From an uncultured Desulfatitalea sp. (lineage in GTDB: Bacteria > Desulfobacterota > Desulfobacteria > Desulfobacterales > Desulfosarcinaceae): a stretch of DNA of 64,000 nt. Each line of letters opens with the position of its first letter. The stretch's first letter is position 1. Below, piece after piece: positions 1-64,000 of the stretch. The stretch is taken from positions 818,749 to 882,748 of the forward strand of contig CALMNL010000004.1 of NCBI GenBank assembly GCA_937868765.1. The letters are read 5' to 3'. The notes below the pieces were generated by a model that had not been told where the DNA came from, did not search any database, and saw only the letters and a list, made by a program, of their open reading frames with translations. The position numbers were made by a program, and so were the translations under genes.

Positions 1-1428
1 TTTGGCCGCCAGGGCCGAGAGCAGCACCGTCTTGCGGCCGGTCCCCAGGTCCACACGGCTGATGCGGCCGGCCTTGGCCTCGCCCACAAAGAGCTGCTCG
101 CCGATCAGGGCCATGGCCAGGGGCCCCTGGAGATCGGTGGCCAGCACCTTGGGCGTGCCGTCCGCCAGATGGATGGCGGTGATCTGGCCGGCACCGTATT
201 CGGCCACGTAAAGTTCGGTGGCCGCCGGGTTCATGAGGGCCGCCATGGGCAGCTTCAAGCCGCCGGCCACGGCCTTGAATTCACCGGTGACCGGGTCGCC
301 CAGGGCCACGGCCCCATGGATGCAGTCGGTCCAGAAAATTTTGCTGCCCGGACCGTCGGTCAGGCTCAGCGGAAGTGGCATGCCGTGGCTGGCCCAGGCA
401 TTGAGCTTGGTGGGCTGGTAGACCCCGTCCAGTACGTTGCGCACCATGATGGCGTCGGCCACCCACAGGCCGTTTTCCTTGACCACGATGCCCACGGGCT
501 GATTGGGCCCATAGGGAAAGAGCTGCTCGAACCGGCCGCTGCCGTCGGTGGTCACTTCGAAGATGGTGGCATTCCAGTAGCTGGTCACGAAGAGGCGGCC
601 ATCGGGCGTCATGGCGAGGTTGTCCAGACCGGGCACCAGTTGGGCGATCTTCTCCCGCCGGGTGCCGTCCAGGGCCATTTTGTACACGGCACCGGTGGCC
701 AGTTCGGGAATGTAGACCATCTTGTCCGGCCCGATGGTGAGGGCGATGGGGGTGGTGAACTTTTCGGCAATGGTTTTGATGGCGCCGGTGTCGGGGTGAA
801 CCCGCAAAATCTTGCCGGTGCCCATGTCCGGCACGATGAGGTCGTTGGTGTCGGGGTCGAATCCGAAACCCTCGGGCACCGGGATCACATCTTTGTCCAC
901 GAGCAGACGTGCCGGTTGACGGCCGGTGGGATCCACTTCGTAAATGCGATTGCCCTGGAAGCATTCGCTGACGAACAGGCGGCCGTTGCGCGGATTGTAT
1001 TCGATGCCGTTGGGAGCCGCCATGCCGCTGGCGATGATGGTTTTGACGCCGTTGCGGTCGATGCGGTACACCTCGCCCACCAGGGGTGTCGTACCGGTGA
1101 CATAGAGATGGCCCTTGTCGTCGGCGGCGATGTCGTCGGGAATGAAGACGCCGGCATAGGGCGGCACGAAGAGCGACGGTTTCTTCGTGGCCAGATCGAT
1201 GCGCGTGACGGTGCCGTTGCCCGTATGGGTCACGTACAGGTTGCCGTCGTTGCCCACCGTGGCTCCGTTGACGCCCGGAAAGGGGCTGTCGGCCGCCACC
1301 CGTTCCATTTTATAGGTGGGATCGAGCACCGTGCCAAGGGTCGGGTCCAACCGTTTCTTGGTTGCGGCGCAGCCCCACAACAGGCATACGCCCAGCATAA
1401 CCACGCCAAGGAACCGCATTGCTTTCAT
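1..1428 (-). CDS. NHL/SMP-30-like beta-propeller lipoprotein (3' end outside window)
   Basis: Leftward gene whose ATG is at 1428, preceded by AGGAGACAAGGT; its stop lies beyond base 1. The N-terminus MKAMRFLGVVMLGVCLLWGCAA carries a type II signal peptide with lipobox LWGC, so the protein is expected to be membrane-anchored outside the cytoplasm. The rest is a chain of blades with repeating patterns such as GNLYVTHTGNGTVTRID, GHLYVTG and GRLFVTSYWN, typical of NHL/SMP-30/gluconolactonase-like propellers. About 475 residues are visible. The substrate is unknown; many such lipoproteins have no established enzyme activity. A second SMP-30-like gene lies at 34675-35547 but is cytoplasmic and shorter. 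Confidence 0.8.
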   Translation of the reverse strand, partial: MKAMRFLGVVMLGVCLLWGCAATKKRLDPTLGTVLDPTYKMERVAADSPFPGVNGATVGNDGNLYVTHTGNGTVTRIDLATKKPSLFVPPYAGVFIPDDIAADDKGHLYVTGTTPLVGEVYRIDRNGVKTIIASGMAAPNGIEYNPRNGRLFVSECFQGNRIYEVDPTGRQPARLLVDKDVIPVPEGFGFDPDTNDLIVPDMGTGKILRVHPDTGAIKTIAEKFTTPIALTIGPDKMVYIPELATGAVYKMALDGTRREKIAQLVPGLDNLAMTPDGRLFVTSYWNATIFEVTTDGSGRFEQLFPYGPNQPVGIVVKENGLWVADAIMVRNVLDGVYQPTKLNAWASHGMPLPLSLTDGPGSKIFWTDCIHGAVALGDPVTGEFKAVAGGLKLPMAALMNPAATELYVAEYGAGQITAIHLADGTPKVLATDLQGPLAMALIGEQLFVGEAKAGRISRVDLGTGRKTVLLSALAAK

Positions 1429-1543
1429 ACCTTGTCTCCTTTCTGGCTTGCGTTACACGTGAAAAGTGGAAAGAAGAAAGTAGTAAGAAGAGAAAAGAAA
1501 ATGGATGGGTTCAAAAGAGCACAAAATCCAAAGGGCATCAAGC

Positions 1544-2773
1544 TCAAAGAGCGGCGCGGCCGCGGCGGCCGGCCACAAAATACCACAGGGCCGCCAGCAT
1601 TTGCAGCCCGACGAGCAGCCCGAAGGCCGGCGGATAGCCCTCAGGGGCGTAGCCGCCGCCGGGGGGTGCGGGCCAGCTTTGGATGATGACGCCGACGCCC
1701 CACTGGGTGGCGAAGGCCGCCACGAAGACCAGCAGGTTGAGGGCCGTGTTGACCCGGCCGGCCAGGTGGGACGGAAAGCGCTGGCTCAAGGCGGCGTAGG
1801 TCAGCACCCCGGTGGTGCCCAGGAAACCGAAGAGCATCCAGCGCAGGGCCGCGGCCCGGGCAAACGGCAGGAGCAGCAGCACCTGGGCGACGATGAAGGC
1901 GGCCATGCCGGCCGCGGCCGTGGTCATGGGGCGGATGCCGCTGCGGGACAGGCGCGCCGCCAGCGAGCCGGAGAAGACAAAGCCGGCCGTCATGGCCAGA
2001 GCCAGCAGCAACAATATGCGGGCACCGGCGCCGCGCTCCAGGCCGGCCACATCCCGCAGCCAGGGCCCGGCCCACAGCCCCTGAAGCGCCAGGAAGGCGG
2101 CCTGGGAAACGGTGGTCCAGGGCGCGACGCGCCAAAACTCCCTGCTGGTCAAGATCTGGCCCAGGCCCCGGATCTGATCGCCCCAGCCAGCATCGGTGTG
2201 GGCCGGCCGCTCGGTGGGTACGATGCAGAAGATGGCCCCGGCGGCTACCAGGGTCAGCAGCGCCAACCCCAGGAACACCCCGCGCCAGTCGGTGAAAGCC
2301 AGGGCCGCCTCGACCGGCGCGGTGGCCACCAGGGCCCCCAGACCGCCGGCGGCCAATTGGAATCCGTTGACCCGGGGCAGCTGTTCCACCGGGAACCAGA
2401 GCACATAGGCTTTGAAGGCCGCCATCAGGCAGGCCGACACGCCGAATCCGATCAACCCCCGGCCGATCACCAGGGCGGTCAAAGTGTTGGCCCGGGAGAA
2501 GACCAGCGCCCCGGCGGCGGCGATCAGCAGCAGCGCCGCCGCCACCCGCCGCGGACCGTAGCGGTCCAGCAGCACGCCCAGGGGCAGCTGGAATGAGGCG
2601 AAGGTGATGAAGTAGGCCGCGGTGAGCAGCCCCAGGGAGGCGGGGGAGATGCCCAGGGCGCCGGCCAGATCGGGACCGATGACGGCATTGATGGTGCGAT
2701 AGAGGTAGGAGAGAAAGTAGCCCAGGGCAAAGGGGATGAAGATCCTCAGATGGGCGGTCGGGGATTTCTTCAC
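1544..2773 (-). CDS. MFS transporter
   Basis: Polytopic membrane protein of about 409 residues with 12 apparent hydrophobic segments. It carries the MFS loop 2-3 signature (LPLGVLLDRYGPRR, about residues 60-73) and reads like a nitrate/sugar-phosphate type MFS permease; the substrate cannot be told. I chose GTG at 2773 (VKKSPTAHLRIF), which has AAGGA upstream and starts 46 bases after the preceding PiT stop. The frame stays open to another start at 2884, but that would overlap the PiT gene by 65 bases and add a hydrophilic, unconserved-looking leader. It is probably co-transcribed with the PiT gene on the same strand. Confidence 0.8.
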   Translation of the reverse strand: MKKSPTAHLRIFIPFALGYFLSYLYRTINAVIGPDLAGALGISPASLGLLTAAYFITFASFQLPLGVLLDRYGPRRVAAALLLIAAAGALVFSRANTLTALVIGRGLIGFGVSACLMAAFKAYVLWFPVEQLPRVNGFQLAAGGLGALVATAPVEAALAFTDWRGVFLGLALLTLVAAGAIFCIVPTERPAHTDAGWGDQIRGLGQILTSREFWRVAPWTTVSQAAFLALQGLWAGPWLRDVAGLERGAGARILLLLALAMTAGFVFSGSLAARLSRSGIRPMTTAAAGMAAFIVAQVLLLLPFARAAALRWMLFGFLGTTGVLTYAALSQRFPSHLAGRVNTALNLLVFVAAFATQWGVGVIIQSWPAPPGGGYAPEGYPPAFGLLVGLQMLAALWYFVAGRRGRAAL

Positions 2774-2819
2774 CTCTGTGGCGATCCTTCCATGGTATTC
2801 ATCCAGGAATGGACATGCG

Positions 2820-5066
2820 TTAGTTCTTCTGTCCCAGATGCAGGGTTTCGCTGAAGATGGTGAGCAGTTGCATGGTCTGCTCACCGATCTTCATGCACGC
2901 ATTGTTGATGCCGTAAAACAGGACGCTCAAACGGGTTTTGGAGGTCCCGTTGCGGATGCGGTCCACCTGGCGGCGATCGCACTCTTCCACCAGCGCCTTG
3001 AGGTTGATGAAGTGGGCGGCCACGTCCCGGTACTCGAAGGGGCTCTGGTTCAGCAGGGCCGACGACGTATCGCTGAGCAGGCCGTCGATGCATTTGCGGA
3101 TGCGCTGCAACTCTTTTCGTTGGGATGGCAGCAAGCCGGCGTGCAGGTTTGAAGTGTGCACGTGGCAGCGCATGATGATATCGCGCAGGCTCTCGGAAAT
3201 CTCCTGCAGCGCATTGACCACATGGGCGTAGTTGTCGGCCTGCTTGAGTTGCTCGTGCTGCAGCAGGCGCAGGGTCTTGAAGATGTTGGACACGATGGTA
3301 TTGGACCATTTCTGGACCTTGCTCGTCTCCCGGCGCAGCCGCTTGAGCAGCTTGCGGTCCCGGGTGAGGATGCCTTCGAAGCAGTTGTCCAGGTATTCAC
3401 GCACCACGCCCAGGAAGCGGCCGGTGTGCTCGAAACAGGTGCGCACGGCGAACCCGGCGTCGGAGACACGCTTCAGGTCCAGCAGTTCCAGCTCTTCGGT
3501 GGCCATTTCCCTGTGGCGGTGCACCTTCAAATTGCGCACGATCATGTAAGCGACCAGGGCCACGGAACCGATGATGGCGATGCCGTGCAGATAGCCGATG
3601 GCCAGGGCGAAGAGCGAAGAAATGGTGAAGGCCAGCAGGGCCGTGAAAAACCACCCGCCGATGACCGTCAGCACGCCCGATATGCGGTAGGCGGCGCTCT
3701 CCAGGCCCCAGGCCTGATCCGACAGGGAGGTGCCCATGGCCACCATGAAGGTGACATAGGTGGTGGAGAGCGGCAGCTTCATGCTGGTGCCCCAGGCGAT
3801 CAGGGCGCTGGAGACGATGAGGTTGATGGCCGCCCGGAGCAGGTCGAATTCGGGGACCTTGCCATCGGCGCCCACCACCGTCCGGCCGGCGCCGGTCTCG
3901 AAGCGGGCCCGCATCCAGGTGCGCGCCGTGCCGGGCACAATCTTGACGACGTTTTCGAACACCCCCGTGGTCATGCGCAGGACGATCCGGGCCAGTTGAG
4001 AAGATTCGAAACGCTCGAACCCCTCGTCCTGCCTCCCCAGGCTCACCTCGGTCTTGGTGACCGTGCGCGTCTTGCGCGAAAGCCACAGCGTGCCCACCAT
4101 GACGGCGCCGGCCGCCAGGAGGAAGAAGATGTTGATGGGCAGCGGCTGCTCCAGGACCTCCATGGTCATGGTCAGCGGCGCGTCGCTGGCCCGGGCAAAG
4201 ACATAGGCCTGGAAGCTGGCGATGGGCACGCCGATGAAGTTGACCAGGTCGTTGGCCGCGAACGCCATGGCCAGGGCGAAGGTCCCCACCAATACGATGG
4301 GGCCCAGGATGTTGATCCTGGAGAACCAGAGCAGCAGTTGAAACAGAATCGTGAAAAAAACCAGGCCGCCCAGCAGAATGGTCCACGTATGGGTTTTGAT
4401 CCAGGTGAGCACATGGGCCGGCAGAATGGCGGCGTGCCCCGCGCCCTTGAGCAGCGCGAAGTAGGTGATCACGGCCAGGGCCATCCCGCCCAGGAGTCCG
4501 CCATAACGCCGCAGGTATCTGGGATAATCGAAGGTAAAGACCATGCGCACGAAAAACTGGATCACGGCACCGGTGCAAAAGGCGATGCCCACCGAGAGCA
4601 GAATGCTGGTGATGATCGCCAGCACTTTACCGGTGTTGATATACCGGGCCAGGTCCAGCAGGGTCCCGTCGCCGTTTAGAATCTTGATCATCGAGACGGC
4701 CACGGCCGCGCCCAGCAGGGAAAAGACGATGGAGACGGTGGTGGAGGTGGGCATGCCGAAGGTGTTGAACAGATCCAACAATACCACGTCGGTAAGCATC
4801 ACGGCCAGGAAAATGAACATCAGCTCGGGCATGGTGAAATAGCGCGGATGGAAAATGCCCTTGCGGGCCACCTCCATCATGCCCCCCGAAAAGAGCACGC
4901 CGGCCAGCAGCCCCAGGCTGGCCACGATCATGATCACATGCCGGGGCGCCACCCGGGAGCCCACGGCCGAATTCAGGAAATTGACGGCATCGTTGGCGAC
5001 CCCCACCATCAGGTCGAGCACCGCCGTGCCGAAAAGCACCACTATGACAAACAGATACCAATCCAT
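2820..5066 (-). CDS. PiT-family inorganic phosphate transporter with PhoU-like C-terminal domain
   Basis: About 748 residues. The start is ATG at 5066 (MDWYLFVIV) after an AAGG motif; upstream codons in the frame encode an implausible hydrophilic leader. The first 530 residues contain two copies of the PiT/PHO4 signature: GVANDAVNFLNSAVGSRVAP near residue 25 and AANDLVNFIGVPIAS near residue 265, separated by hydrophobic helices. From about residue 570 it becomes a soluble helical domain rich in KRLRRETSKVQKW-type heptads, resembling PhoU/Pit accessory proteins (DUF47). Low-affinity cation-coupled phosphate uptake is the family role. The fused PhoU-like tail suggests built-in regulation. A repeat array resembling a Pho box lies 130 bases upstream. 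Confidence 0.88.
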   Translation of the reverse strand: MDWYLFVIVVLFGTAVLDLMVGVANDAVNFLNSAVGSRVAPRHVIMIVASLGLLAGVLFSGGMMEVARKGIFHPRYFTMPELMFIFLAVMLTDVVLLDLFNTFGMPTSTTVSIVFSLLGAAVAVSMIKILNGDGTLLDLARYINTGKVLAIITSILLSVGIAFCTGAVIQFFVRMVFTFDYPRYLRRYGGLLGGMALAVITYFALLKGAGHAAILPAHVLTWIKTHTWTILLGGLVFFTILFQLLLWFSRINILGPIVLVGTFALAMAFAANDLVNFIGVPIASFQAYVFARASDAPLTMTMEVLEQPLPINIFFLLAAGAVMVGTLWLSRKTRTVTKTEVSLGRQDEGFERFESSQLARIVLRMTTGVFENVVKIVPGTARTWMRARFETGAGRTVVGADGKVPEFDLLRAAINLIVSSALIAWGTSMKLPLSTTYVTFMVAMGTSLSDQAWGLESAAYRISGVLTVIGGWFFTALLAFTISSLFALAIGYLHGIAIIGSVALVAYMIVRNLKVHRHREMATEELELLDLKRVSDAGFAVRTCFEHTGRFLGVVREYLDNCFEGILTRDRKLLKRLRRETSKVQKWSNTIVSNIFKTLRLLQHEQLKQADNYAHVVNALQEISESLRDIIMRCHVHTSNLHAGLLPSQRKELQRIRKCIDGLLSDTSSALLNQSPFEYRDVAAHFINLKALVEECDRRQVDRIRNGTSKTRLSVLFYGINNACMKIGEQTMQLLTIFSETLHLGQKN

Positions 5067-5196
5067 GCAAAGAGCCCTTCTCTTGCCTCGGGTTGCCTGA
5101 TTATTGTGCAGGCACCGCCCGGACCGGTGTTTCGGCCCCATGGCCCTGCGTTCTGGCGGCGCCCATCCCATAGCCCCTTTGGATGGCTTCGTCAAT

Positions 5197-5225
5197 TATT
5201 AGGCGATTGTTAGCACAATGTTAGC
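5197..5225 (-). promoter_or_regulatory. Pho-box-like direct repeat array upstream of PiT gene
   Basis: On the plus strand the heptamers TATTAGG (5197), TGTTAGC (5208) and TGTTAGC (5219) occur at an exact 11-base period; on the minus strand they read CCTAATA and GCTAACA. Tandem 7-mers spaced by 4 bases are the architecture of PhoB/PhoP boxes, and the gene downstream on the minus strand is a phosphate transporter. The rest of the 308-base gap 5067-5374 shows no gene. Confidence 0.45.
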
Positions 5226-5374
5226 GCGCGGTTCAATTCCGGGAAATTTACCGACCTCCTGAAAAGTTTGTGACCATTTCGGCGCGCGCCGCGTACATAT
5301 GGTCGACTAGGGACACCATCGCATTTCATTTTTCGCCCCACATTCTAAACACTGGTAAAAGAGGAGGAAAATCC

Positions 5375-5857
5375 ATGAAAAAAAGTTCCATCGTCTTGAT
5401 GTTGATCGTTTTTCTGTGCAGCGTGACGCTGGTTATGGCGGACGATCAAGACCGCACCCGAGACCAGAAACGCGACGGCTCCTGCAAATGGACGGAAAAA
5501 GGTGACGCGAATATCCTGGCCGCCGACCAGACCCGAACGCGCACCCAGTCCCAGTCCCAGTCCCACCAGCGCAAGCGCGTGAAGAAAAGTACCGGTTCCA
5601 ACCTCACTGGTACGGTCGACGGCCGCTTGCTGGCGGCTGATCAGGACCGCACCAGGGACCAGAAACGCGATGGCTCCTGCAAATGGACCGAAAAAGAAAC
5701 GCACAATCTCCTGGCCGCCGATCAGGACCGCATCAGGGATCGCAAACGTGATGGTTCCTGCAAACTGACCGACAAAGAAACGCACAATCTCCTGGCCGCC
5801 GATCAGACCCGGGACCGCAAGCACGACCGCAAGCGGGACGGCTCCTGCCAGGGATGA
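5375..5857 (+). CDS. Small secreted protein of internal repeats, function unknown
   Basis: 160 residues; ATG at 5375 with a strong GAGGAGG site. A classic signal peptide (MKKSSIVLMLIVFLCSVTLVMA) is followed by four copies of a highly charged unit with consensus LAADQDRxRDxKRDGSCKxTxKE, at about residues 22-44, 84-110, 112-138 and 140-160, plus a divergent RTRTQSQSQSHQRKR insert between the first and second. Each unit carries one cysteine (GSC). Near-identical DNA between repeats suggests recent duplication. I recognise no family. The arginine/aspartate-rich, low-hydrophobicity sequence suggests a disordered extracytoplasmic protein. It lies divergent from the PiT gene. Confidence 0.7.
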   Translation: MKKSSIVLMLIVFLCSVTLVMADDQDRTRDQKRDGSCKWTEKGDANILAADQTRTRTQSQSQSHQRKRVKKSTGSNLTGTVDGRLLAADQDRTRDQKRDGSCKWTEKETHNLLAADQDRIRDRKRDGSCKLTDKETHNLLAADQTRDRKHDRKRDGSCQG

Positions 5858-5951
5858 TACCCCTGAATGCACGGCGGAGATGGTCGCGCCCTAGTCATTT
5901 CCCGCGGAACGTCCCTGTTTGAACGGACCTCACCCCGCTCCTGCGAAGGCA

Positions 5952-6015
5952 GGGCTACCCCACGCATCGGCTGCATGCCGCTGCCGTTCATTGCGTGGGG
6001 AGCCCGCCTGTTTTT
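5952..6015 (+). terminator. Putative rho-independent terminator after the repeat-protein gene
   Basis: GGGCT-A-CCCCACGCA (5952-5966) pairs with TGCGTGGGG-AGCCC (5992-6005), a 14-bp stem with one bulged A and a structured loop, followed by GCCTGTTTTT. It separates the repeat-protein gene from the cytochrome peroxidase gene. Confidence 0.5.
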
Positions 6016-6066
6016 CCATCATCTCATTCTTTGCCTTTGGCCCAAAACCCCAAAAGGAGGTGTCCC

Positions 6067-7185
6067 ATGAAACTATTCTGGAGGCTCTTACTGCTGTTGT
6101 CCGCCATGTTCCTGGCGCTGGGAAGCGTCGCCATGGCCGGACCCCTGCCCCCCATCGCCCAGTTGGGCAAGATCATGTATCAGGATCTGGATTTCTCCTA
6201 TAACAGTACCCAGTCCTGCCTGACCTGCCATCACCACTCCTCTGGTTTCGCCGATCCGGACAATCGCCGCGATCCATATACATCCGTAGTCTCTGTGGGT
6301 GCTGACGGCGTCAGCAAAGGGGGACGCAACGCCCCTTCGGCGGCGTATGCGGGCTACAGCCCCGTATTGCACAAAAACATGGCCACCGGCGAGTATGTGG
6401 GTGGCATGTTCTGGGATGGTCGGGCCACCGGTCTGGTCTTGGGCGATCCCCTGGCCGAGCAGGCCCTTGGGCCGCCGCTCAACCCTGTGGAGATGAACAT
6501 GCCCGATGCCGAGGCCGTGGTCCAGGTGGTGCGGGACAGCTCCTATGCGAGTCTTTTTCTACAGGTCTTCGGCACCGGTGCCTTGACCGACACGGCTTCG
6601 GCCTATAACAACATCGGCCGTGCCATCGCCGCCTTCGAACGCTCCAACCAGGTACAGAAATTCACCTCCCGCTTCGACCGCAACCAGTTGAGCGTGGCCG
6701 AGCAGCGCGGGGCCGCCCTGGTCGCCCAGCACTGCGCCCAGTGCCACAGCACCGCGCCGGCGCCAGACGGTTCCAAACCCCTTTTCACCAACTACGGCTA
6801 TGTGAACATCGGCATCCCCGCCAATCTTTTGTTGGCCGGCAATCCGGTGGACCCGGGACTGGGAGGCTTTCTGGAAAAAGATTACAACAGCCCCGCACCG
6901 CTCATCGGCGATGCCGACTATGCGGCCCATTACGGCAAATTCAAGGTACCCACCCTGCGCAACGTCGCCCGTACACCGCCCTATGGGCACAATGGCGTTT
7001 TCCCGACCCTCAAGGAAGTGGTGGATTTTCACAATACCCGCGATGTAGCCCCCTGGCCGGCCTCCGAAGTGGAAGAGAACAAAAACATCCAGGATGTGGG
7101 TGACATGGGATTGACCGCTTCGGAAGTGGATGATGTGGTGGCTTTCCTCATGAGCCTGACGGACGAATTGCAGACAGGACCTTGA
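6067..7185 (+). CDS. Di-heme cytochrome c peroxidase/MauG-family protein
   Basis: 372 residues; ATG at 6067 after AAAAGGAGG. A signal peptide ends near AMA. Two c-type haem motifs are visible: CLTCH at about residue 54 and CAQCH at about residue 228, the spacing of bacterial di-haem peroxidases. It also has the family-typical GRNAPSAAYA, MFWDGRA, NPVEM and KVPTLRNVARTPPYGHNG segments. The role would be periplasmic peroxide reduction or a MauG-like oxidation. A strong terminator follows directly, so it is probably monocistronic. Confidence 0.9.
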   Translation: MKLFWRLLLLLSAMFLALGSVAMAGPLPPIAQLGKIMYQDLDFSYNSTQSCLTCHHHSSGFADPDNRRDPYTSVVSVGADGVSKGGRNAPSAAYAGYSPVLHKNMATGEYVGGMFWDGRATGLVLGDPLAEQALGPPLNPVEMNMPDAEAVVQVVRDSSYASLFLQVFGTGALTDTASAYNNIGRAIAAFERSNQVQKFTSRFDRNQLSVAEQRGAALVAQHCAQCHSTAPAPDGSKPLFTNYGYVNIGIPANLLLAGNPVDPGLGGFLEKDYNSPAPLIGDADYAAHYGKFKVPTLRNVARTPPYGHNGVFPTLKEVVDFHNTRDVAPWPASEVEENKNIQDVGDMGLTASEVDDVVAFLMSLTDELQTGP

Positions 7186-7211
7186 GCGGATCCGGGTGAG
7201 CTTGAGAACGG

Positions 7212-7243
7212 AAAGCCCCGCACTGCATGGGCGGGGCTTTTCT
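7212..7243 (+). terminator. Rho-independent terminator
   Basis: AAAGCCCCGC (7212-7221) pairs with GCGGGGCTTT (7231-7240), followed by TCT. It lies 26 bases after the peroxidase stop. The A-rich left arm may let it also serve the converging polyglycine-protein operon. Confidence 0.8.
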
Positions 7244-7325
7244 ATTGCAGGGACCTGCCTTTTGGCAAGGAAAGCGGGTCGGCTCGTTCAGATTCGAAAC
7301 GAGATTGCGGTCTGGGCGGATCGCT

Positions 7326-8285
7326 TCAGTGGCCGCCACCGCCACCACCGCCGCCACCGCCGCCACCACCACCGCCGCCACCGCCTCCGCCGCCACCGCC
7401 GCCACCACCGGCCCCATCTCCGGAACCGGTGCCTGCGCCGTGACCCTGGCCGGAGCCGGGCCCACCGGCGCCCTGGCCTTGACCGCCCGCTGCGGGGCCT
7501 TTTCCCTGGGAAGCGGCCTGATGCTCGGCCTGCTGGAGGCCCAAAGCCTGACGGGCCTGCTGGTTGGTGTGGGTGCCGGCCATGACTTTCATGGCTTCGC
7601 TGGCGATGGTCTCGTCGGCCAGATGCTGTGCTCGGGCGGCTTTGACCGTATAGGCCAAATCCACCGGGAAGGATTTGAAGTAGCGCTGCGCCAGGCCGGA
7701 TGCGATCATCTTTTGGGATAGGTCGGCAGGCAGGCCGGCCTGTTTGAGTACGGCATAGAAAGTGAGCGCCTCCACCCGTTCGTCGAGGGTCACGGCAGGC
7801 GCCCGGCTGAGCAGCTGTTGGATTTCCGCCGGGGTCAGGCCGGCGGCCAGCAGGTCGGCGATGCGCACCACGGCTCCCGGCGCCGTTCCGGGGTCGTGCC
7901 GCCAGCCCTTGACCAGTTGAGCCGCCGTGTGCAGTTGCCCGATCTGGCGATCGAGGACGTCATCCATGCGGGCAGGGGGGATCTTTTTGGACAATCCCTC
8001 CTCGAGCTTATCCACCAGAGGGACGACCGGCACTCCCTGGCGGGCGGCGCCGGCCACAGCATCCACCCATCGGGTCAGCGTTTTTTCCGGGATCTCATAG
8101 CGGTAGCCGGCGGTCAGCATGCGATTGAGCTCGCGCTCGGACACCCCATTCAAACGGGCCTCCTGGACAGCCGCCGCCACCTCCCGGTCTTCCTTGGCCC
8201 AGGCCGTCGCGAGGCCTCCCTGCAGCACGCACAGACACAAGCACAGATATAGAAGCTTACAGTTGGTTTGCATTCGATTTGCCAT
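7326..8285 (-). CDS. Secreted helical protein with C-terminal polyglycine tail
   Basis: About 319 residues from ATG 8285 (MANRMQTNC); ATG at 8273 (MQTNC) is equally possible. The start overlaps the end of the preceding anti-sigma-like gene by 29 bases, so translation is probably coupled. A signal peptide ends near ATAWA. The mature part is mainly helical and repetitive (VQEARLNGVSERELNRML, AGLTPAEIQQLLS), followed by GQGQGAGGPGSGQGHGAGTGSGDGAG and then about 21 consecutive glycines and a final His. The Gly tract is encoded by a GGC/GGT run (7330-7412). It is the last gene of the sigma-factor operon. No family is recognised with confidence. Confidence 0.72.
   Translation of the reverse strand: MANRMQTNCKLLYLCLCLCVLQGGLATAWAKEDREVAAAVQEARLNGVSERELNRMLTAGYRYEIPEKTLTRWVDAVAGAARQGVPVVPLVDKLEEGLSKKIPPARMDDVLDRQIGQLHTAAQLVKGWRHDPGTAPGAVVRIADLLAAGLTPAEIQQLLSRAPAVTLDERVEALTFYAVLKQAGLPADLSQKMIASGLAQRYFKSFPVDLAYTVKAARAQHLADETIASEAMKVMAGTHTNQQARQALGLQQAEHQAASQGKGPAAGGQGQGAGGPGSGQGHGAGTGSGDGAGGGGGGGGGGGGGGGGGGGGGGGGGGH
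7330..7412 (-). repeat. GGN trinucleotide tract encoding polyglycine
   Basis: On the plus strand a nearly pure GCC/ACC triplet run encodes the glycine tail on the minus strand. Such tracts are prone to slippage, so its length may vary between strains or be affected by sequencing error. Confidence 0.8.
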
Positions 8286-8853
8286 TTTCAACGATAAGAG
8301 CCGAGTTAAGGTTGCCGAAACCGTCATCCTGCTGCAACAAAGAGTGCGGATCGGGAACAATCCATTGGTCGTCGATTAAAAAGGCATAAGCGTAGCGGCC
8401 CTGGGAAAGCTCGAGCTTCAATCGCCAGGGTCCCCCGGGCGTGTCGCGGTGCATCTGGTATCCATCGGGATTCCAATGATTGAACGAGCCGATGACGGCC
8501 ACTTTGCCGGCTGCCGGCCAGTCGAGCACGAGATCGATCGGTTTGAGGACGGCCCTGCCGGGCGGCGGCAATGGGGATCCGCCAGGATGGCCCTGGAGCC
8601 AGACGGCCAATCCGCCCGCAATAAGCAGCAGTGCCACCGCCGCGGGCATCGCCCGGAGCGGCATCACGGTCCAAGGCGTCTGAATGCGGCGCATCCAGCT
8701 TTGCCAGCGGGAGCGTTTCTTGGGCTGGATGCGTCCCATGATCGCCTCCACCAGGCCCGGGGGCGGCGGGGCATCGGGCAGGCGCGCGATCCGGCCGGCC
8801 AGGATTCTCAGCTCCTCGCGGGATCCGTCGATTTTTTCAGGTTCAGGTGCCAT
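8257..8853 (-). CDS. Membrane-anchored AMPK/glycogen-binding-like domain protein, probable anti-sigma factor
   Basis: 198 residues. The cytoplasmic N-terminus (about 1-68) has the PPPGLVEAIMGRI pattern common at the end of anti-sigma domains, but no zinc-finger HxxxCxxC. One transmembrane segment follows at about residues 70-86 (AAVALLLIAGGLAVWL). The C-terminal 90 residues form an E-set/CBM48-like (AMPK1_CBM) domain: VAVIGSFNHWNPDG, WRLKLELSQGRYAYAFLID, DPHSLLQQDDGFGNLNS. It starts 26 bases after the ECF sigma gene, the classic anti-sigma position. I infer that the outer domain senses a carbohydrate or protein and the inner part holds the sigma factor. The start has AGGA 7 bases upstream. 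Confidence 0.72.
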   Translation of the reverse strand: MAPEPEKIDGSREELRILAGRIARLPDAPPPPGLVEAIMGRIQPKKRSRWQSWMRRIQTPWTVMPLRAMPAAVALLLIAGGLAVWLQGHPGGSPLPPPGRAVLKPIDLVLDWPAAGKVAVIGSFNHWNPDGYQMHRDTPGGPWRLKLELSQGRYAYAFLIDDQWIVPDPHSLLQQDDGFGNLNSALIVENGKSNANQL

Positions 8854-8879
8854 GTGGCTTCCTCATATGCTTCCCTGGG

Positions 8880-9437
8880 TCAGACAGAGGGTTTTTTCAA
8901 TCGGAGCTTGTCACGCAGGCGCTGCAACCCTCTTTGAACGCGCATTTTCGCGCCGCTGGTGGAGATGCCCAGGGCCAGACCCACATCGCGCATGGTCAGG
9001 CCCTCGTGAAATCGCAATACCAGGGCTTCGCGGTACTCCAGCGGCAGCGCGGCCAGCAGGCGCGGCAGCCGTTCGGCATCCATATGCACCAGGGAGAGCG
9101 CATCGCCCCCCTGGGCCTGTTCGAGGTCGCACCGCTCGGTCGTCAGGCTCACCGCCTCCACCACGCTTTTCTGCCGGCGCATGTGATCCCGGGCCAGGTT
9201 CAGGCCGATGGTGTAGAGCCATGGGAAAAATCGGCCGGTGGGCCGGAAGCGTTCCAGGTTTTCGTACACCTTGAGAAAGGCCTCCTGGGTCAAGTCGGTG
9301 GCATCTTCCGCATTGCCGGTCATGCGCAACATCATATTATAGATGGGGCGCTGGTACCGGTGCACCAATACAGCGAAGGACTCGGCGTCGCCGCCCAGAA
9401 TCGCGTTGATCAGCCTATTTTCCTCCGCCGTGTCCAT
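8880..9437 (-). CDS. ECF-type RNA polymerase sigma factor
   Basis: 185 residues. Region 2 is recognisable as AVLVHRYQRPIYNMMLRMTGNAEDATDLTQEAFLKVYENL (about residues 22-62), with RFFPWLYTIGLNLARDHMRR. Region 4 is LPLEYREALVLRFHEGLTMRDVGLALGISTSGAKMRVQRGLQRLR (about 129-174). Length and domain order are those of sigma-70 ECF factors. It lies between two genes for related E-set domain proteins, and the downstream partner is a single-pass membrane protein, so control by that protein is likely. GGAGGA lies about 13 bases upstream, further than usual. Confidence 0.92.
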   Translation of the reverse strand: MDTAEENRLINAILGGDAESFAVLVHRYQRPIYNMMLRMTGNAEDATDLTQEAFLKVYENLERFRPTGRFFPWLYTIGLNLARDHMRRQKSVVEAVSLTTERCDLEQAQGGDALSLVHMDAERLPRLLAALPLEYREALVLRFHEGLTMRDVGLALGISTSGAKMRVQRGLQRLRDKLRLKKPSV

Positions 9438-9512
9438 TCAGCAGCCGGTCGACTTCCTCCATTCAAAAGCTTCTATGTTAATATACGCGCGACGAAGCCC
9501 GAGCGTCACAAA

Positions 9513-9857
9513 CTATTCGATCATCGCCACCGAGTTTTGCTTGCCGAACCCGTCGTTTTCCACGAACAACGCTTTGGGATCCAGCACCCATCGCTTGCCG
9601 TCCACCATGAAGGCATAGTGAAACGGCCCCGGGGGCAACTGCAGCCGAATGGACCAGTGGTCTCCGGCATCCGACCGCAGGCAGTGACTGTCGCCGGTCC
9701 ACTGGTTGAAATCGCCGATAATGCACACCGATCGGGCGCGGCCTTCGTAATAAAAGGTCACCTCGTGCAGTTCCGCCGGGGCGCTGCCCGGTTGCCAGGC
9801 GGCGCAGGCCAGTATGGCCCCCAGGATCGCAAACCATATGACCAGGTGCTTTTGCAT
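9513..9857 (-). CDS. Small secreted or lipid-anchored E-set (AMPK1_CBM-like) domain protein
   Basis: 114 residues from ATG 9857 (MQKHLVIWF); an upstream extension in the same frame would overlap the previous gene. The hydrophobic N-terminus ends ILGAILACAA, a plausible lipobox. The rest is one E-set/glycogen-recognition-like domain: VCIIGDFNQWTGDSH, WSIRLQLPPGPFHYAFMVDGKRWVLDP, ENDGFGKQNSV. It is clearly paralogous to the C-terminal domain of the membrane protein two genes downstream. The start is only 4 bases after the oligosaccharyltransferase stop, so the two are co-transcribed. Confidence 0.78.
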   Translation of the reverse strand: MQKHLVIWFAILGAILACAAWQPGSAPAELHEVTFYYEGRARSVCIIGDFNQWTGDSHCLRSDAGDHWSIRLQLPPGPFHYAFMVDGKRWVLDPKALFVENDGFGKQNSVAMIE

Positions 9858-9861
9858 CGCG

Positions 9862-11976
9862 TTACTTCGTGCCTCCGCTGTTTTCAGCCGCCACCCGCCA
9901 CACCTGATAGTCAGGAAATCGCTCGGCATACAAGCTGAAATACGCCGGGTCGTTCTTTTGAAAAAGGAACAAGCGGCTGAACAGGCTCTCACTGAAACTC
10001 TGATCCATCAAGGCCCCGCTGCGGGTGGGGCCTTGATAGGCGAAAATCAATCCGTTGTCCCGGTCATAGCGCCGCGCGCGCCAGCCTTGGCCGTCAAAGA
10101 GATGCACCGCCGCCAGCGGGTAAGTCTTGCCGCCCAGGGCGATGGTCCCCTTCCTCAGGTCCAGGTTGAACTCCTTGGAAGCGATGCTATCCTCGGTCCG
10201 TTGGCCGTCGGGCAGCCACTTGAAGAGGGGATGCGCCCCCGCCCGGCGCTGGGGATCCCAGGTGCCGAACCAGTACCACCAGTAAGCCGTGCGTGCCAGG
10301 CGCTCATCCAGGAAAAGATAGATCTCCCGGCCAGGGTCGGGGAAGAAAAAACGTTGCCATTCGGAAATCGGGGCCAGGCCGGCCTGTTCGATCAAATGTA
10401 CAGCCCCTTGGGGGCCCGCGCCCAATATGGCCTTGAGCAGGGTCAGGCCCGCGGCCGTATTGCCGAGGGTTCCAAAAAGCTTTTCCATTCCGGCCGGCCC
10501 CTGGACGGCGTAAAAGCGCATGAAGCGGGCGGCCAGGGCCGCATCCGGCACCGCCAGCGGCAGGGCGTTGCTCACCGTGCGCAGCCCGCCGTGCAGGCTG
10601 CCGTCGTTGATGGTGGCCCGCCGCCCCCAGTAGCGCAACGGGTAGCCGTGATCCCACCAGGCCCACACCAGGGCCTTGGCATCGGTGCCGCGGGCCAGCC
10701 GATCGAAGCCTTCGATCACCCCGGGCCCTTCCTTGGGCCAATAAACCCGGACCAGGCTCTCTCTGAAGGGCAGGAACACGACCACGGCGATGAGCAGGGG
10801 CGTGGCATATTTCAAGAACGGCCACCGAGCTTGTTGCCCCCAGGCCAGTTGGGCCGCGTACCCCAGGCCCACGGCCAGAAAGGGGGTGAGAAAGATCAGG
10901 AAGCGACGGGCGAAGATGAAGGTGAGCGCCCCCACGGCAAAAGGCACGATCAAGGCCGCCGCCTTGCGCCGGTGCTGGTAGAAGAGAGCGGCCAGGCCGG
11001 TCAGGCCCAGGAAGAAACTCAGCGGGTGGCCGGTGCTCATGGCCACCATGTCGGCCAGGGCCATCTGCTTTTGCTCGTGCACCGAGACCCCCACATTGGG
11101 AAAGTCGGCGGCCTGGCGTTTGGCGATGTAGTCGAACTGTTCGTAAGCGTGGCGGAAAGGACTCACGAAGATGCGCGGGCCCTGCCAGACGGCCACGACG
11201 GCGGCGGCCGCCAATCCCACGACCAGGGCGATGCGTCGCTCGCGTGCCCCTGGCCGGTAGTAAAGAAGCATCACGATGACCAGTGGTGTCATGCAGATCA
11301 GGGTCACGATGGCCGGGGCCTGATCCCACCAGAGCAGAAAAAGCAGGTACGCCGCGCCACCGCCGGCCAGCCAGGCATAGCGCCGCGGGCCGGCAGACAG
11401 GCCGAAGCGGATGAAGAGATAGCAGATGGTCAGCAGGAAGGTGACATTGAGGCAATCGGTGTCGAACCAGCCCATATGACTGCGGTAGACAAAGTACCGC
11501 GGCCAAAGCCCCATGGCCACGGCCACCAGACCCATCAGCCGGCCGCCGTAGATTCGGCTGAGCAGCAGCAGCGGCACGGCCAGCGTCAGGCCGAGCAAGG
11601 GCGGCAGCATCAAAGCGATCCATTCCAGAGGCCAGGAGGTAATGGCGGAGAGCGTGGCGGCCATGATCGACAACAGGGGCGGCGGCGTGGGCCGGGGGGG
11701 CGAGGCGGGCACCCCGCGCAGGCTGTCCGGCTGACCATAGGTATCCTCGCGCAGATCCCGGGCCAGGGCCAGGTAGTAATAACCGTCCAGGGTGATCAAC
11801 AACGGCCGGCCATCGAAAAAAGCATTGCCGGGATGCTGTCGCCAGGCCAGCAGATCGTCCACCCGCAGCCAGAGGGCCGTCAGCAGCAGGATCGCCAGTA
11901 CGGTCCAGTATATAAAAGGGGTATTGCCGGAGGTTCCTGGCGGCGGCCGGAGATTTTCGGGGCGGTTCGGGGTCAT
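9862..11976 (-). CDS. STT3/PglB-type oligosaccharyltransferase
   Basis: 704 residues with about 12 membrane segments in the first 400 residues and a periplasmic C-terminal domain. Catalytic motifs of the STT3 family are visible: LDGYYYL with D64 (first acidic motif), GWFDTDC at about 169-175 (second DxD), SVHEQ at about 298-302 (the SVSE/TIxE loop), and WWDHG at about 440-444 (WWDYG motif). The expected role is transfer of lipid-linked glycans to asparagine on exported proteins (GT66). It starts 7 bases after the sigma-54 activator stop and is followed 4 bases later by an E-set protein gene. No glycan-assembly genes are nearby. Confidence 0.87.
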   Translation of the reverse strand: MTPNRPENLRPPPGTSGNTPFIYWTVLAILLLTALWLRVDDLLAWRQHPGNAFFDGRPLLITLDGYYYLALARDLREDTYGQPDSLRGVPASPPRPTPPPLLSIMAATLSAITSWPLEWIALMLPPLLGLTLAVPLLLLSRIYGGRLMGLVAVAMGLWPRYFVYRSHMGWFDTDCLNVTFLLTICYLFIRFGLSAGPRRYAWLAGGGAAYLLFLLWWDQAPAIVTLICMTPLVIVMLLYYRPGARERRIALVVGLAAAAVVAVWQGPRIFVSPFRHAYEQFDYIAKRQAADFPNVGVSVHEQKQMALADMVAMSTGHPLSFFLGLTGLAALFYQHRRKAAALIVPFAVGALTFIFARRFLIFLTPFLAVGLGYAAQLAWGQQARWPFLKYATPLLIAVVVFLPFRESLVRVYWPKEGPGVIEGFDRLARGTDAKALVWAWWDHGYPLRYWGRRATINDGSLHGGLRTVSNALPLAVPDAALAARFMRFYAVQGPAGMEKLFGTLGNTAAGLTLLKAILGAGPQGAVHLIEQAGLAPISEWQRFFFPDPGREIYLFLDERLARTAYWWYWFGTWDPQRRAGAHPLFKWLPDGQRTEDSIASKEFNLDLRKGTIALGGKTYPLAAVHLFDGQGWRARRYDRDNGLIFAYQGPTRSGALMDQSFSESLFSRLFLFQKNDPAYFSLYAERFPDYQVWRVAAENSGGTK

Positions 11977-11983
11977 CGGCGCC

Positions 11984-13399
11984 TTATCGAACGACGGTGT
12001 CGTGCTTGAACTCTTCTTTGCGGATACCGTACTTGCTCATCAATTTATGCAATTGCCGGGTGGTGATGCCGGCTTCGGTGGCCGAGATATTGATCTTGCC
12101 ATGGTTGCGCGCCACCAGTTCCTTGATGTACTGGCGTTCGAAGTCTTCCAGGGCGATCTTGCGGGCGTCGGAGAGCGGCAGTCGGGCGTTGATGGGCATC
12201 ACGGCCGCGGGGCATTCGCCCTCGAACAGTTCCAGGGGAAAGCTTTCGGGTGTCAGGCTGGCAGAGTTCTCCAGGATGTAAGCCCGCTCCATGAGATTTT
12301 CCAGTTCACGCACGTTGCCCGGCCAGTCGTAGCGGGACAGACTTTCGATCACTTGGGGGTGTACGCTGTGAATGGATTTTTGAAATTCGCGGTTCAGGCG
12401 TTTGAGGAAGATCTCGATGAGATGCGGCAAGTCCTGGGTGCGTTCGCGCAGCGAGGGAATCACGATGGGAAAGACGTTGAGCCGGTAGTAAAGATCCTTG
12501 CGGAACTGGCCCGCCTCGCACAACTGCTTGAGGTCCGAATTGGTGGCGGCGATCACCCGGGCATTGGTCTGGATCGTCTCCTCGCCGCCCACGCGGCTGA
12601 AGGTACCATCCTGCAACACTTGCAGCAGCTTGATCTGGGCCGGCGGCGTGAGGGTGCCGATCTCATCGAGGAAGATCGTACCGCCGTTGGCGATCTCGAA
12701 CTTGCCCAGTTTCTTGCGCACCGCCCCGGTGAAGGCGCCCTTTTCGTGGCCGAACAGTTCGCTTTCCAGCAGGGTGTCGGGAATGGCGCCGCAATGGACG
12801 CTGATGAATTGGGCGTTCTGGCGGTTGCTGTGCTGGTGGATCAGCTTGGCCAGCACCCCTTTGCCGGTGCCGGTCTCGCCCACCAGCAGCACGGTGGTCT
12901 TGGTGGAGGCCACCGAACGGATTTTCTTGAACACTTCGAACATGGCCTGGCTCTTGGTCTGCACCACGTCCAGGGCATCGGTTTTCCAGAACTTGTCGCG
13001 CAGGTAGTCCAGCTCCGACTGGCGCAGGATTGACTGGGCGATGGAGTCGGCCACCAGGCGCACTTCATCCAGGGAGATGGGATAGCTGATGTAGTCGCGG
13101 GCGCCGGCCTTGACCCAGCCCACCGCCCGGCGGATCTGGGAGGGCGGGGTCATGATCACCATCTCGATGGCCGGGTACCGTTGCTGAAAGATCTGCAGGG
13201 CGCTCTCGGGTCCGCTGTCGGCTGTATAGGCGGACAGGATCTCCAGATCCACGAAGATCAGGTCAAAGCGCGTCCGGTCCAGAATGCGCAGCGCCGACGG
13301 CACATCCGCGGCCGTGTTGAAACGGAACTCCGGACCAAAGGCCTGGCGTATGGCGGCGATATCCTCCGCTACCGCGGAAATTACCATGGCCGAACGCAT
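11984..13399 (-). CDS. Sigma-54-dependent response regulator (atypical receiver, AAA+, Fis HTH)
   Basis: 471 residues. The receiver-like domain (about 1-120) has FDLIFVDLEIL with a possible phospho-Asp, but the usual acidic pair near the N-terminus is replaced by SAVAED, so phosphorylation is uncertain. The AAA+ domain has Walker A GETGTGKG, GAFTGA (sigma-54 contact loop), Walker B GGTIFLDEIG and the R-finger region. The C-terminal Fis HTH is GKINISATEAGITTRQLHKLMSKYGI. It heads the leftward operon with the oligosaccharyltransferase and ECF sigma genes, and GGAGG precedes the start. No histidine kinase adjoins it. Confidence 0.9.
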   Translation of the reverse strand: MRSAMVISAVAEDIAAIRQAFGPEFRFNTAADVPSALRILDRTRFDLIFVDLEILSAYTADSGPESALQIFQQRYPAIEMVIMTPPSQIRRAVGWVKAGARDYISYPISLDEVRLVADSIAQSILRQSELDYLRDKFWKTDALDVVQTKSQAMFEVFKKIRSVASTKTTVLLVGETGTGKGVLAKLIHQHSNRQNAQFISVHCGAIPDTLLESELFGHEKGAFTGAVRKKLGKFEIANGGTIFLDEIGTLTPPAQIKLLQVLQDGTFSRVGGEETIQTNARVIAATNSDLKQLCEAGQFRKDLYYRLNVFPIVIPSLRERTQDLPHLIEIFLKRLNREFQKSIHSVHPQVIESLSRYDWPGNVRELENLMERAYILENSASLTPESFPLELFEGECPAAVMPINARLPLSDARKIALEDFERQYIKELVARNHGKINISATEAGITTRQLHKLMSKYGIRKEEFKHDTVVR

Positions 13400-13783
13400 G
13401 GGCCGCCTCCAGTATCAAAGCTTGTTTCCCGTTTTATTGCCGTCATCTATCGTGCAGACCAAGGTTGGTATGGGCAACGCGCCCAAAGATAATCTTTTTT
13501 AGTCGAGAACGGAACCCCAGGCAACGATTTATTGCATTCGCGCCGAGGACAGCGGACGGCCGGTTCGACCTATCGACTTGACCGCGCCGTGAACCGCTGC
13601 TATGGATATTGGGCCTGCACACAGCGATTTCCCGGCTGGTGGAAAAGTTAGCGGTAGAACCAGAAGGTATTCCCCGATTAAGAGAATTATCATTGGCAGC
13701 AAACATCAGGACCCAATTATCATCGGCAGGGCGCAGAAGCAACGCTGGATTGATATTAAAAGTCGCGCCGGTGGGAATCCTCC
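13400..13783. other. 384-base intergenic region between divergent genes
   Basis: This gap separates the leftward activator operon from the rightward CPBP-like gene and must hold both promoters. I see a small hairpin TGGGC-AACGC-GCCCA (13471-13485) followed by AAAGATAATCTTTTTT, and no convincing gene. Short open frames here lack family resemblance and ribosome-binding sites. Confidence 0.5.
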
Positions 13784-15586
13784 ATGAATGCGTCATCTGA
13801 TAATAACCATAGCAGCCGGTTTCCACTGGAAGAACCTCCACTGTTGACCGGCCGACCCAAGGGCGGAAACCTGCCCGAACGCTATACCGTCAAGTCCAAC
13901 GGTCAGGACCGGGTGTTGACCTGCCTGGAAGCTCCCAACCAGAATGTCCATATCGAGGCCGGCCTCTCGTTTTCGGCCTCGGTGGCCAAGAAGTCCCCTT
14001 CCGGTACCATTTTCCTGGACGGCGTGGCCCAGTGCGAGCCGTTCATGGATCACGAGCGCCAGGTGTACAATCTCGACCACCATGAAGGCTGCGTGCGCTC
14101 TTTCACCCTGGCCGCCTGCGAACAGGCCCTGGTGCTCTACATGAAGGGGCTCGACCTGCAGAACCGGGAATGGAATATCTTCGCCAACGAACCGGACCTG
14201 GACACGGTGCTGGCCATCTGGATCATCCTCAACCATGCCCGCATCGCCCGTCAGGATGCCACCCAGCGGCGGCTGCTCTTCGCCCTGGTGCGCTACGAAG
14301 GCATCATCGATGCCCTGGGGCTGGAGCTCAAAGACTTGAGCGCCCTGCCGCCTGAGCTGATGCGCAAAATCCAGCGGGTCATCGACCATCTGCGCAGTGA
14401 AGAGATCGCCTTGAAAAAGGAGGGCCGCTGGGCAAAGGCCGACTATCTGACCTATACGGCCGCCATTTTGCACAAGGTCGACCAGATCTTCTACAAGCCC
14501 AGCGATTTCGCCGACTACTTCGGCGTGGAAGAGCTGGCGCGCATCGACCTGAGCGACCAGCGGATCGCCGCCGTGGTCGAAGCGGACATGGGCATCTACG
14601 AAATCGAGCCCCACCTTAACAAGCTTTACGGCAACCGTCTGGGAATCGTATTTCTTAAAAAGGGGCTTAAAAATTACACCGTGCGCCAGATGGACATGTT
14701 CATGCCCATCACCCTGGACGAAATCTATGAGCGCCTCAACTTCGTGGATCGGGCGGTCAAAAACCGCACCCTGACCAACAAGTGGGGTGGCGCGGCCGAT
14801 ATCGGCGGCTCCCCCCGGGAGAGCGGTACGCACCTGAGCCCGACAGAAATCGTCCAGGCCTGCCAGGAGGCGGTGCGCAAACCGGATCTGGCCCAGAAAA
14901 CCTATCGCTTCGGTCTGGCCGCCGCGCTGGCGGCCTTTATCGTCCTGTGCGCCCACATCGTGCGCTTGATCTGGAATCCGGCGAACTGGCTGGCGCTGCC
15001 CCAGCTGCATCCGCTTTGGCTGCATCCCGATTTCGGCATGGTGCTGAGCCTGTTGCTGGCCTCGACCTTCAGCCTGGCCCTGGTCGTGGATCACCGGGGG
15101 TGGCAGTATGGCTGGAGCCGCCCCATCGGCTCCCAGTGGTGGGCCCTCCTTCCGGCCGTACTGGCCGGCGGCGTGGCCGGCGGCGCCTGGGCGCCGGCCG
15201 CCTGGGCGATCGACAAGGAGTGGCTCTACATGGCCTGCTTAGGTGTAGTGGGCATGCCCCTGGCTGTGGAGATCCTTTTCCGCGCCCTGGTCCATGGTCT
15301 GCTGGCCCAATATGCCCGGATCCAGCGTTACGACACCCGCTGGTTCATCTCCTGGCCCAACCTGGGCAGCACGCTGCTCTTCATGGGTTTTGCCTTCTTC
15401 CACCTGCTATGGGGCCGACAGCAGGACCCGCCGAATACCATTAAAATCGCCTCGTGCCTCGCAGGGGCCATGCTGATGGGACTCTCCCTGGGGATGGTGC
15501 GGGAGCGCGCCCAGAGCATCTGGCCGGCGGTCTTCTTTCACATGCTGGCCAGCGCCGCCGCCTTCTTGATGCCCATATTGCTTTAG
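13784..15586 (+). CDS. DHH-like N-terminal domain fused to CPBP-like integral membrane domain
   Basis: 600 residues. The soluble N-terminal 370 residues include YNLDHHEGCVRSF (about 96-108) and NEPDLDTVLAIWIILNH (about 134-150), reminiscent of DHH phosphoesterase motifs, though I cannot place the first two DHH motifs. From residue about 385 there are eight or so membrane segments. The last part resembles CPBP/Rce1 proteases: AVEILFRALVHG (first Glu of EExxxR replaced by Val), FAFFHLLWG (FxxxH intact) and FFHMLASAA (final Asn/His position is Ser). Protease activity is therefore doubtful. No obvious operon partner; the next gene has its own promoter. Confidence 0.65.
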   Translation: MNASSDNNHSSRFPLEEPPLLTGRPKGGNLPERYTVKSNGQDRVLTCLEAPNQNVHIEAGLSFSASVAKKSPSGTIFLDGVAQCEPFMDHERQVYNLDHHEGCVRSFTLAACEQALVLYMKGLDLQNREWNIFANEPDLDTVLAIWIILNHARIARQDATQRRLLFALVRYEGIIDALGLELKDLSALPPELMRKIQRVIDHLRSEEIALKKEGRWAKADYLTYTAAILHKVDQIFYKPSDFADYFGVEELARIDLSDQRIAAVVEADMGIYEIEPHLNKLYGNRLGIVFLKKGLKNYTVRQMDMFMPITLDEIYERLNFVDRAVKNRTLTNKWGGAADIGGSPRESGTHLSPTEIVQACQEAVRKPDLAQKTYRFGLAAALAAFIVLCAHIVRLIWNPANWLALPQLHPLWLHPDFGMVLSLLLASTFSLALVVDHRGWQYGWSRPIGSQWWALLPAVLAGGVAGGAWAPAAWAIDKEWLYMACLGVVGMPLAVEILFRALVHGLLAQYARIQRYDTRWFISWPNLGSTLLFMGFAFFHLLWGRQQDPPNTIKIASCLAGAMLMGLSLGMVRERAQSIWPAVFFHMLASAAAFLMPILL

Positions 15587-15645
15587 CATCCGGCCTGACC
15601 GGCCGATATTCTTTCCTGTCGACCCGGTCGGACCGAACGTTCTCT

Positions 15646-15675
15646 TTGACATGGGCCTGACTTTTCACTTATAGT
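15646..15675 (+). promoter_or_regulatory. Sigma-70 promoter for the DUF4388 gene
   Basis: TTGACA (15646-15651), an 18-base spacer and TATAGT (15670-15675) lie 91 bases before the ATG at 15766, in the only AT-rich stretch of this gap. Confidence 0.6.
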
Positions 15676-15765
15676 GCCGAATTAAAATGTAAATTTCAGA
15701 ATAGCCCGATCGGGATCAATGGCAAGGCGTCAAGACACGGCCTCAGCCCCCAAGGAGCATGGTTC

Positions 15766-18252
15766 ATGGATCAAGGGTTCATAGACGAAATTCTCACCGG
15801 CGACAGCGACGAGATCGCGGAGCTCAAGGCCAACAAGTCTGTTTTGGAGGGGTTCATCGCCCTGGCGCGCGAATTGGACGGCCTGCCGGAGATCAGCAAA
15901 CGCTTCTATGAGGAGTCCCGCAGCCTGTATCAAGCCACTTGCACCGATCGCACCATCACCGACCTCGAAGCCTTGATGACCAAATTCTTCGGCCCTCCGG
16001 TCAAGCCGGCCGGCAAGCCGCTGCCCCGCAAGTTGCGCAAGAACTCTTCGGCGAAATATCTGGGCGGCGTGGAAAACGACCAGTCCCTGTTCATTCTGCC
16101 GCTCAAGACCGGTGAGTTTTACGGGGCGCTGTGGCCGTGGCGGCGCAACAAGGCCAAGATCGAAATCCATATGGGCTACTGCTCCGACTGGATCGTGGAC
16201 GATCACTACCACCAGCTCGAGACACTGGTGAAGCGCAGCCTGAGCCAGGGAGTCATGCAGCAGATGAGCAGCGGCGTGGGCGGCCAGATTCACGGCATCG
16301 GCCTGCCCTCCTTCCTGCAGATGGCGGAAATGGAACAATCTTCGCTGACCCTCAACGTTTCCGCCGGAGGACACACGGGAACCCTTTACGTCCAGCAGGG
16401 CCAGATCGTGCATGCCGAAACCAGTGATCTGGCCGGCCGCGAGGCGGCCTTCCGCATCATCAGCTGGGACAACGCCACCATCGAACTCGCTCCCGTCGAC
16501 ACCACCAAGAAAGACACCATCAAGATGCCGCTGATGCAGGTGCTGATGGAGAGCCTGAAGATCAAGGACGAAATCACCGGCCCCAGCGAAATGCCGCCGG
16601 TCCCGCCCCTGCCCATGGAGCGACGCGAGCGGCCCAGCGGCGCACCATCGAAGCGGCTGGTCCGCCTGGAACGCGCCCCGGAGCCCAAGATCCGCAAAGC
16701 TGGCATGCGTTTGATGACGCTGTTCGCCATCGCCGTGGGCATCTTCGCCGTCCTGGCCACCGCCACCATCGTCGGTTTCTACCTTGTGGAAAATCAAAAT
16801 ATCGCGGACAAATACTACAAAATGCTCGGCCAGGTGGAAGAGGCCCCGTCCATCGAGCAAAAAATAGACCTGCTGCAGAAATACCTCAAAGATCACCCGG
16901 ACTCCGGCCACACATCCGAAATCAAATTGCGCCTGACCCAGCTCGAGCAAAGCAAGGAAGACCGCGACTTCGACCAGACCGTTCTGAAAATCAGCTCCCT
17001 GCCGGTGGACGACCAGTACGAACGCAAGGCGGTCAGCCTCTATGGCGATTTTCTGGAAAAGTACCCCAACAGCCGCTACCAGAAGCGCATCATGGACTCC
17101 ATGGGCGACATCAAGAACCTGGTTGATCAGTACTATTACGAAGAGTTGAAGCGCGCCGCGCGCATGGATTTCAGCGAGCGCCTGCAGGTGTATAAGAGCT
17201 ACCTCAAGCGTTTCCCATCGGGCCGATATCAAGGCGACGTGGACACCCTGATCAATGAAATGGGGCAGCAGCACCTCAAGTACCTTAAAACCGAAGACGC
17301 CAAATGCGAGCAGACCCAGCGCTGGGAGCCGTGCGTCCAGCGCTACGAAACCTTCATCGCCGAGTTCCAGGGCATGCCCCTGGCCGAAGCGGGCCGCCAG
17401 ATGCTGGCCGAACTGCAGGACAAGCGCGACCTGGCCCAGTTGCACAAGATCAAGAATGAATCGGGGACGGATTACGAGAAGATCACCCAGGCCTACCGGG
17501 ACTACCTGGAGGCTCATCCCCAGAGCACCCAAAGGCAGGCGCTGGAAAGCGAACTGGTCGAGCTGAACAAAAACCTGGCCGTCCAGCGCCAATGGCAAAC
17601 GGTTCAAGCCTATGCATCCAATCCCGCCAACAGCCTGTACGAGCGCACCCAGCGGCTGGATCGCTATCTGCGCGAACATGCCTCCGGTCCCTACACCGGC
17701 GAGGCGCAAGCCCTGATGAGTCAGCTCGAAGCCCAGCGCCAATTGGCACTGCAGCAGCAGAAAGAAACGGCACGCCAACAGGAAGAACAGGCAAGGCTCC
17801 AGCGCGAGCGGGAAAAGCGGGCCCAGCAGCAGCAGCGCGCCGCCCGGGCGCGCAGCGAACTGGCCGGCCAGTTGCGCACCTCGGCCCGCTTCAAGGTCAA
17901 CGATGACGGCACTTTCACCGACGCCACCACCGGTCTGACCTGGAACCTGCTCGACACGTACCAGGAACTGGGAGGGTGCCTGGACTACCCCGCCGCGCAG
18001 CAATACATACAATCGCTGAACACCGGCGGCTTCGACGACTGGCGGTTGCCCAAGGCCAGCGAACTGGGGGCGCTCTACAAGCAAAAGCCCTTCTTCCCCG
18101 CCAGCGGCGCCGAATGGTACTGGAGCGCGGAAGCTTATACCCGGGGCTACCACGATGTGGTGGATGTGGTGACGGCCAAGCCCGAAACGGTTTTCCAGCG
18201 CCAGCAGCGGCGTCAAAATGCCTGCGGCGCCGTGCGCGCTGTGCGCCCCTGA
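15766..18252 (+). CDS. DUF4388-TM-coiled-coil-DUF1566 protein
   Basis: 828 residues; ATG at 15766 after AAGGAG. Residues about 165-265 form a DUF4388/PATAN-like module (SFLQMAEMEQSSLTLNVSAGGHTGTLYVQQGQIVHAETSDLAGREAA region), found in gliding and two-component proteins. One transmembrane helix follows at about 310-335. Next comes a long helical region with repeated YLKxxPxSxxxxE-type units like TPR solenoids (about 350-640), and an Arg/Gln-rich coiled coil (about 645-700). The C-terminal 130 residues are a DUF1566/Lcl_C domain: FTDATTGLTWN, GFDDWRLPKASEL, EWYWSAEAY. It probably links an intracellular sensor to an external lectin-like domain; function unknown. Confidence 0.8.
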   Translation: MDQGFIDEILTGDSDEIAELKANKSVLEGFIALARELDGLPEISKRFYEESRSLYQATCTDRTITDLEALMTKFFGPPVKPAGKPLPRKLRKNSSAKYLGGVENDQSLFILPLKTGEFYGALWPWRRNKAKIEIHMGYCSDWIVDDHYHQLETLVKRSLSQGVMQQMSSGVGGQIHGIGLPSFLQMAEMEQSSLTLNVSAGGHTGTLYVQQGQIVHAETSDLAGREAAFRIISWDNATIELAPVDTTKKDTIKMPLMQVLMESLKIKDEITGPSEMPPVPPLPMERRERPSGAPSKRLVRLERAPEPKIRKAGMRLMTLFAIAVGIFAVLATATIVGFYLVENQNIADKYYKMLGQVEEAPSIEQKIDLLQKYLKDHPDSGHTSEIKLRLTQLEQSKEDRDFDQTVLKISSLPVDDQYERKAVSLYGDFLEKYPNSRYQKRIMDSMGDIKNLVDQYYYEELKRAARMDFSERLQVYKSYLKRFPSGRYQGDVDTLINEMGQQHLKYLKTEDAKCEQTQRWEPCVQRYETFIAEFQGMPLAEAGRQMLAELQDKRDLAQLHKIKNESGTDYEKITQAYRDYLEAHPQSTQRQALESELVELNKNLAVQRQWQTVQAYASNPANSLYERTQRLDRYLREHASGPYTGEAQALMSQLEAQRQLALQQQKETARQQEEQARLQREREKRAQQQQRAARARSELAGQLRTSARFKVNDDGTFTDATTGLTWNLLDTYQELGGCLDYPAAQQYIQSLNTGGFDDWRLPKASELGALYKQKPFFPASGAEWYWSAEAYTRGYHDVVDVVTAKPETVFQRQQRRQNACGAVRAVRP

Positions 18253-18404
18253 TCCCGCTTGCCACCCCCATCCGGCCCCCCCTGGCAGCTTTCCAGGTCG
18301 GGCGGCCCAGGGGCGCACCCTTGACCATTCCCCGAGAATCGGCATCGCACCTGATACTTACCGGATTAAACCTGACACGCCGACGCCGATGGATTTGTTT
18401 TTCG

Positions 18405-18433
18405 TTGAAAAGTCGAGCGGAACATACTATAGC
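18405..18433 (+). promoter_or_regulatory. Sigma-70-like promoter for the tetraheme cytochrome gene
   Basis: TTGAAA (18405-18410), a 17-base spacer and TATAGC (18428-18433) lie 40 bases before the ATG at 18474. Confidence 0.5.
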
Positions 18434-18473
18434 GGCAGAAATTTTTTCCAAGATCGCCACGAGGGGGTAGAAG

Positions 18474-18944
18474 ATGCGCAAGAATGTCTGGATCGCAGCA
18501 GCGATGGTGGTTGTGTTGGGCCTGATCTGGGGAACGGTCTGGGCCGCGGAAGAGGAAATGTGCGTCCCCATGGGGACCATCACCCTGGAGCCGCTATCGG
18601 CCGAAGCCAAACGCGTGGCCGTGGAGTTTCCCCACGCCGTTCATTTCGGTTACAACTGTCAGCGATGCCATCATACCTGGAATCGGGAATCGGCGATCAC
18701 CGGCTGCAGCGCGTCGGGTTGTCATGATATCGTTGAAGTCCCGAAAAGCGAAGACGGTCGTCCCGCCAAGGATGCCACCTTACAGGCGCGCTACTTCAAG
18801 AACGCGTATCACACCATGTGCATCGGCTGCCACAAAGAGATCAACAGGCAGAACCAGAAATTGCAGGCGACCCGCATCCTCACCGATCAGAAACTGGCCG
18901 CCAATGGCCCCACCGGCTGCATTCAGTGCCATCCCACAGAATAG
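18474..18944 (+). CDS. Periplasmic tetraheme cytochrome c (class III-like)
   Basis: 156 residues with signal peptide MRKNVWIAAAMVVVLGLIWGTVWA. Four haem-binding motifs follow: CQRCH, CSASGCH (CX4CH), CIGCH and CIQCH, with upstream histidines (FPHAVHFGYN) suited as sixth ligands. The CX4CH variant is typical of cytochrome c3 and related sulfate-reducer cytochromes. It likely carries electrons in the periplasm. It is monocistronic: own promoter upstream and strong terminator downstream. Confidence 0.88.
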   Translation: MRKNVWIAAAMVVVLGLIWGTVWAAEEEMCVPMGTITLEPLSAEAKRVAVEFPHAVHFGYNCQRCHHTWNRESAITGCSASGCHDIVEVPKSEDGRPAKDATLQARYFKNAYHTMCIGCHKEINRQNQKLQATRILTDQKLAANGPTGCIQCHPTE

Positions 18945-18972
18945 ACCGGAGTAATACCGCGTCATCGCCCTT

Positions 18973-19011
18973 AAAAAAAAAACCTGCCGCCGGATGGCGG
19001 CAGGTTTTTTT
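18973..19011. terminator. Bidirectional rho-independent terminator
   Basis: CCTGCCGCC-GGAT-GGCGGCAGG with an A-run before and T-run after, so it can end both the cytochrome gene and the convergent TetR gene. Confidence 0.9.
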
Positions 19012-19025
19012 GTTGTCCCGGAGCC

Positions 19026-19688
19026 TCATTTCGATTTGGCGTCGGTGTTTTCGGGTGCCGAAGCCAGAATACCGCGGTTGAAGATTTCGTAGGCCAGTTT
19101 GAGGGTCGATTTGAGATGGTCCTTTTTTTCGTCGATGATTTTTTTGCTGGCCTCCCAGAGGACCACTCCTGAAAAAAGCGACCAGGAGATGTCGGACAAC
19201 GCCACCGGATGGCAGTTGATGAATTTGCCGGCCTCGATGCCCTCCTGGAAGATCCTGGCGATGGCGCCGATGGAGTTGCGCGACAGGGTCTTGATCTCCT
19301 CGATCAGCTCCGGTGAGAGATTTTTCAGGGTTTCGCTGGATTGCAGGTGGAACATATTGATGATGATCAACGGGTCGAAGTCGTAGACGTCAAACATCAC
19401 ATCCTGGAGCGCATCCAGCTTCTGCATGGGGTCGAGTTCGGTCTGGTTGATCACATGAGAAACGCGAATGTGCAGATACTGCAGGATCCGCAGCGACAGG
19501 GAGGCGTAGAGTTCCTCCTTGTTCTTGAAATAGAGGTACAACGTGCCGGGGCTCAGTTCAGCCTCCTTGGCGATGTCCTCCATGGTGGTCTTGTTGAAGC
19601 CTTTGTCCGAAAACACACGCTTGGCGGCCACGATGATCTGCTGGCGCCGTCGCTCCTTCTCCCGCTCTTTACGCTCTTGAATACCCAT
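19026..19688 (-). CDS. TetR/AcrR-family transcriptional regulator
   Basis: About 220 residues. The N-terminal HTH is RRQQIIVAAKRVFSDKGFNKTTMEDIAKEAELSPGTLYLYFKNKEELYASL (about 14-64), textbook TetR. The C-terminal ligand domain is helical. I chose ATG 19688 (MGIQERK); a TTG nine bases upstream is also possible. Its target is unknown: on one side is the cytochrome gene, on the other (19689-19870) an AT-rich gap that could hold its promoter and operator, beyond the cysE-cysK-PIN operon. Confidence 0.9.
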   Translation of the reverse strand: MGIQERKEREKERRRQQIIVAAKRVFSDKGFNKTTMEDIAKEAELSPGTLYLYFKNKEELYASLSLRILQYLHIRVSHVINQTELDPMQKLDALQDVMFDVYDFDPLIIINMFHLQSSETLKNLSPELIEEIKTLSRNSIGAIARIFQEGIEAGKFINCHPVALSDISWSLFSGVVLWEASKKIIDEKKDHLKSTLKLAYEIFNRGILASAPENTDAKSK

Positions 19689-19870
19689 TTTCTCCAATCC
19701 TGCATGACATGTAATTTATCAATATGTTCGGCCCCGCATCAGCGTCGGCGTCGGCGTCGGTCCGGTCAAGGTCCCCGCCGCCCCCGTGAGGGCTAATTCC
19801 GCTTGGTTGTTAGCAAAATAAATGTATGAAAATCGTCAAAATGTCAATTATTTAATAAATGCTCCTTACC

Positions 19871-20419
19871 TTACGGCGGCTGCACGGCCGGGCCCGCCAG
19901 CGCTGCGATGGGGTCCGGTAAAAAGCGCCGGAGATCCCGGAGCGTGCAGGCACGGGCGAAATCGGTCACCCAGCGGCTGTAGCGCCCCAGGCGCAACACC
20001 CGATCGAAGGCGGTCGACTGCGCGTTTTCGTCCAGGTAACCGGCGGCGCCCAACACCCCTGGGCAGAGCAGGGCGTTGATGTAGGGTATCCGTCGGCTGC
20101 GGCAATAAAGGGCGCCTTTGCGATCGTCCATGATGATAAAATCGGCGGCCCCTTGTTCAAAGGCCAGGATCGTATCGCGTTCGCCCTTGTCCAAGGCGGC
20201 CAGGCGCGGGAGACCGTCTGCTCGCGGCGGCGCGACCGCTTCGAGCAGACCGGCCGCCGCGGCTGCCTTGAATTCGGCTGCGCCGTAACGGCCGGCCACG
20301 GTGATCTCCTGGACAACCGCCGGCACCACACACAGACGGAAAGCCGCGGCCATCAGTTCCAACAAATCGGCCTTGAAGAGCAGAATGGCCGAAGAAGCAT
20401 CGATCACAGCCGTTTTCAT
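19871..20419 (-). CDS. PIN-like domain protein
   Basis: 182 residues. The acidic pattern of PIN-fold nucleases is visible: VIDASSAI (D near residue 7), VVQEITV (E), DKGERDTIL (E/D) and IIMDDRKG (D). Such proteins are usually RNases, often toxins of VapBC type. No antitoxin-like gene is adjacent. Instead the ATG follows directly on the stop codon of cysK, making it the third gene of a cysE-cysK operon. It may be a solitary PIN protein with a housekeeping or sulfur-linked role; activity is inference. Confidence 0.75.
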   Translation of the reverse strand: MKTAVIDASSAILLFKADLLELMAAAFRLCVVPAVVQEITVAGRYGAAEFKAAAAAGLLEAVAPPRADGLPRLAALDKGERDTILAFEQGAADFIIMDDRKGALYCRSRRIPYINALLCPGVLGAAGYLDENAQSTAFDRVLRLGRYSRWVTDFARACTLRDLRRFLPDPIAALAGPAVQPP

Positions 20420-21340
20420 CTATTTGAACAGGGGGGTACTGATGTAGCGCTCGCCGGTGCTGGGCAGAATGGTCACGATGCGTTTGCCGGCATTTTCCGG
20501 ACGGCGGGCCAGCTGCAACGCCGCCCAAACAGCGGCGCCCGACGATATCCCGCAAAGGATCCCCTCCTGGGCCGCCAGGCGGCGCGCAGTGTCGAAGGCA
20601 TCGTCATCGCCCACCGCGACCACCTCATCCACCAGGGACATATCGAGCACCTTGGGGATGAAGCCGGCGCCGATGCCCTGTATCTTGTGGGGCCCCTTGG
20701 CCTTGCCCGAAAGCACCGCCGAGGCGGCCGGCTCCACGGCGACGGCCCGGAAGGCCGGATGCTTGGCCTTGATGAACTGGCTCACACCGGTGATGGTGCC
20801 GCCGGTGCCCACCCCGGACACGAGGATATCCACCTTGCCCTCGGTGTCGGCCCAGATTTCCGGCCCGGTGGTTTCGCGGTGGGCCTGGGAATTGGCCGGA
20901 TTTTCGAACTGGTTGGGCATGTACGCCTGGCGGTTGGAAGCCACGATCTCTCTGGCCCTGGCGATGGCGCCGGCCATGCCTTCCGGGCCGGGCGTCAGCA
21001 CCAGCTCGGCGCCCAGATGGGTCAGCAGCTTGCGGCGCTCCACGCTCATGGTTTCCGGCATGGTCAGCAACAGGCGATACCCGCGCACGGCGCACACGAA
21101 AGCCAAGCCGATGCCGGTGTTGCCGCTGGTGGGCTCCACGATAAGGCTGCCCGGTCCGATGAATCCCTGACGCTCGGCCTCGGCGATCATGGCGGCAGCG
21201 ATACGGTCCTTGACGCTGCCCAGGGGATTGTAGAATTCCAACTTGGCCAGGATTTCGGCTGGGGCTTGCGCAGCCAAACGATTCAATCGCACCAGCGGCG
21301 TGCGGCCGATGGTGGCGGTAACGGTGCTATAGAATTGCAT
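20420..21340 (-). CDS. cysK: Cysteine synthase A (O-acetylserine sulfhydrylase)
   Basis: 306 residues, a normal family length. PLP lysine in NPLGSVKDR (about residue 44), phosphate-binding [11 protein letters not shown], substrate loop and VGTGGTITG are all present, as is [11 protein letters not shown]. It converts O-acetylserine and sulfide to cysteine in the cytoplasm. The ATG is one base after the stop of cysE, preceded by AAAGGAG, so the cysteine synthase complex partners are co-expressed. A PIN-domain gene follows without gap. Confidence 0.95.
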
Positions 21341-21341
21341 A

Positions 21342-22337
21342 TCAGGCTCCTTTGCTGCGGTGGTTGGCCGATTTGTAGATCAGCCGGGGGTGCTCCATCA
21401 TCACCGTCGTGTCGGGCGGCACCGATTCGGTGAGCCACACATTGCCTCCGATCACCGACCGCGCGCCGATCACCGTGTCGCCGCCCAGAATGGTGGCCCC
21501 GGAGTAAATGATCACATCGTCCTCGATCGTGGGGTGCCGCTGCTTGCCCCGGTATTGCTCGCCGGCATTCTTGGGCAGGCTCAGCGCCCCCAGGGTCACG
21601 CCCTGGTAAATGCGCACATTGCGGCCGATACGGGTGGTCTCGCCGATCACGACACCGGTGCCGTGGTCGATGACGAAGCTGGGGCCGATATTGGCGCCCG
21701 GATGGATGTCGATACCGGTGAGGCTGTGGGCATGCTCGTTCATGATGCGCGGCAGCAGCGGCACCTCCAGTTCGAACAGGCGGTGGGCCACCCGGTGTAC
21801 CATGATGGCGAAGATGCCCGGATAGCTGAAGATGATTTCGTCGTGGCTCTTGGCCGCCGGATCGCCCTCGTAGGTGGCCCGCACGTCGGTGGCCAGCACC
21901 CGGCGGATGTCGGGGATCGATTCGAGCACGGCCAGCGCCTTGGCCTGGCCGCTCTGCTGACACTCGCTGCACGGCAGGTTGTAGCGCAGGCAGTCGTGGC
22001 GCACATGGTGGGCGATCTGCTCGGAGAGCATGTCGTAGAGTTCCGAGACACTCTGTCCCAGGCTGTACTTCATGTTGGCCGGGTCCAGCTTGTTCTTGGT
22101 GAAATAGCCGGGAAACAGGATTTCACGAAACCGGTCGATGAGATGGGAAACGAATCCTTCGGACGGAATCGGCTCGTAATCGATATGCGTATAACACTCG
22201 TCGGTGTGACAATGGGCGATGATCTGTTCGGCGATCTCGGGCACCCGGGCCTTCATCTGCTTGCAGGCCGCCACATCGGCTTTGCAGGCATCGCTTTCGA
22301 GTTCACAGGCATGCGCATGCTGGACGGGTTTTTCCAT
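21342..22337 (-). CDS. cysE: Serine O-acetyltransferase (EpsC/SAT type)
   Basis: 331 residues from ATG 22337 (MEKPVQHAH), with AGGAG 8 bases upstream; a GTG nine bases earlier is less likely. The C-terminal half is the left-handed beta-helix acetyltransferase: [39 protein letters not shown] and VTLGAL, with [12 protein letters not shown] repeats. The N-terminal 170 residues are longer than E. coli CysE and contain a Cys-rich CxxC patch (LPCSECQQ), as in the EpsC-like lineage. It makes O-acetylserine for the cysK gene next to it. Confidence 0.92.
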
Positions 22338-22519
22338 AATGACCACTCCTCTGAGGTTTCACCTATCGGGTGCCGCTGTAAATAACGACAATTATAAGGC
22401 GATTCGGCCCTGACGCAAGGTGATGCAATTTTCCCTTGGCCTGCGCGGTCTTACTGTGTTATGCCTTACCCATCATACCGGTTTTTTTCTTTTATCCCTT
22501 CAGCATCAGGCACGGACGT

Positions 22520-23074
22520 ATGAAACGAAAACATATCGTCACGTTGGCACTGATCGGCCTGGGAGTGGTCATCGGTTTTCCGCTCTTCAGCATGACCTAC
22601 TACACCATGGTGCGCACCTCCACGCCCCAGTTCTGCGCCAGTTGCCATGAGATCCAATTCGCCTTCAACACCTGGCGAACCTCCACCCATGTCAACAACG
22701 CCCAGGGGTTCGTGGCCGATTGCATGGATTGCCACCTGCCGGCCCCCCATGACACCTTCAACTTCTTCTACGCCAAGACCTTTCACGGCATCAAAGATGT
22801 CGCCGCCCATTTCCTGGGCGGAGAATACGATCACGCCAAGAACCGGCAGCGGGCATACGATACCTTCGACAACCAGCAGTGCATGAAGTGCCATCGCAAC
22901 CTCTTGTATATCCCCGACAAACGCGGCGCCATGCTGGCCCATCGCACCGTGCTGTATCCGCTCCCCGGTTACGAGAAAAAGTGCGTGGATTGCCACCGCG
23001 ACCTGGTGCACAATCCCGCGTCGCAATATCTCTACAAGGAATACCAGCCGCCCTATCGTGGACTGGGATTGTAG
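22520..23074 (+). CDS. NapC/NirT (NrfH-like) membrane tetraheme cytochrome c
   Basis: 184 residues from ATG 22520 (MKRKHIVTLALIG); a further 28 in-frame codons upstream look like non-coding leader. One N-terminal membrane anchor (about 6-28) is followed by four CxxCH motifs: CASCH, CMDCH, CMKCH and CVDCH. NrfH/NapC proteins oxidise membrane quinol and pass electrons to a periplasmic multihaem reductase; the octahaem gene 72 bases downstream is the natural partner, as in the HaoCA arrangement of Campylobacterota. Confidence 0.88.
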   Translation: MKRKHIVTLALIGLGVVIGFPLFSMTYYTMVRTSTPQFCASCHEIQFAFNTWRTSTHVNNAQGFVADCMDCHLPAPHDTFNFFYAKTFHGIKDVAAHFLGGEYDHAKNRQRAYDTFDNQQCMKCHRNLLYIPDKRGAMLAHRTVLYPLPGYEKKCVDCHRDLVHNPASQYLYKEYQPPYRGLGL

Positions 23075-23146
23075 CCCGGTGCCTCGTCCGCACGGCCGGC
23101 TGAACGAACGGATAAAAACGAAGCATAGAAGAACAGGGGGGAGACC

Positions 23147-24547
23147 ATGAAACATTGGATTGGAGCCATGGCCGGCGGTCTGTCGCTGGTGCTGGCGGTC
23201 GTCGCGCTGAGCGAGATGGCCGGCGCGCAGCAACAGAACATCCCTACGGAAAAGGCGTTCCGAATCGAGCGCAGCATGCCGCCCGAAGCCGTGGCCTGCC
23301 TCGAATGCCATAAGACCGAGCACCCGGGCCTCTTTGCCGACTGGGCCCACAGCCGCCATGCCAGCGCCAACATCACCTGCTACGACTGCCATGCCGCCGA
23401 AGCCAGCGATCCCGATGTGAGTCAATCCCATTTTAAGCAGTATGAACGCGCCGATCTCAAATATGGGCGCAAGGAGTACAAGGTCCCCATATCGGCCGTG
23501 GTGACGCCCAAGGATTGCTCCCGCTGCCATCCGGACGAGGCCAAACAGTACAGCGTCTCCAAGCACGCCAATACCATGGAGATCATCTGGAAGATCGATC
23601 CCTGGCTCAACAAAGGCATGAACAGCGATTTCGAACGGGCCGCCGGCTGCTACCACTGCCATGGCACCATCCTGAAAAACGATAATGGGGTTCTGGATCC
23701 CTTGACCTGGCCCAACGTCGGCGTAGGGCGGATCAATCTGGACGGCAGCAAGGGCAGCTGCACCTCCTGCCACACGCGGCATCGCTTTTCCGTCATGGAA
23801 GCGCGCAAACCCGAGGCATGCGGCCAGTGCCACCTGGGACCGGACCACCCCCAGATCGAAATCTACATGGAATCCAAACACGGCGACATCTATACGGCCC
23901 ATAAAAACGAATACAACTGGGATGCCGCGCCGGGCACCTGGACCCCGGGCGTGGACTTCCGCGGTCCCACCTGCGCCTCCTGTCACATGTCGGGCGCCGG
24001 CACCACCCTGACCAGCCACGATGTCACCGAACGGCTCTCCTGGGAACTGCAAGCCCCCAAGACCGTGCGGCCTTCGGAGTTCGCGGCCCTGCCCGCCAAG
24101 ACCGATTGGAAGGTCGAGCGCGACAAGATGAAAATGGTCTGCATCCAGTGCCACGGCAAGACCTGGGTGGACGACCACTATGTCAAACTGGACAAGGTGG
24201 TGCAGGAGTATAACGACGTTTACTTCGCACCGGCCAAGAAGATTTTCGATGACCTTTACACGAAGAAGCTTCTGGACAACACCAAGTACTTCGACGAACA
24301 GATGGAGGTGGAGTTCTACGAACTGTGGCACCACGAGGGCCGGCGCGCGCGCATGGGTGCGGCCATGATGGCCCCCGACTATTCCTGGTGGCACGGTTTC
24401 TACGAGTGCAAGAAGCGCTACAACACCTTCATGGAAGAGGCGCGCCATATGATCGAGACCAATACCAAAGCCTATGTGTTCCCCGATTATCCCAACGCCA
24501 CCGGCAGCACCGAAAAACCCAAGGTGCTGTTCCCGGACAGCAAATAG
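23147..24547 (+). CDS. Octaheme cytochrome c, hydroxylamine oxidoreductase-like
   Basis: 466 residues; signal peptide ends near AGA. Eight haem motifs are visible: CLECH, CYDCH, CSRCH, CYHCH, CTSCH, CGQCH, CASCH and CIQCH. The C-terminal helices carry FYELWHHEGRRARMGAAMM and DYSWWHGFYE, characteristic of the HAO family. With an NrfH-like quinol dehydrogenase immediately upstream, a reductive role (nitrite or hydroxylamine to ammonia) is more likely than hydroxylamine oxidation; this is inference. Whether the Tyr of DYSWWHG corresponds to the P460 cross-link tyrosine cannot be decided here. A ribosome-binding site (GGGGGGAG) precedes the ATG and a terminator follows. Confidence 0.85.
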   Translation: MKHWIGAMAGGLSLVLAVVALSEMAGAQQQNIPTEKAFRIERSMPPEAVACLECHKTEHPGLFADWAHSRHASANITCYDCHAAEASDPDVSQSHFKQYERADLKYGRKEYKVPISAVVTPKDCSRCHPDEAKQYSVSKHANTMEIIWKIDPWLNKGMNSDFERAAGCYHCHGTILKNDNGVLDPLTWPNVGVGRINLDGSKGSCTSCHTRHRFSVMEARKPEACGQCHLGPDHPQIEIYMESKHGDIYTAHKNEYNWDAAPGTWTPGVDFRGPTCASCHMSGAGTTLTSHDVTERLSWELQAPKTVRPSEFAALPAKTDWKVERDKMKMVCIQCHGKTWVDDHYVKLDKVVQEYNDVYFAPAKKIFDDLYTKKLLDNTKYFDEQMEVEFYELWHHEGRRARMGAAMMAPDYSWWHGFYECKKRYNTFMEEARHMIETNTKAYVFPDYPNATGSTEKPKVLFPDSK

Positions 24548-24571
24548 GCCGACCACCGATTGAACCTGCAG

Positions 24572-24603
24572 CCCCGCGGCCCCCAGGGACCGCGGGGTTT
24601 TTT
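24572..24603 (+). terminator. Rho-independent terminator
   Basis: CCCCGCGG (24572-24579) pairs with CCGCGGGG (24590-24597) and is followed by six Ts, 25 bases after the octahaem gene stop. Confidence 0.85.
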
Positions 24604-24683
24604 ATGGCTTGCTTTTTGGAGAACCATGCCCAGCTTTAGTCGTTTTCATCGAGGCGCAGGACTCCCACCCCCAAGGAGGCGCA

Positions 24684-25592
24684 ATGAACACCCCCAAACG
24701 CTATGATGTGGTGATTCTGGGCACCGGACCGGCCGGCCTGCAGGCGGCCATCCATGCCGCCCGCAAAAAGGTGTCGGTACTGGTGCTGGGCAAGGAGAAC
24801 AAGAGCAGCCTGTTTCATGCCCATATCGAAAACTTCTGCTGCCTGTTCAATGTGGCCGGCGAGCAGATGCTGGCCAACGGCCGCAAACAGGCCGCCGGTT
24901 TCGGAGCGCATTTTTCCGAAGACGACGTGCTCTCCATCGAAAGCAGTGCGTCCGGTCTGACCCTCAAGACCGAAAGCGGCGACACCTTGATCGCCTCGGC
25001 CCTGATCATCGCCACCGGGACTCACCGCAACCGCCTGGGCGTCAAGGGCGAAAAAGAGCTGATCGGCAAAGGGGTCAGCTACTGTGTGGATTGCGACGGC
25101 CACTTCTACAAGGGCGAAAGCGTGGCGGTGGTGGGCAATGAGAGCGCGGCCGTGGATGGTGCCCTGACCCTGGTGGAGATCGGCGCCCGACAGGTGCACC
25201 TGGTGTGCGACCGGTTGGCGGTTTCCCAGGCCTTGAAAGCCAAACTGGAGACCAGCCCGGTCCAGGTCCACCTGGGGGCCAAGGTCGAGGCCATCCAGGG
25301 CGGCGCCCAGGTGGAAGCGGTGGCGCTGACCGACGGTGCGGCCATCCCCGTGAGCGGCGTATTCATCGAACAGGGGGCCAAGGGACTGCTGCAACTGGCC
25401 ACCAACCTGGGCATCCTGCTCGACGACGAGATGCGTTACATCCGCACCGACAAGCAGCAGGCCACCAACATGCCCGGCATCTATGCCGCCGGCGATGTGT
25501 GCGGCCCGCCCTGGCAGATGGCCAAGGCGGTCGGCGAAGGGTGCGTGGCCGGTATCAACGCGGCCGACTACGCCAGGAAAAAGAAGCAGTAA
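24684..25592 (+). CDS. Thioredoxin reductase-like FAD/NAD(P) oxidoreductase
   Basis: 302 residues; ATG at 24684 after AAGGAGG. FAD motif ILGTGPAGLQAAIHAAR at about 10-26, redox-active CVDCD (CxxC of TrxR type) at about 135-139, NAD(P) motif VVGNESAAVDGA near 150, and the C-terminal GIYAAGDVCGPPWQMAKAVGEG. The second motif deviates from GxGxxA, so nicotinamide specificity is unclear. The physiological electron partner may be the small ferredoxin encoded 55 bases downstream rather than thioredoxin. Confidence 0.87.
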   Translation: MNTPKRYDVVILGTGPAGLQAAIHAARKKVSVLVLGKENKSSLFHAHIENFCCLFNVAGEQMLANGRKQAAGFGAHFSEDDVLSIESSASGLTLKTESGDTLIASALIIATGTHRNRLGVKGEKELIGKGVSYCVDCDGHFYKGESVAVVGNESAAVDGALTLVEIGARQVHLVCDRLAVSQALKAKLETSPVQVHLGAKVEAIQGGAQVEAVALTDGAAIPVSGVFIEQGAKGLLQLATNLGILLDDEMRYIRTDKQQATNMPGIYAAGDVCGPPWQMAKAVGEGCVAGINAADYARKKKQ

Positions 25593-25647
25593 ACAAAGAA
25601 TGGTTTCAAAATATTCAATGACGTTTTGAACCTCAAAGGAGAGAATT

Positions 25648-25836
25648 ATGGCCAAACGTGTCACTATCGATGAAGATGAATGTGTCGGCTGCGAAAGCTG
25701 TGTGGAACTCTGCCCGGAGGTCTTCGAATTCGATGAAGCCAGCGGCAAAGCCAAGGTGATCAAACCCGACGGGGTGGACGAGTGCATCGAGGAAGCCATG
25801 GGGAGCTGCCCGGTGGAGTGCATCAAGTGGGAATAG
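25648..25836 (+). CDS. Single-cluster [4Fe-4S] ferredoxin
   Basis: 62 residues. DECVGCESCVELCPEVFEF at about 10-28 and EEAMGSCPVECIKW at the C-terminus match the Desulfovibrio gigas ferredoxin pattern: three Cys of CxxCxxC plus one distal CP Cys ligate one cluster, and the remaining pair can form a disulfide or hold a second cluster. Low-potential electron carrier. AAAGGAGAG upstream of ATG 25648. It follows the TrxR-like gene on the same strand. Confidence 0.93.
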   Translation: MAKRVTIDEDECVGCESCVELCPEVFEFDEASGKAKVIKPDGVDECIEEAMGSCPVECIKWE

Positions 25837-25904
25837 TCGTTGACTGCGGTTCACCAGCAACGCGGAGCTTGCATCGCCGCGGGCCATATGAATAAGATGA
25901 CGCC

Positions 25905-27233
25905 ATGAACGACCATGTCGTCATCGTAGACGATGACCCCATCACCCTCAAGCAACTGCGACGGATTCTGGAAAATCAGGGATACCGGGTGTCGGCCTTT
26001 TCCACCCCCCAGCGGGTGCTGCAGCATCTGGAAAAGACGCCCTGTGACCTGCTCATCAGCGATGTCAAGATGCCGGCCATGAGCGGCATGGACCTGATGA
26101 CCCAGGTTCGCGGCCGTTTTCCGGCCGTGGAGGTAATTCTCGTCTCCGGTTACGCCACCTTGGACGGCGCCGTGGCCGCCACCAAAGAGGGCGCCTTTCA
26201 CTACCTGGCCAAGCCCTTCACGCCCGAGCAACTGCGCCAACGGGTCCAGGAGGCCCTGGCGCATGGTAAAGCGCGGCGGATGGCCGCAGGCCAAGGTCTG
26301 CCACCGCTGCTCATCGGTGCCAGCGCCGCCATGCGCAGGGTGGAAGCACTGGTGCGCCAGGTGGCGGCGGCCGACTGCACGGTGATGATCACCGGCGCCT
26401 CGGGCACGGGCAAGGAACTGGTGGCCCGTGCGTTGCACGCCCTGAGCCCGCGCGCCGCCAAGCCTTTCGTGGCCTTCAATTGCGGCGCGCTGACCGAAAC
26501 CCTGATCGCCAACGAACTGTTCGGCCATGAAAAAGGGGCCTTCACCGGTGCCGATCGCTGCAGCCCCGGCCTGCTGGAAATGGCCGACGGCGGCACGCTC
26601 TTCCTGGACGAGGTCGGTGAAATGCCCCTGGCCATGCAGGTCAAGCTGCTGCGCGTGCTGCAGGAAAAAGAAGTCATCCGCGTAGGCGGCACACGGCCCA
26701 TCCCCCTGGATGTGCGCATCGTTTCAGCCACGGCCAAAGACCTCAAGGCCGCGGTGGAAAGCGGCGCCCTGCGCGATGATTTCCTCTTCCGGGTCAATGT
26801 CTTCAATATCCACCTGCCGCCCCTGCGCGAACGCCGGGAAGATATCCCCCTGCTGGCCTATCACATCCTGCACCGCCTGCAACGCAGGGGGGCCAGCAAG
26901 ATCAGCGCCATCTCCCAGGAGGCCATGGCGCTGCTGACCCGTTATGCTTTCCCGGGCAACGTGCGCGAACTGGAGAATATCCTCGAGCGCGCCGCAGCCG
27001 TATGCCACGACGAAATCATTCGAGTTTCGGACCTGCCGCCCGATCTGGTGGAGTTGGAGCTGCGCGAGTACAAGCGGCCGGAGGGCCCCTTGATGACCCT
27101 GGAGCAACTGGAACAGGATTATATCGCCCACGTGCTCAAGCTCACCGATGGCGCCCGCGCCCGGGCCGCCGATATCCTGGGCATCGACCGGGCCTCTTTG
27201 TGGCGCAAGCTCAAGAAGTACGGACTGGATTAA
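25905..27233 (+). CDS. NtrC-family sigma-54-dependent response regulator
   Basis: 442 residues. Canonical receiver with VDDD at the N-terminus, phospho-Asp in LLISDVKMP (about residue 52), Ser and Lys (VSGYAT, AKPF). AAA+ domain has Walker [15 protein letters not shown] loop and Walker [11 protein letters not shown]. The C-terminal Fis-type HTH is [23 protein letters not shown]. Immediately after its stop come three GTTG-N7-CAAC palindromes and a sigma-54 promoter for the UspA-SLC13 operon, so this protein is the obvious candidate activator. Its cognate kinase may be the one encoded at 31946-33517, at the end of that operon. Confidence 0.93.
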
Positions 27234-27235
27234 AC

Positions 27236-27341
27236 GTTGCGCATTGCAACGTTAGCGTTGGTTTTCGCAACATCGCAATCCGGGCGTCCCACGTCGCCGA
27301 TCCGCTCCCCCCAATCCGTCAGTGCCGTTGCACATTGCAAC
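27236..27341 (+). promoter_or_regulatory. Three GTTG-N7-CAAC palindromes, candidate activator (UAS) sites
   Basis: GTTGCGCATTGCAAC at 27236-27250, GTTGGTTTTCGCAAC at 27257-27271 and GTTGCACATTGCAAC at 27327-27341. Centres of the first two are 21 bases apart (two helical turns); the third lies about 84 bases before the -24 element at 27418. Position and symmetry fit binding sites for a dimeric Fis-HTH sigma-54 activator. No gene occupies the 228-base gap. Confidence 0.72.
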
Positions 27342-27416
27342 ATCGCGCTCCCCACGGAATAGCCCTTCAATATTTTTATTTCTATATATTCAAATAAATA
27401 TGTCCATTTTCATTTC

Positions 27417-27432
27417 TGGCAGGCCCCTTGCT
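27417..27432 (+). promoter_or_regulatory. Sigma-54 (-24/-12) promoter
   Basis: TGGCAGGCCCCTTGCT has GG and GC exactly 10 bases apart, matching the consensus TGGCACG-N4-TTGCW at all key positions. A start site near 27443 would give a short leader with AGGGAGG before the ATG at 27462. Confidence 0.82.
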
Positions 27433-27461
27433 CTAAATGCCTCCCAAAGCAGGGAGGCTGC

Positions 27462-27890
27462 ATGTTTCAGGACATTCTCATCGTTTTCGACGGCTTGACG
27501 GTCAGCCCGGAGACCTTGAGCTATGCCCGGGAGCTGGCCCTGCGCATGGATGCCCGGGTGACCTTTTTGATGCTGGCCCAGATGCGCTTCATGGAGCGGA
27601 CCGTGCTGGAATCCAAACGCAGCACCCTGAGCCGCATGGAAGATCAAGCCGCCCAGTTGCTGACCCGCGCCGCAGAGCCCTTCATCCAGCAGGGCCTCGA
27701 GGTACGCTCGGCCTTTCGGGTGGGCGACCCGGCCCAGGAGATGTTGAAATTCCTGGCCGACCGCCCCCCTTTTCAAGTCGTCGTGTGGGGCAGTTCCATG
27801 GACCTGCCGCCCAAGGGTCACTGGATTGGAAGAGTATCGGGCCACATGGAGTGCCCGTTGATCACCGTGAGCAAGAAGGAGAAGAGTTGA
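27462..27890 (+). CDS. UspA-like universal stress protein
   Basis: 142 residues with the Usp fold pattern: DILIVFDGLTVSPETLSYARELALRMDARVTFLML at the N-terminus, VGDPAQEMLKFL in the middle, and VVVWGSS...GRVSGHMECPLITV at the C-terminus. The ATP-binding G2xG9xGS signature is degenerate, so it may not bind nucleotide like classic Usp. First gene of the sigma-54 operon; its stop codon abuts the ATG of the permease gene, so the proteins are likely made together and may interact. Confidence 0.82.
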   Translation: MFQDILIVFDGLTVSPETLSYARELALRMDARVTFLMLAQMRFMERTVLESKRSTLSRMEDQAAQLLTRAAEPFIQQGLEVRSAFRVGDPAQEMLKFLADRPPFQVVVWGSSMDLPPKGHWIGRVSGHMECPLITVSKKEKS

Positions 27891-29693
27891 ATGGAACCCT
27901 TGACCCTGAACATGATGCTGGTGATGGGCATGATCGCCCTGGCTATCTTTCTCTTCGTGGTGGAGTGGGTTCGCGTGGATGTGGTGGCCATCCTGATCAT
28001 GGTGACCCTGCCGCTGCTGCACCTGGTGACCCCCAAGGAGGCCTTCGTGGGCCTGAGCAGCAACGCAGTGGTCTCGATCATCGCCGTGATCATCATCGGC
28101 GCGGGCCTGGACAAGACCGGCATCGTCAACAAGCTGGTGGCACCGGTGGTAAAGATCGCAGGCAACAGCGCATCACGGGTGGTCATCGCCATCTCCGTGA
28201 CCATCGCGATCATCTCCAGCTTCATGCAGAACATCGGCGCCGCGGCCCTTTTCCTGCCGGCCATTCAACGGGTGGCCAAGTCCCAGAAGATCCCGTTGAG
28301 CAAGCTGCTGATGCCCATCGGTTTCAGCTGCATCCTGGGGGGCACCATCACCCTGGTGGGCAGCAGCCCGTTGATCCTGCTCAACGACCTGCTTGTGCCG
28401 TTCAATCTCAAACCGTTCCGTCTGTTCGACGTGACCCCCATCGGCCTGGCGCTGGTAGCCGGCGGCATCGCCTGCTTCATTATCTTCGGCCGATTCATTC
28501 TGCCCCAGGGCGTCGTCGATGATGGCGGCCATGCCGACGCGTCCGCGGCCGGCGAAGATGAGAACCAATGGGGGGAGATGTACGAGCTGACCACCCCCGA
28601 AGACTTCACCCACTATCGCGATCCGGTTACGGTGCGGGATTTGCGCGACCGCTACCTTTGCAACGTGGTGGCCATGACCGAACCGCCCGATTATAAAACC
28701 ATCTCGCCGTCGGCGGATATGGCGTTGCATGCCAACAGCGAGATCGTGGTCTACGGCCGCAAGGAAGATGTGGACCGCTTGGCCGCCGCAGAAGGAATGC
28801 ACATCCGGGACCGGCTGGAAGCCTACAAGATGGACCTGGAGGCGTCCCAATCGGGCGTCGTGGAGGCGGTGGTGGCGCCCCGCTCGTCGCTCATCGGCAA
28901 GACCCTCCGGGAGGTCAACCTGCGCGACCGCTTCCGCATCAGCCCCTTGAGCATCTATCGCCAGGAAGAGACCTACCGGGCCAAGATGGGAGAAATCGAA
29001 CTGCAGGTGGGCGATGTGGTCCGGCTTTTCGGCACCTGGAAACGCCTCAAAGCGCTGCAGCGGGAAGGTGGCCTGCTCTTCAGCATTCCCACCGAAGTCG
29101 AAGAGATGCGGCCGGAAAAGGCAGTGTGGGCGGCCATCTGGCTGGCGACGGCGCTCACCATGACCATGGTCTTCAACATCCAACTGTCGGTGGCCCTGAT
29201 GACCGGTGCCCTGGGCATGGTCATTACCCGGGTGCTGACCATCGATGAAGCCTACAGCTCCGTGGACTGGCGCACCATCTTCCTGCTGGCCGGCCTGATC
29301 CCCCTGGGCATCGCCACGGAGAAGACCGGCACCGCGGCCTGGATCGCCCACACGGTGCTCAACCTGATCGGCACCGTGCCGCCCATCGTCTTGCTGTCGG
29401 TCATCGGCGTCCTGGCCACGCTCTTCTCCCTGGTGATCTCCAATGTAGGCGCCACCGTATTGCTGGTGCCGCTGGTGGTCAACATGGCCATCGCGGCCCA
29501 CGCCGACCCGCGCATGGCGGCACTGGTGGTGGGCCTGGCCACGAGCAACTCCTTCGTGCTGCCCACCCACCAGGTCAATGCGCTGTACATGGGACCGGGC
29601 CGCTATCGCACCGTCGACTTCATCAAGGCCGGCACCGTGGTGAGCGTGGCTTTCCTGGTGGTCATGGTCGCCATGATGGCGCTGTTTTACTGA
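27891..29693 (+). CDS. SLC13/DASS-type permease with RCK_C domains
   Basis: 600 residues. N-terminal membrane block (about 1-205) with GSSPLILLND and C-terminal block (about 405-600) with SNVGATVLLVPLVVNMA and ATSNSFVLPTHQVNAL, the paired hairpin signatures of the SLC13/divalent anion symporters. Between them (about 215-395) lie two TrkA_C/RCK_C-like modules, e.g. VVEAVVAPRSSLIGKTLREVNLRDRF...LQVGDVVRLFGTW. Family members move sulfate, dicarboxylates or other anions with Na+. The cytoplasmic RCK_C modules suggest ligand gating, possibly by products of the neighbouring genes. No gap to the Usp gene. Confidence 0.88.
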   Translation: MEPLTLNMMLVMGMIALAIFLFVVEWVRVDVVAILIMVTLPLLHLVTPKEAFVGLSSNAVVSIIAVIIIGAGLDKTGIVNKLVAPVVKIAGNSASRVVIAISVTIAIISSFMQNIGAAALFLPAIQRVAKSQKIPLSKLLMPIGFSCILGGTITLVGSSPLILLNDLLVPFNLKPFRLFDVTPIGLALVAGGIACFIIFGRFILPQGVVDDGGHADASAAGEDENQWGEMYELTTPEDFTHYRDPVTVRDLRDRYLCNVVAMTEPPDYKTISPSADMALHANSEIVVYGRKEDVDRLAAAEGMHIRDRLEAYKMDLEASQSGVVEAVVAPRSSLIGKTLREVNLRDRFRISPLSIYRQEETYRAKMGEIELQVGDVVRLFGTWKRLKALQREGGLLFSIPTEVEEMRPEKAVWAAIWLATALTMTMVFNIQLSVALMTGALGMVITRVLTIDEAYSSVDWRTIFLLAGLIPLGIATEKTGTAAWIAHTVLNLIGTVPPIVLLSVIGVLATLFSLVISNVGATVLLVPLVVNMAIAAHADPRMAALVVGLATSNSFVLPTHQVNALYMGPGRYRTVDFIKAGTVVSVAFLVVMVAMMALFY

Positions 29694-29733
29694 TACCAAC
29701 CGTCGCCTGAGTGAAGATAAAGGAGCATTTGCA

Positions 29734-30546
29734 ATGGCCATCATCACGATATCGAGAGGATCTTATTCCATGGGCAAGGCCGTGGCCGAACAGGTGGCCG
29801 CCTGCCTGGGGTACACCGTCATCAGCCGCGACCTGTTGCTGGATGCCAGCACGCGCTTTCATGTATCGGAGATCAAGCTGATCCGGGCCATCCACGACGC
29901 ACCCGGCATCCTGGAGCGGCTGAGCCACAGCCGGCAGGCCTACCTGGCCTACATCCGGGCGGCCCTGACCGAGCGGGTGCGCGACGGCAACGTCGTCTAC
30001 CATGGCCTGGCCGGGCATTTACTGCTAAAGGGAATTCCAGGCGTCCTGAAGGTACGCATCACCGCCGATCTGGAACGCCGGGTGGAAAACGAAATGCAGC
30101 GCGAAGGCATCAGCGCCCAGGAGGCCCGCGATATCATCCTCAAGGATGACAACCAGCGCCGCGGATGGACCAAAAGCCTGCACGGCGTCGATCCCTGGGA
30201 CAGCAACCTGTATGACCTGGTGGTGCGCATCGGCGCGCTGACGGTGGCCGATGCCGTGAGCTTCATCTGCGAAGCGGCCCGGAGCGAAGGCTTCCGGACC
30301 ACGGACAAGAGTCTGCAGCCGGTAAAGGATCTGGCCCTGGCCTGCCGCATCAAAGCCGAGCTGGTGGAAGAGTTCCCGACCGTCGGCGTGACCTGCCAGT
30401 ATGGCAATGTCATCGTCTACACCCGGGAAAAGGGCACGGGCGGCAGCCGCCTGCACAAGCGGATAGAAGCTTTGAGCAAAGAGATCCAAGGCGTTTTCAA
30501 CTTGGAAGTCCACTCGTCGGAGAATTTTCCTGCGGATGCGGTTTGA
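29734..30546 (+). CDS. Cytidylate-kinase-like protein with BON-like C-terminal domain
   Basis: 270 residues. The N-terminal 195 residues resemble the cytidylate-kinase-like family: ITISRGSYSMGKAVAEQVAACLGYTVISRDLL, GLAGHLLLKGIPGVLKVRI, REGISAQEARDII, DPWDSNLYDLVVRIGAL. The P-loop is GSYSMGKA, with Ala instead of Ser/Thr after the Lys. From about residue 205 a second region (VKDLALACRIKAELVEEFP, VTCQYGNVIVYT, LSKEIQGVFNLEVHS) has the BON-domain pattern. The substrate is unlikely to be assured CMP; the family is uncharacterised outside true Cmk. GGAG precedes the ATG. Confidence 0.78.
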   Translation: MAIITISRGSYSMGKAVAEQVAACLGYTVISRDLLLDASTRFHVSEIKLIRAIHDAPGILERLSHSRQAYLAYIRAALTERVRDGNVVYHGLAGHLLLKGIPGVLKVRITADLERRVENEMQREGISAQEARDIILKDDNQRRGWTKSLHGVDPWDSNLYDLVVRIGALTVADAVSFICEAARSEGFRTTDKSLQPVKDLALACRIKAELVEEFPTVGVTCQYGNVIVYTREKGTGGSRLHKRIEALSKEIQGVFNLEVHSSENFPADAV

Positions 30547-30586
30547 GCGTCCTGCCGCCGGTGGCGCCATCAAAGAGGAGAATCTT

Positions 30587-31414
30587 ATGCCGATCATCAT
30601 CATTTCTTCCGAGGATCCCGCAGTAGAAGAACAGATCGCGGCGCGTACCGCAAAGGCCGTGGGCTTCCAAACCCTCGGGCCGGAAGTATTGCCCGCCATC
30701 GCCGCCAAGCACGCCATCCCCGAGCCGAAGCTGGCCGAAAGCCTGGGCCGTACCGCTACCCCCTGGTGGCGCCGGCAGGCCAAGGGCCGCCAGTTGTCGC
30801 TGGCCTGCGTGGAAGCCGAAGTTCTGGATCGACTGGCACCGGATAATATCGTATGCTGGGGTTTAGGGGCGCATCTTTATGTGCTGGGCATTTCCCACGC
30901 CCTGAAGGCCCGGCTGCTGCCCGACCCTGCCCGACAGATCGAGGCCCTTGCCGGACAGCGCGGCGTTTCGCCGCAGAAGGCCGGCAAGCTGCTGGAAGGC
31001 GCCCGTCTCAAACGCGCCCAATGGGCCCAGGCGGCCTTCGGCCAAAACGAGATGGATCCGTCCATGTACGATCTCATCATCAATCTGGGGCAGATCGATC
31101 CCGACGAAGCGGTGGGCACCTTGACCACCGCCGTGGGATACCGCAAGTTCCAGCCCATGACCTATTCGATCAGCAGTCTGGCCGACCTCGCTCTGGCAGC
31201 CAAGGTGAAGGCCAAGCTGCTGCGCACCATGAACGACATCCGCGTGCAGGCCCGGGACGGCAAGGTGGTCGTCACCAGCAAGGCGTTGCAGCGCGAACGG
31301 CGCAAGAAGACAGCCGCCATCAAGAGCCTGGCCGGCGAAGTCCCGGGCGTCAACTATGTGGAAGTGCATCTGATCAACTACGTGATCCGTGCCGCGGCCG
31401 AGAGCTTCCGCTAA
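30587..31414 (+). CDS. Paralogous cytidylate-kinase-like pseudo-enzyme with BON-like tail
   Basis: 275 residues from ATG 30587 (MPIIIISSEDP) with AGAGGAG upstream; earlier in-frame codons overlap the previous gene. The whole protein aligns by eye with the preceding gene: VCWGLGAHLYVLGISHALKARLL, QRGVSPQKAGKLL, DPSMYDLIINLGQI, then ADLALAAKVKAKLL, VQARDGKVVVTS, LAGEVPGVNYVEVHL. The Walker A loop is gone (SSEDPAVEEQ), so it cannot bind nucleotide in the usual way. It may be a regulatory partner of its paralogue. Confidence 0.75.
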   Translation: MPIIIISSEDPAVEEQIAARTAKAVGFQTLGPEVLPAIAAKHAIPEPKLAESLGRTATPWWRRQAKGRQLSLACVEAEVLDRLAPDNIVCWGLGAHLYVLGISHALKARLLPDPARQIEALAGQRGVSPQKAGKLLEGARLKRAQWAQAAFGQNEMDPSMYDLIINLGQIDPDEAVGTLTTAVGYRKFQPMTYSISSLADLALAAKVKAKLLRTMNDIRVQARDGKVVVTSKALQRERRKKTAAIKSLAGEVPGVNYVEVHLINYVIRAAAESFR

Positions 31415-31484
31415 TCAAAACCGACAGGCGTTGCCTGCCGCTCAACCGGCGCCCGATCCGGCGCCCTTATCCAAGGAGGGCCTC

Positions 31485-31895
31485 ATGTCTGCTTCGTTGG
31501 AAATCCTGCTGCTCGACGATGAACCCATTGTGGGCAAACGGCTCAAGCCGGCCCTGGCCAAAATCGGATGCGAGGTGGAAGTGTTCCAGGACCCCATCGC
31601 CGCCGTGGCGCGCATCAAGCAAAAAAGCTTCGATATCGTGGTAACCGATATCCGCATGGACGAGATGGACGGCATGCAGGTTTTGGAAATCGTCCGCGAG
31701 CAGTCTCCGCGCACGAAGGTCATCATGATCACCGGCTATGCCATGATCGCCCTGGCCCGCGAAGCCATGGAAAAAGGGGCTTTCGACTTCATCGCCAAAC
31801 CCTTCAAGCCCGACGACCTGCGCAAAGTCATTGCCAAGGCCGCCGAGGCGCTGGGCTCCAAGGTCGATTTCAGCGCGGCCAACGATAACAATTAG
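31485..31895 (+). CDS. Receiver-only response regulator
   Basis: 136 residues: one CheY-like receiver with LDDEP acidic pair, phospho-Asp in DIVVTDIRMD (about residue 54), Thr in MITGYA and Lys in IAKPF. No output domain. AAGGAGG lies before the ATG. It sits 50 bases before a histidine kinase gene and may act as an intermediate or as a decoy in signalling to the upstream NtrC-type regulator or to the permease. Confidence 0.92.
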   Translation: MSASLEILLLDDEPIVGKRLKPALAKIGCEVEVFQDPIAAVARIKQKSFDIVVTDIRMDEMDGMQVLEIVREQSPRTKVIMITGYAMIALAREAMEKGAFDFIAKPFKPDDLRKVIAKAAEALGSKVDFSAANDNN

Positions 31896-31945
31896 GTGTG
31901 GCTTTTTGGGGAAAGCCGCCCGATCCGTTCTTTCGAGGAGATCTT

Positions 31946-33517
31946 ATGGCCCGAGACGCGACGTCCCTGAGCGAGCCCAGGGACGGACAGAACGGCAATA
32001 TCCAGAACATTTACGACCGCATGGAGATCATTGGAGAAGCGCGTCGCGCACTGCTCGCCAGAAAACGCTTCAACGTCAAAACACAGATTTTCATTGCCAA
32101 TGCGATTGTCTTCGCCCTGGCGCTGGGGGTGGCCGCGGTGCTGATCGCCAGCATCTACCGCATCCAACGCCGCATTGAATTTCTGGAATTCGCCAACGAG
32201 CTCACCATCGAGATCCAGCAGGCCCGTCGCTACGAAAAGAACTTCTTTCTCTACCGTACCAACCTGGATGATGCCCTGGAAAACATCCATGCAGCCCAGG
32301 AGGTCTTTATCACCAACGCCGAGTCGTTTGCCTCCCTTTTGGGGTATAGTCAGCAGCAAACGGTTCTGCGCCAACTGGAAGGCTATACCGATCGGCTCGA
32401 AGAACTGCAGGAAATTCAGCGGAAATCGCCATCGAAGCTGTTCGACGCGGTCTTCATGGGCAACATCGAAAGCCAGCTGCGCGAAAAGGGCAAGGATATC
32501 ATCACCATGGCCCAGGGCCTGATGGGTAAGGAGAAAGTGGAATTGACCCGCACCCTGCAGCGTTCCATCGCCATTCACATGCTCTCATTGGTGGTGCTCC
32601 TGGTGGTGCTGATCATCAATGCCTATCTGCTGGGCACCCGCATCGCCACCGTGCTGACCCGCTTCTCTTCGTATGCCCAGCGCATCGCCGCCGGCGATTT
32701 CACCCCCATCACCCCCCGCCGCCACTATCGCGACGAGTTCACCGAACTGGCCCTGGCCATCAACGAAATGATCAAGGAGCTGGCCAATCGCGAGGCGGCC
32801 CTCATCCAGACCCATAAAATGCGCGCCATCGGCACCCTCACCGCCGGCGTGGCCCACGAACTCAACAACCCCATGAACAACATCATGCTCACGGCCCACA
32901 TGCTCATGGAAGAAAACGCCGCGCTCTCCGAAGAAGAGCGCATGTCCATGCTCAAGGATGTGGCCGACGAAACGACCCGTGCCAAGCACATCATCGGCAA
33001 CCTGCTCGACTTTGCCCGGGAAAGCGCGGCCACCATCCAGACCCTGGAACTGGAAAAACTGCTCAGGGACACCATCCGGCTGGCCGAGAATCAGGTGCGC
33101 ATGTCCGGCATCAAGATCGAGCTGCAAGTCACCCAAAGCCTGCCGGCCATCCATGGCGACGGCCAGAAACTGCAGCAGGTGTTTCTCAACCTGATCCTCA
33201 ATGCGGTGGACGCCTCGACCAAGGGAAGCAAGATTCAGGTGATCGCCCTGCCCTACGAAAAGGCCCCGGACCACGTGGCCATCAAGGTGGTGGACTACGG
33301 CCACGGCATCCCCCGGCATGTGATCTCGTCGATTTTCGATCCCTTCTTCACCACCAAGGCCAAGGGCCACGGCACGGGGTTGGGCTTGAGCGTCTCCCAG
33401 GGAATCATCGCCAAACACGGCGGCAAAATCCTGGTCAACAGCGAGGAGGGCAGCGGCTCGATCTTCACCGTGGTCCTGCCGGTCACCACTTTTCCCAAAA
33501 CCATACATACCTTTTAG
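31946..33517 (+). CDS. Membrane histidine kinase (helical sensor, HAMP, HisKA, HATPase)
   Basis: 523 residues from ATG 31946 after GAGGAG. Transmembrane helices at about 44-66 and 212-232 flank a roughly 145-residue helical periplasmic domain with QARRYEKNFFLYR, like HBM-type sensors. HAMP region follows (about 233-285), then the phospho-acceptor helix GVAHELNNPMNNIML (about 308-322), N box NLILNAVDAS, G1 DYGHGIP and G2 GTGLGLSVS. Last gene of the sigma-54 operon. It could close a loop with the NtrC-type regulator encoded just upstream of the operon. Confidence 0.92.
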   Translation: MARDATSLSEPRDGQNGNIQNIYDRMEIIGEARRALLARKRFNVKTQIFIANAIVFALALGVAAVLIASIYRIQRRIEFLEFANELTIEIQQARRYEKNFFLYRTNLDDALENIHAAQEVFITNAESFASLLGYSQQQTVLRQLEGYTDRLEELQEIQRKSPSKLFDAVFMGNIESQLREKGKDIITMAQGLMGKEKVELTRTLQRSIAIHMLSLVVLLVVLIINAYLLGTRIATVLTRFSSYAQRIAAGDFTPITPRRHYRDEFTELALAINEMIKELANREAALIQTHKMRAIGTLTAGVAHELNNPMNNIMLTAHMLMEENAALSEEERMSMLKDVADETTRAKHIIGNLLDFARESAATIQTLELEKLLRDTIRLAENQVRMSGIKIELQVTQSLPAIHGDGQKLQQVFLNLILNAVDASTKGSKIQVIALPYEKAPDHVAIKVVDYGHGIPRHVISSIFDPFFTTKAKGHGTGLGLSVSQGIIAKHGGKILVNSEEGSGSIFTVVLPVTTFPKTIHTF

Positions 33518-33624
33518 GCACCCTATCTCATAGGATCTCCTTGTCCTATCTGCTTTCCGCGCGCCCTGATTCAAGACGAAGCGCAACGCCTCGGCCGCGC
33601 AGACCGTTGCGATCCAATCAAATG

Positions 33625-33658
33625 CCAGAGGGTTCCGGAACCGACCGGAACCCTCTGG
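33625..33658. terminator. Strong hairpin between convergent genes
   Basis: CCAGAGGGTTCCGG (33625-33638) pairs perfectly with CCGGAACCCTCTGG (33645-33658) over a 6-base loop. There is no T-run on either side, so intrinsic termination is possible but not certain. Confidence 0.5.
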
Positions 33659-33690
33659 CTTGCACGCCTGGCGATTGAGATTAGATATGT

Positions 33691-34407
33691 CTATTTTTTG
33701 GACAACTTGTGGATGCCGCCGGCGATGGCTTGGTCGATGATGGGTTTGGCGACGCCCGCTTGGGCCGCCTGAATGTAATGGGGGTCCTTGGCCATCCTGG
33801 CCCAATTCTGAACGCCGTTGAAGGTGACCTTGCGAAGGGTCGCTTTGGCCACGAAGGCCGGTGCGAATCCCCCCGGATCGCTGAACGCCGTATAGCGCAC
33901 CCAGGTCTTGTCCCGGCTCAGCATTTTCAGCTCGAAGGTTCCGGTATACCTGTTCATCCGAATCCCCTTGCCGTCGGGTCGCTGGTAGGGGCGGTCAATG
34001 GATTCCAGAACGGTGGTGCAGCTGCCGGCGGCATGATCGTAGGTGGTGCTGGAGTCGATCACCGCCCAGCGGTCCGACTGCCCGATGACGGGAACATTCT
34101 GATTGAAGTAGAGCACCCGGTGAAAATCGTTTTCCTTCTCCAGCAGGACCGCCGCCTTGCAATCGTGCATCCACTTGGAGAAATTGGGGATATCCATGAG
34201 CACCTCGAGGAGTACCTCCATGGGCGCATCGATTTCGGTTTCCGCCTTGGTTTCGATGTATTTGGACCCCGGGACGGGACGCTCATAGCCAACGATGCCG
34301 TTTTCTGTCTTCCATTGTTTCCACCCGCCGTCGGCCGAAACGGCTGCAGTGACGAACAGGGTCATGGCCATCAAACCTGCGGACAACCATTGAAGCCTTG
34401 TTCTCAT
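33691..34407 (-). CDS. Secreted START-domain (SRPBCC) protein
   Basis: 238 residues from ATG 34407 (MRTRLQWL) after AAAGGA. Signal peptide ends near AVSA. The mature protein has the START/SRPBCC lipid-binding pattern: KAETEIDAPMEVLLEVLMDIPNFSKWMHDCKAAVLL, YFNQNVPVIGQSDRW, and GGFAPAFVAKATLRKVTFNGVQNW. It probably binds a lipid or other hydrophobic ligand outside the cytoplasm. The 267-base gap 34408-34674 upstream shows no other gene. Confidence 0.85.
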   Translation of the reverse strand: MRTRLQWLSAGLMAMTLFVTAAVSADGGWKQWKTENGIVGYERPVPGSKYIETKAETEIDAPMEVLLEVLMDIPNFSKWMHDCKAAVLLEKENDFHRVLYFNQNVPVIGQSDRWAVIDSSTTYDHAAGSCTTVLESIDRPYQRPDGKGIRMNRYTGTFELKMLSRDKTWVRYTAFSDPGGFAPAFVAKATLRKVTFNGVQNWARMAKDPHYIQAAQAGVAKPIIDQAIAGGIHKLSKK

Positions 34408-34674
34408 ACCTCCATCCTTTCTCCCATTCGTAGTATGGCTGCATTGCACAGCCGAACAATACCACTGTCCGCACCCGTTCGGGGTGGCGCCGCTTTTGAT
34501 AAGAATTTGGATTGTTTTGAAGCCGAAAACCCAGAAACCGAAGGAGTTAAATGATTTTACGAAATCCATTTATGTCAAGATCGCGGCGGCATGTCAATGG
34601 CCAACGCATGACGCGACCGATCTCGGCCAGTGCCCAGGTTGCGGCGGGAATCAAAGATCGTTTTTATTGAAATA

Positions 34675-35547
34675 TCAAGACTTCTGGTGCACCAGGGCCA
34701 GACCCGGATGGGGCACCTCGAAGGTGGGGACATCGGAACCGTCCAGGCTTCCGATGAAGGCGCTTCGGCGCCCGGGGCCACCGAAGCAGATGTTGGCCGG
34801 CCGCCGAAGCACATGACGCTGGGGGTCTTCCAGGTACATGCACAGCTCGCCGGCGGCGGAGAGATAACCTACGGCATTGCGCTGGGGAAAGGTGACCCAC
34901 AGGTTGCCGGCCTCGTCGAAGGCGATGCCGTCGGGAAAGCCCTGGTGGGTCAGGGGGCTGGGCCCGAAGATTTCTCCCGGTCCCAGGGAACCGTCGCCGC
35001 GGACGGCATAGCGCAGAATGTTGCTGCGCATGGTCTGAGCCACATACAGAAAGGCGCCCGCACGATCCAAGGCCACGCCGTTAGCGAAATAAATGCCGTC
35101 GGCCACGATGCGCGGCCGGCCGTTTTCGATGCACACCACGCAGCCGTCCGGGGTGGGTCGCATCAAGACCGCATTGATATCTTCGTTTTCGGTGGAGTTG
35201 GTAACCCACAGGCGGCCGCTATCGTCCAGCAGGGGAAAATTGGGAGCCACCATGCGCCGGCCCTCGGCATGGGTCATCAAGACCGTATGGCGTCCGTCGC
35301 TGCCCAGGGACTGCACCTGGCCGTTGCCGATGTTGGCTACGATGACGTTGCCGCGGGTATCGATGCAGATACCGTTGGGCGCACCGCCCAGGTCGCCGAA
35401 GCGTTCGACGTGGCCGTCGGGCCGGATGCGGTTGCAGCAACCGCGGGCGTCGGCGGTGATCAGCGTGCCGTCATCCAGGGCCATGATCCCTTCGGGCCGG
35501 ATCAGGCCGCTGCCGATGGTGCCGACCCTTGTGATATCCATGCGCAT
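34675..35547 (-). CDS. SMP-30/gluconolactonase/LRE-family protein
   Basis: 290 residues, AGGAG 7 bases before ATG 35547. Six-bladed propeller pattern: LIRPEGIMALDDGTLITAD, GAPNGICIDTRGNVIVANIGNG, FANGVALDRAGAFLYVAQT, FPDGIAFDEAGNLWVT, ANICFGGPGRRSAFIGSLDGS. Metal ligands of the family (Glu near the start, Asn, Asp) appear present in PEG, NG and DG motifs. No signal peptide. Lactone hydrolysis is the family activity. It follows an OYE-type reductase gene by 15 bases, so the two likely act on the same compound. Confidence 0.87.
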   Translation of the reverse strand: MRMDITRVGTIGSGLIRPEGIMALDDGTLITADARGCCNRIRPDGHVERFGDLGGAPNGICIDTRGNVIVANIGNGQVQSLGSDGRHTVLMTHAEGRRMVAPNFPLLDDSGRLWVTNSTENEDINAVLMRPTPDGCVVCIENGRPRIVADGIYFANGVALDRAGAFLYVAQTMRSNILRYAVRGDGSLGPGEIFGPSPLTHQGFPDGIAFDEAGNLWVTFPQRNAVGYLSAAGELCMYLEDPQRHVLRRPANICFGGPGRRSAFIGSLDGSDVPTFEVPHPGLALVHQKS

Positions 35548-35562
35548 TGATCGCTCCTCGCT

Positions 35563-36666
35563 TTATGGTGCTTCCATCTCGCGTCCGGCCCGGGGATTGA
35601 CCTGGCACAGGGGCTGGTGCGACTTCCAGGACCATTCCGGGCTGCGCAGCGGCTGAAAGCAGCGGTTGCACGAAAGGCAGGCTGCAATCGTTTCCGGCCG
35701 GCCTTGCCGGACCTTGGCGGGCCAACGGGGATCGGCGATCAACTGCCGGCCGATGCCGATCAGATCGGCGCGCCCGTCGGCGAGGACCGCTTCGGCCAGA
35801 TCCGGCGTGTTGATGCGCCCCAGGGCCATGACCGGTACCGAGACCACGGATTTGATGCCCTGGGCCAGGGTTACGAAAGTGCCGGGCTTGGCTCGCGGGC
35901 CGGGGGAGGCGCTGCGTCCGGCCATGGCCCCGATGGAGACATCGAAAGCATCCACCCCCGCCTTTTGCAGTTCTACAGCATAGGCCTTGCTCTGGCGCAG
36001 GGTGACGCCGCCCGGCCGGCGCTCTTCGGCACCGATGCGGAAAAAGATCGGAAAATGCGCGCCCACCGCCTGGCGCATGGCCCGCACGGTCTCGAGGCCG
36101 AAACGCATGCGGCCGGGCAGATCACCGCCATAGGCGTCGGTGCGGCGGTTGTCGGCGCCGGAGAAAAACTGGCATACGAGGTAGCCGTGGGCGCCGTGCA
36201 CCTCGACGAAATCCAGGCCGGCGCTTTGGGCGGTGGCCGCAGCCGCGGCGAATTTGGCGATCATGGCCTGGATTTCGGCGACGGTCAGCGCCCGGCATTG
36301 GGCTGTTGCCGAGGGCGCCACCTGCTCGGCGCCGGGCGAGAAGCCGCCGTTGCCGGCCGGCCACTGGTTGCCGTGCCACAGCTGGATACCGATGCATGCG
36401 CCGGTTGCATGGATTTCGCCAGTGAAATCAAGCATATCGTCCACAAAACGTGCCACGCCATCGGCCCGGCCCCAGGCCGTATCGTCCACCAGCAGGTCCA
36501 CAGAGGTGCCGCACATGATGATGGCGCCGGCCCCTCCGACGGCCCGCTCCCGGTAGAATGCACGCGCCCGGGGGTTGCCCAGCCCCATTCGCAACTGCAT
36601 GGGGGCCATGACGATGCGATTACGCAGGGTCATCCCATTGATGGTAACCGGTTCGAAGAGTTTCAC
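35563..36666 (-). CDS. NADH:flavin oxidoreductase (old yellow enzyme family)
   Basis: About 367 residues from GTG 36666 (MKLFEPVTI when initiated), with GGGAG 8 bases upstream; an ATG 24 bases earlier in frame is less well placed. FMN-barrel signatures: NRIVMAPMQLRMG, QLWHGNQW, FVEVHGAHGYLVCQFFSGADNRRTDAYGG, PVMALGRI, ADLIGIGRQLIADP. The C-terminal CLSCNRCFQPL...PLCQVNP gives a Cys cluster like the iron-sulfur site of 2,4-dienoyl-CoA reductases, but the protein ends before the NAD/FAD domains of that group. Substrate unknown. Confidence 0.87.
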   Translation of the reverse strand: MKLFEPVTINGMTLRNRIVMAPMQLRMGLGNPRARAFYRERAVGGAGAIIMCGTSVDLLVDDTAWGRADGVARFVDDMLDFTGEIHATGACIGIQLWHGNQWPAGNGGFSPGAEQVAPSATAQCRALTVAEIQAMIAKFAAAAATAQSAGLDFVEVHGAHGYLVCQFFSGADNRRTDAYGGDLPGRMRFGLETVRAMRQAVGAHFPIFFRIGAEERRPGGVTLRQSKAYAVELQKAGVDAFDVSIGAMAGRSASPGPRAKPGTFVTLAQGIKSVVSVPVMALGRINTPDLAEAVLADGRADLIGIGRQLIADPRWPAKVRQGRPETIAACLSCNRCFQPLRSPEWSWKSHQPLCQVNPRAGREMEAP

Positions 36667-36730
36667 CGTCCGCTCCCTTCGCATGGGCATGAATGCCGCT
36701 ACCGGTGCATACCTTATCCCCTGGCAGGGG

Positions 36731-37243
36731 TCAACACGCGCAGCCGCCGAAAGGGCATTGGCCGGCGGTGATCATCTCCACCGGCAATGTTCTTTTGGCG
36801 ATCAAATCCAACTGCCGCCGGGCTTCCAGTTCACCCAGAAGCGCACACACCATCACCGCCGCCTGTGCCGTGAGCTTGACGCATCCGTAGGGATTTTGCT
36901 GCCGATCACTTCTTTCCAGAATCCGGTGGCAGGTAAGTTCACCGAATGTATCGAGGAACCGTTGTCGGAATTCCTTGGTGACGGTCGCGAAATCTTTCAG
37001 CCCCGTCGACGGCAGTTCCCGTCCCAGCAGGCAACCGAGGGCGATCACGCCGCCGGTGAAGGCGCCGCACAGCTCCCGGGTCGAACCGGCGATGCCGCCC
37101 CCGAAGCCGGAGGCGATCTTGATGGCTTCCGGATGCGGTTCTCCTGAAAAACGCCCCAGTACCGTCCTGGCGATGGCTTCGGCGCAGTGAAATCCCTGTT
37201 CATATTGATGGTACACCATTTTGCGAATCTCCTTGCCTTGCAT
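36731..37243 (-). CDS. C_GCAxxG_C_C family redox protein
   Basis: 170 residues from ATG 37243 (MQGKEIRKM) after AAAGGAG. The pattern YEQGFHCAEAIAR, GGGIAGSTRELCGAFTGGVIALG, TCHRIL and C-terminal CPFGGCAC matches the C_GCAxxG_C_C family of Cys-rich proteins of unknown function found in anaerobes, usually presumed redox-active. It lies next to arsM in the same orientation, 27 bases after its stop, so a link to arsenic or redox stress is possible. Confidence 0.82.
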   Translation of the reverse strand: MQGKEIRKMVYHQYEQGFHCAEAIARTVLGRFSGEPHPEAIKIASGFGGGIAGSTRELCGAFTGGVIALGCLLGRELPSTGLKDFATVTKEFRQRFLDTFGELTCHRILERSDRQQNPYGCVKLTAQAAVMVCALLGELEARRQLDLIAKRTLPVEMITAGQCPFGGCAC

Positions 37244-37270
37244 GGCAGCGCTCCTTTCCATGGATCTCGA

Positions 37271-38086
37271 TTACGGCTTGACCGCTTCGATGGTGGCCGA
37301 AGCAACATAGTCTTCAATATGTCTCCCCGGTGCCCATTGCTGAATCGCCTGACGGATCTCTGCTTTGACCTCGATGCGGATCTGGCTGAAACCGACCTGC
37401 ACCAAAATCTCCTTCAGGCGCTCGATGGTCTCCGCGCCGGCGACGCAGGCTGTCAGCAGGGCGATCTCCTTGCGCATCGCTTCGGGCAACGGCGCAATGG
37501 CCACCATGTCGGAGATAGCCAGACGGCCGCCCGGCCTGAGCACCCGGAAAGCCTCGCGATAGACTTGCGGCTTGTCCGGCGACAAATTGACCACACAATT
37601 GGAGAGAATCACATCGACACTGGCATCGGCCACGGGCAGATGTTCAATCTCCCCAAGGCGGAACTCCACGTTGCGAACACCGGCCTGAGCGGCATTGGCC
37701 CTGGCCTTGCTCACCATCTCGGCTGTCATGTCCACGCCGATCACCCGCCCGCCTGGCCCCACCTCCCTGGCCGCCAAAAAGCAATCGAATCCACCGCCGC
37801 TGCCCAGATCCAGAACCGTTTCGCCGGGCCTGAGCGCGGCAATGGCCTTGGGATTGCCACACCCCAGGCCCATGTTGGCGCCCTCGGGCAGACCGCCGAG
37901 GTCCCTGGAAGAATATCCCACCAGCCGGGCAATCTGGCCGGCGGTGAGGGGCTGGCTGCTGCCACAGCAGGACGCGGTCGCAGGGCCGCACCCGCATGCC
38001 GGTGAGGTCGCAATTTGACTGTAGCGGCTGCGCACCGCTTGCCGCACAGAATCCTTTTCACGTTCATTCTCTTTGAGATGATCCAT
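37271..38086 (-). CDS. arsM: Arsenite S-adenosylmethionine methyltransferase
   Basis: 271 residues from ATG 38086 with AGGAGG at the right distance; codons upstream of it lie inside a putative ArsR operator. SAM-binding motif I is VLDLGSGGGFDCFLAAREVG (about 95-114), motif II VIGVDMT, and LSNCVVNLSPDK carries a conserved Cys. CGCGPATASCC near residue 33 and ALLTACVAGA near 225 provide further thiols for As(III). Function: methylation of arsenite. The neighbouring arsR gene upstream probably controls it. Confidence 0.9.
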   Translation of the reverse strand: MDHLKENEREKDSVRQAVRSRYSQIATSPACGCGPATASCCGSSQPLTAGQIARLVGYSSRDLGGLPEGANMGLGCGNPKAIAALRPGETVLDLGSGGGFDCFLAAREVGPGGRVIGVDMTAEMVSKARANAAQAGVRNVEFRLGEIEHLPVADASVDVILSNCVVNLSPDKPQVYREAFRVLRPGGRLAISDMVAIAPLPEAMRKEIALLTACVAGAETIERLKEILVQVGFSQIRIEVKAEIRQAIQQWAPGRHIEDYVASATIEAVKP

Positions 38087-38111
38087 GGATGCCTCCTTTT
38101 TGATTCGAATT

Positions 38112-38127
38112 TTCGACACTTTTCGAA
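38112..38127 (-). promoter_or_regulatory. Candidate ArsR operator before arsM
   Basis: TTCGA-CACTTT-TCGAA, 26 bases before the arsM start, shares half-sites and spacing with the perfect palindrome at arsR. Confidence 0.6.
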
Positions 38128-38154
38128 CAGATCAACGAAAAAATTTTCCCCTTT

Positions 38155-38475
38155 TTATCCTGAGAAAAAGCGCACCAGACGCTGGATGGCTTCGGGGTCC
38201 ACCCAGCATTCGATCTTCTGTCCCTGGCGCCGCATCTTGATCAGGCCGGCGCGGCGCAGCTCCTTCATGTGGTGCGATACCGTGGAAGGCACGATTTCCA
38301 GGTCCCTGGAAAGGTCGCCCACGAAGGCGCAGCACTCGCTCTGCAAATCGCAGCGCGTGCCGGGCTGGCAGCAGCCGATCAACTGCATGAAGATCTTGAG
38401 GCGATTGGGATTGGACAGGGCCTTGAACATCTCCGCGAGTTGAACTACGCTGCTATTTTTTTCATTGTTCGACAT
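38155..38475 (-). CDS. arsR: ArsR-family metalloregulator
   Basis: 106 residues. Winged-helix core ALSNPNRLKIFMQLIGC, SRDLEIVPSTVSHHMKELRRAGLIKMRRQGQ. Cysteines in IGCCQPGTRCDLQSECCAF (about 33-51), at and before the recognition region, could bind As(III)/Sb(III), but they are not the classic ELCVCDL arrangement. It represses target genes until metal binds. Its own start codon lies inside a perfect palindrome, suggesting autorepression, and a matching site precedes arsM. Confidence 0.9.
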   Translation of the reverse strand: MSNNEKNSSVVQLAEMFKALSNPNRLKIFMQLIGCCQPGTRCDLQSECCAFVGDLSRDLEIVPSTVSHHMKELRRAGLIKMRRQGQKIECWVDPEAIQRLVRFFSG

Positions 38476-38483
38476 ATGTCGAA
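38468..38483 (-). promoter_or_regulatory. Perfect palindrome over the arsR start codon, candidate operator
   Basis: TTCGACATATGTCGAA, 16 bases, fully symmetric; the arsR ATG (38475-38473) lies within it. A second copy of the TTCGA-N6-TCGAA pattern precedes arsM. Confidence 0.65.
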
Positions 38484-38637
38484 ATATCTAATCCGATTCG
38501 GTGGCCTTGTCAATGGTTTTTTTGTTCGACTTGAACCGCTCCCGAAGATCGCTCAGTACATAACATTTTTCTTTTAAAGGGTCTGGCAAGAACGCCTTGT
38601 GTCGGTGGAGGCCAACAGCTCCGAAAATAATTTAGAC

Positions 38638-38656
38638 CATGGCTGAAGGAGCCATG
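38638..38656. other. Hairpin in the promoter region of the quinone oxidoreductase gene
   Basis: CATGGCT-GAAGG-AGCCATG, a 7-bp inverted repeat with 5-base loop, 43 bases before the ATG at 38699; could be an operator. The gap 38476-38698 otherwise shows no gene. Confidence 0.35.
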
Positions 38657-38698
38657 TTATAGTTATTCATCAACCCTTCAGAATAAGGAACCATCTGT

Positions 38699-39691
38699 AT
38701 GAAAGCAGTCGTTCTAGACGGCTTTGGCGCACCGTCGGTGATGCGCCTGGGCGAAGTGCCGCTGCCCGAGCCGGGCCGGGGGCAGGTGCGCGTGCGGGTC
38801 ATGGCCACTTCGGTCAATCGGGCCGACACCGTGCAGCGCCGGGGGCTCTATCCGCCCCCGGCCGGAGAATCGGAGATCCTGGGGCTGGAGGTGGCCGGCG
38901 TGGTCGACGCCCTGGGGGAAGGGGTCAAGGAGTGGCGACCGGGTCAGCGGGTCATGGGGTTGGTGGCCGGCGGCGGCTACGCCGAGTACGCCCTGGCCTA
39001 TGCAGGGCATCTGATGGCCATCCCCGACGCCCTCTCTTTCGAGGAGGCCGCGGCGATCCCCGAAGTTTATATCACCGCCTATTTGAACCTGTTCATGATC
39101 GGTCAGCTGCAAAACGGACAAAGCGTCCTGCTGCATGGGGGCGGGGGCGGGGTCAACACGGCTGCCATCCAGATGTGCCGCATCCTGGTGCCCGATACCC
39201 CAACCATGGTCACGGCGTCCGCCGCCAAGGTGGAGGGGGTCAAGGCCCTGGGGGCCCATCTGGTCATCGACTACCGCCAGCAGGATTTCGCGGCCGAAGT
39301 CAAGGCTTTCACCCAGGCGCAAGGGGCCGATCTGATTCTGGATCATATCGGCGGTGCCTATCTGGCCAGGAATCAGGCCGCCCTGGCGGTGGGCGGACGC
39401 CTGGTCGTCATCGGGCTGATGGGCGGCGCCACGGCTGAAATCAACCTGGGCCTGCTGCTGGTCAAACGCCAGCGCGTCATCGGTTCGGTGCTGCGTGGCC
39501 TGCCGGTGGCCGAAAAGAAGGATATCACCAGCGCCTTCGCGGATCGGGTCCTGCCCCATATCCGCCGGCGTACCCTGCTGCCCTTGATCCACCGGGTCTA
39601 CCCCCTGGCCGAGGCAGCGGCGGCCCATGCAGAGATGGAGGCCTCGCGCCACTTCGGCAAGATCGTGCTGGCGGTGGCGACGGCCTCCTGA
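38699..39691 (+). CDS. NAD(P)H-quinone oxidoreductase (PIG3/zinc-free MDR family)
   Basis: 330 residues. The MDR fold is recognisable: GRGQVRVRVMATSVNRADTVQRRGLYPPP, LGLEVAGVV, nucleotide-binding stretch VLLHGGGGGVNTAAIQMCR, QGADLILDHIGGAYLARN and GRLVVIGLMGG. No structural-zinc cysteines, as in quinone oxidoreductases. The glycine-rich stretch GGGGGVNT replaces the common GGAGGVGT. Reduces quinones or other electrophiles with NAD(P)H. It is transcribed alone, away from arsR and towards the aldolase gene. Confidence 0.87.
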   Translation: MKAVVLDGFGAPSVMRLGEVPLPEPGRGQVRVRVMATSVNRADTVQRRGLYPPPAGESEILGLEVAGVVDALGEGVKEWRPGQRVMGLVAGGGYAEYALAYAGHLMAIPDALSFEEAAAIPEVYITAYLNLFMIGQLQNGQSVLLHGGGGGVNTAAIQMCRILVPDTPTMVTASAAKVEGVKALGAHLVIDYRQQDFAAEVKAFTQAQGADLILDHIGGAYLARNQAALAVGGRLVVIGLMGGATAEINLGLLLVKRQRVIGSVLRGLPVAEKKDITSAFADRVLPHIRRRTLLPLIHRVYPLAEAAAAHAEMEASRHFGKIVLAVATAS

Positions 39692-39706
39692 TCGCTTTTT
39701 GCCGGG

Positions 39707-40657
39707 CTATACCAGATCGGTGGCGTTGGTGATGCGGTTGAAGAATTCGGTGATCTCTTCCTTGCGATCCGATTCCATGTGCGCCATGGCCGCGCGGGGG
39801 TGCTGGTTGAGCACGCCGGTGATCATATAGGGGATGAAGTAGCCCCAGTCGATCTTCTTGCGCCACGGAATGATGTGGGTCTCGATCACTTCGATGAGCG
39901 GCCGCACCCGGAACTTGGGATTCTTCAGGAAGGAAAGCAGCAATTCCAGCGGGCAGTTGCCGGCGCCGCGGCCGATGCCGTAGAGGCTGCCGTCCAGGTA
40001 GTTGACGCCGTTGATGATGGCCGCGATGGTGTTGGCGAAAGCCAACTGCTGATTGTTGTGACAGTGGATGCCGATGGTCTTGTCCGGCAGGCTGGCCATG
40101 TACTTGCGGGAAAGAGTGTCGATATCTTCGGAGTAAAAGGCGCCGAAGCTGTCCACCAGGTAGATAATCGGCACCCGGCTCTTGGCCAGGTCGTCCAGGG
40201 CCTCCTCCAGGTCGCGCAACCCAACCGTGGAGACGGCCATCAGGTTGATGGTGGCTTCGTAGCCTTTTTCCATGCAGTGATGGGCCAGGGCGATGGCCGC
40301 GTCCAACTGGTGCACGTAACAGGCCACGCGCACCATGTCCAGGGAGCTGTCGGCCTTCAGGGGAATATCGTCATACTCGATGCGGCCGATGTCAGCCATG
40401 GCCGAGAGCTTGATCTTCCTTTCGATGCCCTCGGTGACACGCTGGATGTCCGACTCGGCGCAGAACTTCCACGAGCCGTACTCCTGCCGGGAGAATGCCG
40501 ACTCCGAACTGAGGTAGCCGATCTCCATGTAGTCGATACGGGCGTCGTTGCAAGCCTTGTAGACCGCACGCACGAAGTCGTCGTCGAACTGCCACTTGTT
40601 CATCAAGCCACCGTCACGCACCGTGCAATCCATGACTTTGATCTGGGGTCGAAACAT
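39707..40657 (-). CDS. DRE-TIM metallolyase/aldolase-family protein
   Basis: 316 residues; AGGAG before ATG 40657. TIM-barrel signatures of the HMG-CoA lyase/4-hydroxy-2-oxovalerate aldolase superfamily: MDCTVRDGGLMNKW (the DRE-like D-x-T-x-R-D-G motif), MEIGYLSSE, YLVDSFGAFY, IGIHCHNNQQLAFANTIAAI (HxH metal ligands) and DGSLYGIGRGAGNCPLELLL. Divalent-metal-dependent aldol cleavage or condensation is expected; the substrate is unknown and the gene stands alone. No acetaldehyde dehydrogenase partner is nearby. Confidence 0.85.
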   Translation of the reverse strand: MFRPQIKVMDCTVRDGGLMNKWQFDDDFVRAVYKACNDARIDYMEIGYLSSESAFSRQEYGSWKFCAESDIQRVTEGIERKIKLSAMADIGRIEYDDIPLKADSSLDMVRVACYVHQLDAAIALAHHCMEKGYEATINLMAVSTVGLRDLEEALDDLAKSRVPIIYLVDSFGAFYSEDIDTLSRKYMASLPDKTIGIHCHNNQQLAFANTIAAIINGVNYLDGSLYGIGRGAGNCPLELLLSFLKNPKFRVRPLIEVIETHIIPWRKKIDWGYFIPYMITGVLNQHPRAAMAHMESDRKEEITEFFNRITNATDLV

Positions 40658-40789
40658 CTTCTTCTCCTATTCCCTTCCCGCGCTTATTGATGTGCCTTTT
40701 CCAAAAAGCGCAGCACACAGGTTTCGATGGCCTGCAAAGCGGCCCGCCGCCGCGGTCGCCGTTTACAGCGAAGCAACCCCTGCCTTGGG

Positions 40790-41509
40790 TCAGCGCCGCT
40801 GCAGGAATACCCGCTGGAAATGGTAGATCGCCTGGGTCAACTTCTTGTTTTCGTTGGGTTGAATCTCTTTGAATTCGAAGGCGTAGCGATAGATGTTGCG
40901 CTCCGTGTCGTGCTCGATGCGCCGTACTTCCATCTTGTGGATGATGATGATCAGTTCCTCGGTATCGCTGTCCGGCGGCACAATGATGCCGGCGTGTTGG
41001 ATGGTCTGGCCCATGGCCAGCAGCGATCCCTGCAGGTCCTTGGCCGCGGGCTTGACGAGGGCACCGAGTATGCCCCCCAGGCTGATGTTGATCAGGCTCA
41101 GGACCGCCGGCCCGCGCTCGGTGCGGAACATCATTTTGGTGCCGATGGGGGTGGGCATGCGGAAGTTCTTGCGCCGCTGCACCCGCTCCACGTATTCGGG
41201 AAACGGCAGGTGAAGGTCACGGCCTTTGACATAGCCGCCCCGGGTGGTGAAGATGTACTCCAGTTGGTCGGGGCCGTTGAAATTGAAGCGCAGGTGCATC
41301 GATCCGTGCTTGAACGCCACGGCCTGAAAACCTTCGGGCATATCGATTTGCAGCCAGGGACCGTCGGCCTCGCGCCGAATCTGGGTCACGCAGGTCAGGC
41401 GTTCGAAATCGGCATCCACCACCTGCAGGGAGATAATGACCCGCTTTTCGATCAGGTAGTTGAACAGATCGATCAGCTTTTGCTCTTGAAGTTTGGCTGT
41501 CTCGGCCAT
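40790..41509 (-). CDS. PilZ-domain c-di-GMP-binding protein (YcgR-like)
   Basis: 239 residues. An N-terminal YcgR-like domain (about 1-105) precedes the PilZ domain. The c-di-GMP motifs RRKNFR (RxxxR, about 111-116) and NISLGG (D/NxSxxG, about 140-145) are intact. Cytoplasmic effector of c-di-GMP signalling, in other bacteria acting on motility or secretion. Its ATG is one base after the stop of the VWA-FHA gene, so both are translated together. Confidence 0.87.
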   Translation of the reverse strand: MAETAKLQEQKLIDLFNYLIEKRVIISLQVVDADFERLTCVTQIRREADGPWLQIDMPEGFQAVAFKHGSMHLRFNFNGPDQLEYIFTTRGGYVKGRDLHLPFPEYVERVQRRKNFRMPTPIGTKMMFRTERGPAVLSLINISLGGILGALVKPAAKDLQGSLLAMGQTIQHAGIIVPPDSDTEELIIIIHKMEVRRIEHDTERNIYRYAFEFKEIQPNENKKLTQAIYHFQRVFLQRR

Positions 41510-41510
41510 G

Positions 41511-43400
41511 TCACATCACCCGCCCATGGCGATCGAAATCGAGGGCCAACATGGCTTTTTCCGCTTCATTGAGAAAATCCACCGACATAATCTCCACTGG
41601 TTCCGGCTCCTGATGGGTGGGCACGATGGTCAAACTGACCCAGGTGGCCGGGTCCTGGCCGAAAGTGACCACGCACAGCCGGTCGCATTGGGCCGCCTGG
41701 TAAGCCGGCGATTTTATCCACTTCATGATGAAATGGGTGAAACCGCCATAACGGGCGGCATACCAATCGGCCGCACCGCTGATGGCCACCGGCAGCGAGC
41801 ACACCAGATAAAAACTTTTGCCCTGCACGATGGGCGCACAATATTGATCGCCGCCTTCCTCGGTTTTCTTTAGGTTTTGATGCGCCTTGGCCGCAATCAG
41901 GGCCAACGTGTCGTAGCTGAAATATTTGCCGGCGAATACCCGGTACTTGGGCCCCATGGCGTGCAGTTGCAGCAGGTGGCTCTGCATGCAGGTGATCAGC
42001 CCCCGCTCGCCCTCGTCGCCGTTGAGGTCGATGATCATGGTGGAGCCCGACTCCGGACCTTCCAGGGCGGTCATGGAGACCATCATCGTCTCGCCGAAGG
42101 GAATCTGATCCGGAAGGACGAATTTAAAGGCGAAGGTGGCCAGGGTGATGCGGTCGCCGCTTTTGAGGCGCACCGGCATGTTGGCGTCCAATTTGCGGTC
42201 ATTGAGCCGGGTGCCGTTGGTGCTGCGCTGGTCCTCCAGGTAAAAGACCATGTTTTTGCACTCGATGGTGGCGTGGAAGCTGGAAATGGTCGGCTTGGGA
42301 ATGGCGATGTCGTTGCGGGCATCCCGGCCGATGGTGGTGCGGGGTTTGAGGATCTCGATCACCGGCGTGCCCTGGCCCAGTATACCATCCAGATCTTCCA
42401 GGTGGGCTTCAGGTTGCTTGGGCGGCGCCGGGGCGGAGGGTGCCGCCGCCTTTCTCCGGTAGGCGATCATGGTCAACACGATGGCCGCGGCGATGAGGGG
42501 TACGACCAGGCCCAGGGTCAGAAAATACCAGAGCCCCCCCGGCCCCGTGGCGGGGACCTGACCGACCGGCACACTGGTCGCTGCGGGCTGCGGCGGGGCG
42601 CTCTGGCCCGCAGCCGCGGCGCCGGGCCTGCCCGGGACCGCCGGTCCGGACGCCGGGGCGATCGACGCCACCGGTGTCGGCGCCGCATCCAGGGGCGGCG
42701 TCAGACGGCTGAGAATGTTGTCCAGCACCGTCGATATCTCCGGTGCGGTATAAGTACGGTAATATTCACCGCCCGTTCGTGTGGCCAGCGCCTGGATCAG
42801 AATGAAATCGGCCGCTTCGGTGAGGGCGATGCCGAAGATGCGCACACCCAGGGATTTGCATTCAGCGGTCAGATCCTGTTTGAGCCACTGGTTCAACTCC
42901 TGGTCTTTGCGGGCGTTGCCCGTATCCACGATGCCGTCGGTGATGAAAACGATGCCCCGCCGGGCTTCGGTCCGGCCGTTGACTTTGAGCTCGTAAAGCG
43001 CCCGCTCGATGCCCACGGCGCTGTTGGTGTATCGCCCCTTGTAGTCGATTTTGGCCAGCGCGGCCACGAACCGCTCCTGGGCCTCGCCGGGTGGTCTCAA
43101 CGCCAGCGGTTCGAGCAGGCGGGAGCTCTGGTCGAAAAGCACCATCCCCACCCGGGCCTGGTCGGGCAGATGGCGCACAAAGCTTTCGAGCACTTTGCCG
43201 GTAATGAACTCCGGGTCGTTCTTGCGCATGCTGCCGGAGTTGTCGATGACGAAGATCAAATCCACGGGCGGCGCCGGGACGGGCTGGGCCAGGGCGGGAA
43301 CCCCCGCCATGATCAGCTGGATAGCGATCAGAAGGCCGGCCCACAGCCCGAGGGCCCAAACGCGTCTGGCTCCATTCGAGGCTAAACTCCCGGCGGTCAT
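41511..43400 (-). CDS. VWA-TM-FHA domain protein
   Basis: 629 residues. Signal peptide or anchor to about residue 38, then a von Willebrand A domain with an intact MIDAS: DLIFVIDNSGSMRKND (DxSxS, about 47-62) and later FITDGIVDTG. A Pro/Ala linker, a transmembrane helix (about 285-312), and a cytoplasmic FHA domain follow: TTIGRDARNDIAIPKPTISSFHATIECKN...DQRSTNGTRLNDR (about 355-405). The last 190 residues have no recognised fold. FHA binds phosphothreonine, so it may join external adhesion or metal sensing to Ser/Thr kinase signalling; none is encoded nearby. Coupled to a PilZ gene. Confidence 0.85.
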   Translation of the reverse strand: MTAGSLASNGARRVWALGLWAGLLIAIQLIMAGVPALAQPVPAPPVDLIFVIDNSGSMRKNDPEFITGKVLESFVRHLPDQARVGMVLFDQSSRLLEPLALRPPGEAQERFVAALAKIDYKGRYTNSAVGIERALYELKVNGRTEARRGIVFITDGIVDTGNARKDQELNQWLKQDLTAECKSLGVRIFGIALTEAADFILIQALATRTGGEYYRTYTAPEISTVLDNILSRLTPPLDAAPTPVASIAPASGPAVPGRPGAAAAGQSAPPQPAATSVPVGQVPATGPGGLWYFLTLGLVVPLIAAAIVLTMIAYRRKAAAPSAPAPPKQPEAHLEDLDGILGQGTPVIEILKPRTTIGRDARNDIAIPKPTISSFHATIECKNMVFYLEDQRSTNGTRLNDRKLDANMPVRLKSGDRITLATFAFKFVLPDQIPFGETMMVSMTALEGPESGSTMIIDLNGDEGERGLITCMQSHLLQLHAMGPKYRVFAGKYFSYDTLALIAAKAHQNLKKTEEGGDQYCAPIVQGKSFYLVCSLPVAISGAADWYAARYGGFTHFIMKWIKSPAYQAAQCDRLCVVTFGQDPATWVSLTIVPTHQEPEPVEIMSVDFLNEAEKAMLALDFDRHGRVM

Positions 43401-43643
43401 GGATTGTCCCTGTTGGTTATGATTTAGGTGAGCGCTGGAACAGCTTGTCCAGGACAGTTACTAAACCAACACCCCACCAGGGTCAAGTCCCCTGGCCGTG
43501 GCGGCGCACCGTTTCCCTTGGGATGGCGCTCGATTTTTTCGATGGAAAAGTTGATGGTTAAGGTTTAAGGTCAGATCTCGATCGGGATTCATCAACCTGA
43601 AACTTGCAGACACCCACTTTCGTCTCGCTTGATTGCGCCGTCC

Positions 43644-44987
43644 ATGAACCCACAAAGCGATCCGCACACCATGCCGTCCCATGCGCGCCTGGCCGCTTTC
43701 TTCGCGCCGTTGGCCCTGCAGTCGGCTTCCCAGGGTTTGACCTATCCATTGGTAGCCATGGTGGCCTCCCGGGGAGAGGGGGGCACGCTGAACCTGGCGG
43801 GCCTGGCCCAATCCAACTCCATCCTGTTCATGCTCGGCACCCTGGGCTTCGGCTTGGTGGCCACCGGCATGGTCTTCGGCAAAACCCGGGAAGGATTCGC
43901 CCGGTTCCGCACGGTCGCCATGCGCCTGGGGGCGGCGGTGGTGCTCATACAAGCCCTCTTGTGCCTGCCGCCGCTGGCGCGCCTGTTGCTGGAACATTTG
44001 ATCGGGCTGCCGGCCTCAATCGCCCGGCCGGCCCATACCACCCTGCTGGCCAGCGTGCCCCTGCAGTTCCTGTTCTTCCTGCGCATTCCCTACCAGGTGA
44101 GCATGTACAATGGCTTGGCCTCGGGCCGGGCCAGCCTGGCGACCCTGGCGCGCATCGTCATCACGGTGCTGCTGGCGCCGGTCTTCTGCGCCCTGGGCGC
44201 CGTGGGACCGGTGTGGGCCGTGGTGTGTCTCTCCCTGCCGGTGGCCGCGGAGGTGGCGGCCTCGGCCCTGCTGGCCGCGCCCTTCATGGCGGCCCTCCCC
44301 CCGGCCGAAAATACCCCGCCCCGCAAGATGGAGCTTTTCTGGTTCAATCTGCCACTTTCGGTGGGCGGGTACCTGCTTTCGCTGGTGGGCATTTTGCTGG
44401 GTGCATTCATCGCCCGCGCCGACGCCCCCGAACGCATGCTGCCGGCCTACTACCTGGCCCTGGGATTGGCCACCCCCGTGGCTTTCGGCGCCACCCGCCT
44501 CCAGGAGGTAGTGCTTTCCTTTCATCCGCCCGGAAGCAAAGAGCACCGCACCATCGTTTTTGCCCTCATGGCCGGCGCAATCCTTGGGATGCTGCCTTTG
44601 ATATTCATTCTGCCCGGCCCGGCCGAGTTCTACTATGTGCGCCTACAGAACCTGGCACCGGCCGACCTGCCCATCGTGCGTCTGACCGCCCTGGGGCTGG
44701 TGGCCTTTCCCATCACCGTGGCCCTGCGCGCCCAGGGCGAGGGGTTGGCCGGCGTGGCCCGCAAACCCATGACCGTCATCGCCGGCCAGGCCGCCTTCCT
44801 GGCCACCGTGCTGATCAGCAGCGCCGTTGCTCTGGCAATGGGAACGCCTGGCAACTGGATCGGCCCCCTGGGCCTGTGCCTGGGCAACCTGGTCTCCACC
44901 GCCATGGTGCGGCTGCAGCTGAACCGATTCAGGCGCCAGGAGCGCCCTGTGCCCGGCACCGCCACCACCTGCGGGCAGAGCCGCTGA
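43644..44987 (+). CDS. MOP-superfamily-like multidrug/flippase membrane protein
   Basis: About 447 residues with 10-12 hydrophobic segments. The start is ATG 43644 (MNPQSDPH); a second ATG 27 bases on (MPSHARL) is possible and neither has a good ribosome-binding site. The pattern FAPLALQSASQGLTYPLVAMVASRG and ARIVITVLLAPVFCALGAVGPVWAVV resembles the MATE/MurJ/ANK group of the MOP exporters, but I cannot assign a subfamily. Transport substrate unknown. It is convergent with the next gene. Confidence 0.68.
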   Translation: MNPQSDPHTMPSHARLAAFFAPLALQSASQGLTYPLVAMVASRGEGGTLNLAGLAQSNSILFMLGTLGFGLVATGMVFGKTREGFARFRTVAMRLGAAVVLIQALLCLPPLARLLLEHLIGLPASIARPAHTTLLASVPLQFLFFLRIPYQVSMYNGLASGRASLATLARIVITVLLAPVFCALGAVGPVWAVVCLSLPVAAEVAASALLAAPFMAALPPAENTPPRKMELFWFNLPLSVGGYLLSLVGILLGAFIARADAPERMLPAYYLALGLATPVAFGATRLQEVVLSFHPPGSKEHRTIVFALMAGAILGMLPLIFILPGPAEFYYVRLQNLAPADLPIVRLTALGLVAFPITVALRAQGEGLAGVARKPMTVIAGQAAFLATVLISSAVALAMGTPGNWIGPLGLCLGNLVSTAMVRLQLNRFRRQERPVPGTATTCGQSR

Positions 44988-45074
44988 GGATCGTTCTGAA
45001 TCGCCGGCACCTCCGATCGGAAGGTGTTCCGGACCTGTCTGCCGGTACCGCAGCACCGGGCATGCATCCGGGAT

Positions 45075-45962
45075 TTAATGATACTTGCTTTGCAGGGCCA
45101 CCAGTTGGGTCAGATAGCGCTGCCGGTAGAGAAGACCTTTCTGGTTGTTGATGTCGTAGAAGAGGTAATCCAGGTGCGGCCGGATGTCCAGGCCGTATGA
45201 GTTTAACTGGGTGTCGTTGGCCTTGTCTATCACCAGCAGGGCGTAGTAGTTGATCAGCATCCGCAGTTTGCTGTCCCGGCGCAGAAGATAGCTGCGACCG
45301 CCCAGGCTGTTGAGAAAGTAGCAGGCATATTGATACAGGGCTTTGAGCTTGGCTGGCTCGGTGGCCCCTCCTTCCCCGGCATTGCAGAGGGTCAACCAAC
45401 TATACAGAACGGCCATGGCCGGCTCGACCACCGCTGCTTCCTTGGTGAGCACCTCCTTGATCTGGAGAATGCGCTCCTTGCCCAGGACGCGGTACAGATG
45501 GGTCATGTTTCGCGTCAGGCTGTAGAGGTTTTCCAACTCACCCACATTCACCGGCGGGTTGTCCGCCAGCTTCTTGAAGACATCTTCGAACAGATCCTCT
45601 GCGCGGATCTCTTCGCCCGGCCAATAGCCTTTGCTGTCCAGATACTGAAAGAAGGCCACGGCCTGGGCCGTGATCTTTTTGCAGTCCACCGTCTCGCCCG
45701 GAAGTGCCGCGGCCGTTCCCTTTTCGATGCCGAAAGCCCGGGACAAGTCGCCCTTGTACTGCTGGGCCAGCGGTCCCAGTTCGGTGTTGAGCCGCTGAAC
45801 TTCAGCTTCCAGTTGGGCCACGCGGTCCGCACAGCGATCTTTCTCCTGCTGGACGGCGGTTTCGACGCCCCGGGCATGCCAACGGCCGACCCAATAGTAG
45901 CCAAGCAGCCCCAGGCCGATAATGGCAAAGGCAATTACCAATGTTCGAACGGTTTTGTCCAT
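45075..45962 (-). CDS. Membrane-anchored coiled-coil protein of unknown function
   Basis: 295 residues from ATG 45962 (MDKTVRT) with a GGGGGG stretch upstream; GTG at 45968 is an alternative. One N-terminal transmembrane helix (about 8-27), a short coiled coil (VQQEKDRCADRVAQLEAEVQRLNTEL region, about 38-65), then a helical domain with no family I recognise: LDSKGYWPGEEIRAEDLFEDVFKKL, NYYALLVIDKANDTQLNSYG. It lies divergent from the aminopeptidase gene. Confidence 0.65.
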   Translation of the reverse strand: MDKTVRTLVIAFAIIGLGLLGYYWVGRWHARGVETAVQQEKDRCADRVAQLEAEVQRLNTELGPLAQQYKGDLSRAFGIEKGTAAALPGETVDCKKITAQAVAFFQYLDSKGYWPGEEIRAEDLFEDVFKKLADNPPVNVGELENLYSLTRNMTHLYRVLGKERILQIKEVLTKEAAVVEPAMAVLYSWLTLCNAGEGGATEPAKLKALYQYACYFLNSLGGRSYLLRRDSKLRMLINYYALLVIDKANDTQLNSYGLDIRPHLDYLFYDINNQKGLLYRQRYLTQLVALQSKYH

Positions 45963-46191
45963 GCGCACCCCCCAGTCCCATGCTCAGCCCGTCATAATAT
46001 GGCATGATTACGACAAAAAACTCGATTCAACATACGCCACCCCCCGCGGGTTTGCAAGGGGAAGATCCATTGTTAAAATAACAGTTGAAAGTTGCGTGCA
46101 TGACCGGCTAACTTCTGAATCGATCAGCGCCTCAACCTTCACGCTTTCCACCTTCAACCACCTTTTTGCTTCGTTGATGAAAGGTTCGCCC

Positions 46192-48714
46192 ATGCCCACT
46201 ATTCACCCCATTCGTTACGCCATCCACATCACCCCGGATCTGGAGCAGTATCGCTTCGACGGGCAGGTGACCATCGAACTTACCGCCGACCAGCCGGTGG
46301 ACGCCGTCCCCCTGAACCTGCTGGAACTGGCCGTCTGGAAATGCCGGCTGCGCGATGGCGAAAACTGGGCCGACCTGGCTTTCGCCGTGGACCCGGCCAA
46401 GGAGAGTCTGACGATCCGACTGCCGGCGCCGCGCAGCGGCCGATTCGAGCTGTGCATCGACTACCAGGGCATGATCAATGACAAGATGGCCGGCTTCTAC
46501 CGCAGCCAGACCAGCCACGACGGCCGCACCTTCCGCCTGGCCGTCACCCAATTCCAGGAGAGTTCGGCCCGCCAGGCTTTCCCCTGCATGGATCATCCCC
46601 TGCACAAGGCCGTCTTCGAACTGACCTTGACCGTGCCGGCCCATCTCACGGCCCTGGCCAACACGCTGCCGGTGAGCGAGGAGCGCCTCGCGGACGGCCG
46701 CAAGCGCGTCACCTTCGGCCCCACGCCGATCATGTCCACCTACCTGCTCTTCTTCGGCGTAGCCGAATTCGAGCTGGCCCTGGACGACGAAGACCCGCGT
46801 GTGCGTCTGGCCCATCTGCCGGGCATGGCCCACACCGCCGGTTTGGGCCTGGCCTTCGGCCGCAAGGCGTTGCGCTACTGCGAGGAGTATTACGCCATCC
46901 CATACCCGCTGCCCAAGATGGATCTCATCGCCGTCCCCGACTTTGCTTTCGGCGCCATGGAGAACTGGGGCGCCATCACCTTCCGGGAGAATTTGCTGCT
47001 GCACTTTCCGGAGTTGACCAGCAAGGCCGGCATCGAGCGCATCTGCGAAGTGATCGCCCACGAGATCGCCCACCAGTGGTTCGGGAACCTCGTGACCCCC
47101 TCCGACTGGAAGTACCTGTGGCTCAATGAGAGCTTCGCCACCTACTTCGGTTTCGGCGTGGTGGCCCACTACCATCCCGACTGGGGCGTCTGGGACCAGT
47201 TTCTGCTCACCGAAACCGCCACGGCCCTGGTTCGCGACGGACTGCGCGACACCATCGCCATCGAGATCCCCGGCGGCGAACATGTGGTGATCAACTCCAG
47301 CACCGCGCCGATCATCTACAATAAAGGCGGCAGCATTCTGCGCATGATCCAGGGCTACATCGGCGTCGACGCCTACCAGAAGGGGGTGCGCGGCTATCTG
47401 GAAAAACACCGCTACGCCTGTGCCGAAAGCCGCCATCTGTGGGAAGCCTTCGAACAGGCCTCGGCCCAGCCCATCACGGCCATGATGCAAAGCTGGATCG
47501 GGCAACCCGGCCACCCCCTGATCACGGCCGAGCGCCGGGAAACCACGCTGACCCTGCGCCAGAAGCGCTTCACCTATCTCGAAATGCCCGGCGAACAGAG
47601 CTGGATCGTGCCCCTCACCCTGACCACCTGGGACGCCGACGGCCGGAAACAGACCCGTTCCCTGATGATGCAGGATCTCGCCACCACGGTGACACTGCCA
47701 CCCGGTACCGTGGCCTACAAGCTCAACAACGACCAAACCGGTTTCTATCGGGTGGACTATCAGGATGCCGACAATCTGGCGGCGCTGGGCAGGCATGCCG
47801 CCGAAGGCGCCCTGGGCCCCGAGGACCGTTGGGGGCTGCAGAACGATCTCTATGCCCTGGTGCGCCAGGGCCGAATCCCTCTGGCCGAATACCACTCCTT
47901 CTTGCAGAAGTACTACCTGGAGGAGGACGCCTTCCTGCCCCTGGCCAGCATCGGCGGCCATCTGTTCCAAGCCATGCTGGTGGCTCCGGAAGCCAGCCGC
48001 GCGCTCATCTCTGCGCTGGGAAGGGAGCTGGCGGCAAAGGTGCTGGGGCGCATCGGGCTGCAGCCGGTGGAGGGCGAGTCCCATACCACCGCCATCCTGC
48101 GCGACCAGCTGTTGTGGCAGGGGGCGGTCTGGGGCTTGAAAAGCGCCCTGGATTTCGGCGAGGAACAGTTCGGGCGCCTCACCGCCGGCCAGGCGGTACA
48201 TGCGGACATCGCCAAGGCAGTGATGCAGATCGGCGCCTGGACCCAGGGGGGCCCGGCCCTGGCCTGGTTCCGCCAGCGCTATGCGGTGTCCCCCAGCGAA
48301 CACGACCGGCTCAATATCCTGGCGGGACTGGGCGCCTTCCAGACATGGGCGCTCACCGCCGAGGCCCTGGCCTTCTGCTTTGCGGGGGTGCCGCCGCGCA
48401 ACCGCTTCATGCCCATCGTGGCCGCGGCCGCCAATCCTGTGGTCCAACCCCACCTATGGGACTGGTATCGGAACTCGCTTTCCGCCCTGGAGAATTTCCA
48501 CCCCCTGCTCTACGAACGGGTGATCACGGCCATCGTGCCTTCGGCCGGGCTGGATCGGGAAGAAAAAGTGCAGCGCTTCTTCGAGGACTACCTCCAGCGC
48601 CATCCCAACCTGGCCGACGCGGTGCGCCTGGCCCAGGAGCACCTTGCGATCAACCGCCGCATGCGCACAGCCTCGATCTCGGCCCACGCTTCGATCGATT
48701 GCGATCGGGACTGA
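46192..48714 (+). CDS. M1-family zinc aminopeptidase
   Basis: 840 residues from ATG 46192 (MPTIHPIRYAIHIT), with AAAGG 7 bases upstream; the frame is open further but the added residues look non-coding. N-terminal beta-sandwich, then exopeptidase motif GAMENWGAITF (about 259-269), zinc site HEIAHQWFGNLVTP (about 297-310) and the third ligand Glu in LWLNESFATYF 18 residues on. The C-terminal ERAP1-like helical domain (from about 510) is complete. Removes N-terminal residues from peptides in the cytoplasm; no signal peptide. Divergent neighbour of unknown function. Confidence 0.93.
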   Translation: MPTIHPIRYAIHITPDLEQYRFDGQVTIELTADQPVDAVPLNLLELAVWKCRLRDGENWADLAFAVDPAKESLTIRLPAPRSGRFELCIDYQGMINDKMAGFYRSQTSHDGRTFRLAVTQFQESSARQAFPCMDHPLHKAVFELTLTVPAHLTALANTLPVSEERLADGRKRVTFGPTPIMSTYLLFFGVAEFELALDDEDPRVRLAHLPGMAHTAGLGLAFGRKALRYCEEYYAIPYPLPKMDLIAVPDFAFGAMENWGAITFRENLLLHFPELTSKAGIERICEVIAHEIAHQWFGNLVTPSDWKYLWLNESFATYFGFGVVAHYHPDWGVWDQFLLTETATALVRDGLRDTIAIEIPGGEHVVINSSTAPIIYNKGGSILRMIQGYIGVDAYQKGVRGYLEKHRYACAESRHLWEAFEQASAQPITAMMQSWIGQPGHPLITAERRETTLTLRQKRFTYLEMPGEQSWIVPLTLTTWDADGRKQTRSLMMQDLATTVTLPPGTVAYKLNNDQTGFYRVDYQDADNLAALGRHAAEGALGPEDRWGLQNDLYALVRQGRIPLAEYHSFLQKYYLEEDAFLPLASIGGHLFQAMLVAPEASRALISALGRELAAKVLGRIGLQPVEGESHTTAILRDQLLWQGAVWGLKSALDFGEEQFGRLTAGQAVHADIAKAVMQIGAWTQGGPALAWFRQRYAVSPSEHDRLNILAGLGAFQTWALTAEALAFCFAGVPPRNRFMPIVAAAANPVVQPHLWDWYRNSLSALENFHPLLYERVITAIVPSAGLDREEKVQRFFEDYLQRHPNLADAVRLAQEHLAINRRMRTASISAHASIDCDRD

Positions 48715-48737
48715 TCCGCGAGAGAGGATTTAATTTC

Positions 48738-50180
48738 CTACTCCAGCTGATATTTTTTCAGCCTGTGGCGCAGGGTGTTGCGGCTGATGCCGAGCATTCT
48801 GGCGGCCTTGACCTGGTTGTGGCCACTGTCTTCCAGGGCCTGACGAATGATTGTCTCCTCTACCAATTCGATGATGTTGGCGTGAACATCGTGTTTGGAG
48901 AGGCGCACGATCTCCGGCAGCAAGGCTTGAAGCTTTTCTTTTAACTGATTCATCAAATGCGGCCGACTCTCGGCAGGAGCCGGGATTTCCCTGGAAGCCT
49001 CCGCCAATTCGATATGGGTTGGGGAGAGCACTTCCCCGTCGCATAGGATTACGGCCCGACGGATGCAGTTTTCCAGTTCGCGGACATTCCCCGGCCAGGC
49101 ATACTGCCGGAACATGTCCAGGACGGCTTCGGAGACATGGTGAATCGGTTTGGCGTATTCACGGCTGAAGCGCTGCACGAAACAATCCACCAGATCGGGA
49201 ATATCTTCGATTCTCTCCCTGAGCGGCGGCATATGAATGGTGATGACCTTCAAGCGCCAGAATAAATCCTCGCGAAAACGGCCGCTGAGCACTTCCCCGG
49301 CAAGGTCCTTGTTGGTGGCGGCGATGATGCGGGCGTCCACGCGCAGGGTCTCTTTTCCGCCCACCCGCTCGAACTCGCCCTCCTGCAATACACGCAGCAG
49401 CTTGGCCTGCAGGGCCATCGACATGTCGCCGATTTCGTCCAGAAAACAAGTGCCGCCGTCGCAGCGCTCGATCTTGCCCAATTTGAGGCGTTGCGCCCCG
49501 GTGAAGGCACCCGGCTCATAACCGAACAATTCGCTTTCGAATAGATTTTCCGGGATAGCCGCGCAATTGATCGCCATGAAAGGACCTTCTTTGCGGCGGC
49601 TGTGGTGATAGATCGCCTTGGCCGCCATTTCCTTGCCGGTCCCGCTTTCCCCGGTGATCAAAACGGAGACATCCTTTTCGGCGACCCGGCCGATGATTTT
49701 ATAGACGGCCTGCATGCTCTTGCTCCGGCCGATGATTCGAATCACGCCTTTCGGGGCAGGGATCGGGGCTTGCGCCCCGGCAGCGGCATCGGGCAGATGC
49801 ACCACTTCCTGCATGCGCTGATTGAGTTCCAGGGCTTCGGCGACGATGCGGCTGAGTTCTTCGCGTTCAAACGGTTTGTTCAGATAATCGTAAGCCCCCC
49901 GCTTCATGGCTTCGATGGCGGTATCGGTGTTGCCGTAGGCGGTCATGATGATGACCGGCGTGTTCACTTGCGCGGCCTTGATCTGCTTTAAGGTGTCCAG
50001 GCCGTTAAGCTCCGGCATTTTGTAGTCCAACAGAATCAGATCGAAACGTTTACGGGAAATCGCTTCCATGGCCGCCCGGCCGTTCAAGCAAGCGGTGACC
50101 GCGTATCCCTTTCGCTTAAAGAAGCGACTGAGGAAGTGATTCAAACCCTCGTCATCATCGATCAGCAGTATCTCTTCCAT
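48738..50180 (-). CDS. NtrC-family sigma-54-dependent response regulator
   Basis: 480 residues. Receiver with LIDDDE, phospho-Asp in LILLDYKMP (about residue 51), MTAYGN and NKPFE. AAA+ domain with Walker A GESGTGKE, GAFTGA and GGTCFLDEIG. Fis HTH NQVKAARMLGISRNTLRHRLKKYQL at the C-terminus. The start overlaps the end of the upstream histidine kinase gene by 26 bases, so the two form a cognate pair. Likely targets are within the same leftward cluster or elsewhere. Confidence 0.94.
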   Translation of the reverse strand: MEEILLIDDDEGLNHFLSRFFKRKGYAVTACLNGRAAMEAISRKRFDLILLDYKMPELNGLDTLKQIKAAQVNTPVIIMTAYGNTDTAIEAMKRGAYDYLNKPFEREELSRIVAEALELNQRMQEVVHLPDAAAGAQAPIPAPKGVIRIIGRSKSMQAVYKIIGRVAEKDVSVLITGESGTGKEMAAKAIYHHSRRKEGPFMAINCAAIPENLFESELFGYEPGAFTGAQRLKLGKIERCDGGTCFLDEIGDMSMALQAKLLRVLQEGEFERVGGKETLRVDARIIAATNKDLAGEVLSGRFREDLFWRLKVITIHMPPLRERIEDIPDLVDCFVQRFSREYAKPIHHVSEAVLDMFRQYAWPGNVRELENCIRRAVILCDGEVLSPTHIELAEASREIPAPAESRPHLMNQLKEKLQALLPEIVRLSKHDVHANIIELVEETIIRQALEDSGHNQVKAARMLGISRNTLRHRLKKYQLE

Positions 50181-52032
50181 ACGTTTCCGGCATTTTAGGA
50201 GTGATTGGTAAAAACAATGAAAACAGGGTGCCTTCGTTCAACCGGCTCCGGACCCGGATTTCACCTTCGTGCCGTTTGATGGTATTCAAGACCATGGGCA
50301 GCCCCAGCCCGGAACCGGTCGGTTTGGTCGTAAAAAACGGATCGAAGATCACATCGAGGTGTTCCTCGGGAATTCCGGCGCCGCTATCCTGGATATCGAT
50401 GCGCACGCAAGGCTTGGTCTCGTCTGCGATTCGCAGGGTGTCCGCCATAGCCGTGACCGCGATGTGTCCGCCGCGTTGGCTCGCCTCCAGGGCGTTGATC
50501 AGCAGGTTGATCAACGCCTCTTCCAACAGTTTTTTATCGGCGGCGATGCCGGGCAGCGGTTCCCGCAGATCCATCTGCAACACGCACTCCTGCTTGTTGG
50601 CCAGCGGTTTTATGATGGAAACCACGTCATGGATGAGTCCGGCGGTATCTATTTTGGAGAAAAAGAGGTCTTTGGGCTTGGTGAAATCGAGCAGCCGGTT
50701 GATGGCGGTTTCGATGCGTGCGATTTGTCCCATGGCGACCATGAAATCCTGCGCATATTCAGGAGATATCTCGATTTCCGTCTCCACCGATTCCAAAAAC
50801 AGCTTGAGCGAGGTCAGGGGCGTGCGGATTTCATGGGCGACCGCCGCGCCCAGGCGTCCCAGCGCAGCGAACTTTTCCGATCGTTCGGCAATGAGCTTGA
50901 ACTGCTTGAGGGTATGACCGGTTTTCTCCAATTCGGCTTCCTTGAGGTTGCATTGCTGTTCCAGGCTGTCCTGGCGCTCCCGAATCTTAAGCGCCATGTT
51001 GGCAAAGGCCCGGCACAGGATGCCGATCTCGTCGCCGCGCCGGGTGCCCACAAGGTCCGTTGCGATCGGGTCGTGGTCCGTGTTGGCCAGTGTGTGCGCC
51101 GACCGGCTCAGGGTCCGGATGGGACCGACGATGTGATGGGAGATCACCCAAATGAGCACGAAGGTACTGCTCGAAGCCAGCAGCAGCGTGAGATAGATAT
51201 ATTTTTTGAGCTTCTCGAGATCTTGGAAGGCTTCCGCGCGGTCCTGCTCCACCACGAGGTACCAATCGGTGCCGCCGATTTTCTGGGAGAACCCCAACAC
51301 TTCTATACCGCGATAATCCAGGTAGGTTCTGGAGCGATCGCGAGTGCCGAAGATGTTCTTAAAGCTGTCCGATTGGGATATGTTTTCCGATAAGATTCGC
51401 TCCGGCTCCTTGTGCGCCAGGAAGGCACCGTCGCTGTCCACCAGGTAGCATTCGCCGGTTTGGCCCAGGGAGACGCTCAGGATCGTGTAAATGATATTGT
51501 TGGTGCCCACCGTCCCCAGAACCGTTCCGATGCGCGCCCCCGAATTGAAAATGGGCGCGGCAATCTGAAAGATCGATTCCCGCTCTTCGTCGAGATAGAT
51601 AATTTTGGTCAGCACCGGACTTTCCGGCCCGCCGATCTCCTCCCAAGAGGTGCTGCCGGCAAAATCGTGCGTCGTCGACGTGCTGACGATCACTTGGTCG
51701 GAGGCGGACAGGATCGTCAAATTTTTATAAACACCGTAATGCTTCTGGATCAGGCTCAAATAGGGAGCGATGGCGGTCGCATCCATGGATTGGACAATGG
51801 AGGTGCCGGCGATCACCTGCAAATCCTGTTTGCGTTCCTCCAGCCAGCGTTCGAGAATAGCGCCTTTGTCGGCGCCGATATTTTCAAGTTGCCGCAGCAC
51901 CAGGCTCTTGATCAAACGCTCGGTATTCCGGATGGAAAAGAAGCCGATGGCGATCAAAGGCACCAGTGTCAGGGCAAGGAAGAGAAACACCAGTTTGGTG
52001 CGCAACGTAAGAATGGATAAAATGTAATGCAA
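50155..52032 (-). CDS. Cache-HAMP histidine kinase
   Basis: About 625 residues if started at TTG 52032 (LHYILSIL), with GGGAG upstream and 20 bases after the previous stop; the frame extends to 52176 but that would overlap the PEP-binding gene by 124 bases. Helix at about 14-34, then a double-Cache-like periplasmic domain to about 275, second helix, HAMP, coiled linker, HisKA GAAVAHEIRTPLTSLKL, N box NLLINALEAS, DSGAGIP and GSGLGLPMV. Sensor partner of the overlapping NtrC-type regulator. Confidence 0.92.
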   Translation of the reverse strand: MHYILSILTLRTKLVFLFLALTLVPLIAIGFFSIRNTERLIKSLVLRQLENIGADKGAILERWLEERKQDLQVIAGTSIVQSMDATAIAPYLSLIQKHYGVYKNLTILSASDQVIVSTSTTHDFAGSTSWEEIGGPESPVLTKIIYLDEERESIFQIAAPIFNSGARIGTVLGTVGTNNIIYTILSVSLGQTGECYLVDSDGAFLAHKEPERILSENISQSDSFKNIFGTRDRSRTYLDYRGIEVLGFSQKIGGTDWYLVVEQDRAEAFQDLEKLKKYIYLTLLLASSSTFVLIWVISHHIVGPIRTLSRSAHTLANTDHDPIATDLVGTRRGDEIGILCRAFANMALKIRERQDSLEQQCNLKEAELEKTGHTLKQFKLIAERSEKFAALGRLGAAVAHEIRTPLTSLKLFLESVETEIEISPEYAQDFMVAMGQIARIETAINRLLDFTKPKDLFFSKIDTAGLIHDVVSIIKPLANKQECVLQMDLREPLPGIAADKKLLEEALINLLINALEASQRGGHIAVTAMADTLRIADETKPCVRIDIQDSGAGIPEEHLDVIFDPFFTTKPTGSGLGLPMVLNTIKRHEGEIRVRSRLNEGTLFSLFLPITPKMPETYGRDTADR

Positions 52033-52052
52033 CTTGCGGACGCTCCCGTCTC

Positions 52053-54641
52053 TTACCGCCGATAGCAGACCATCTGCTGGGTATTGATGTCGGATTGCAG
52101 GATCAATTGGGTCCCGTCCATCGAACAGAGCTTGACCACGGGCTCGAAACGTTCTTGCCCGGGAAAAAGATCGCATAAGTTATTGGGAAGCGTGTCCAGC
52201 CAGGCCGGGTCAATGATCACGCCCTCTCTTTCAGGGTAGACCGCCGCGTAGAAGATGTTGGTTTCGGTCAAGTCGTGAAAAAAATGGGTGCCGAACGACA
52301 GATCCGGTATCAGTCCGCCGGCCCGATAACTGATTTCCACCAACGCCGCCATGTGATTGATTTCCGAAAAGGTGACGGGAACGCCCATGGCCGGCGTTTG
52401 CGTTCCCCACCGTCCCGGTCCGATGAGCATGGTGGGGCGGCTCCGGCGGTCGGCATAGCGGCGGTTCAACTTGCCGATCAGGCGGGCCACGCTGTACTTG
52501 TCGGAGGTGGAAAGCGCCGCGTATCGGGCCGGATCGACCCATATGATGCCGACAATGGGCATGTATATATTGCCGCCCATGAAATTGCCCAGGGTCTGGA
52601 TGAAGATATCGGCCGCCGGAATCTGCTCGGGCGGTGCCGCATCGGCGCGTCCACCGAAGGTTTGAAAGGGTCGGCATTGCAGCAGATTCACCTGGATCTC
52701 GTCGGCCTGGTTGTAGTTGACGGTGAACTCGATCTCCACCGCATGGCCGTAGGCCTGCTCGAGGCGTTGCAGCATGGCCGCCATGAATTCAATGAAGCGG
52801 GTTTGGGATAAAAAGGGATCGAAGGTCAAGATCCATTGAACCTGCGGCGGTCCACCCTCCTTTTGCCCGTAAGGCTGCGCCGGTTCCTCCCGCACGGCCA
52901 GGGCTTCCAGGCGCAGACCGGGATTTTTTGCGATCAATTCTCTCAAAGAGATCGTCTGCAGCTCATTTTCTTCCAGGTTCAGGCAGTCTACGTGGTGCTG
53001 GGAATATTTCCTTAAATCCCATATGCCGGAAAGCGGTTTCACGATGGGATCATCCATGGCCACGATGCGCGGATAGTCGTCTTCGACCCGGTTGACCGCG
53101 CGGGTCCCCAACCCCATGACGATGCGCAACATGCCGGCCCGGGGGTCCATGCGTTCTTTCCATACATAGGGGTTGTGGGACAGGCCCACCCCGGCCAGTT
53201 CGGGGAAAAAATAGTTCTGGCGATAGCTGCCCGACACCCGTTGCACCAATATGGCCATCTGTTCGTCCAGATGGTCGAGACCGCGCTGGCGCCGGTAGGC
53301 CAGGGCATCCTCGTTCATCGCGCTGGCATAGATTCGCTTGACCGCTTCTTCGAAGCGCTCGTAGCGTTTTTCCGGCGGCCCCTGGTTGACGCAAAAGAAG
53401 CTTTCATACTTGCCGGCAAAGGCGCTGCCATAGGCATCTTCCAATAGACTGCTGGAGCGCGCGATGATCGGAGACTGTCCGAAGTATTGCAGCATGGTCT
53501 GAAAGCGTTCCCGGATGTGCTCGGGGAAGCTGCCCTGGAGCATATTAGTTTTCAACTCGGCGGCTTTTTCGAAATAGCCCGCCTCGGTCTTATGGGCCAT
53601 GAAAAGCTTCCACCAGCCGTTCTGGACGATATAGGAATAGAATACATCCGAACCGATGAAAAACGAATCGTGCGGTTCGAGGAACCGCGACCATTGCATG
53701 TCTTTTGCGTGCATCAGGATTTTTCTGGCCAAAAGCATTCCCAGGGCTTTTCCGCCGATGAATCCGGAGCCGATCAAGCGCTCCTTGAGCTGAAGCAGGT
53801 CCTCCAGGACGAGAAATTGACGGATCATCGCAAGCATTTTTTTATTTCGACTGAGCACCAGTCGGGCGAGTTGCTCGACTTTGTCCACTGTCTCCGAAAC
53901 GCTGGCTTTGTTGAAGATCAGGCTCTCGGCTTGAATGAAAAGATGATCCCAGTAATCGAGAATGCGATGGGCCGGGGCCGATTTTTCCTGCAAGAGATGG
54001 GAAAACAGTTGGGATGCCTCGACGCTGTTGATCACCGGCACGAGATGATCCCGTTCCTTGATGTGGGGGAAAAACATGGTGGGCGAATAGCGGTCCTGAA
54101 TCTTGATCGGGTGAATGCATAACTTGCGGTGGTAAGTGTACACATCGATGAGGACCTGGGTGGTTTCGCGAATCCGAGCAATGGCTTTATAGGAATGGTG
54201 GTTCCTCAGGATCGCGAAATAGGCGGTGGTGTTCAATTCGAAAAGATAGGGGCAGGTGACGAAGAAGAAGTTGACGATCATCAGGTCCGAGGCCCATTCA
54301 TGGAGCAGATCGGACAAGGAATCAAACACGTAAAAAATATCCCGCCCTTCCCGGGTGATGATGTCGTGGACCTGAGATGAAAACGATTCGAATCCAGCCG
54401 CCACATTCAGCGAGTAGATGCGCAGGTTGGGGCGCTGCTCCAGCAAGGGCGCGTGACGGCCGAAACGCAGGTATACCAGCGGTTCATGGTTGGTCAGGGC
54501 ATGGGTGGCGAAATAGGAAACCAGTTTTCGATAGGCATCGATGGTGTCCACCTGCCAGACGACATTGTCTCCTCTGCGCAGGTGATCGATAATGCGATCG
54601 AGACTTTTCCAGCCCGTACTGACATGGGCGTAATAGGCCAT
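52053..54641 (-). CDS. Degenerate KaiC/RecA-like domain fused to PEP/pyruvate-binding domain
   Basis: 862 residues. The first 195 have the layout of KaiC/RadA ATPases: STGWKSLDRIIDHLRRGDNVVWQV (compare TGxxxLDxxLGGGxxxG), EPLVYLRF, and Walker-B-like IFYVFDSLSDLL; but the P-loop GxxxxGKT is missing (VDTIDAYRKL). From about residue 290 it is like the N-terminal nucleotide-binding half of pyruvate phosphate dikinase/PEP synthase: GSGFIGGKALGMLLAR, IIARSSSLLEDAYGSAFAGKYESFF, AILVQRVSG, QCRPFQ. The central phospho-His domain and PEP barrel are absent. It precedes a histidine kinase gene by about 20 bases, so a signalling or regulatory role is more likely than metabolism. Confidence 0.78.
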   Translation of the reverse strand: MAYYAHVSTGWKSLDRIIDHLRRGDNVVWQVDTIDAYRKLVSYFATHALTNHEPLVYLRFGRHAPLLEQRPNLRIYSLNVAAGFESFSSQVHDIITREGRDIFYVFDSLSDLLHEWASDLMIVNFFFVTCPYLFELNTTAYFAILRNHHSYKAIARIRETTQVLIDVYTYHRKLCIHPIKIQDRYSPTMFFPHIKERDHLVPVINSVEASQLFSHLLQEKSAPAHRILDYWDHLFIQAESLIFNKASVSETVDKVEQLARLVLSRNKKMLAMIRQFLVLEDLLQLKERLIGSGFIGGKALGMLLARKILMHAKDMQWSRFLEPHDSFFIGSDVFYSYIVQNGWWKLFMAHKTEAGYFEKAAELKTNMLQGSFPEHIRERFQTMLQYFGQSPIIARSSSLLEDAYGSAFAGKYESFFCVNQGPPEKRYERFEEAVKRIYASAMNEDALAYRRQRGLDHLDEQMAILVQRVSGSYRQNYFFPELAGVGLSHNPYVWKERMDPRAGMLRIVMGLGTRAVNRVEDDYPRIVAMDDPIVKPLSGIWDLRKYSQHHVDCLNLEENELQTISLRELIAKNPGLRLEALAVREEPAQPYGQKEGGPPQVQWILTFDPFLSQTRFIEFMAAMLQRLEQAYGHAVEIEFTVNYNQADEIQVNLLQCRPFQTFGGRADAAPPEQIPAADIFIQTLGNFMGGNIYMPIVGIIWVDPARYAALSTSDKYSVARLIGKLNRRYADRRSRPTMLIGPGRWGTQTPAMGVPVTFSEINHMAALVEISYRAGGLIPDLSFGTHFFHDLTETNIFYAAVYPEREGVIIDPAWLDTLPNNLCDLFPGQERFEPVVKLCSMDGTQLILQSDINTQQMVCYRR

Positions 54642-54685
54642 GATGCGCTCGTTTTGCTTGTTGCGACCATTCGAGATTGGATGCC

Positions 54686-54727
54686 GCGTGATGTGCGACC
54701 TGTGGGATCACGGGTCGCACATCACGC
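54686..54727. repeat. Long perfect inverted repeat between gdhA and the KaiC/PEP-binding gene
   Basis: GCGTGATGTGCGACC (54686-54700) and GGTCGCACATCACGC (54713-54727), 15-bp arms with a 12-base loop. No T-run, so it may be a processing or partial-termination site, or an operator. Confidence 0.65.
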
Positions 54728-54761
54728 TTGGGAATTGTATATTACAGATAGTGAGGATTGG

Positions 54762-56263
<1,502 letters not shown>

Positions 56264-56318
56264 GACTTCCCACCGGACATCTGGTGTTTTTACCGGTAAG
56301 CCCACTATCGATGCGGCC

Positions 56319-56900
56319 TCATTTACCGACCCACTCGATGACTCGCTTTCTCTCCCGTTTAGGGGCCGTATAATCTTCAATCAGGCGCTCACCGATTTTC
56401 TGGTCGATGTATTCTTCCGTAAGAGAGCGCGTCCTGGGTTCTACCGACGACTTCATCCGGTAATAATGAAAGTCTTCGGGTCCGATCCCCTCCCATCCGA
56501 TGAATTCGCTTTCCAGTTCGGACAGGCTGTCGTATCCCGCCCCGTAAATTTTCAGCTTGGAAAAGAACGGCTGCGGACTGTGCTGATTGATCAATACCGC
56601 GAAATGGGTCGGAAAGACCGGATCGCCGATGACGAGTAAGTACTTCTCCTTGAATTTGAGAATATTGTAGTTCGTCGGAATCTTCTCTTTTTCAACCGGA
56701 ACGAAATGCTCCTTCAGGATCGTGCCGGCCTCGACATCGTCCACGTCTTCGACCATCATGATGTCCCGGCACTTGAAAAAGCCCATGACATACAAGGCCA
56801 AACCGAAGTTGCCGACATGTTCGTAAATCGGATGTTCACGGCCGCAGATCCGGCTGACATCGTTCAGTCTTTCAGAGATGAAAAGCCATTCACGATCCAT
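56319..56900 (-). CDS. Uncharacterised protein
   Basis: 193 residues with a strong site AAAGGAGG before ATG 56900. Mixed alpha/beta composition, no signal peptide or membrane segment: FGLALYVMGFFKCRDIMMVEDVDDVEAGTIL, KEKYLLVIGDPVFPTHFAVLI, SELESEFIGWEGIGPEDFHYYRM. I recognise no family. It lies 201 bases upstream of gdhA in the same direction and may belong to that transcription unit. Confidence 0.7.
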   Translation of the reverse strand: MDREWLFISERLNDVSRICGREHPIYEHVGNFGLALYVMGFFKCRDIMMVEDVDDVEAGTILKEHFVPVEKEKIPTNYNILKFKEKYLLVIGDPVFPTHFAVLINQHSPQPFFSKLKIYGAGYDSLSELESEFIGWEGIGPEDFHYYRMKSSVEPRTRSLTEEYIDQKIGERLIEDYTAPKRERKRVIEWVGK

Positions 56901-57137
56901 GGTTCCTCCTTTGTTTCATGCTCCTGATCCGAGCGGTTTGCCGGTGTTGAATCAATGTTTTTTGCTGTCGCAACGGCTTGCAACACTGTTCAGCAAGGGA
57001 TATGCCGCCTCGGGCGTCCGCCCCTAAAAATTTATTACCGATTGAATTTTAAGGATTAATAGGTCCGATGAGAAAAATGGTTATGGATGGCCGGGATGCA
57101 GCGCCCTGTTCAAATCTTGAGCAGCACTGGTGAAATA

Positions 57138-58652
57138 TCAGCAGATGCCATCCGTGTTATTCAGGCACTCTCCGGTCACCCGCCCCGCCGCCAGGCAGAG
57201 CCGGTGGGTGATCCCGGCCGGCAGGTCGTCGGGCCGGTGGCTGACATAGAGCAGCTGGGTGGCGCCGCCGCGGATGATGCGCGAAAGGATCGTAAGCAGG
57301 CGTTGGCGGTGGTAACCGTCCAGGCCGTTGCACGGTTCGTCCAGAATCAGCAGGCGCGGGTTCTTGACCATGGCCCGCGCCACCAGCGCCAGGCGCTGCT
57401 GGCCGAATGAGAGTTGGGCCATGGGGCGGCCGGCGAGATCGGCCAACCCCAGGTGGTCGACCCATTGCCGCGCGGTGCGGCGCTGGGTGTCGTCGCACTG
57501 CCGATAGAGCCCCACCGAGTCGAAGAATCCCGAGCAGATCACGTCGAAGGCGGTGACCTGGCGCTGGTAGCGTGCCTGGAGCACATCGCCCAGGTGACCG
57601 ATTTTTCGCTTGATCTCCCAGAGGGTTTCGCCCGACCCCCGCGGCCGCCCGAAGAGCACGATCTCGTTGGCGTAGGCCTGGAGCTGGTCGCCGGTGACGA
57701 GGGCCAGCAGAGTGCTCTTGCCCGCACCGTTGGGGCCGGTGATGGCCCAATGCTCCCCGGGGCGAACCGTCCAGTTGACGCGGTCCAGCACCAGGTGGTC
57801 GCCGAAGCGCACGGTCACATCACGCATGAGGATCAGGGGCTCAAGGGCGGAAGCGCTAGCTTCAAAAGGCGGACGGGTCGCCGCCGGTAGACCACTGGAC
57901 GCGGAGGCCGGGATTTCTCTTTGCGCCAGTCTCTGCAGGAACGCCTGCTTTTCTCCTTGCCACGCCACCCGGCCGTTTGCAAGGTGCAGCACGTGGGAGA
58001 AGAGATCGCCGATCTCTTCCAGGCGGTGGGTGATGAGCACCAGCTGGGTGCCGGCTTCCGCCAGGCGACGCAATACTGCTTCCAATTGCTCCCGGGAGAC
58101 GGTATCCAGCCCGTTGAAGGGCTCGTCGAGAATCAGCAGACACGGATCGGGCAAAAGGGCGCGGACCAGCAACAGCTTGCGCATCTCGCCCGAAGAGAGT
58201 GCATCCATGGGTTTGTCCAGCAGGACTCCCAGATCGAAGGCGGACAGAACACGCTCCCGGTGCGCCGACGCGGCCGGAACGGTGCCGTTTTGAAGAATCA
58301 GCAGGTCACGCGCCAGCGTTCGGTCCTGGAGACGGCCGCTGAAATGGCGCATCTCGCCCAGCAACCCTTCCCGCTGGAAGAGGTGATGGTACTGCTCGGA
58401 CGAGACCAGGGCCATGGGCCGGCGCCCCGCGGCCACCACCGGATCGTCCAGGTAGTGCCGCACAACCTCCCCCTGCACCACCGGCATATGGCCCATCAGG
58501 GTCCGCGCCAGGGTGCTCTTGCCCGCACCGTTGGCCCCCCACACCACCCACTGCTCGCCCCGCCGGATCTCCCAGGTGGTATTCTCCAGCAGCCAGCGGT
58601 CGCGCAGGCGCACGGTGATGTTGCGCATTGTGATAAAGGGTTGGGCTGTCAT
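57138..58652 (-). CDS. modF: Double ATP-binding ABC protein, ModF-like
   Basis: 504 residues with two full ABC modules. Module 1: Walker A GANGAGKST (about 39-47), signature LSSGEMRKL, Walker B CLLILDEPFNG. Module 2: Walker A GPNGAGKST (about 303-311), signature LSFGQQRLAL, Walker B RLLILDEPCNG. Each module lacks an N-terminal membrane part, and no permease gene is adjacent. This layout matches ModF (PhrA), a soluble double ATPase found with molybdate genes, though no mod gene is near, so the symbol is by resemblance only. Confidence 0.82.
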   Translation of the reverse strand: MTAQPFITMRNITVRLRDRWLLENTTWEIRRGEQWVVWGANGAGKSTLARTLMGHMPVVQGEVVRHYLDDPVVAAGRRPMALVSSEQYHHLFQREGLLGEMRHFSGRLQDRTLARDLLILQNGTVPAASAHRERVLSAFDLGVLLDKPMDALSSGEMRKLLLVRALLPDPCLLILDEPFNGLDTVSREQLEAVLRRLAEAGTQLVLITHRLEEIGDLFSHVLHLANGRVAWQGEKQAFLQRLAQREIPASASSGLPAATRPPFEASASALEPLILMRDVTVRFGDHLVLDRVNWTVRPGEHWAITGPNGAGKSTLLALVTGDQLQAYANEIVLFGRPRGSGETLWEIKRKIGHLGDVLQARYQRQVTAFDVICSGFFDSVGLYRQCDDTQRRTARQWVDHLGLADLAGRPMAQLSFGQQRLALVARAMVKNPRLLILDEPCNGLDGYHRQRLLTILSRIIRGGATQLLYVSHRPDDLPAGITHRLCLAAGRVTGECLNNTDGIC

Positions 58653-58719
58653 GGGCCCAGTCTACCGATGAACCGATCCCGGCGGCAAGTCGAATCAGGG
58701 CAGCGTTCCCGCTGCCTTG

Positions 58720-58757
58720 AAAAAAACAGGCGACCGGATGGGGTCGCCTGTCTCTTT
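58720..58757 (-). terminator. Rho-independent terminator for leuB
   Basis: ACAGGCGACC-GGATGG-GGTCGCCTGT with a run of Ts on the minus strand (AAAAAA at 58721-58726 on plus), just after the leuB stop. Confidence 0.85.
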
Positions 58758-58786
58758 GAATGTTCTAAAATCCGAACGTTGAAGTA

Positions 58787-59869
58787 CTACACCCGCTCGG
58801 CCACCAGGTCGCCCACCTGGCTGGTGCTGTAGCCCATCTTGCCGGCCGAGAGGCTCTTGAGTTTGTGGGCGGTGACGTCCTTGACGGCGTTTTCGATGGC
58901 CTGGGCCGCCTTTACTTCGCCCAGGGTTTCGAGCATCATGGCGCCGGCGCAGACGGCGGCCAGGGGGTTGATGATGTTCTGGCCGGTGTACTTGGGGGCC
59001 GAGCCGCCGATGGGCTCGAACATGCTCACGCCCTCGGGATTGATGTTGCCGCCGGCGGCGATGCCCATGCCGCCCTGGGTTTCGGCGCCCAGGTCGGTGA
59101 TGATGTCGCCGAACATGTTGGAAGTCACCAGCACGTCGAACCACTCGGGGCTCTTGACCATGTACATGCAGGTGGCGTCCACATGGTAGTATTCGCGCTT
59201 GACGTCGGGGTAGTCCTTCTGACCGACTTCGTGGAAGGCGCGCTCCCACAAGTCGAAGACATAGGTGAGCACGTTGGTCTTGCCCACCAGGGCCAGGGTG
59301 TTGGCGTCGCCGATGCCCTGGGCCTTCTTGCCGAACTTGCGGGCGTATTCGAAGGCGTAGCGCAGGCAGCGCTCCACCTGGTAGCGGTTGTAGACTTCGC
59401 TCTGCACGGCCACCTCATGGGGCGTGCCCTTCATGGAGATGCCACCGGTGCCGGTGTAGATGCCGCCGGTGTTCTCGCGCACCACGCAGTAGTTGATATG
59501 CTCGGGCCCCTTGTTCTTCAGGGGGGTCTCCACGCCCGGAAAGAGGCGCACCGGCCGCAGGTTGATATACTGGTCCAGTTCGAAGCGCAGGCGCAGCAGG
59601 ATGCCTTTTTCGAGTATGCCCGGCTTGACCCCCGGGTGGCCGATGGCCCCCAGGTAAATGGCGTCGAACTTGCGCAGTTCGTCGGCCGCGGTATCGGGCA
59701 GGATCTCGCCGGTGCGCAGGTAGCGCTCGCCGCCGAAATCGAAATCGGTCATCTCCAGTTTGAAGCCGAACTTGGCGGCCGCCGCCGCCAGCGCCTTGCG
59801 GCCCTCGGCCACCACCTCCGGACCGGTGCCGTCCCCCGGAATCACTGCGATATTATAAGTCTTTCCCAT
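58787..59869 (-). CDS. leuB: 3-isopropylmalate dehydrogenase (or close beta-decarboxylating dehydrogenase)
   Basis: 360 residues. IAVIPGDGTGPEVVAEG at the N-terminus, substrate Arg region LRFELDQYINLRPVRLFPG, CVVRENTGGIYTGTGG, catalytic Tyr/Lys (EYARKFGKK) and the metal site FDVLVTSNMFGDIITDLGAETQGGMGIAAGGNINPEG, then EPIGGSAPKYTGQNIINPLAAVCAGAMMLE. Oxidative decarboxylation in leucine synthesis is the best call; tartrate or isocitrate-type relatives share these motifs. No other leu gene adjoins. Its own terminator follows. Confidence 0.85.
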   Translation of the reverse strand: MGKTYNIAVIPGDGTGPEVVAEGRKALAAAAAKFGFKLEMTDFDFGGERYLRTGEILPDTAADELRKFDAIYLGAIGHPGVKPGILEKGILLRLRFELDQYINLRPVRLFPGVETPLKNKGPEHINYCVVRENTGGIYTGTGGISMKGTPHEVAVQSEVYNRYQVERCLRYAFEYARKFGKKAQGIGDANTLALVGKTNVLTYVFDLWERAFHEVGQKDYPDVKREYYHVDATCMYMVKSPEWFDVLVTSNMFGDIITDLGAETQGGMGIAAGGNINPEGVSMFEPIGGSAPKYTGQNIINPLAAVCAGAMMLETLGEVKAAQAIENAVKDVTAHKLKSLSAGKMGYSTSQVGDLVAERV

Positions 59870-60017
59870 GATCGTCCCCCTCTTTGACCGGCTACATGTC
59901 CGGGTACTGAATTTTGAAAAATCGAAACTATATATGCAATCCGACCCTGAGGGTCAAGAGCCGGATCGGCCTGTCCCGCCGTCTGAAATGGGTTTGCCGT
60001 TCCGGAATCGGTGAATT

Positions 60018-60569
60018 ATGATGAGGCCCATGCATGCATCGGAATTCAAATTGCATCCCTTCCACGCTACCCCCGGGGGCAGCGCAATCGCGATCCAAGG
60101 GAGCTTAAGCCGGGACGGCGGACGCCTGCGCCTTGCATACCGACTCACAGGCGCCCTGTGGGGGGTATCCATCGCACCACCAGCCACGTCCAGCGAGCGC
60201 CGCCACGAGCTGTGGAAAGAGACCTGTTTCGAATGCTTCGTCCAACCGGCCGGTTCGACGGCCTACTGGGAGTTGAACCTCTCGCCGGCCGGCCACTGGA
60301 ATCTCTACCGCTTCGACGCCTATCGCCGGGGCATGCGGGAGGAATCGGCCATCGCGCAAACGCCCTTTGCGGTGCAGCGTGAGGCGGATCGCATGGACCT
60401 TGTCACCGCGTTTGATTTGGACGCCCTCGGCATCGGCGCCGCGGTCCTGGCCATCGGATTGACCGCCGTGATCCGGGCCCCGGACGGTCGTCTCGACTAC
60501 TGGGCCCTGGTCCACCCCGATACCAAACCCGATTTTCATCACCCGAAGAGCTTTGTCCTGGCGCTCTGA
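60018..60569 (+). CDS. DOMON-like domain protein
   Basis: 183 residues. Characteristic segment RRHELWKETCFECFVQPAGSTAYWELNLSPAGHWNLYRFDAYRRGMRE (about 62-109) and LDYWALVHPDTKPDFHHPKSF at the end match the bacterial DOMON-like family of unknown function; no signal peptide, so it differs from secreted haem-binding DOMON proteins. ATG 60018 or 60021; the ribosome-binding site is weak. It lies divergent from leuB. Confidence 0.8.
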   Translation: MMRPMHASEFKLHPFHATPGGSAIAIQGSLSRDGGRLRLAYRLTGALWGVSIAPPATSSERRHELWKETCFECFVQPAGSTAYWELNLSPAGHWNLYRFDAYRRGMREESAIAQTPFAVQREADRMDLVTAFDLDALGIGAAVLAIGLTAVIRAPDGRLDYWALVHPDTKPDFHHPKSFVLAL

Positions 60570-60881
60570 CCGCCGAGCGAACCTGGCGTTTGCGGATTCG
60601 TTGCTGCCACCCCGAATAAGGATTGACGAACGCAAATCTGCATATTATTGACCAATCATCTTCGGCAAGGCTTCGTTCCGCCATCCGCCGAACCCTCCGG
60701 TCGAACGAAACGACCAACGATCAGGCCTTAATTACATCTCTAAAGCTGGGCGCTCACCTGATCCTCGATTTGCGGCTTCTCCCTTGGTCAAGGGCGATGC
60801 GGGATAGAGCGGTGCGGATTATTGGGACCGGCGACGGATTGTGTCGCCTAAAAAAACCTGAACCCGGAATAGGAGGAGATC
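60570..60881. other. 312-base gap upstream of the papain-like hydrolase gene
   Basis: Should hold the promoter for the downstream pair. I see one hairpin, GGCGAC-GGATTGT-GTCGCC (60830-60848), followed by TAAAAAAA, and no convincing gene. Confidence 0.45.
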
Positions 60882-61493
60882 GTGAGCTCAGCCAACACAG
60901 CAAGTCAGAACCATGCCCCGGCCGCCTCGGCCCAAATCATGATGCAAGACCTGCTCGCCGGCGACATCATCGCCACGCGCGCCCACACGGCCAACTCGGT
61001 GGGCGTGCGTGCGGCCACCGCCGGTACGGTCAGCCATGCGATTCTTTGCTTGGGTGCCAGAAAGGGCACCCAGTGGGCCGTGGACGCCATGCCGAAGGAA
61101 GGCGTCACCAGCGAGCCGCTTTTTTTCAAATTGTCCCAGGTGAGCTATGCCGTGGTCTTCCGCCACCGCACGGCCACCCCCGCCCAATTAGCGAAGGCCT
61201 GCGCCTGGGCCGAACACCAGGCCGTGCTGAACAAACCCTATGACTATAAGAGCGCGGCCCGGGCGGGCCTCATCACGCCGTACTTCGCCGCAGGGCGGCT
61301 GATCATCGTCGCCGACAAAATCGACGCCAAAACGGACCCCCAGGGCGAGGATGCCAGTTTCATGTGCAGCGAGCTGGTCTTCCGGGCCTTTGAGGTCGCC
61401 GGCGCGGCCCTGACCGATAAACCGGCCCACTGCGTCAGCCCCCATGCGCTGTTCAAAACCGACCGGCTGGTCTGCCTCGGCAAGCTGGTTTGA
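60882..61493 (+). CDS. YiiX/NlpC-P60-like papain-fold hydrolase
   Basis: 203 residues; GTG start with AGGAGGAG upstream. The circularly permuted NlpC/P60 pattern is visible: LLAGDIIATRAHT, TVSHAILCLG (His, about residue 54), LNKPYDYKSAA and SFMCSELVFRAF (catalytic Cys about residue 164). No signal peptide is evident. Such proteins cleave amide or ester bonds, often of lipids or peptides. The start of a lipoprotein gene follows 11 bases after its stop. Confidence 0.8.
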   Translation: MSSANTASQNHAPAASAQIMMQDLLAGDIIATRAHTANSVGVRAATAGTVSHAILCLGARKGTQWAVDAMPKEGVTSEPLFFKLSQVSYAVVFRHRTATPAQLAKACAWAEHQAVLNKPYDYKSAARAGLITPYFAAGRLIIVADKIDAKTDPQGEDASFMCSELVFRAFEVAGAALTDKPAHCVSPHALFKTDRLVCLGKLV

Positions 61494-61504
61494 AGGAGAA
61501 GACC

Positions 61505-62149
61505 ATGCCGTCGAAAACGCTCTGGACCGCCCTGGCGGTTTTGCTGCTCCTGGCCTTGGGCTGCCGTGGCGGGCAGGGGGCTGTCCCCGCGCCGGACCCG
61601 GCATCCGGCGCTACTGGCTACCACCCCGTCATCTATCCGCCTCAAAGCTCCCTTCAATTTCCCGAGGAACAGGTGATCAAAAAGGAGATCCAGGTCACTA
61701 CCCAGTGGCAGACCATCCCCTTCGACCACCCGCTGAAAATCAATCGGCAGGGGCTCATGGGCCTGCACCTGGTCGTGGACAAGGCGCCGTACATCTCCAC
61801 GATGGCCACGCACCCCTTGAACCCGGAATGCAACACCCCGGAGTGTTTCATCGATGCCTTTTGCCTGAGGCGTCTCAGCGACGGCGTCCTCGTCCGGCCC
61901 GAGGCGGTCCTGGTGGGCGACGATGGGACCGATGTCAATGTCCAGGCCACCGGCCATCTCTATCCTTATTGGGACCCGCATGTCATGACCATGGATCTCA
62001 GGACTTTCAAGGACGTGAATTCCTTTCCCCCCGATTTTCCGGAGGGTATTCAGGCGTTCACGGCCCTGCGCATCCGCGCCACCACGCCCTTCGTGGTCCG
62101 GTACCTGTATTGGAATGTGGACCGACACCCGGAACTCTTTTCTAGGTGA
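61505..62149 (+). CDS. Lipoprotein of unknown function
   Basis: 214 residues. MPSKTLWTALAVLLLLALGCRGG carries a lipobox (ALGC). The mature part is beta-rich with no family I know (IPFDHPLKINRQGLMGLHLVVDK, YLYWNVDRHPELF) and a Cys pair NPECNTPECF. GGAGAAG lies before ATG 61505. It is probably transcribed with the papain-like hydrolase gene. Confidence 0.75.
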   Translation: MPSKTLWTALAVLLLLALGCRGGQGAVPAPDPASGATGYHPVIYPPQSSLQFPEEQVIKKEIQVTTQWQTIPFDHPLKINRQGLMGLHLVVDKAPYISTMATHPLNPECNTPECFIDAFCLRRLSDGVLVRPEAVLVGDDGTDVNVQATGHLYPYWDPHVMTMDLRTFKDVNSFPPDFPEGIQAFTALRIRATTPFVVRYLYWNVDRHPELFSR

Positions 62150-62291
62150 GTTGCACGACGCATGGCAATGCCTCTCAGAGTTTGTCGCCAACCCGCAGGG
62201 GCGGCCGCAAGAGGGCGACCGCCTGTCCGCCCCCCTAAGGGTCATGCGACAATGACCGGTTGACCTTCCGGGGCCGACTCCTACCCCCTCC

Positions 62292-62324
62292 GAACCGTGC
62301 GTGCGGACCACCCGCACACGGTTC
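62292..62324 (-). mobile_element. Group II intron domain V relic
   Basis: On the minus strand GAACCGTG-TGCGG-GTGGT-CCGCA-CG-CACGGTTC folds as an 8-bp lower stem, 2-base bulge (CG) on the 3' arm and 5-bp upper stem, the defining layout of domain V, and is followed by GGAGGGGG as in many bacterial introns. The catalytic AGC is AAC, and no intron-encoded protein remains, so it is a decayed fragment. Confidence 0.55.
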
Positions 62325-62565
62325 TGTCCCTTACCCGCCTTCGCATTCTAAATATGCGCCGTATCCGCATACCGATCCGGCTATTTTCTCCTTCTCGGCC
62401 ATCTGCGCCCTCGTCGGCCCCTTGTTGGAATTTACGGAGAATTACGAGATCAGGGGCAGCTCGAAACGCGATATCCCGATTTTTAAGGGTTGCCATGACC
62501 GCCGATCCGATCCATAAAAAAGAGGCACCCCTCCCTGCCAAAAAGATGAAAAATTTCCCCCCGGT

Positions 62566-62582
62566 GTGACCGTATCTGTCAC
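62566..62582. promoter_or_regulatory. Inverted repeat upstream of cas3
   Basis: GTGAC-CGTATCT-GTCAC lies 84 bases before the cas3 ATG and has the shape of a dimeric repressor site; function is a guess. Confidence 0.3.
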
Positions 62583-62666
62583 AGGCGGGTGGTATGGTCA
62601 GGCCAAAGAGTTTGGACATATCGCGGCGCGTTGTCTTTACGAACACCAATAATAAGGTAAAGGAGT

Positions 62667-64000
62667 ATGATTGACCCCAAGTTAACCAATTTTTGGGCCA
62701 AAACAGAGAAAGGCGATGATGATGGCGGTGCTTGGCATCCGCTCATCCTGCATATGCTGGATGTTGCCGCTGTTTCAGATGCCATTTTAGAAAGGGAACC
62801 ACAAGAAACCCGGCATAGAATGGGCGTTGTTTTGGACATGAATTGGGAAAAGGCGCGTCCATGGCTCTTGGTTGTCGTAGCTTGCCACGACCTTGGAAAA
62901 GCTTGCCCGGGTTTTCAGTGTAAGTGGAAGAATCTTTCGGAGTTGGATGCAGGACGAAGCCCAAACACGAATATTGGACATGGATTTGTCAGTCAGATCG
63001 CCTTAACGGAGTTCTTGCTCAAAATTGGCTGGCCGGAGGATCTGGCGGACCTGGTCGCAGATGCAGTCGGATGCCATCATGGCGCGCGTATATCTCCATT
63101 TAAACGGGAACATCTGGAAGGCGATCGGCGCGTTCTCGGGAAACAAGAGTGGACCAAGGCACGCCAGGCCCTCATTGAAACATTGATTGCGTTCTTCAAC
63201 CCAGGCGGCCCCCCGACCAAGAAAACGCTTACTGGCCCCGACTTCATGCTGCTGGCCGGGCTCACCAGTTTCGCGGATTGGATCGGTTCTAATGAAGCGT
63301 GGTTTCCTTATGGAACGCCCCGAGACACCGAGGATCTGCCCGGTTGGTTTCAAAATCGCAGGATTAGAGCTGAGCAGGCTTTGGACCTGATCGGATGGAA
63401 TCGCAGAGCGCCGCTTGCAACCGCGCAAAAGAGTTTCGAGAATGTCTTCGGCTTTTCCCCCAGGCCATTGCAGCAGGCTGTAGCCGACGCGTTGCCCTTA
63501 TTGAAGGCTCCCTCGATTTTGTTGGTGGAAGCGCCCATGGGGGAAGGCAAAACCGAAGCAGCCCTGTTCGCCCATCTCGAATTGCAGCGACGCTTCGGCC
63601 ACCGGGGCCTGTATGTGGCGCTACCGACCAAGGCCACCGGTAACGCTATGTTCCAGCGGGTCCTCAAATTCTTGGCCAACGAAGGATCGCAACGGAAGGT
63701 AGACTTGCAGCTATTGCATGGCGCCACGCTGCTGAGCGATGCTTTTCAAAACTTACGGTTTTCAGGCATCCATGACCCTGAAACGGGCGGTGAGATTCGG
63801 GCCGGCGAATGGTTCACTCACAAAAAAAGAGCGCTCCTTTCCGAATACGGCGTGGGAACCGTGGACCAGGCCATACTTCCGATTCTGCCGGTTCGTCACA
63901 ACTTTGTCCGTTTATGGGGCCTTGAGAACCGAGTTGTGATTTTCGACGAAATTCACGCTTACGACGCATATACGGGTACGCTTTTGGTCCAGCTTCTGCG
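62667..64000 (+). CDS. cas3: CRISPR-associated helicase-nuclease Cas3 (5' part, runs off window)
   Basis: 444 codons visible from ATG 62667; an in-frame stop lies 9 bases upstream, fixing the start. N-terminal HD nuclease: [30 protein letters not shown] and [14 protein letters not shown]2 helicase follows: [14 protein letters not shown], Walker [17 protein letters not shown] (about 293-302), [15 protein letters not shown], and DEAD-box equivalent [14 protein letters not shown]. Order HD then helicase in one chain and the overall wording are closest to type I-E Cas3. It degrades DNA recruited by Cascade. The other cas genes and the array should lie to the right. Confidence 0.93.

Follow-up and report, generated by a model that had tools for sequence, protein, structure and literature searches.

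A gene on the minus strand of a 64,000-nucleotide window from an uncultured Desulfatitalea sp. (the window being the whole stretch of DNA analysed) encodes a protein, given the working name PEPX, in which a KaiC-like domain lacking its nucleotide-binding loop is joined to the ATP-grasp domain of PEP synthase and pyruvate phosphate dikinase (PPDK) and to a conserved C-terminal domain that belongs to no known family. The tie of PEPX to glutamate genes is strong: glutamate dehydrogenase (GDH) or glutamate synthase (GOGAT) genes are adjacent in 43 of 49 unique fusion loci. We hold with moderate confidence that PEPX is an ATP-dependent enzyme that regulates glutamate synthesis and ammonium assimilation, with the dead KaiC domain as its sensor. 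This reading is favoured because of the conserved glutamate-gene linkage, a sigma-54 site ahead of the cluster, and the invariant motifs of the ATP-grasp and C-terminal domains. Coordinates are collected in Table 1.

Table 1. Features of the PEPX cluster, in window positions unless a contig is named, and the basis of each assignment.
Feature	Position	Strand	Basis
PEPX, iKaiC-like/ATP-grasp (PPDK_N)/C-terminal-domain protein gene	52053..54641	minus	ATG start, 862 aa
KaiC/RecA-fold domain without P-loop, residues 1-205 (predicted fold)	54027..54641	minus	Foldseek FlaH/KaiC, hhalign vs. KaiC, conservation in 99 homologs
QVDTIDAY, residues 30-37, at the site of the Walker A loop in KaiC proteins; loop absent	54531..54554	minus	Profile alignment to KaiC, ortholog alignment
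PPDK_N ATP-grasp domain, residues 290-672	52626..53774	minus	Pfam PF01326 E 1e-48; Foldseek 5hv6; ortholog alignment
Conserved C-terminal domain without known family or fold, residues 673-862	52056..52625	minus	Pfam, AlphaFold2, Foldseek, profile comparison
GPGRWG motif, residues 741-746	52404..52421	minus	97-100% conserved across 95 sequences, receiver-type paralogs among them
SFGTHF motif, residues 782-787	52281..52298	minus	S782, G784, H786, F787 near-invariant, 98-100% in 95 sequences
gdhA, NADP-type glutamate dehydrogenase	54762..56117	minus	NF006929, 742 bits vs. cut-off 536
p193, conserved 193-aa protein, first gene of the cluster	56319..56900	minus	Kept beside gdhA in close relatives
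-24/-12 sigma-54-type site, CGGCATATCCCTTGCT	56992..57007	minus	92 bp before the p193 start codon (ATG)
dCache-HAMP-HisKA-HATPase histidine kinase	50155..52032	minus	Pfam; TTG at 52032, 20 nt past the PEPX stop, as the likely start
NtrC-type sigma-54 response regulator, REC-AAA-HTH_8	48738..50180	minus	Pfam; TIGR01818 ntrC 493 bits
L002, second core-family member, 1026 aa, two receiver-like domains	G000:C4:290709-295277, same genome		Pfam Response_reg E 2e-9

The original prediction, which named no strand, described a protein with RecA-fold landmarks and no nucleotide-binding loop. Both landmarks were located, STGWKSLD at residues 8-15 and YVFDSLSDLL at residues 104-113. The sole Pfam domain in the protein is PPDK_N (residues 295-672, E 1e-48), and Pfam found none in residues 1-290. 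An AlphaFold2 model built with 25 orthologs (mean pLDDT 82; mostly 82-93 in the N-terminal domain) nevertheless gave that region a RecA/KaiC-like fold, the outcome on which the original prediction had staked its account of the N-terminus. The best PDB fold match found with Foldseek was FlaH (4yds, E 1.7e-9, TM 0.68 of target), and many KaiC chains also matched, at TM 0.70 of the C1 domain; E values for FlaH and KaiC ranged from 1e-9 to 1e-7. Against KaiC proteins of related genomes, the N-domain family profile scored hhalign probabilities of 95.7-97.4%, compared with 0.2% for an unrelated control. At the level of the predicted structure, a KaiC/RecA core fold in residues 1-205 is confirmed.

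The Walker A P-loop of an active ATPase (GxxGxGK[ST]) is absent from this fold: all 99 homologs lack GK[ST] in the corresponding region, so the loss is a property of the family and not a local event. The N-terminal KaiC fold is thereby shown to be unable to hold ATP by a P-loop. This separates it from FlaH/ArlH, the archaellum KaiC-like protein that is its best single fold match, whose structure was solved with ATP and Mg. The domain family carries the signature GDN[VI][VIL]W and conserves C130-P131, H149, Q162, K180 and R184, which, with G10, D15, D25-N26, W116 and F125, are common to the two architectures in which it occurs, the PPDK_N fusion and a shorter HTH-cupin protein. The Pfam KaiC model recognised no member of the dead-KaiC family above its cut-off. 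One Pfam hint that the domain might be MEDS (PF14417) was discarded: 7 of 26 members gave hits, all sub-threshold (best E 3e-4), PEPX itself had no match, and hhalign gave 0.5%. Matches to RPA32 in a PDB sequence search (E 0.07) found no support in the fold search. The same genome also encodes two genuine MEDS-domain proteins (L209, L215), which score above the Pfam cut-off and are separate from the dead-KaiC family.

P-loop-less KaiC-like domains have been published as "iKaiC", described in PMC5847659 (citing Makarova et al., 2017) as belonging to archaeal signalling proteins, with MEDS (PF14417) and DUF835 as examples. The PEPX domain resembles them in its KaiC fold, its missing P-loop and its use as an interchangeable module of signalling proteins. 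It differs from the archaeal iKaiC domains described there in that its family is bacterial, has its own signature (GDNVVW/TCPxL), falls outside MEDS in the tests applied, is fused to PPDK_N or HTH-cupin, and is tied to glutamate genes.

The ATP-grasp domain resembles those of PEP synthase, PPDK and rifampin phosphotransferase in sequence, fold and active-site motifs; Foldseek matches it to the ATP domain of 5hv6, a rifampin phosphotransferase structure (TM 0.70 of target). Across all 25 orthologs, down to 40% identity, residues GGK298, R395-S-S, E401-D402, G410, E638, Q655 and R657 do not vary, and PEPX carries the K, R, D/E-x-E and QxRP residues that mark the ATP-grasp site of PEP synthase and PPDK. 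Judged from the alignment, the ATP-binding motifs are shown to be intact; these residues presumably bind ATP, a role that we take from established knowledge of PPDK and PEP synthase. Where PEP synthase, PPDK and rifampin phosphotransferase have a phospho-His swivelling domain or a PEP/pyruvate TIM barrel, PEPX has neither, and a C-terminal domain without known fold stands in their stead. For the phospho-His domain (PF00391), Pfam gave no match, hhalign 0.2%, and the C-terminal model had no PDB match; for the barrel (PF02896), Pfam gave no match across the 862 aa, and the remainder of the protein is a 190-aa domain of another fold. The proposal that PEPX keeps the PPDK N-domain without its phospho-His and PEP partners thus held up.

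Those ~190 C-terminal residues, which the original prediction did not describe, are conserved, resemble an active site, and belong to no known family. Their pattern, GPGRWG...E...SxGxHF, comprises G741-P-G-R-W-G, E769, S782, G784, H786 and F787, each 97-100% conserved in 95 sequences, and on this pattern His786 is a candidate acceptor or catalytic residue. AlphaFold2 modelled the domain confidently from 85 sequences (pLDDT 88.8, pTM 0.89). Pfam found nothing above chance in 85 members, Foldseek of the model against the PDB gave at best E 0.036 (prob 0.28, TM mostly < 0.3), and a sequence profile search of the PDB gave no match better than E 0.05. A hidden PEP-utilizer His domain, suggested by SFGTHFFHDL...GI with spacing like TSHAA...GIP, was rejected by hhalign (0.2%) and by Foldseek on the confident model. 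With only one of the three classical domains of PEP synthase present, PEPX could be a degenerate, non-catalytic leftover of that enzyme kept as a scaffold. We regard this as highly improbable, given that the ATP-grasp active site is invariant across the orthologs and that the paralogs conserve the C-terminal domain, which is no PEP synthase remnant.

The ATP-grasp and C-terminal domains form a core that carries three different N-termini: the dead KaiC domain, receiver-like pairs, and a third kind in 782-aa proteins. The C-terminus of PEPX is homologous to those of the 1026-aa receiver-type paralog and the 782-aa type. Proteins of the REC-REC-PPDK_N type, such as L002 and the Parabacteroides "PEP/pyruvate-binding domain-containing protein" WP_041525632.1, have the same ATP-grasp and GPGRWG core and lie beside gdhA in several lineages; their input is a receiver-like pair, whereas that of PEPX is dead KaiC. 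In the present genome, a second gdhA follows immediately after L002. Proteins of ~440 aa with HTH_3 and cupin domains likewise begin with the dead KaiC domain (L003 and L221 in the same genome, and many in the phylum). This domain is present in 147 of 395 sampled Desulfobacterota genomes, where the longer reading frames that carry it are fusions to PPDK_N. One genome has the fusion gene broken into two overlapping reading frames at about residues 125-131 (L017:7977-10641, L037), through a frameshift or an assembly error.

Interchangeable inputs on one core look like signal control, which speaks against a second alternative, that PEPX is a metabolic enzyme and not a regulator: an ATP-grasp ligase or dikinase, controlled allosterically by its N-domain, that makes or consumes a glutamate-node metabolite. 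That alternative would accommodate the intact ATP-grasp residues, the invariant polar residues of the C-terminal domain, the GDH/GOGAT linkage, and the sharing of the ATP-grasp domain with PigC/RedH ligases. PEPX, however, is without a known substrate domain, both the His domain and the PEP barrel being missing, and we find the metabolic-enzyme reading somewhat doubtful.

To place the fusion in its genomic setting, neighbour genes were identified by tblastn at 49 unique fusion loci with flanks; the neighbourhoods are MAG-based and may be incomplete, and loci were sampled partly by size of the assembled piece. A GDH gene adjoins the fusion in 35 of the 49. It lies within ~4 kb and usually < 1.8 kb, may be upstream or downstream and on either strand relative to the fusion, and belongs to one of two GDH classes ~30% mutually identical. 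Glutamate synthase genes (PF01645, GATase/GXGXG) adjoin eight further loci, six have neither GDH nor GOGAT in the examined flank, and NrpR stands beside eight of the 49. GDH was found in 1 of 78 control loci, whose windows were shorter (~3.3 kb), and that one is an iKaiC-HTH-cupin locus. A quick-search tree of the fusion proteins from 38 of the 49 loci requires at least 14 changes of neighbour label (GDH class and orientation, GOGAT, or none); descent of a single ancestral block therefore fails to explain the association. In one relative a deoxyhypusine-synthase-family gene (PF01916; L085:6985-7995) lies between the fusion gene and gdhA. One contig (G410:C59) carries two fusion-gene copies ~12 kb apart (L081/L082), with glutamate synthase genes adjoining one of them.

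The other carriers of these domains show related neighbourhoods. Receiver-type paralogs adjoin gdhA in 5 of 20 sampled loci, L002 included, and do not in the other 15. They stand beside gdhA in two Bacteroidota, Parabacteroides (195 bp, divergent) and Phocaeicola, and the 782-aa type is beside GDH in the single locus examined. A Glu_synthase-domain gene adjoins iKaiC-HTH-cupin genes in 12 of 20 loci (L097-L114 and L222-L240 are among the group). One HTH-cupin locus (L239) has GDH and a PEPX-type gene nearby. Genomic neighbourhood is a sign of a shared process, not of chemistry, ligand or target; because the gene stays by glutamate-making genes across many lineages, it probably helps control ammonium assimilation. 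We found no described PEP/pyruvate-binding protein tied to GDH in the open-access literature searched.

In the direction of transcription the cluster runs p193, gdhA, PEPX, dCache-HAMP histidine kinase and NtrC-type regulator; open reading frames and Pfam agree with the earlier description of gdhA directly upstream and a Cache kinase and NtrC-like regulator directly downstream. The listed start of the kinase frame (52176) overlaps PEPX, and most ortholog alignments begin at residue 48-49 or later. With 493 bits, the regulator falls below the TIGR01818 equivalog cut-off of 558.6, and the kinase input is dCache and not PAS, in contrast to the NtrB/NtrC nitrogen two-component system. p193 had nothing above cut-off in Pfam, NCBIfam or the PDB. 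A sigma-54 site is found at the equivalent place before p193-gdhA in 11 of 12 close-relative loci with at most 3 mismatches, and in 9 of 12 with at most 2, compared to 3.9% of random 300-bp windows. Nitrogen metabolism in D. vulgaris is under sigma-54 regulators (PMC4641369; PMC3333781), which serves here as an analogy only.

The immediate proximity of the kinase had led to the proposal that PEPX is a metabolic sensor signalling directly into the Cache kinase/NtrC pair. The sensory part of that proposal fits the published iKaiC domains, and the pair does recur, as the proposal required of at least some relatives, being linked in 14 of 49 unique ones (among them three ~42% identical lineages), with other sigma-54 regulators adjacent in ~10 more. 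On the other side, 35 of the 49 loci have no such kinase nearby and most of these retain GDH or GOGAT, making glutamate synthesis the constant partner; in Bacteroidota, receiver-domain versions of the core lie beside gdhA where this kinase is missing; and the kinase has a dCache sensor of its own. We therefore consider direct input into the kinase unlikely. Together with the sigma-54 promoter, the pair has the look of transcriptional control that a single lineage exerts over these glutamate genes.

If PEPX is instead a regulatory enzyme of glutamate synthesis, its dead KaiC domain would sense nitrogen or carbon status, perhaps through 2-oxoglutarate, glutamine, glutamate or adenylate. The ATP-grasp domain would spend ATP, charging or modifying something via the C-terminal domain, with His786 as a candidate acceptor, in the manner of the half-reactions of PEP synthase and PPDK. 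The outcome may be control over GDH/GOGAT activity or over a regulator of the GDH/GOGAT genes; in Desulfobacterales the same cluster would also be under sigma-54, plausibly via the adjacent dCache kinase and NtrC. More tentatively, PEPX could possibly represent a new class of signal-transduction enzyme, at least in Desulfobacterota and Bacteroidota, in which an ATP-grasp "half-dikinase" passes phosphate or AMP to a new acceptor or catalytic domain that modifies GDH or glutamate synthase, while interchangeable inputs (P-loop-less KaiC, receivers) report nitrogen or carbon status.

To our knowledge, the control of ammonium assimilation by GDH versus GS/GOGAT is poorly understood in sulfate reducers and in gut Bacteroidota. 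The present analysis nominates a widespread, unnamed protein family as part of that control. It also introduces a dead-KaiC sensor module from bacteria, along with a conserved domain without known fold, both of which are easily expressed and tested.
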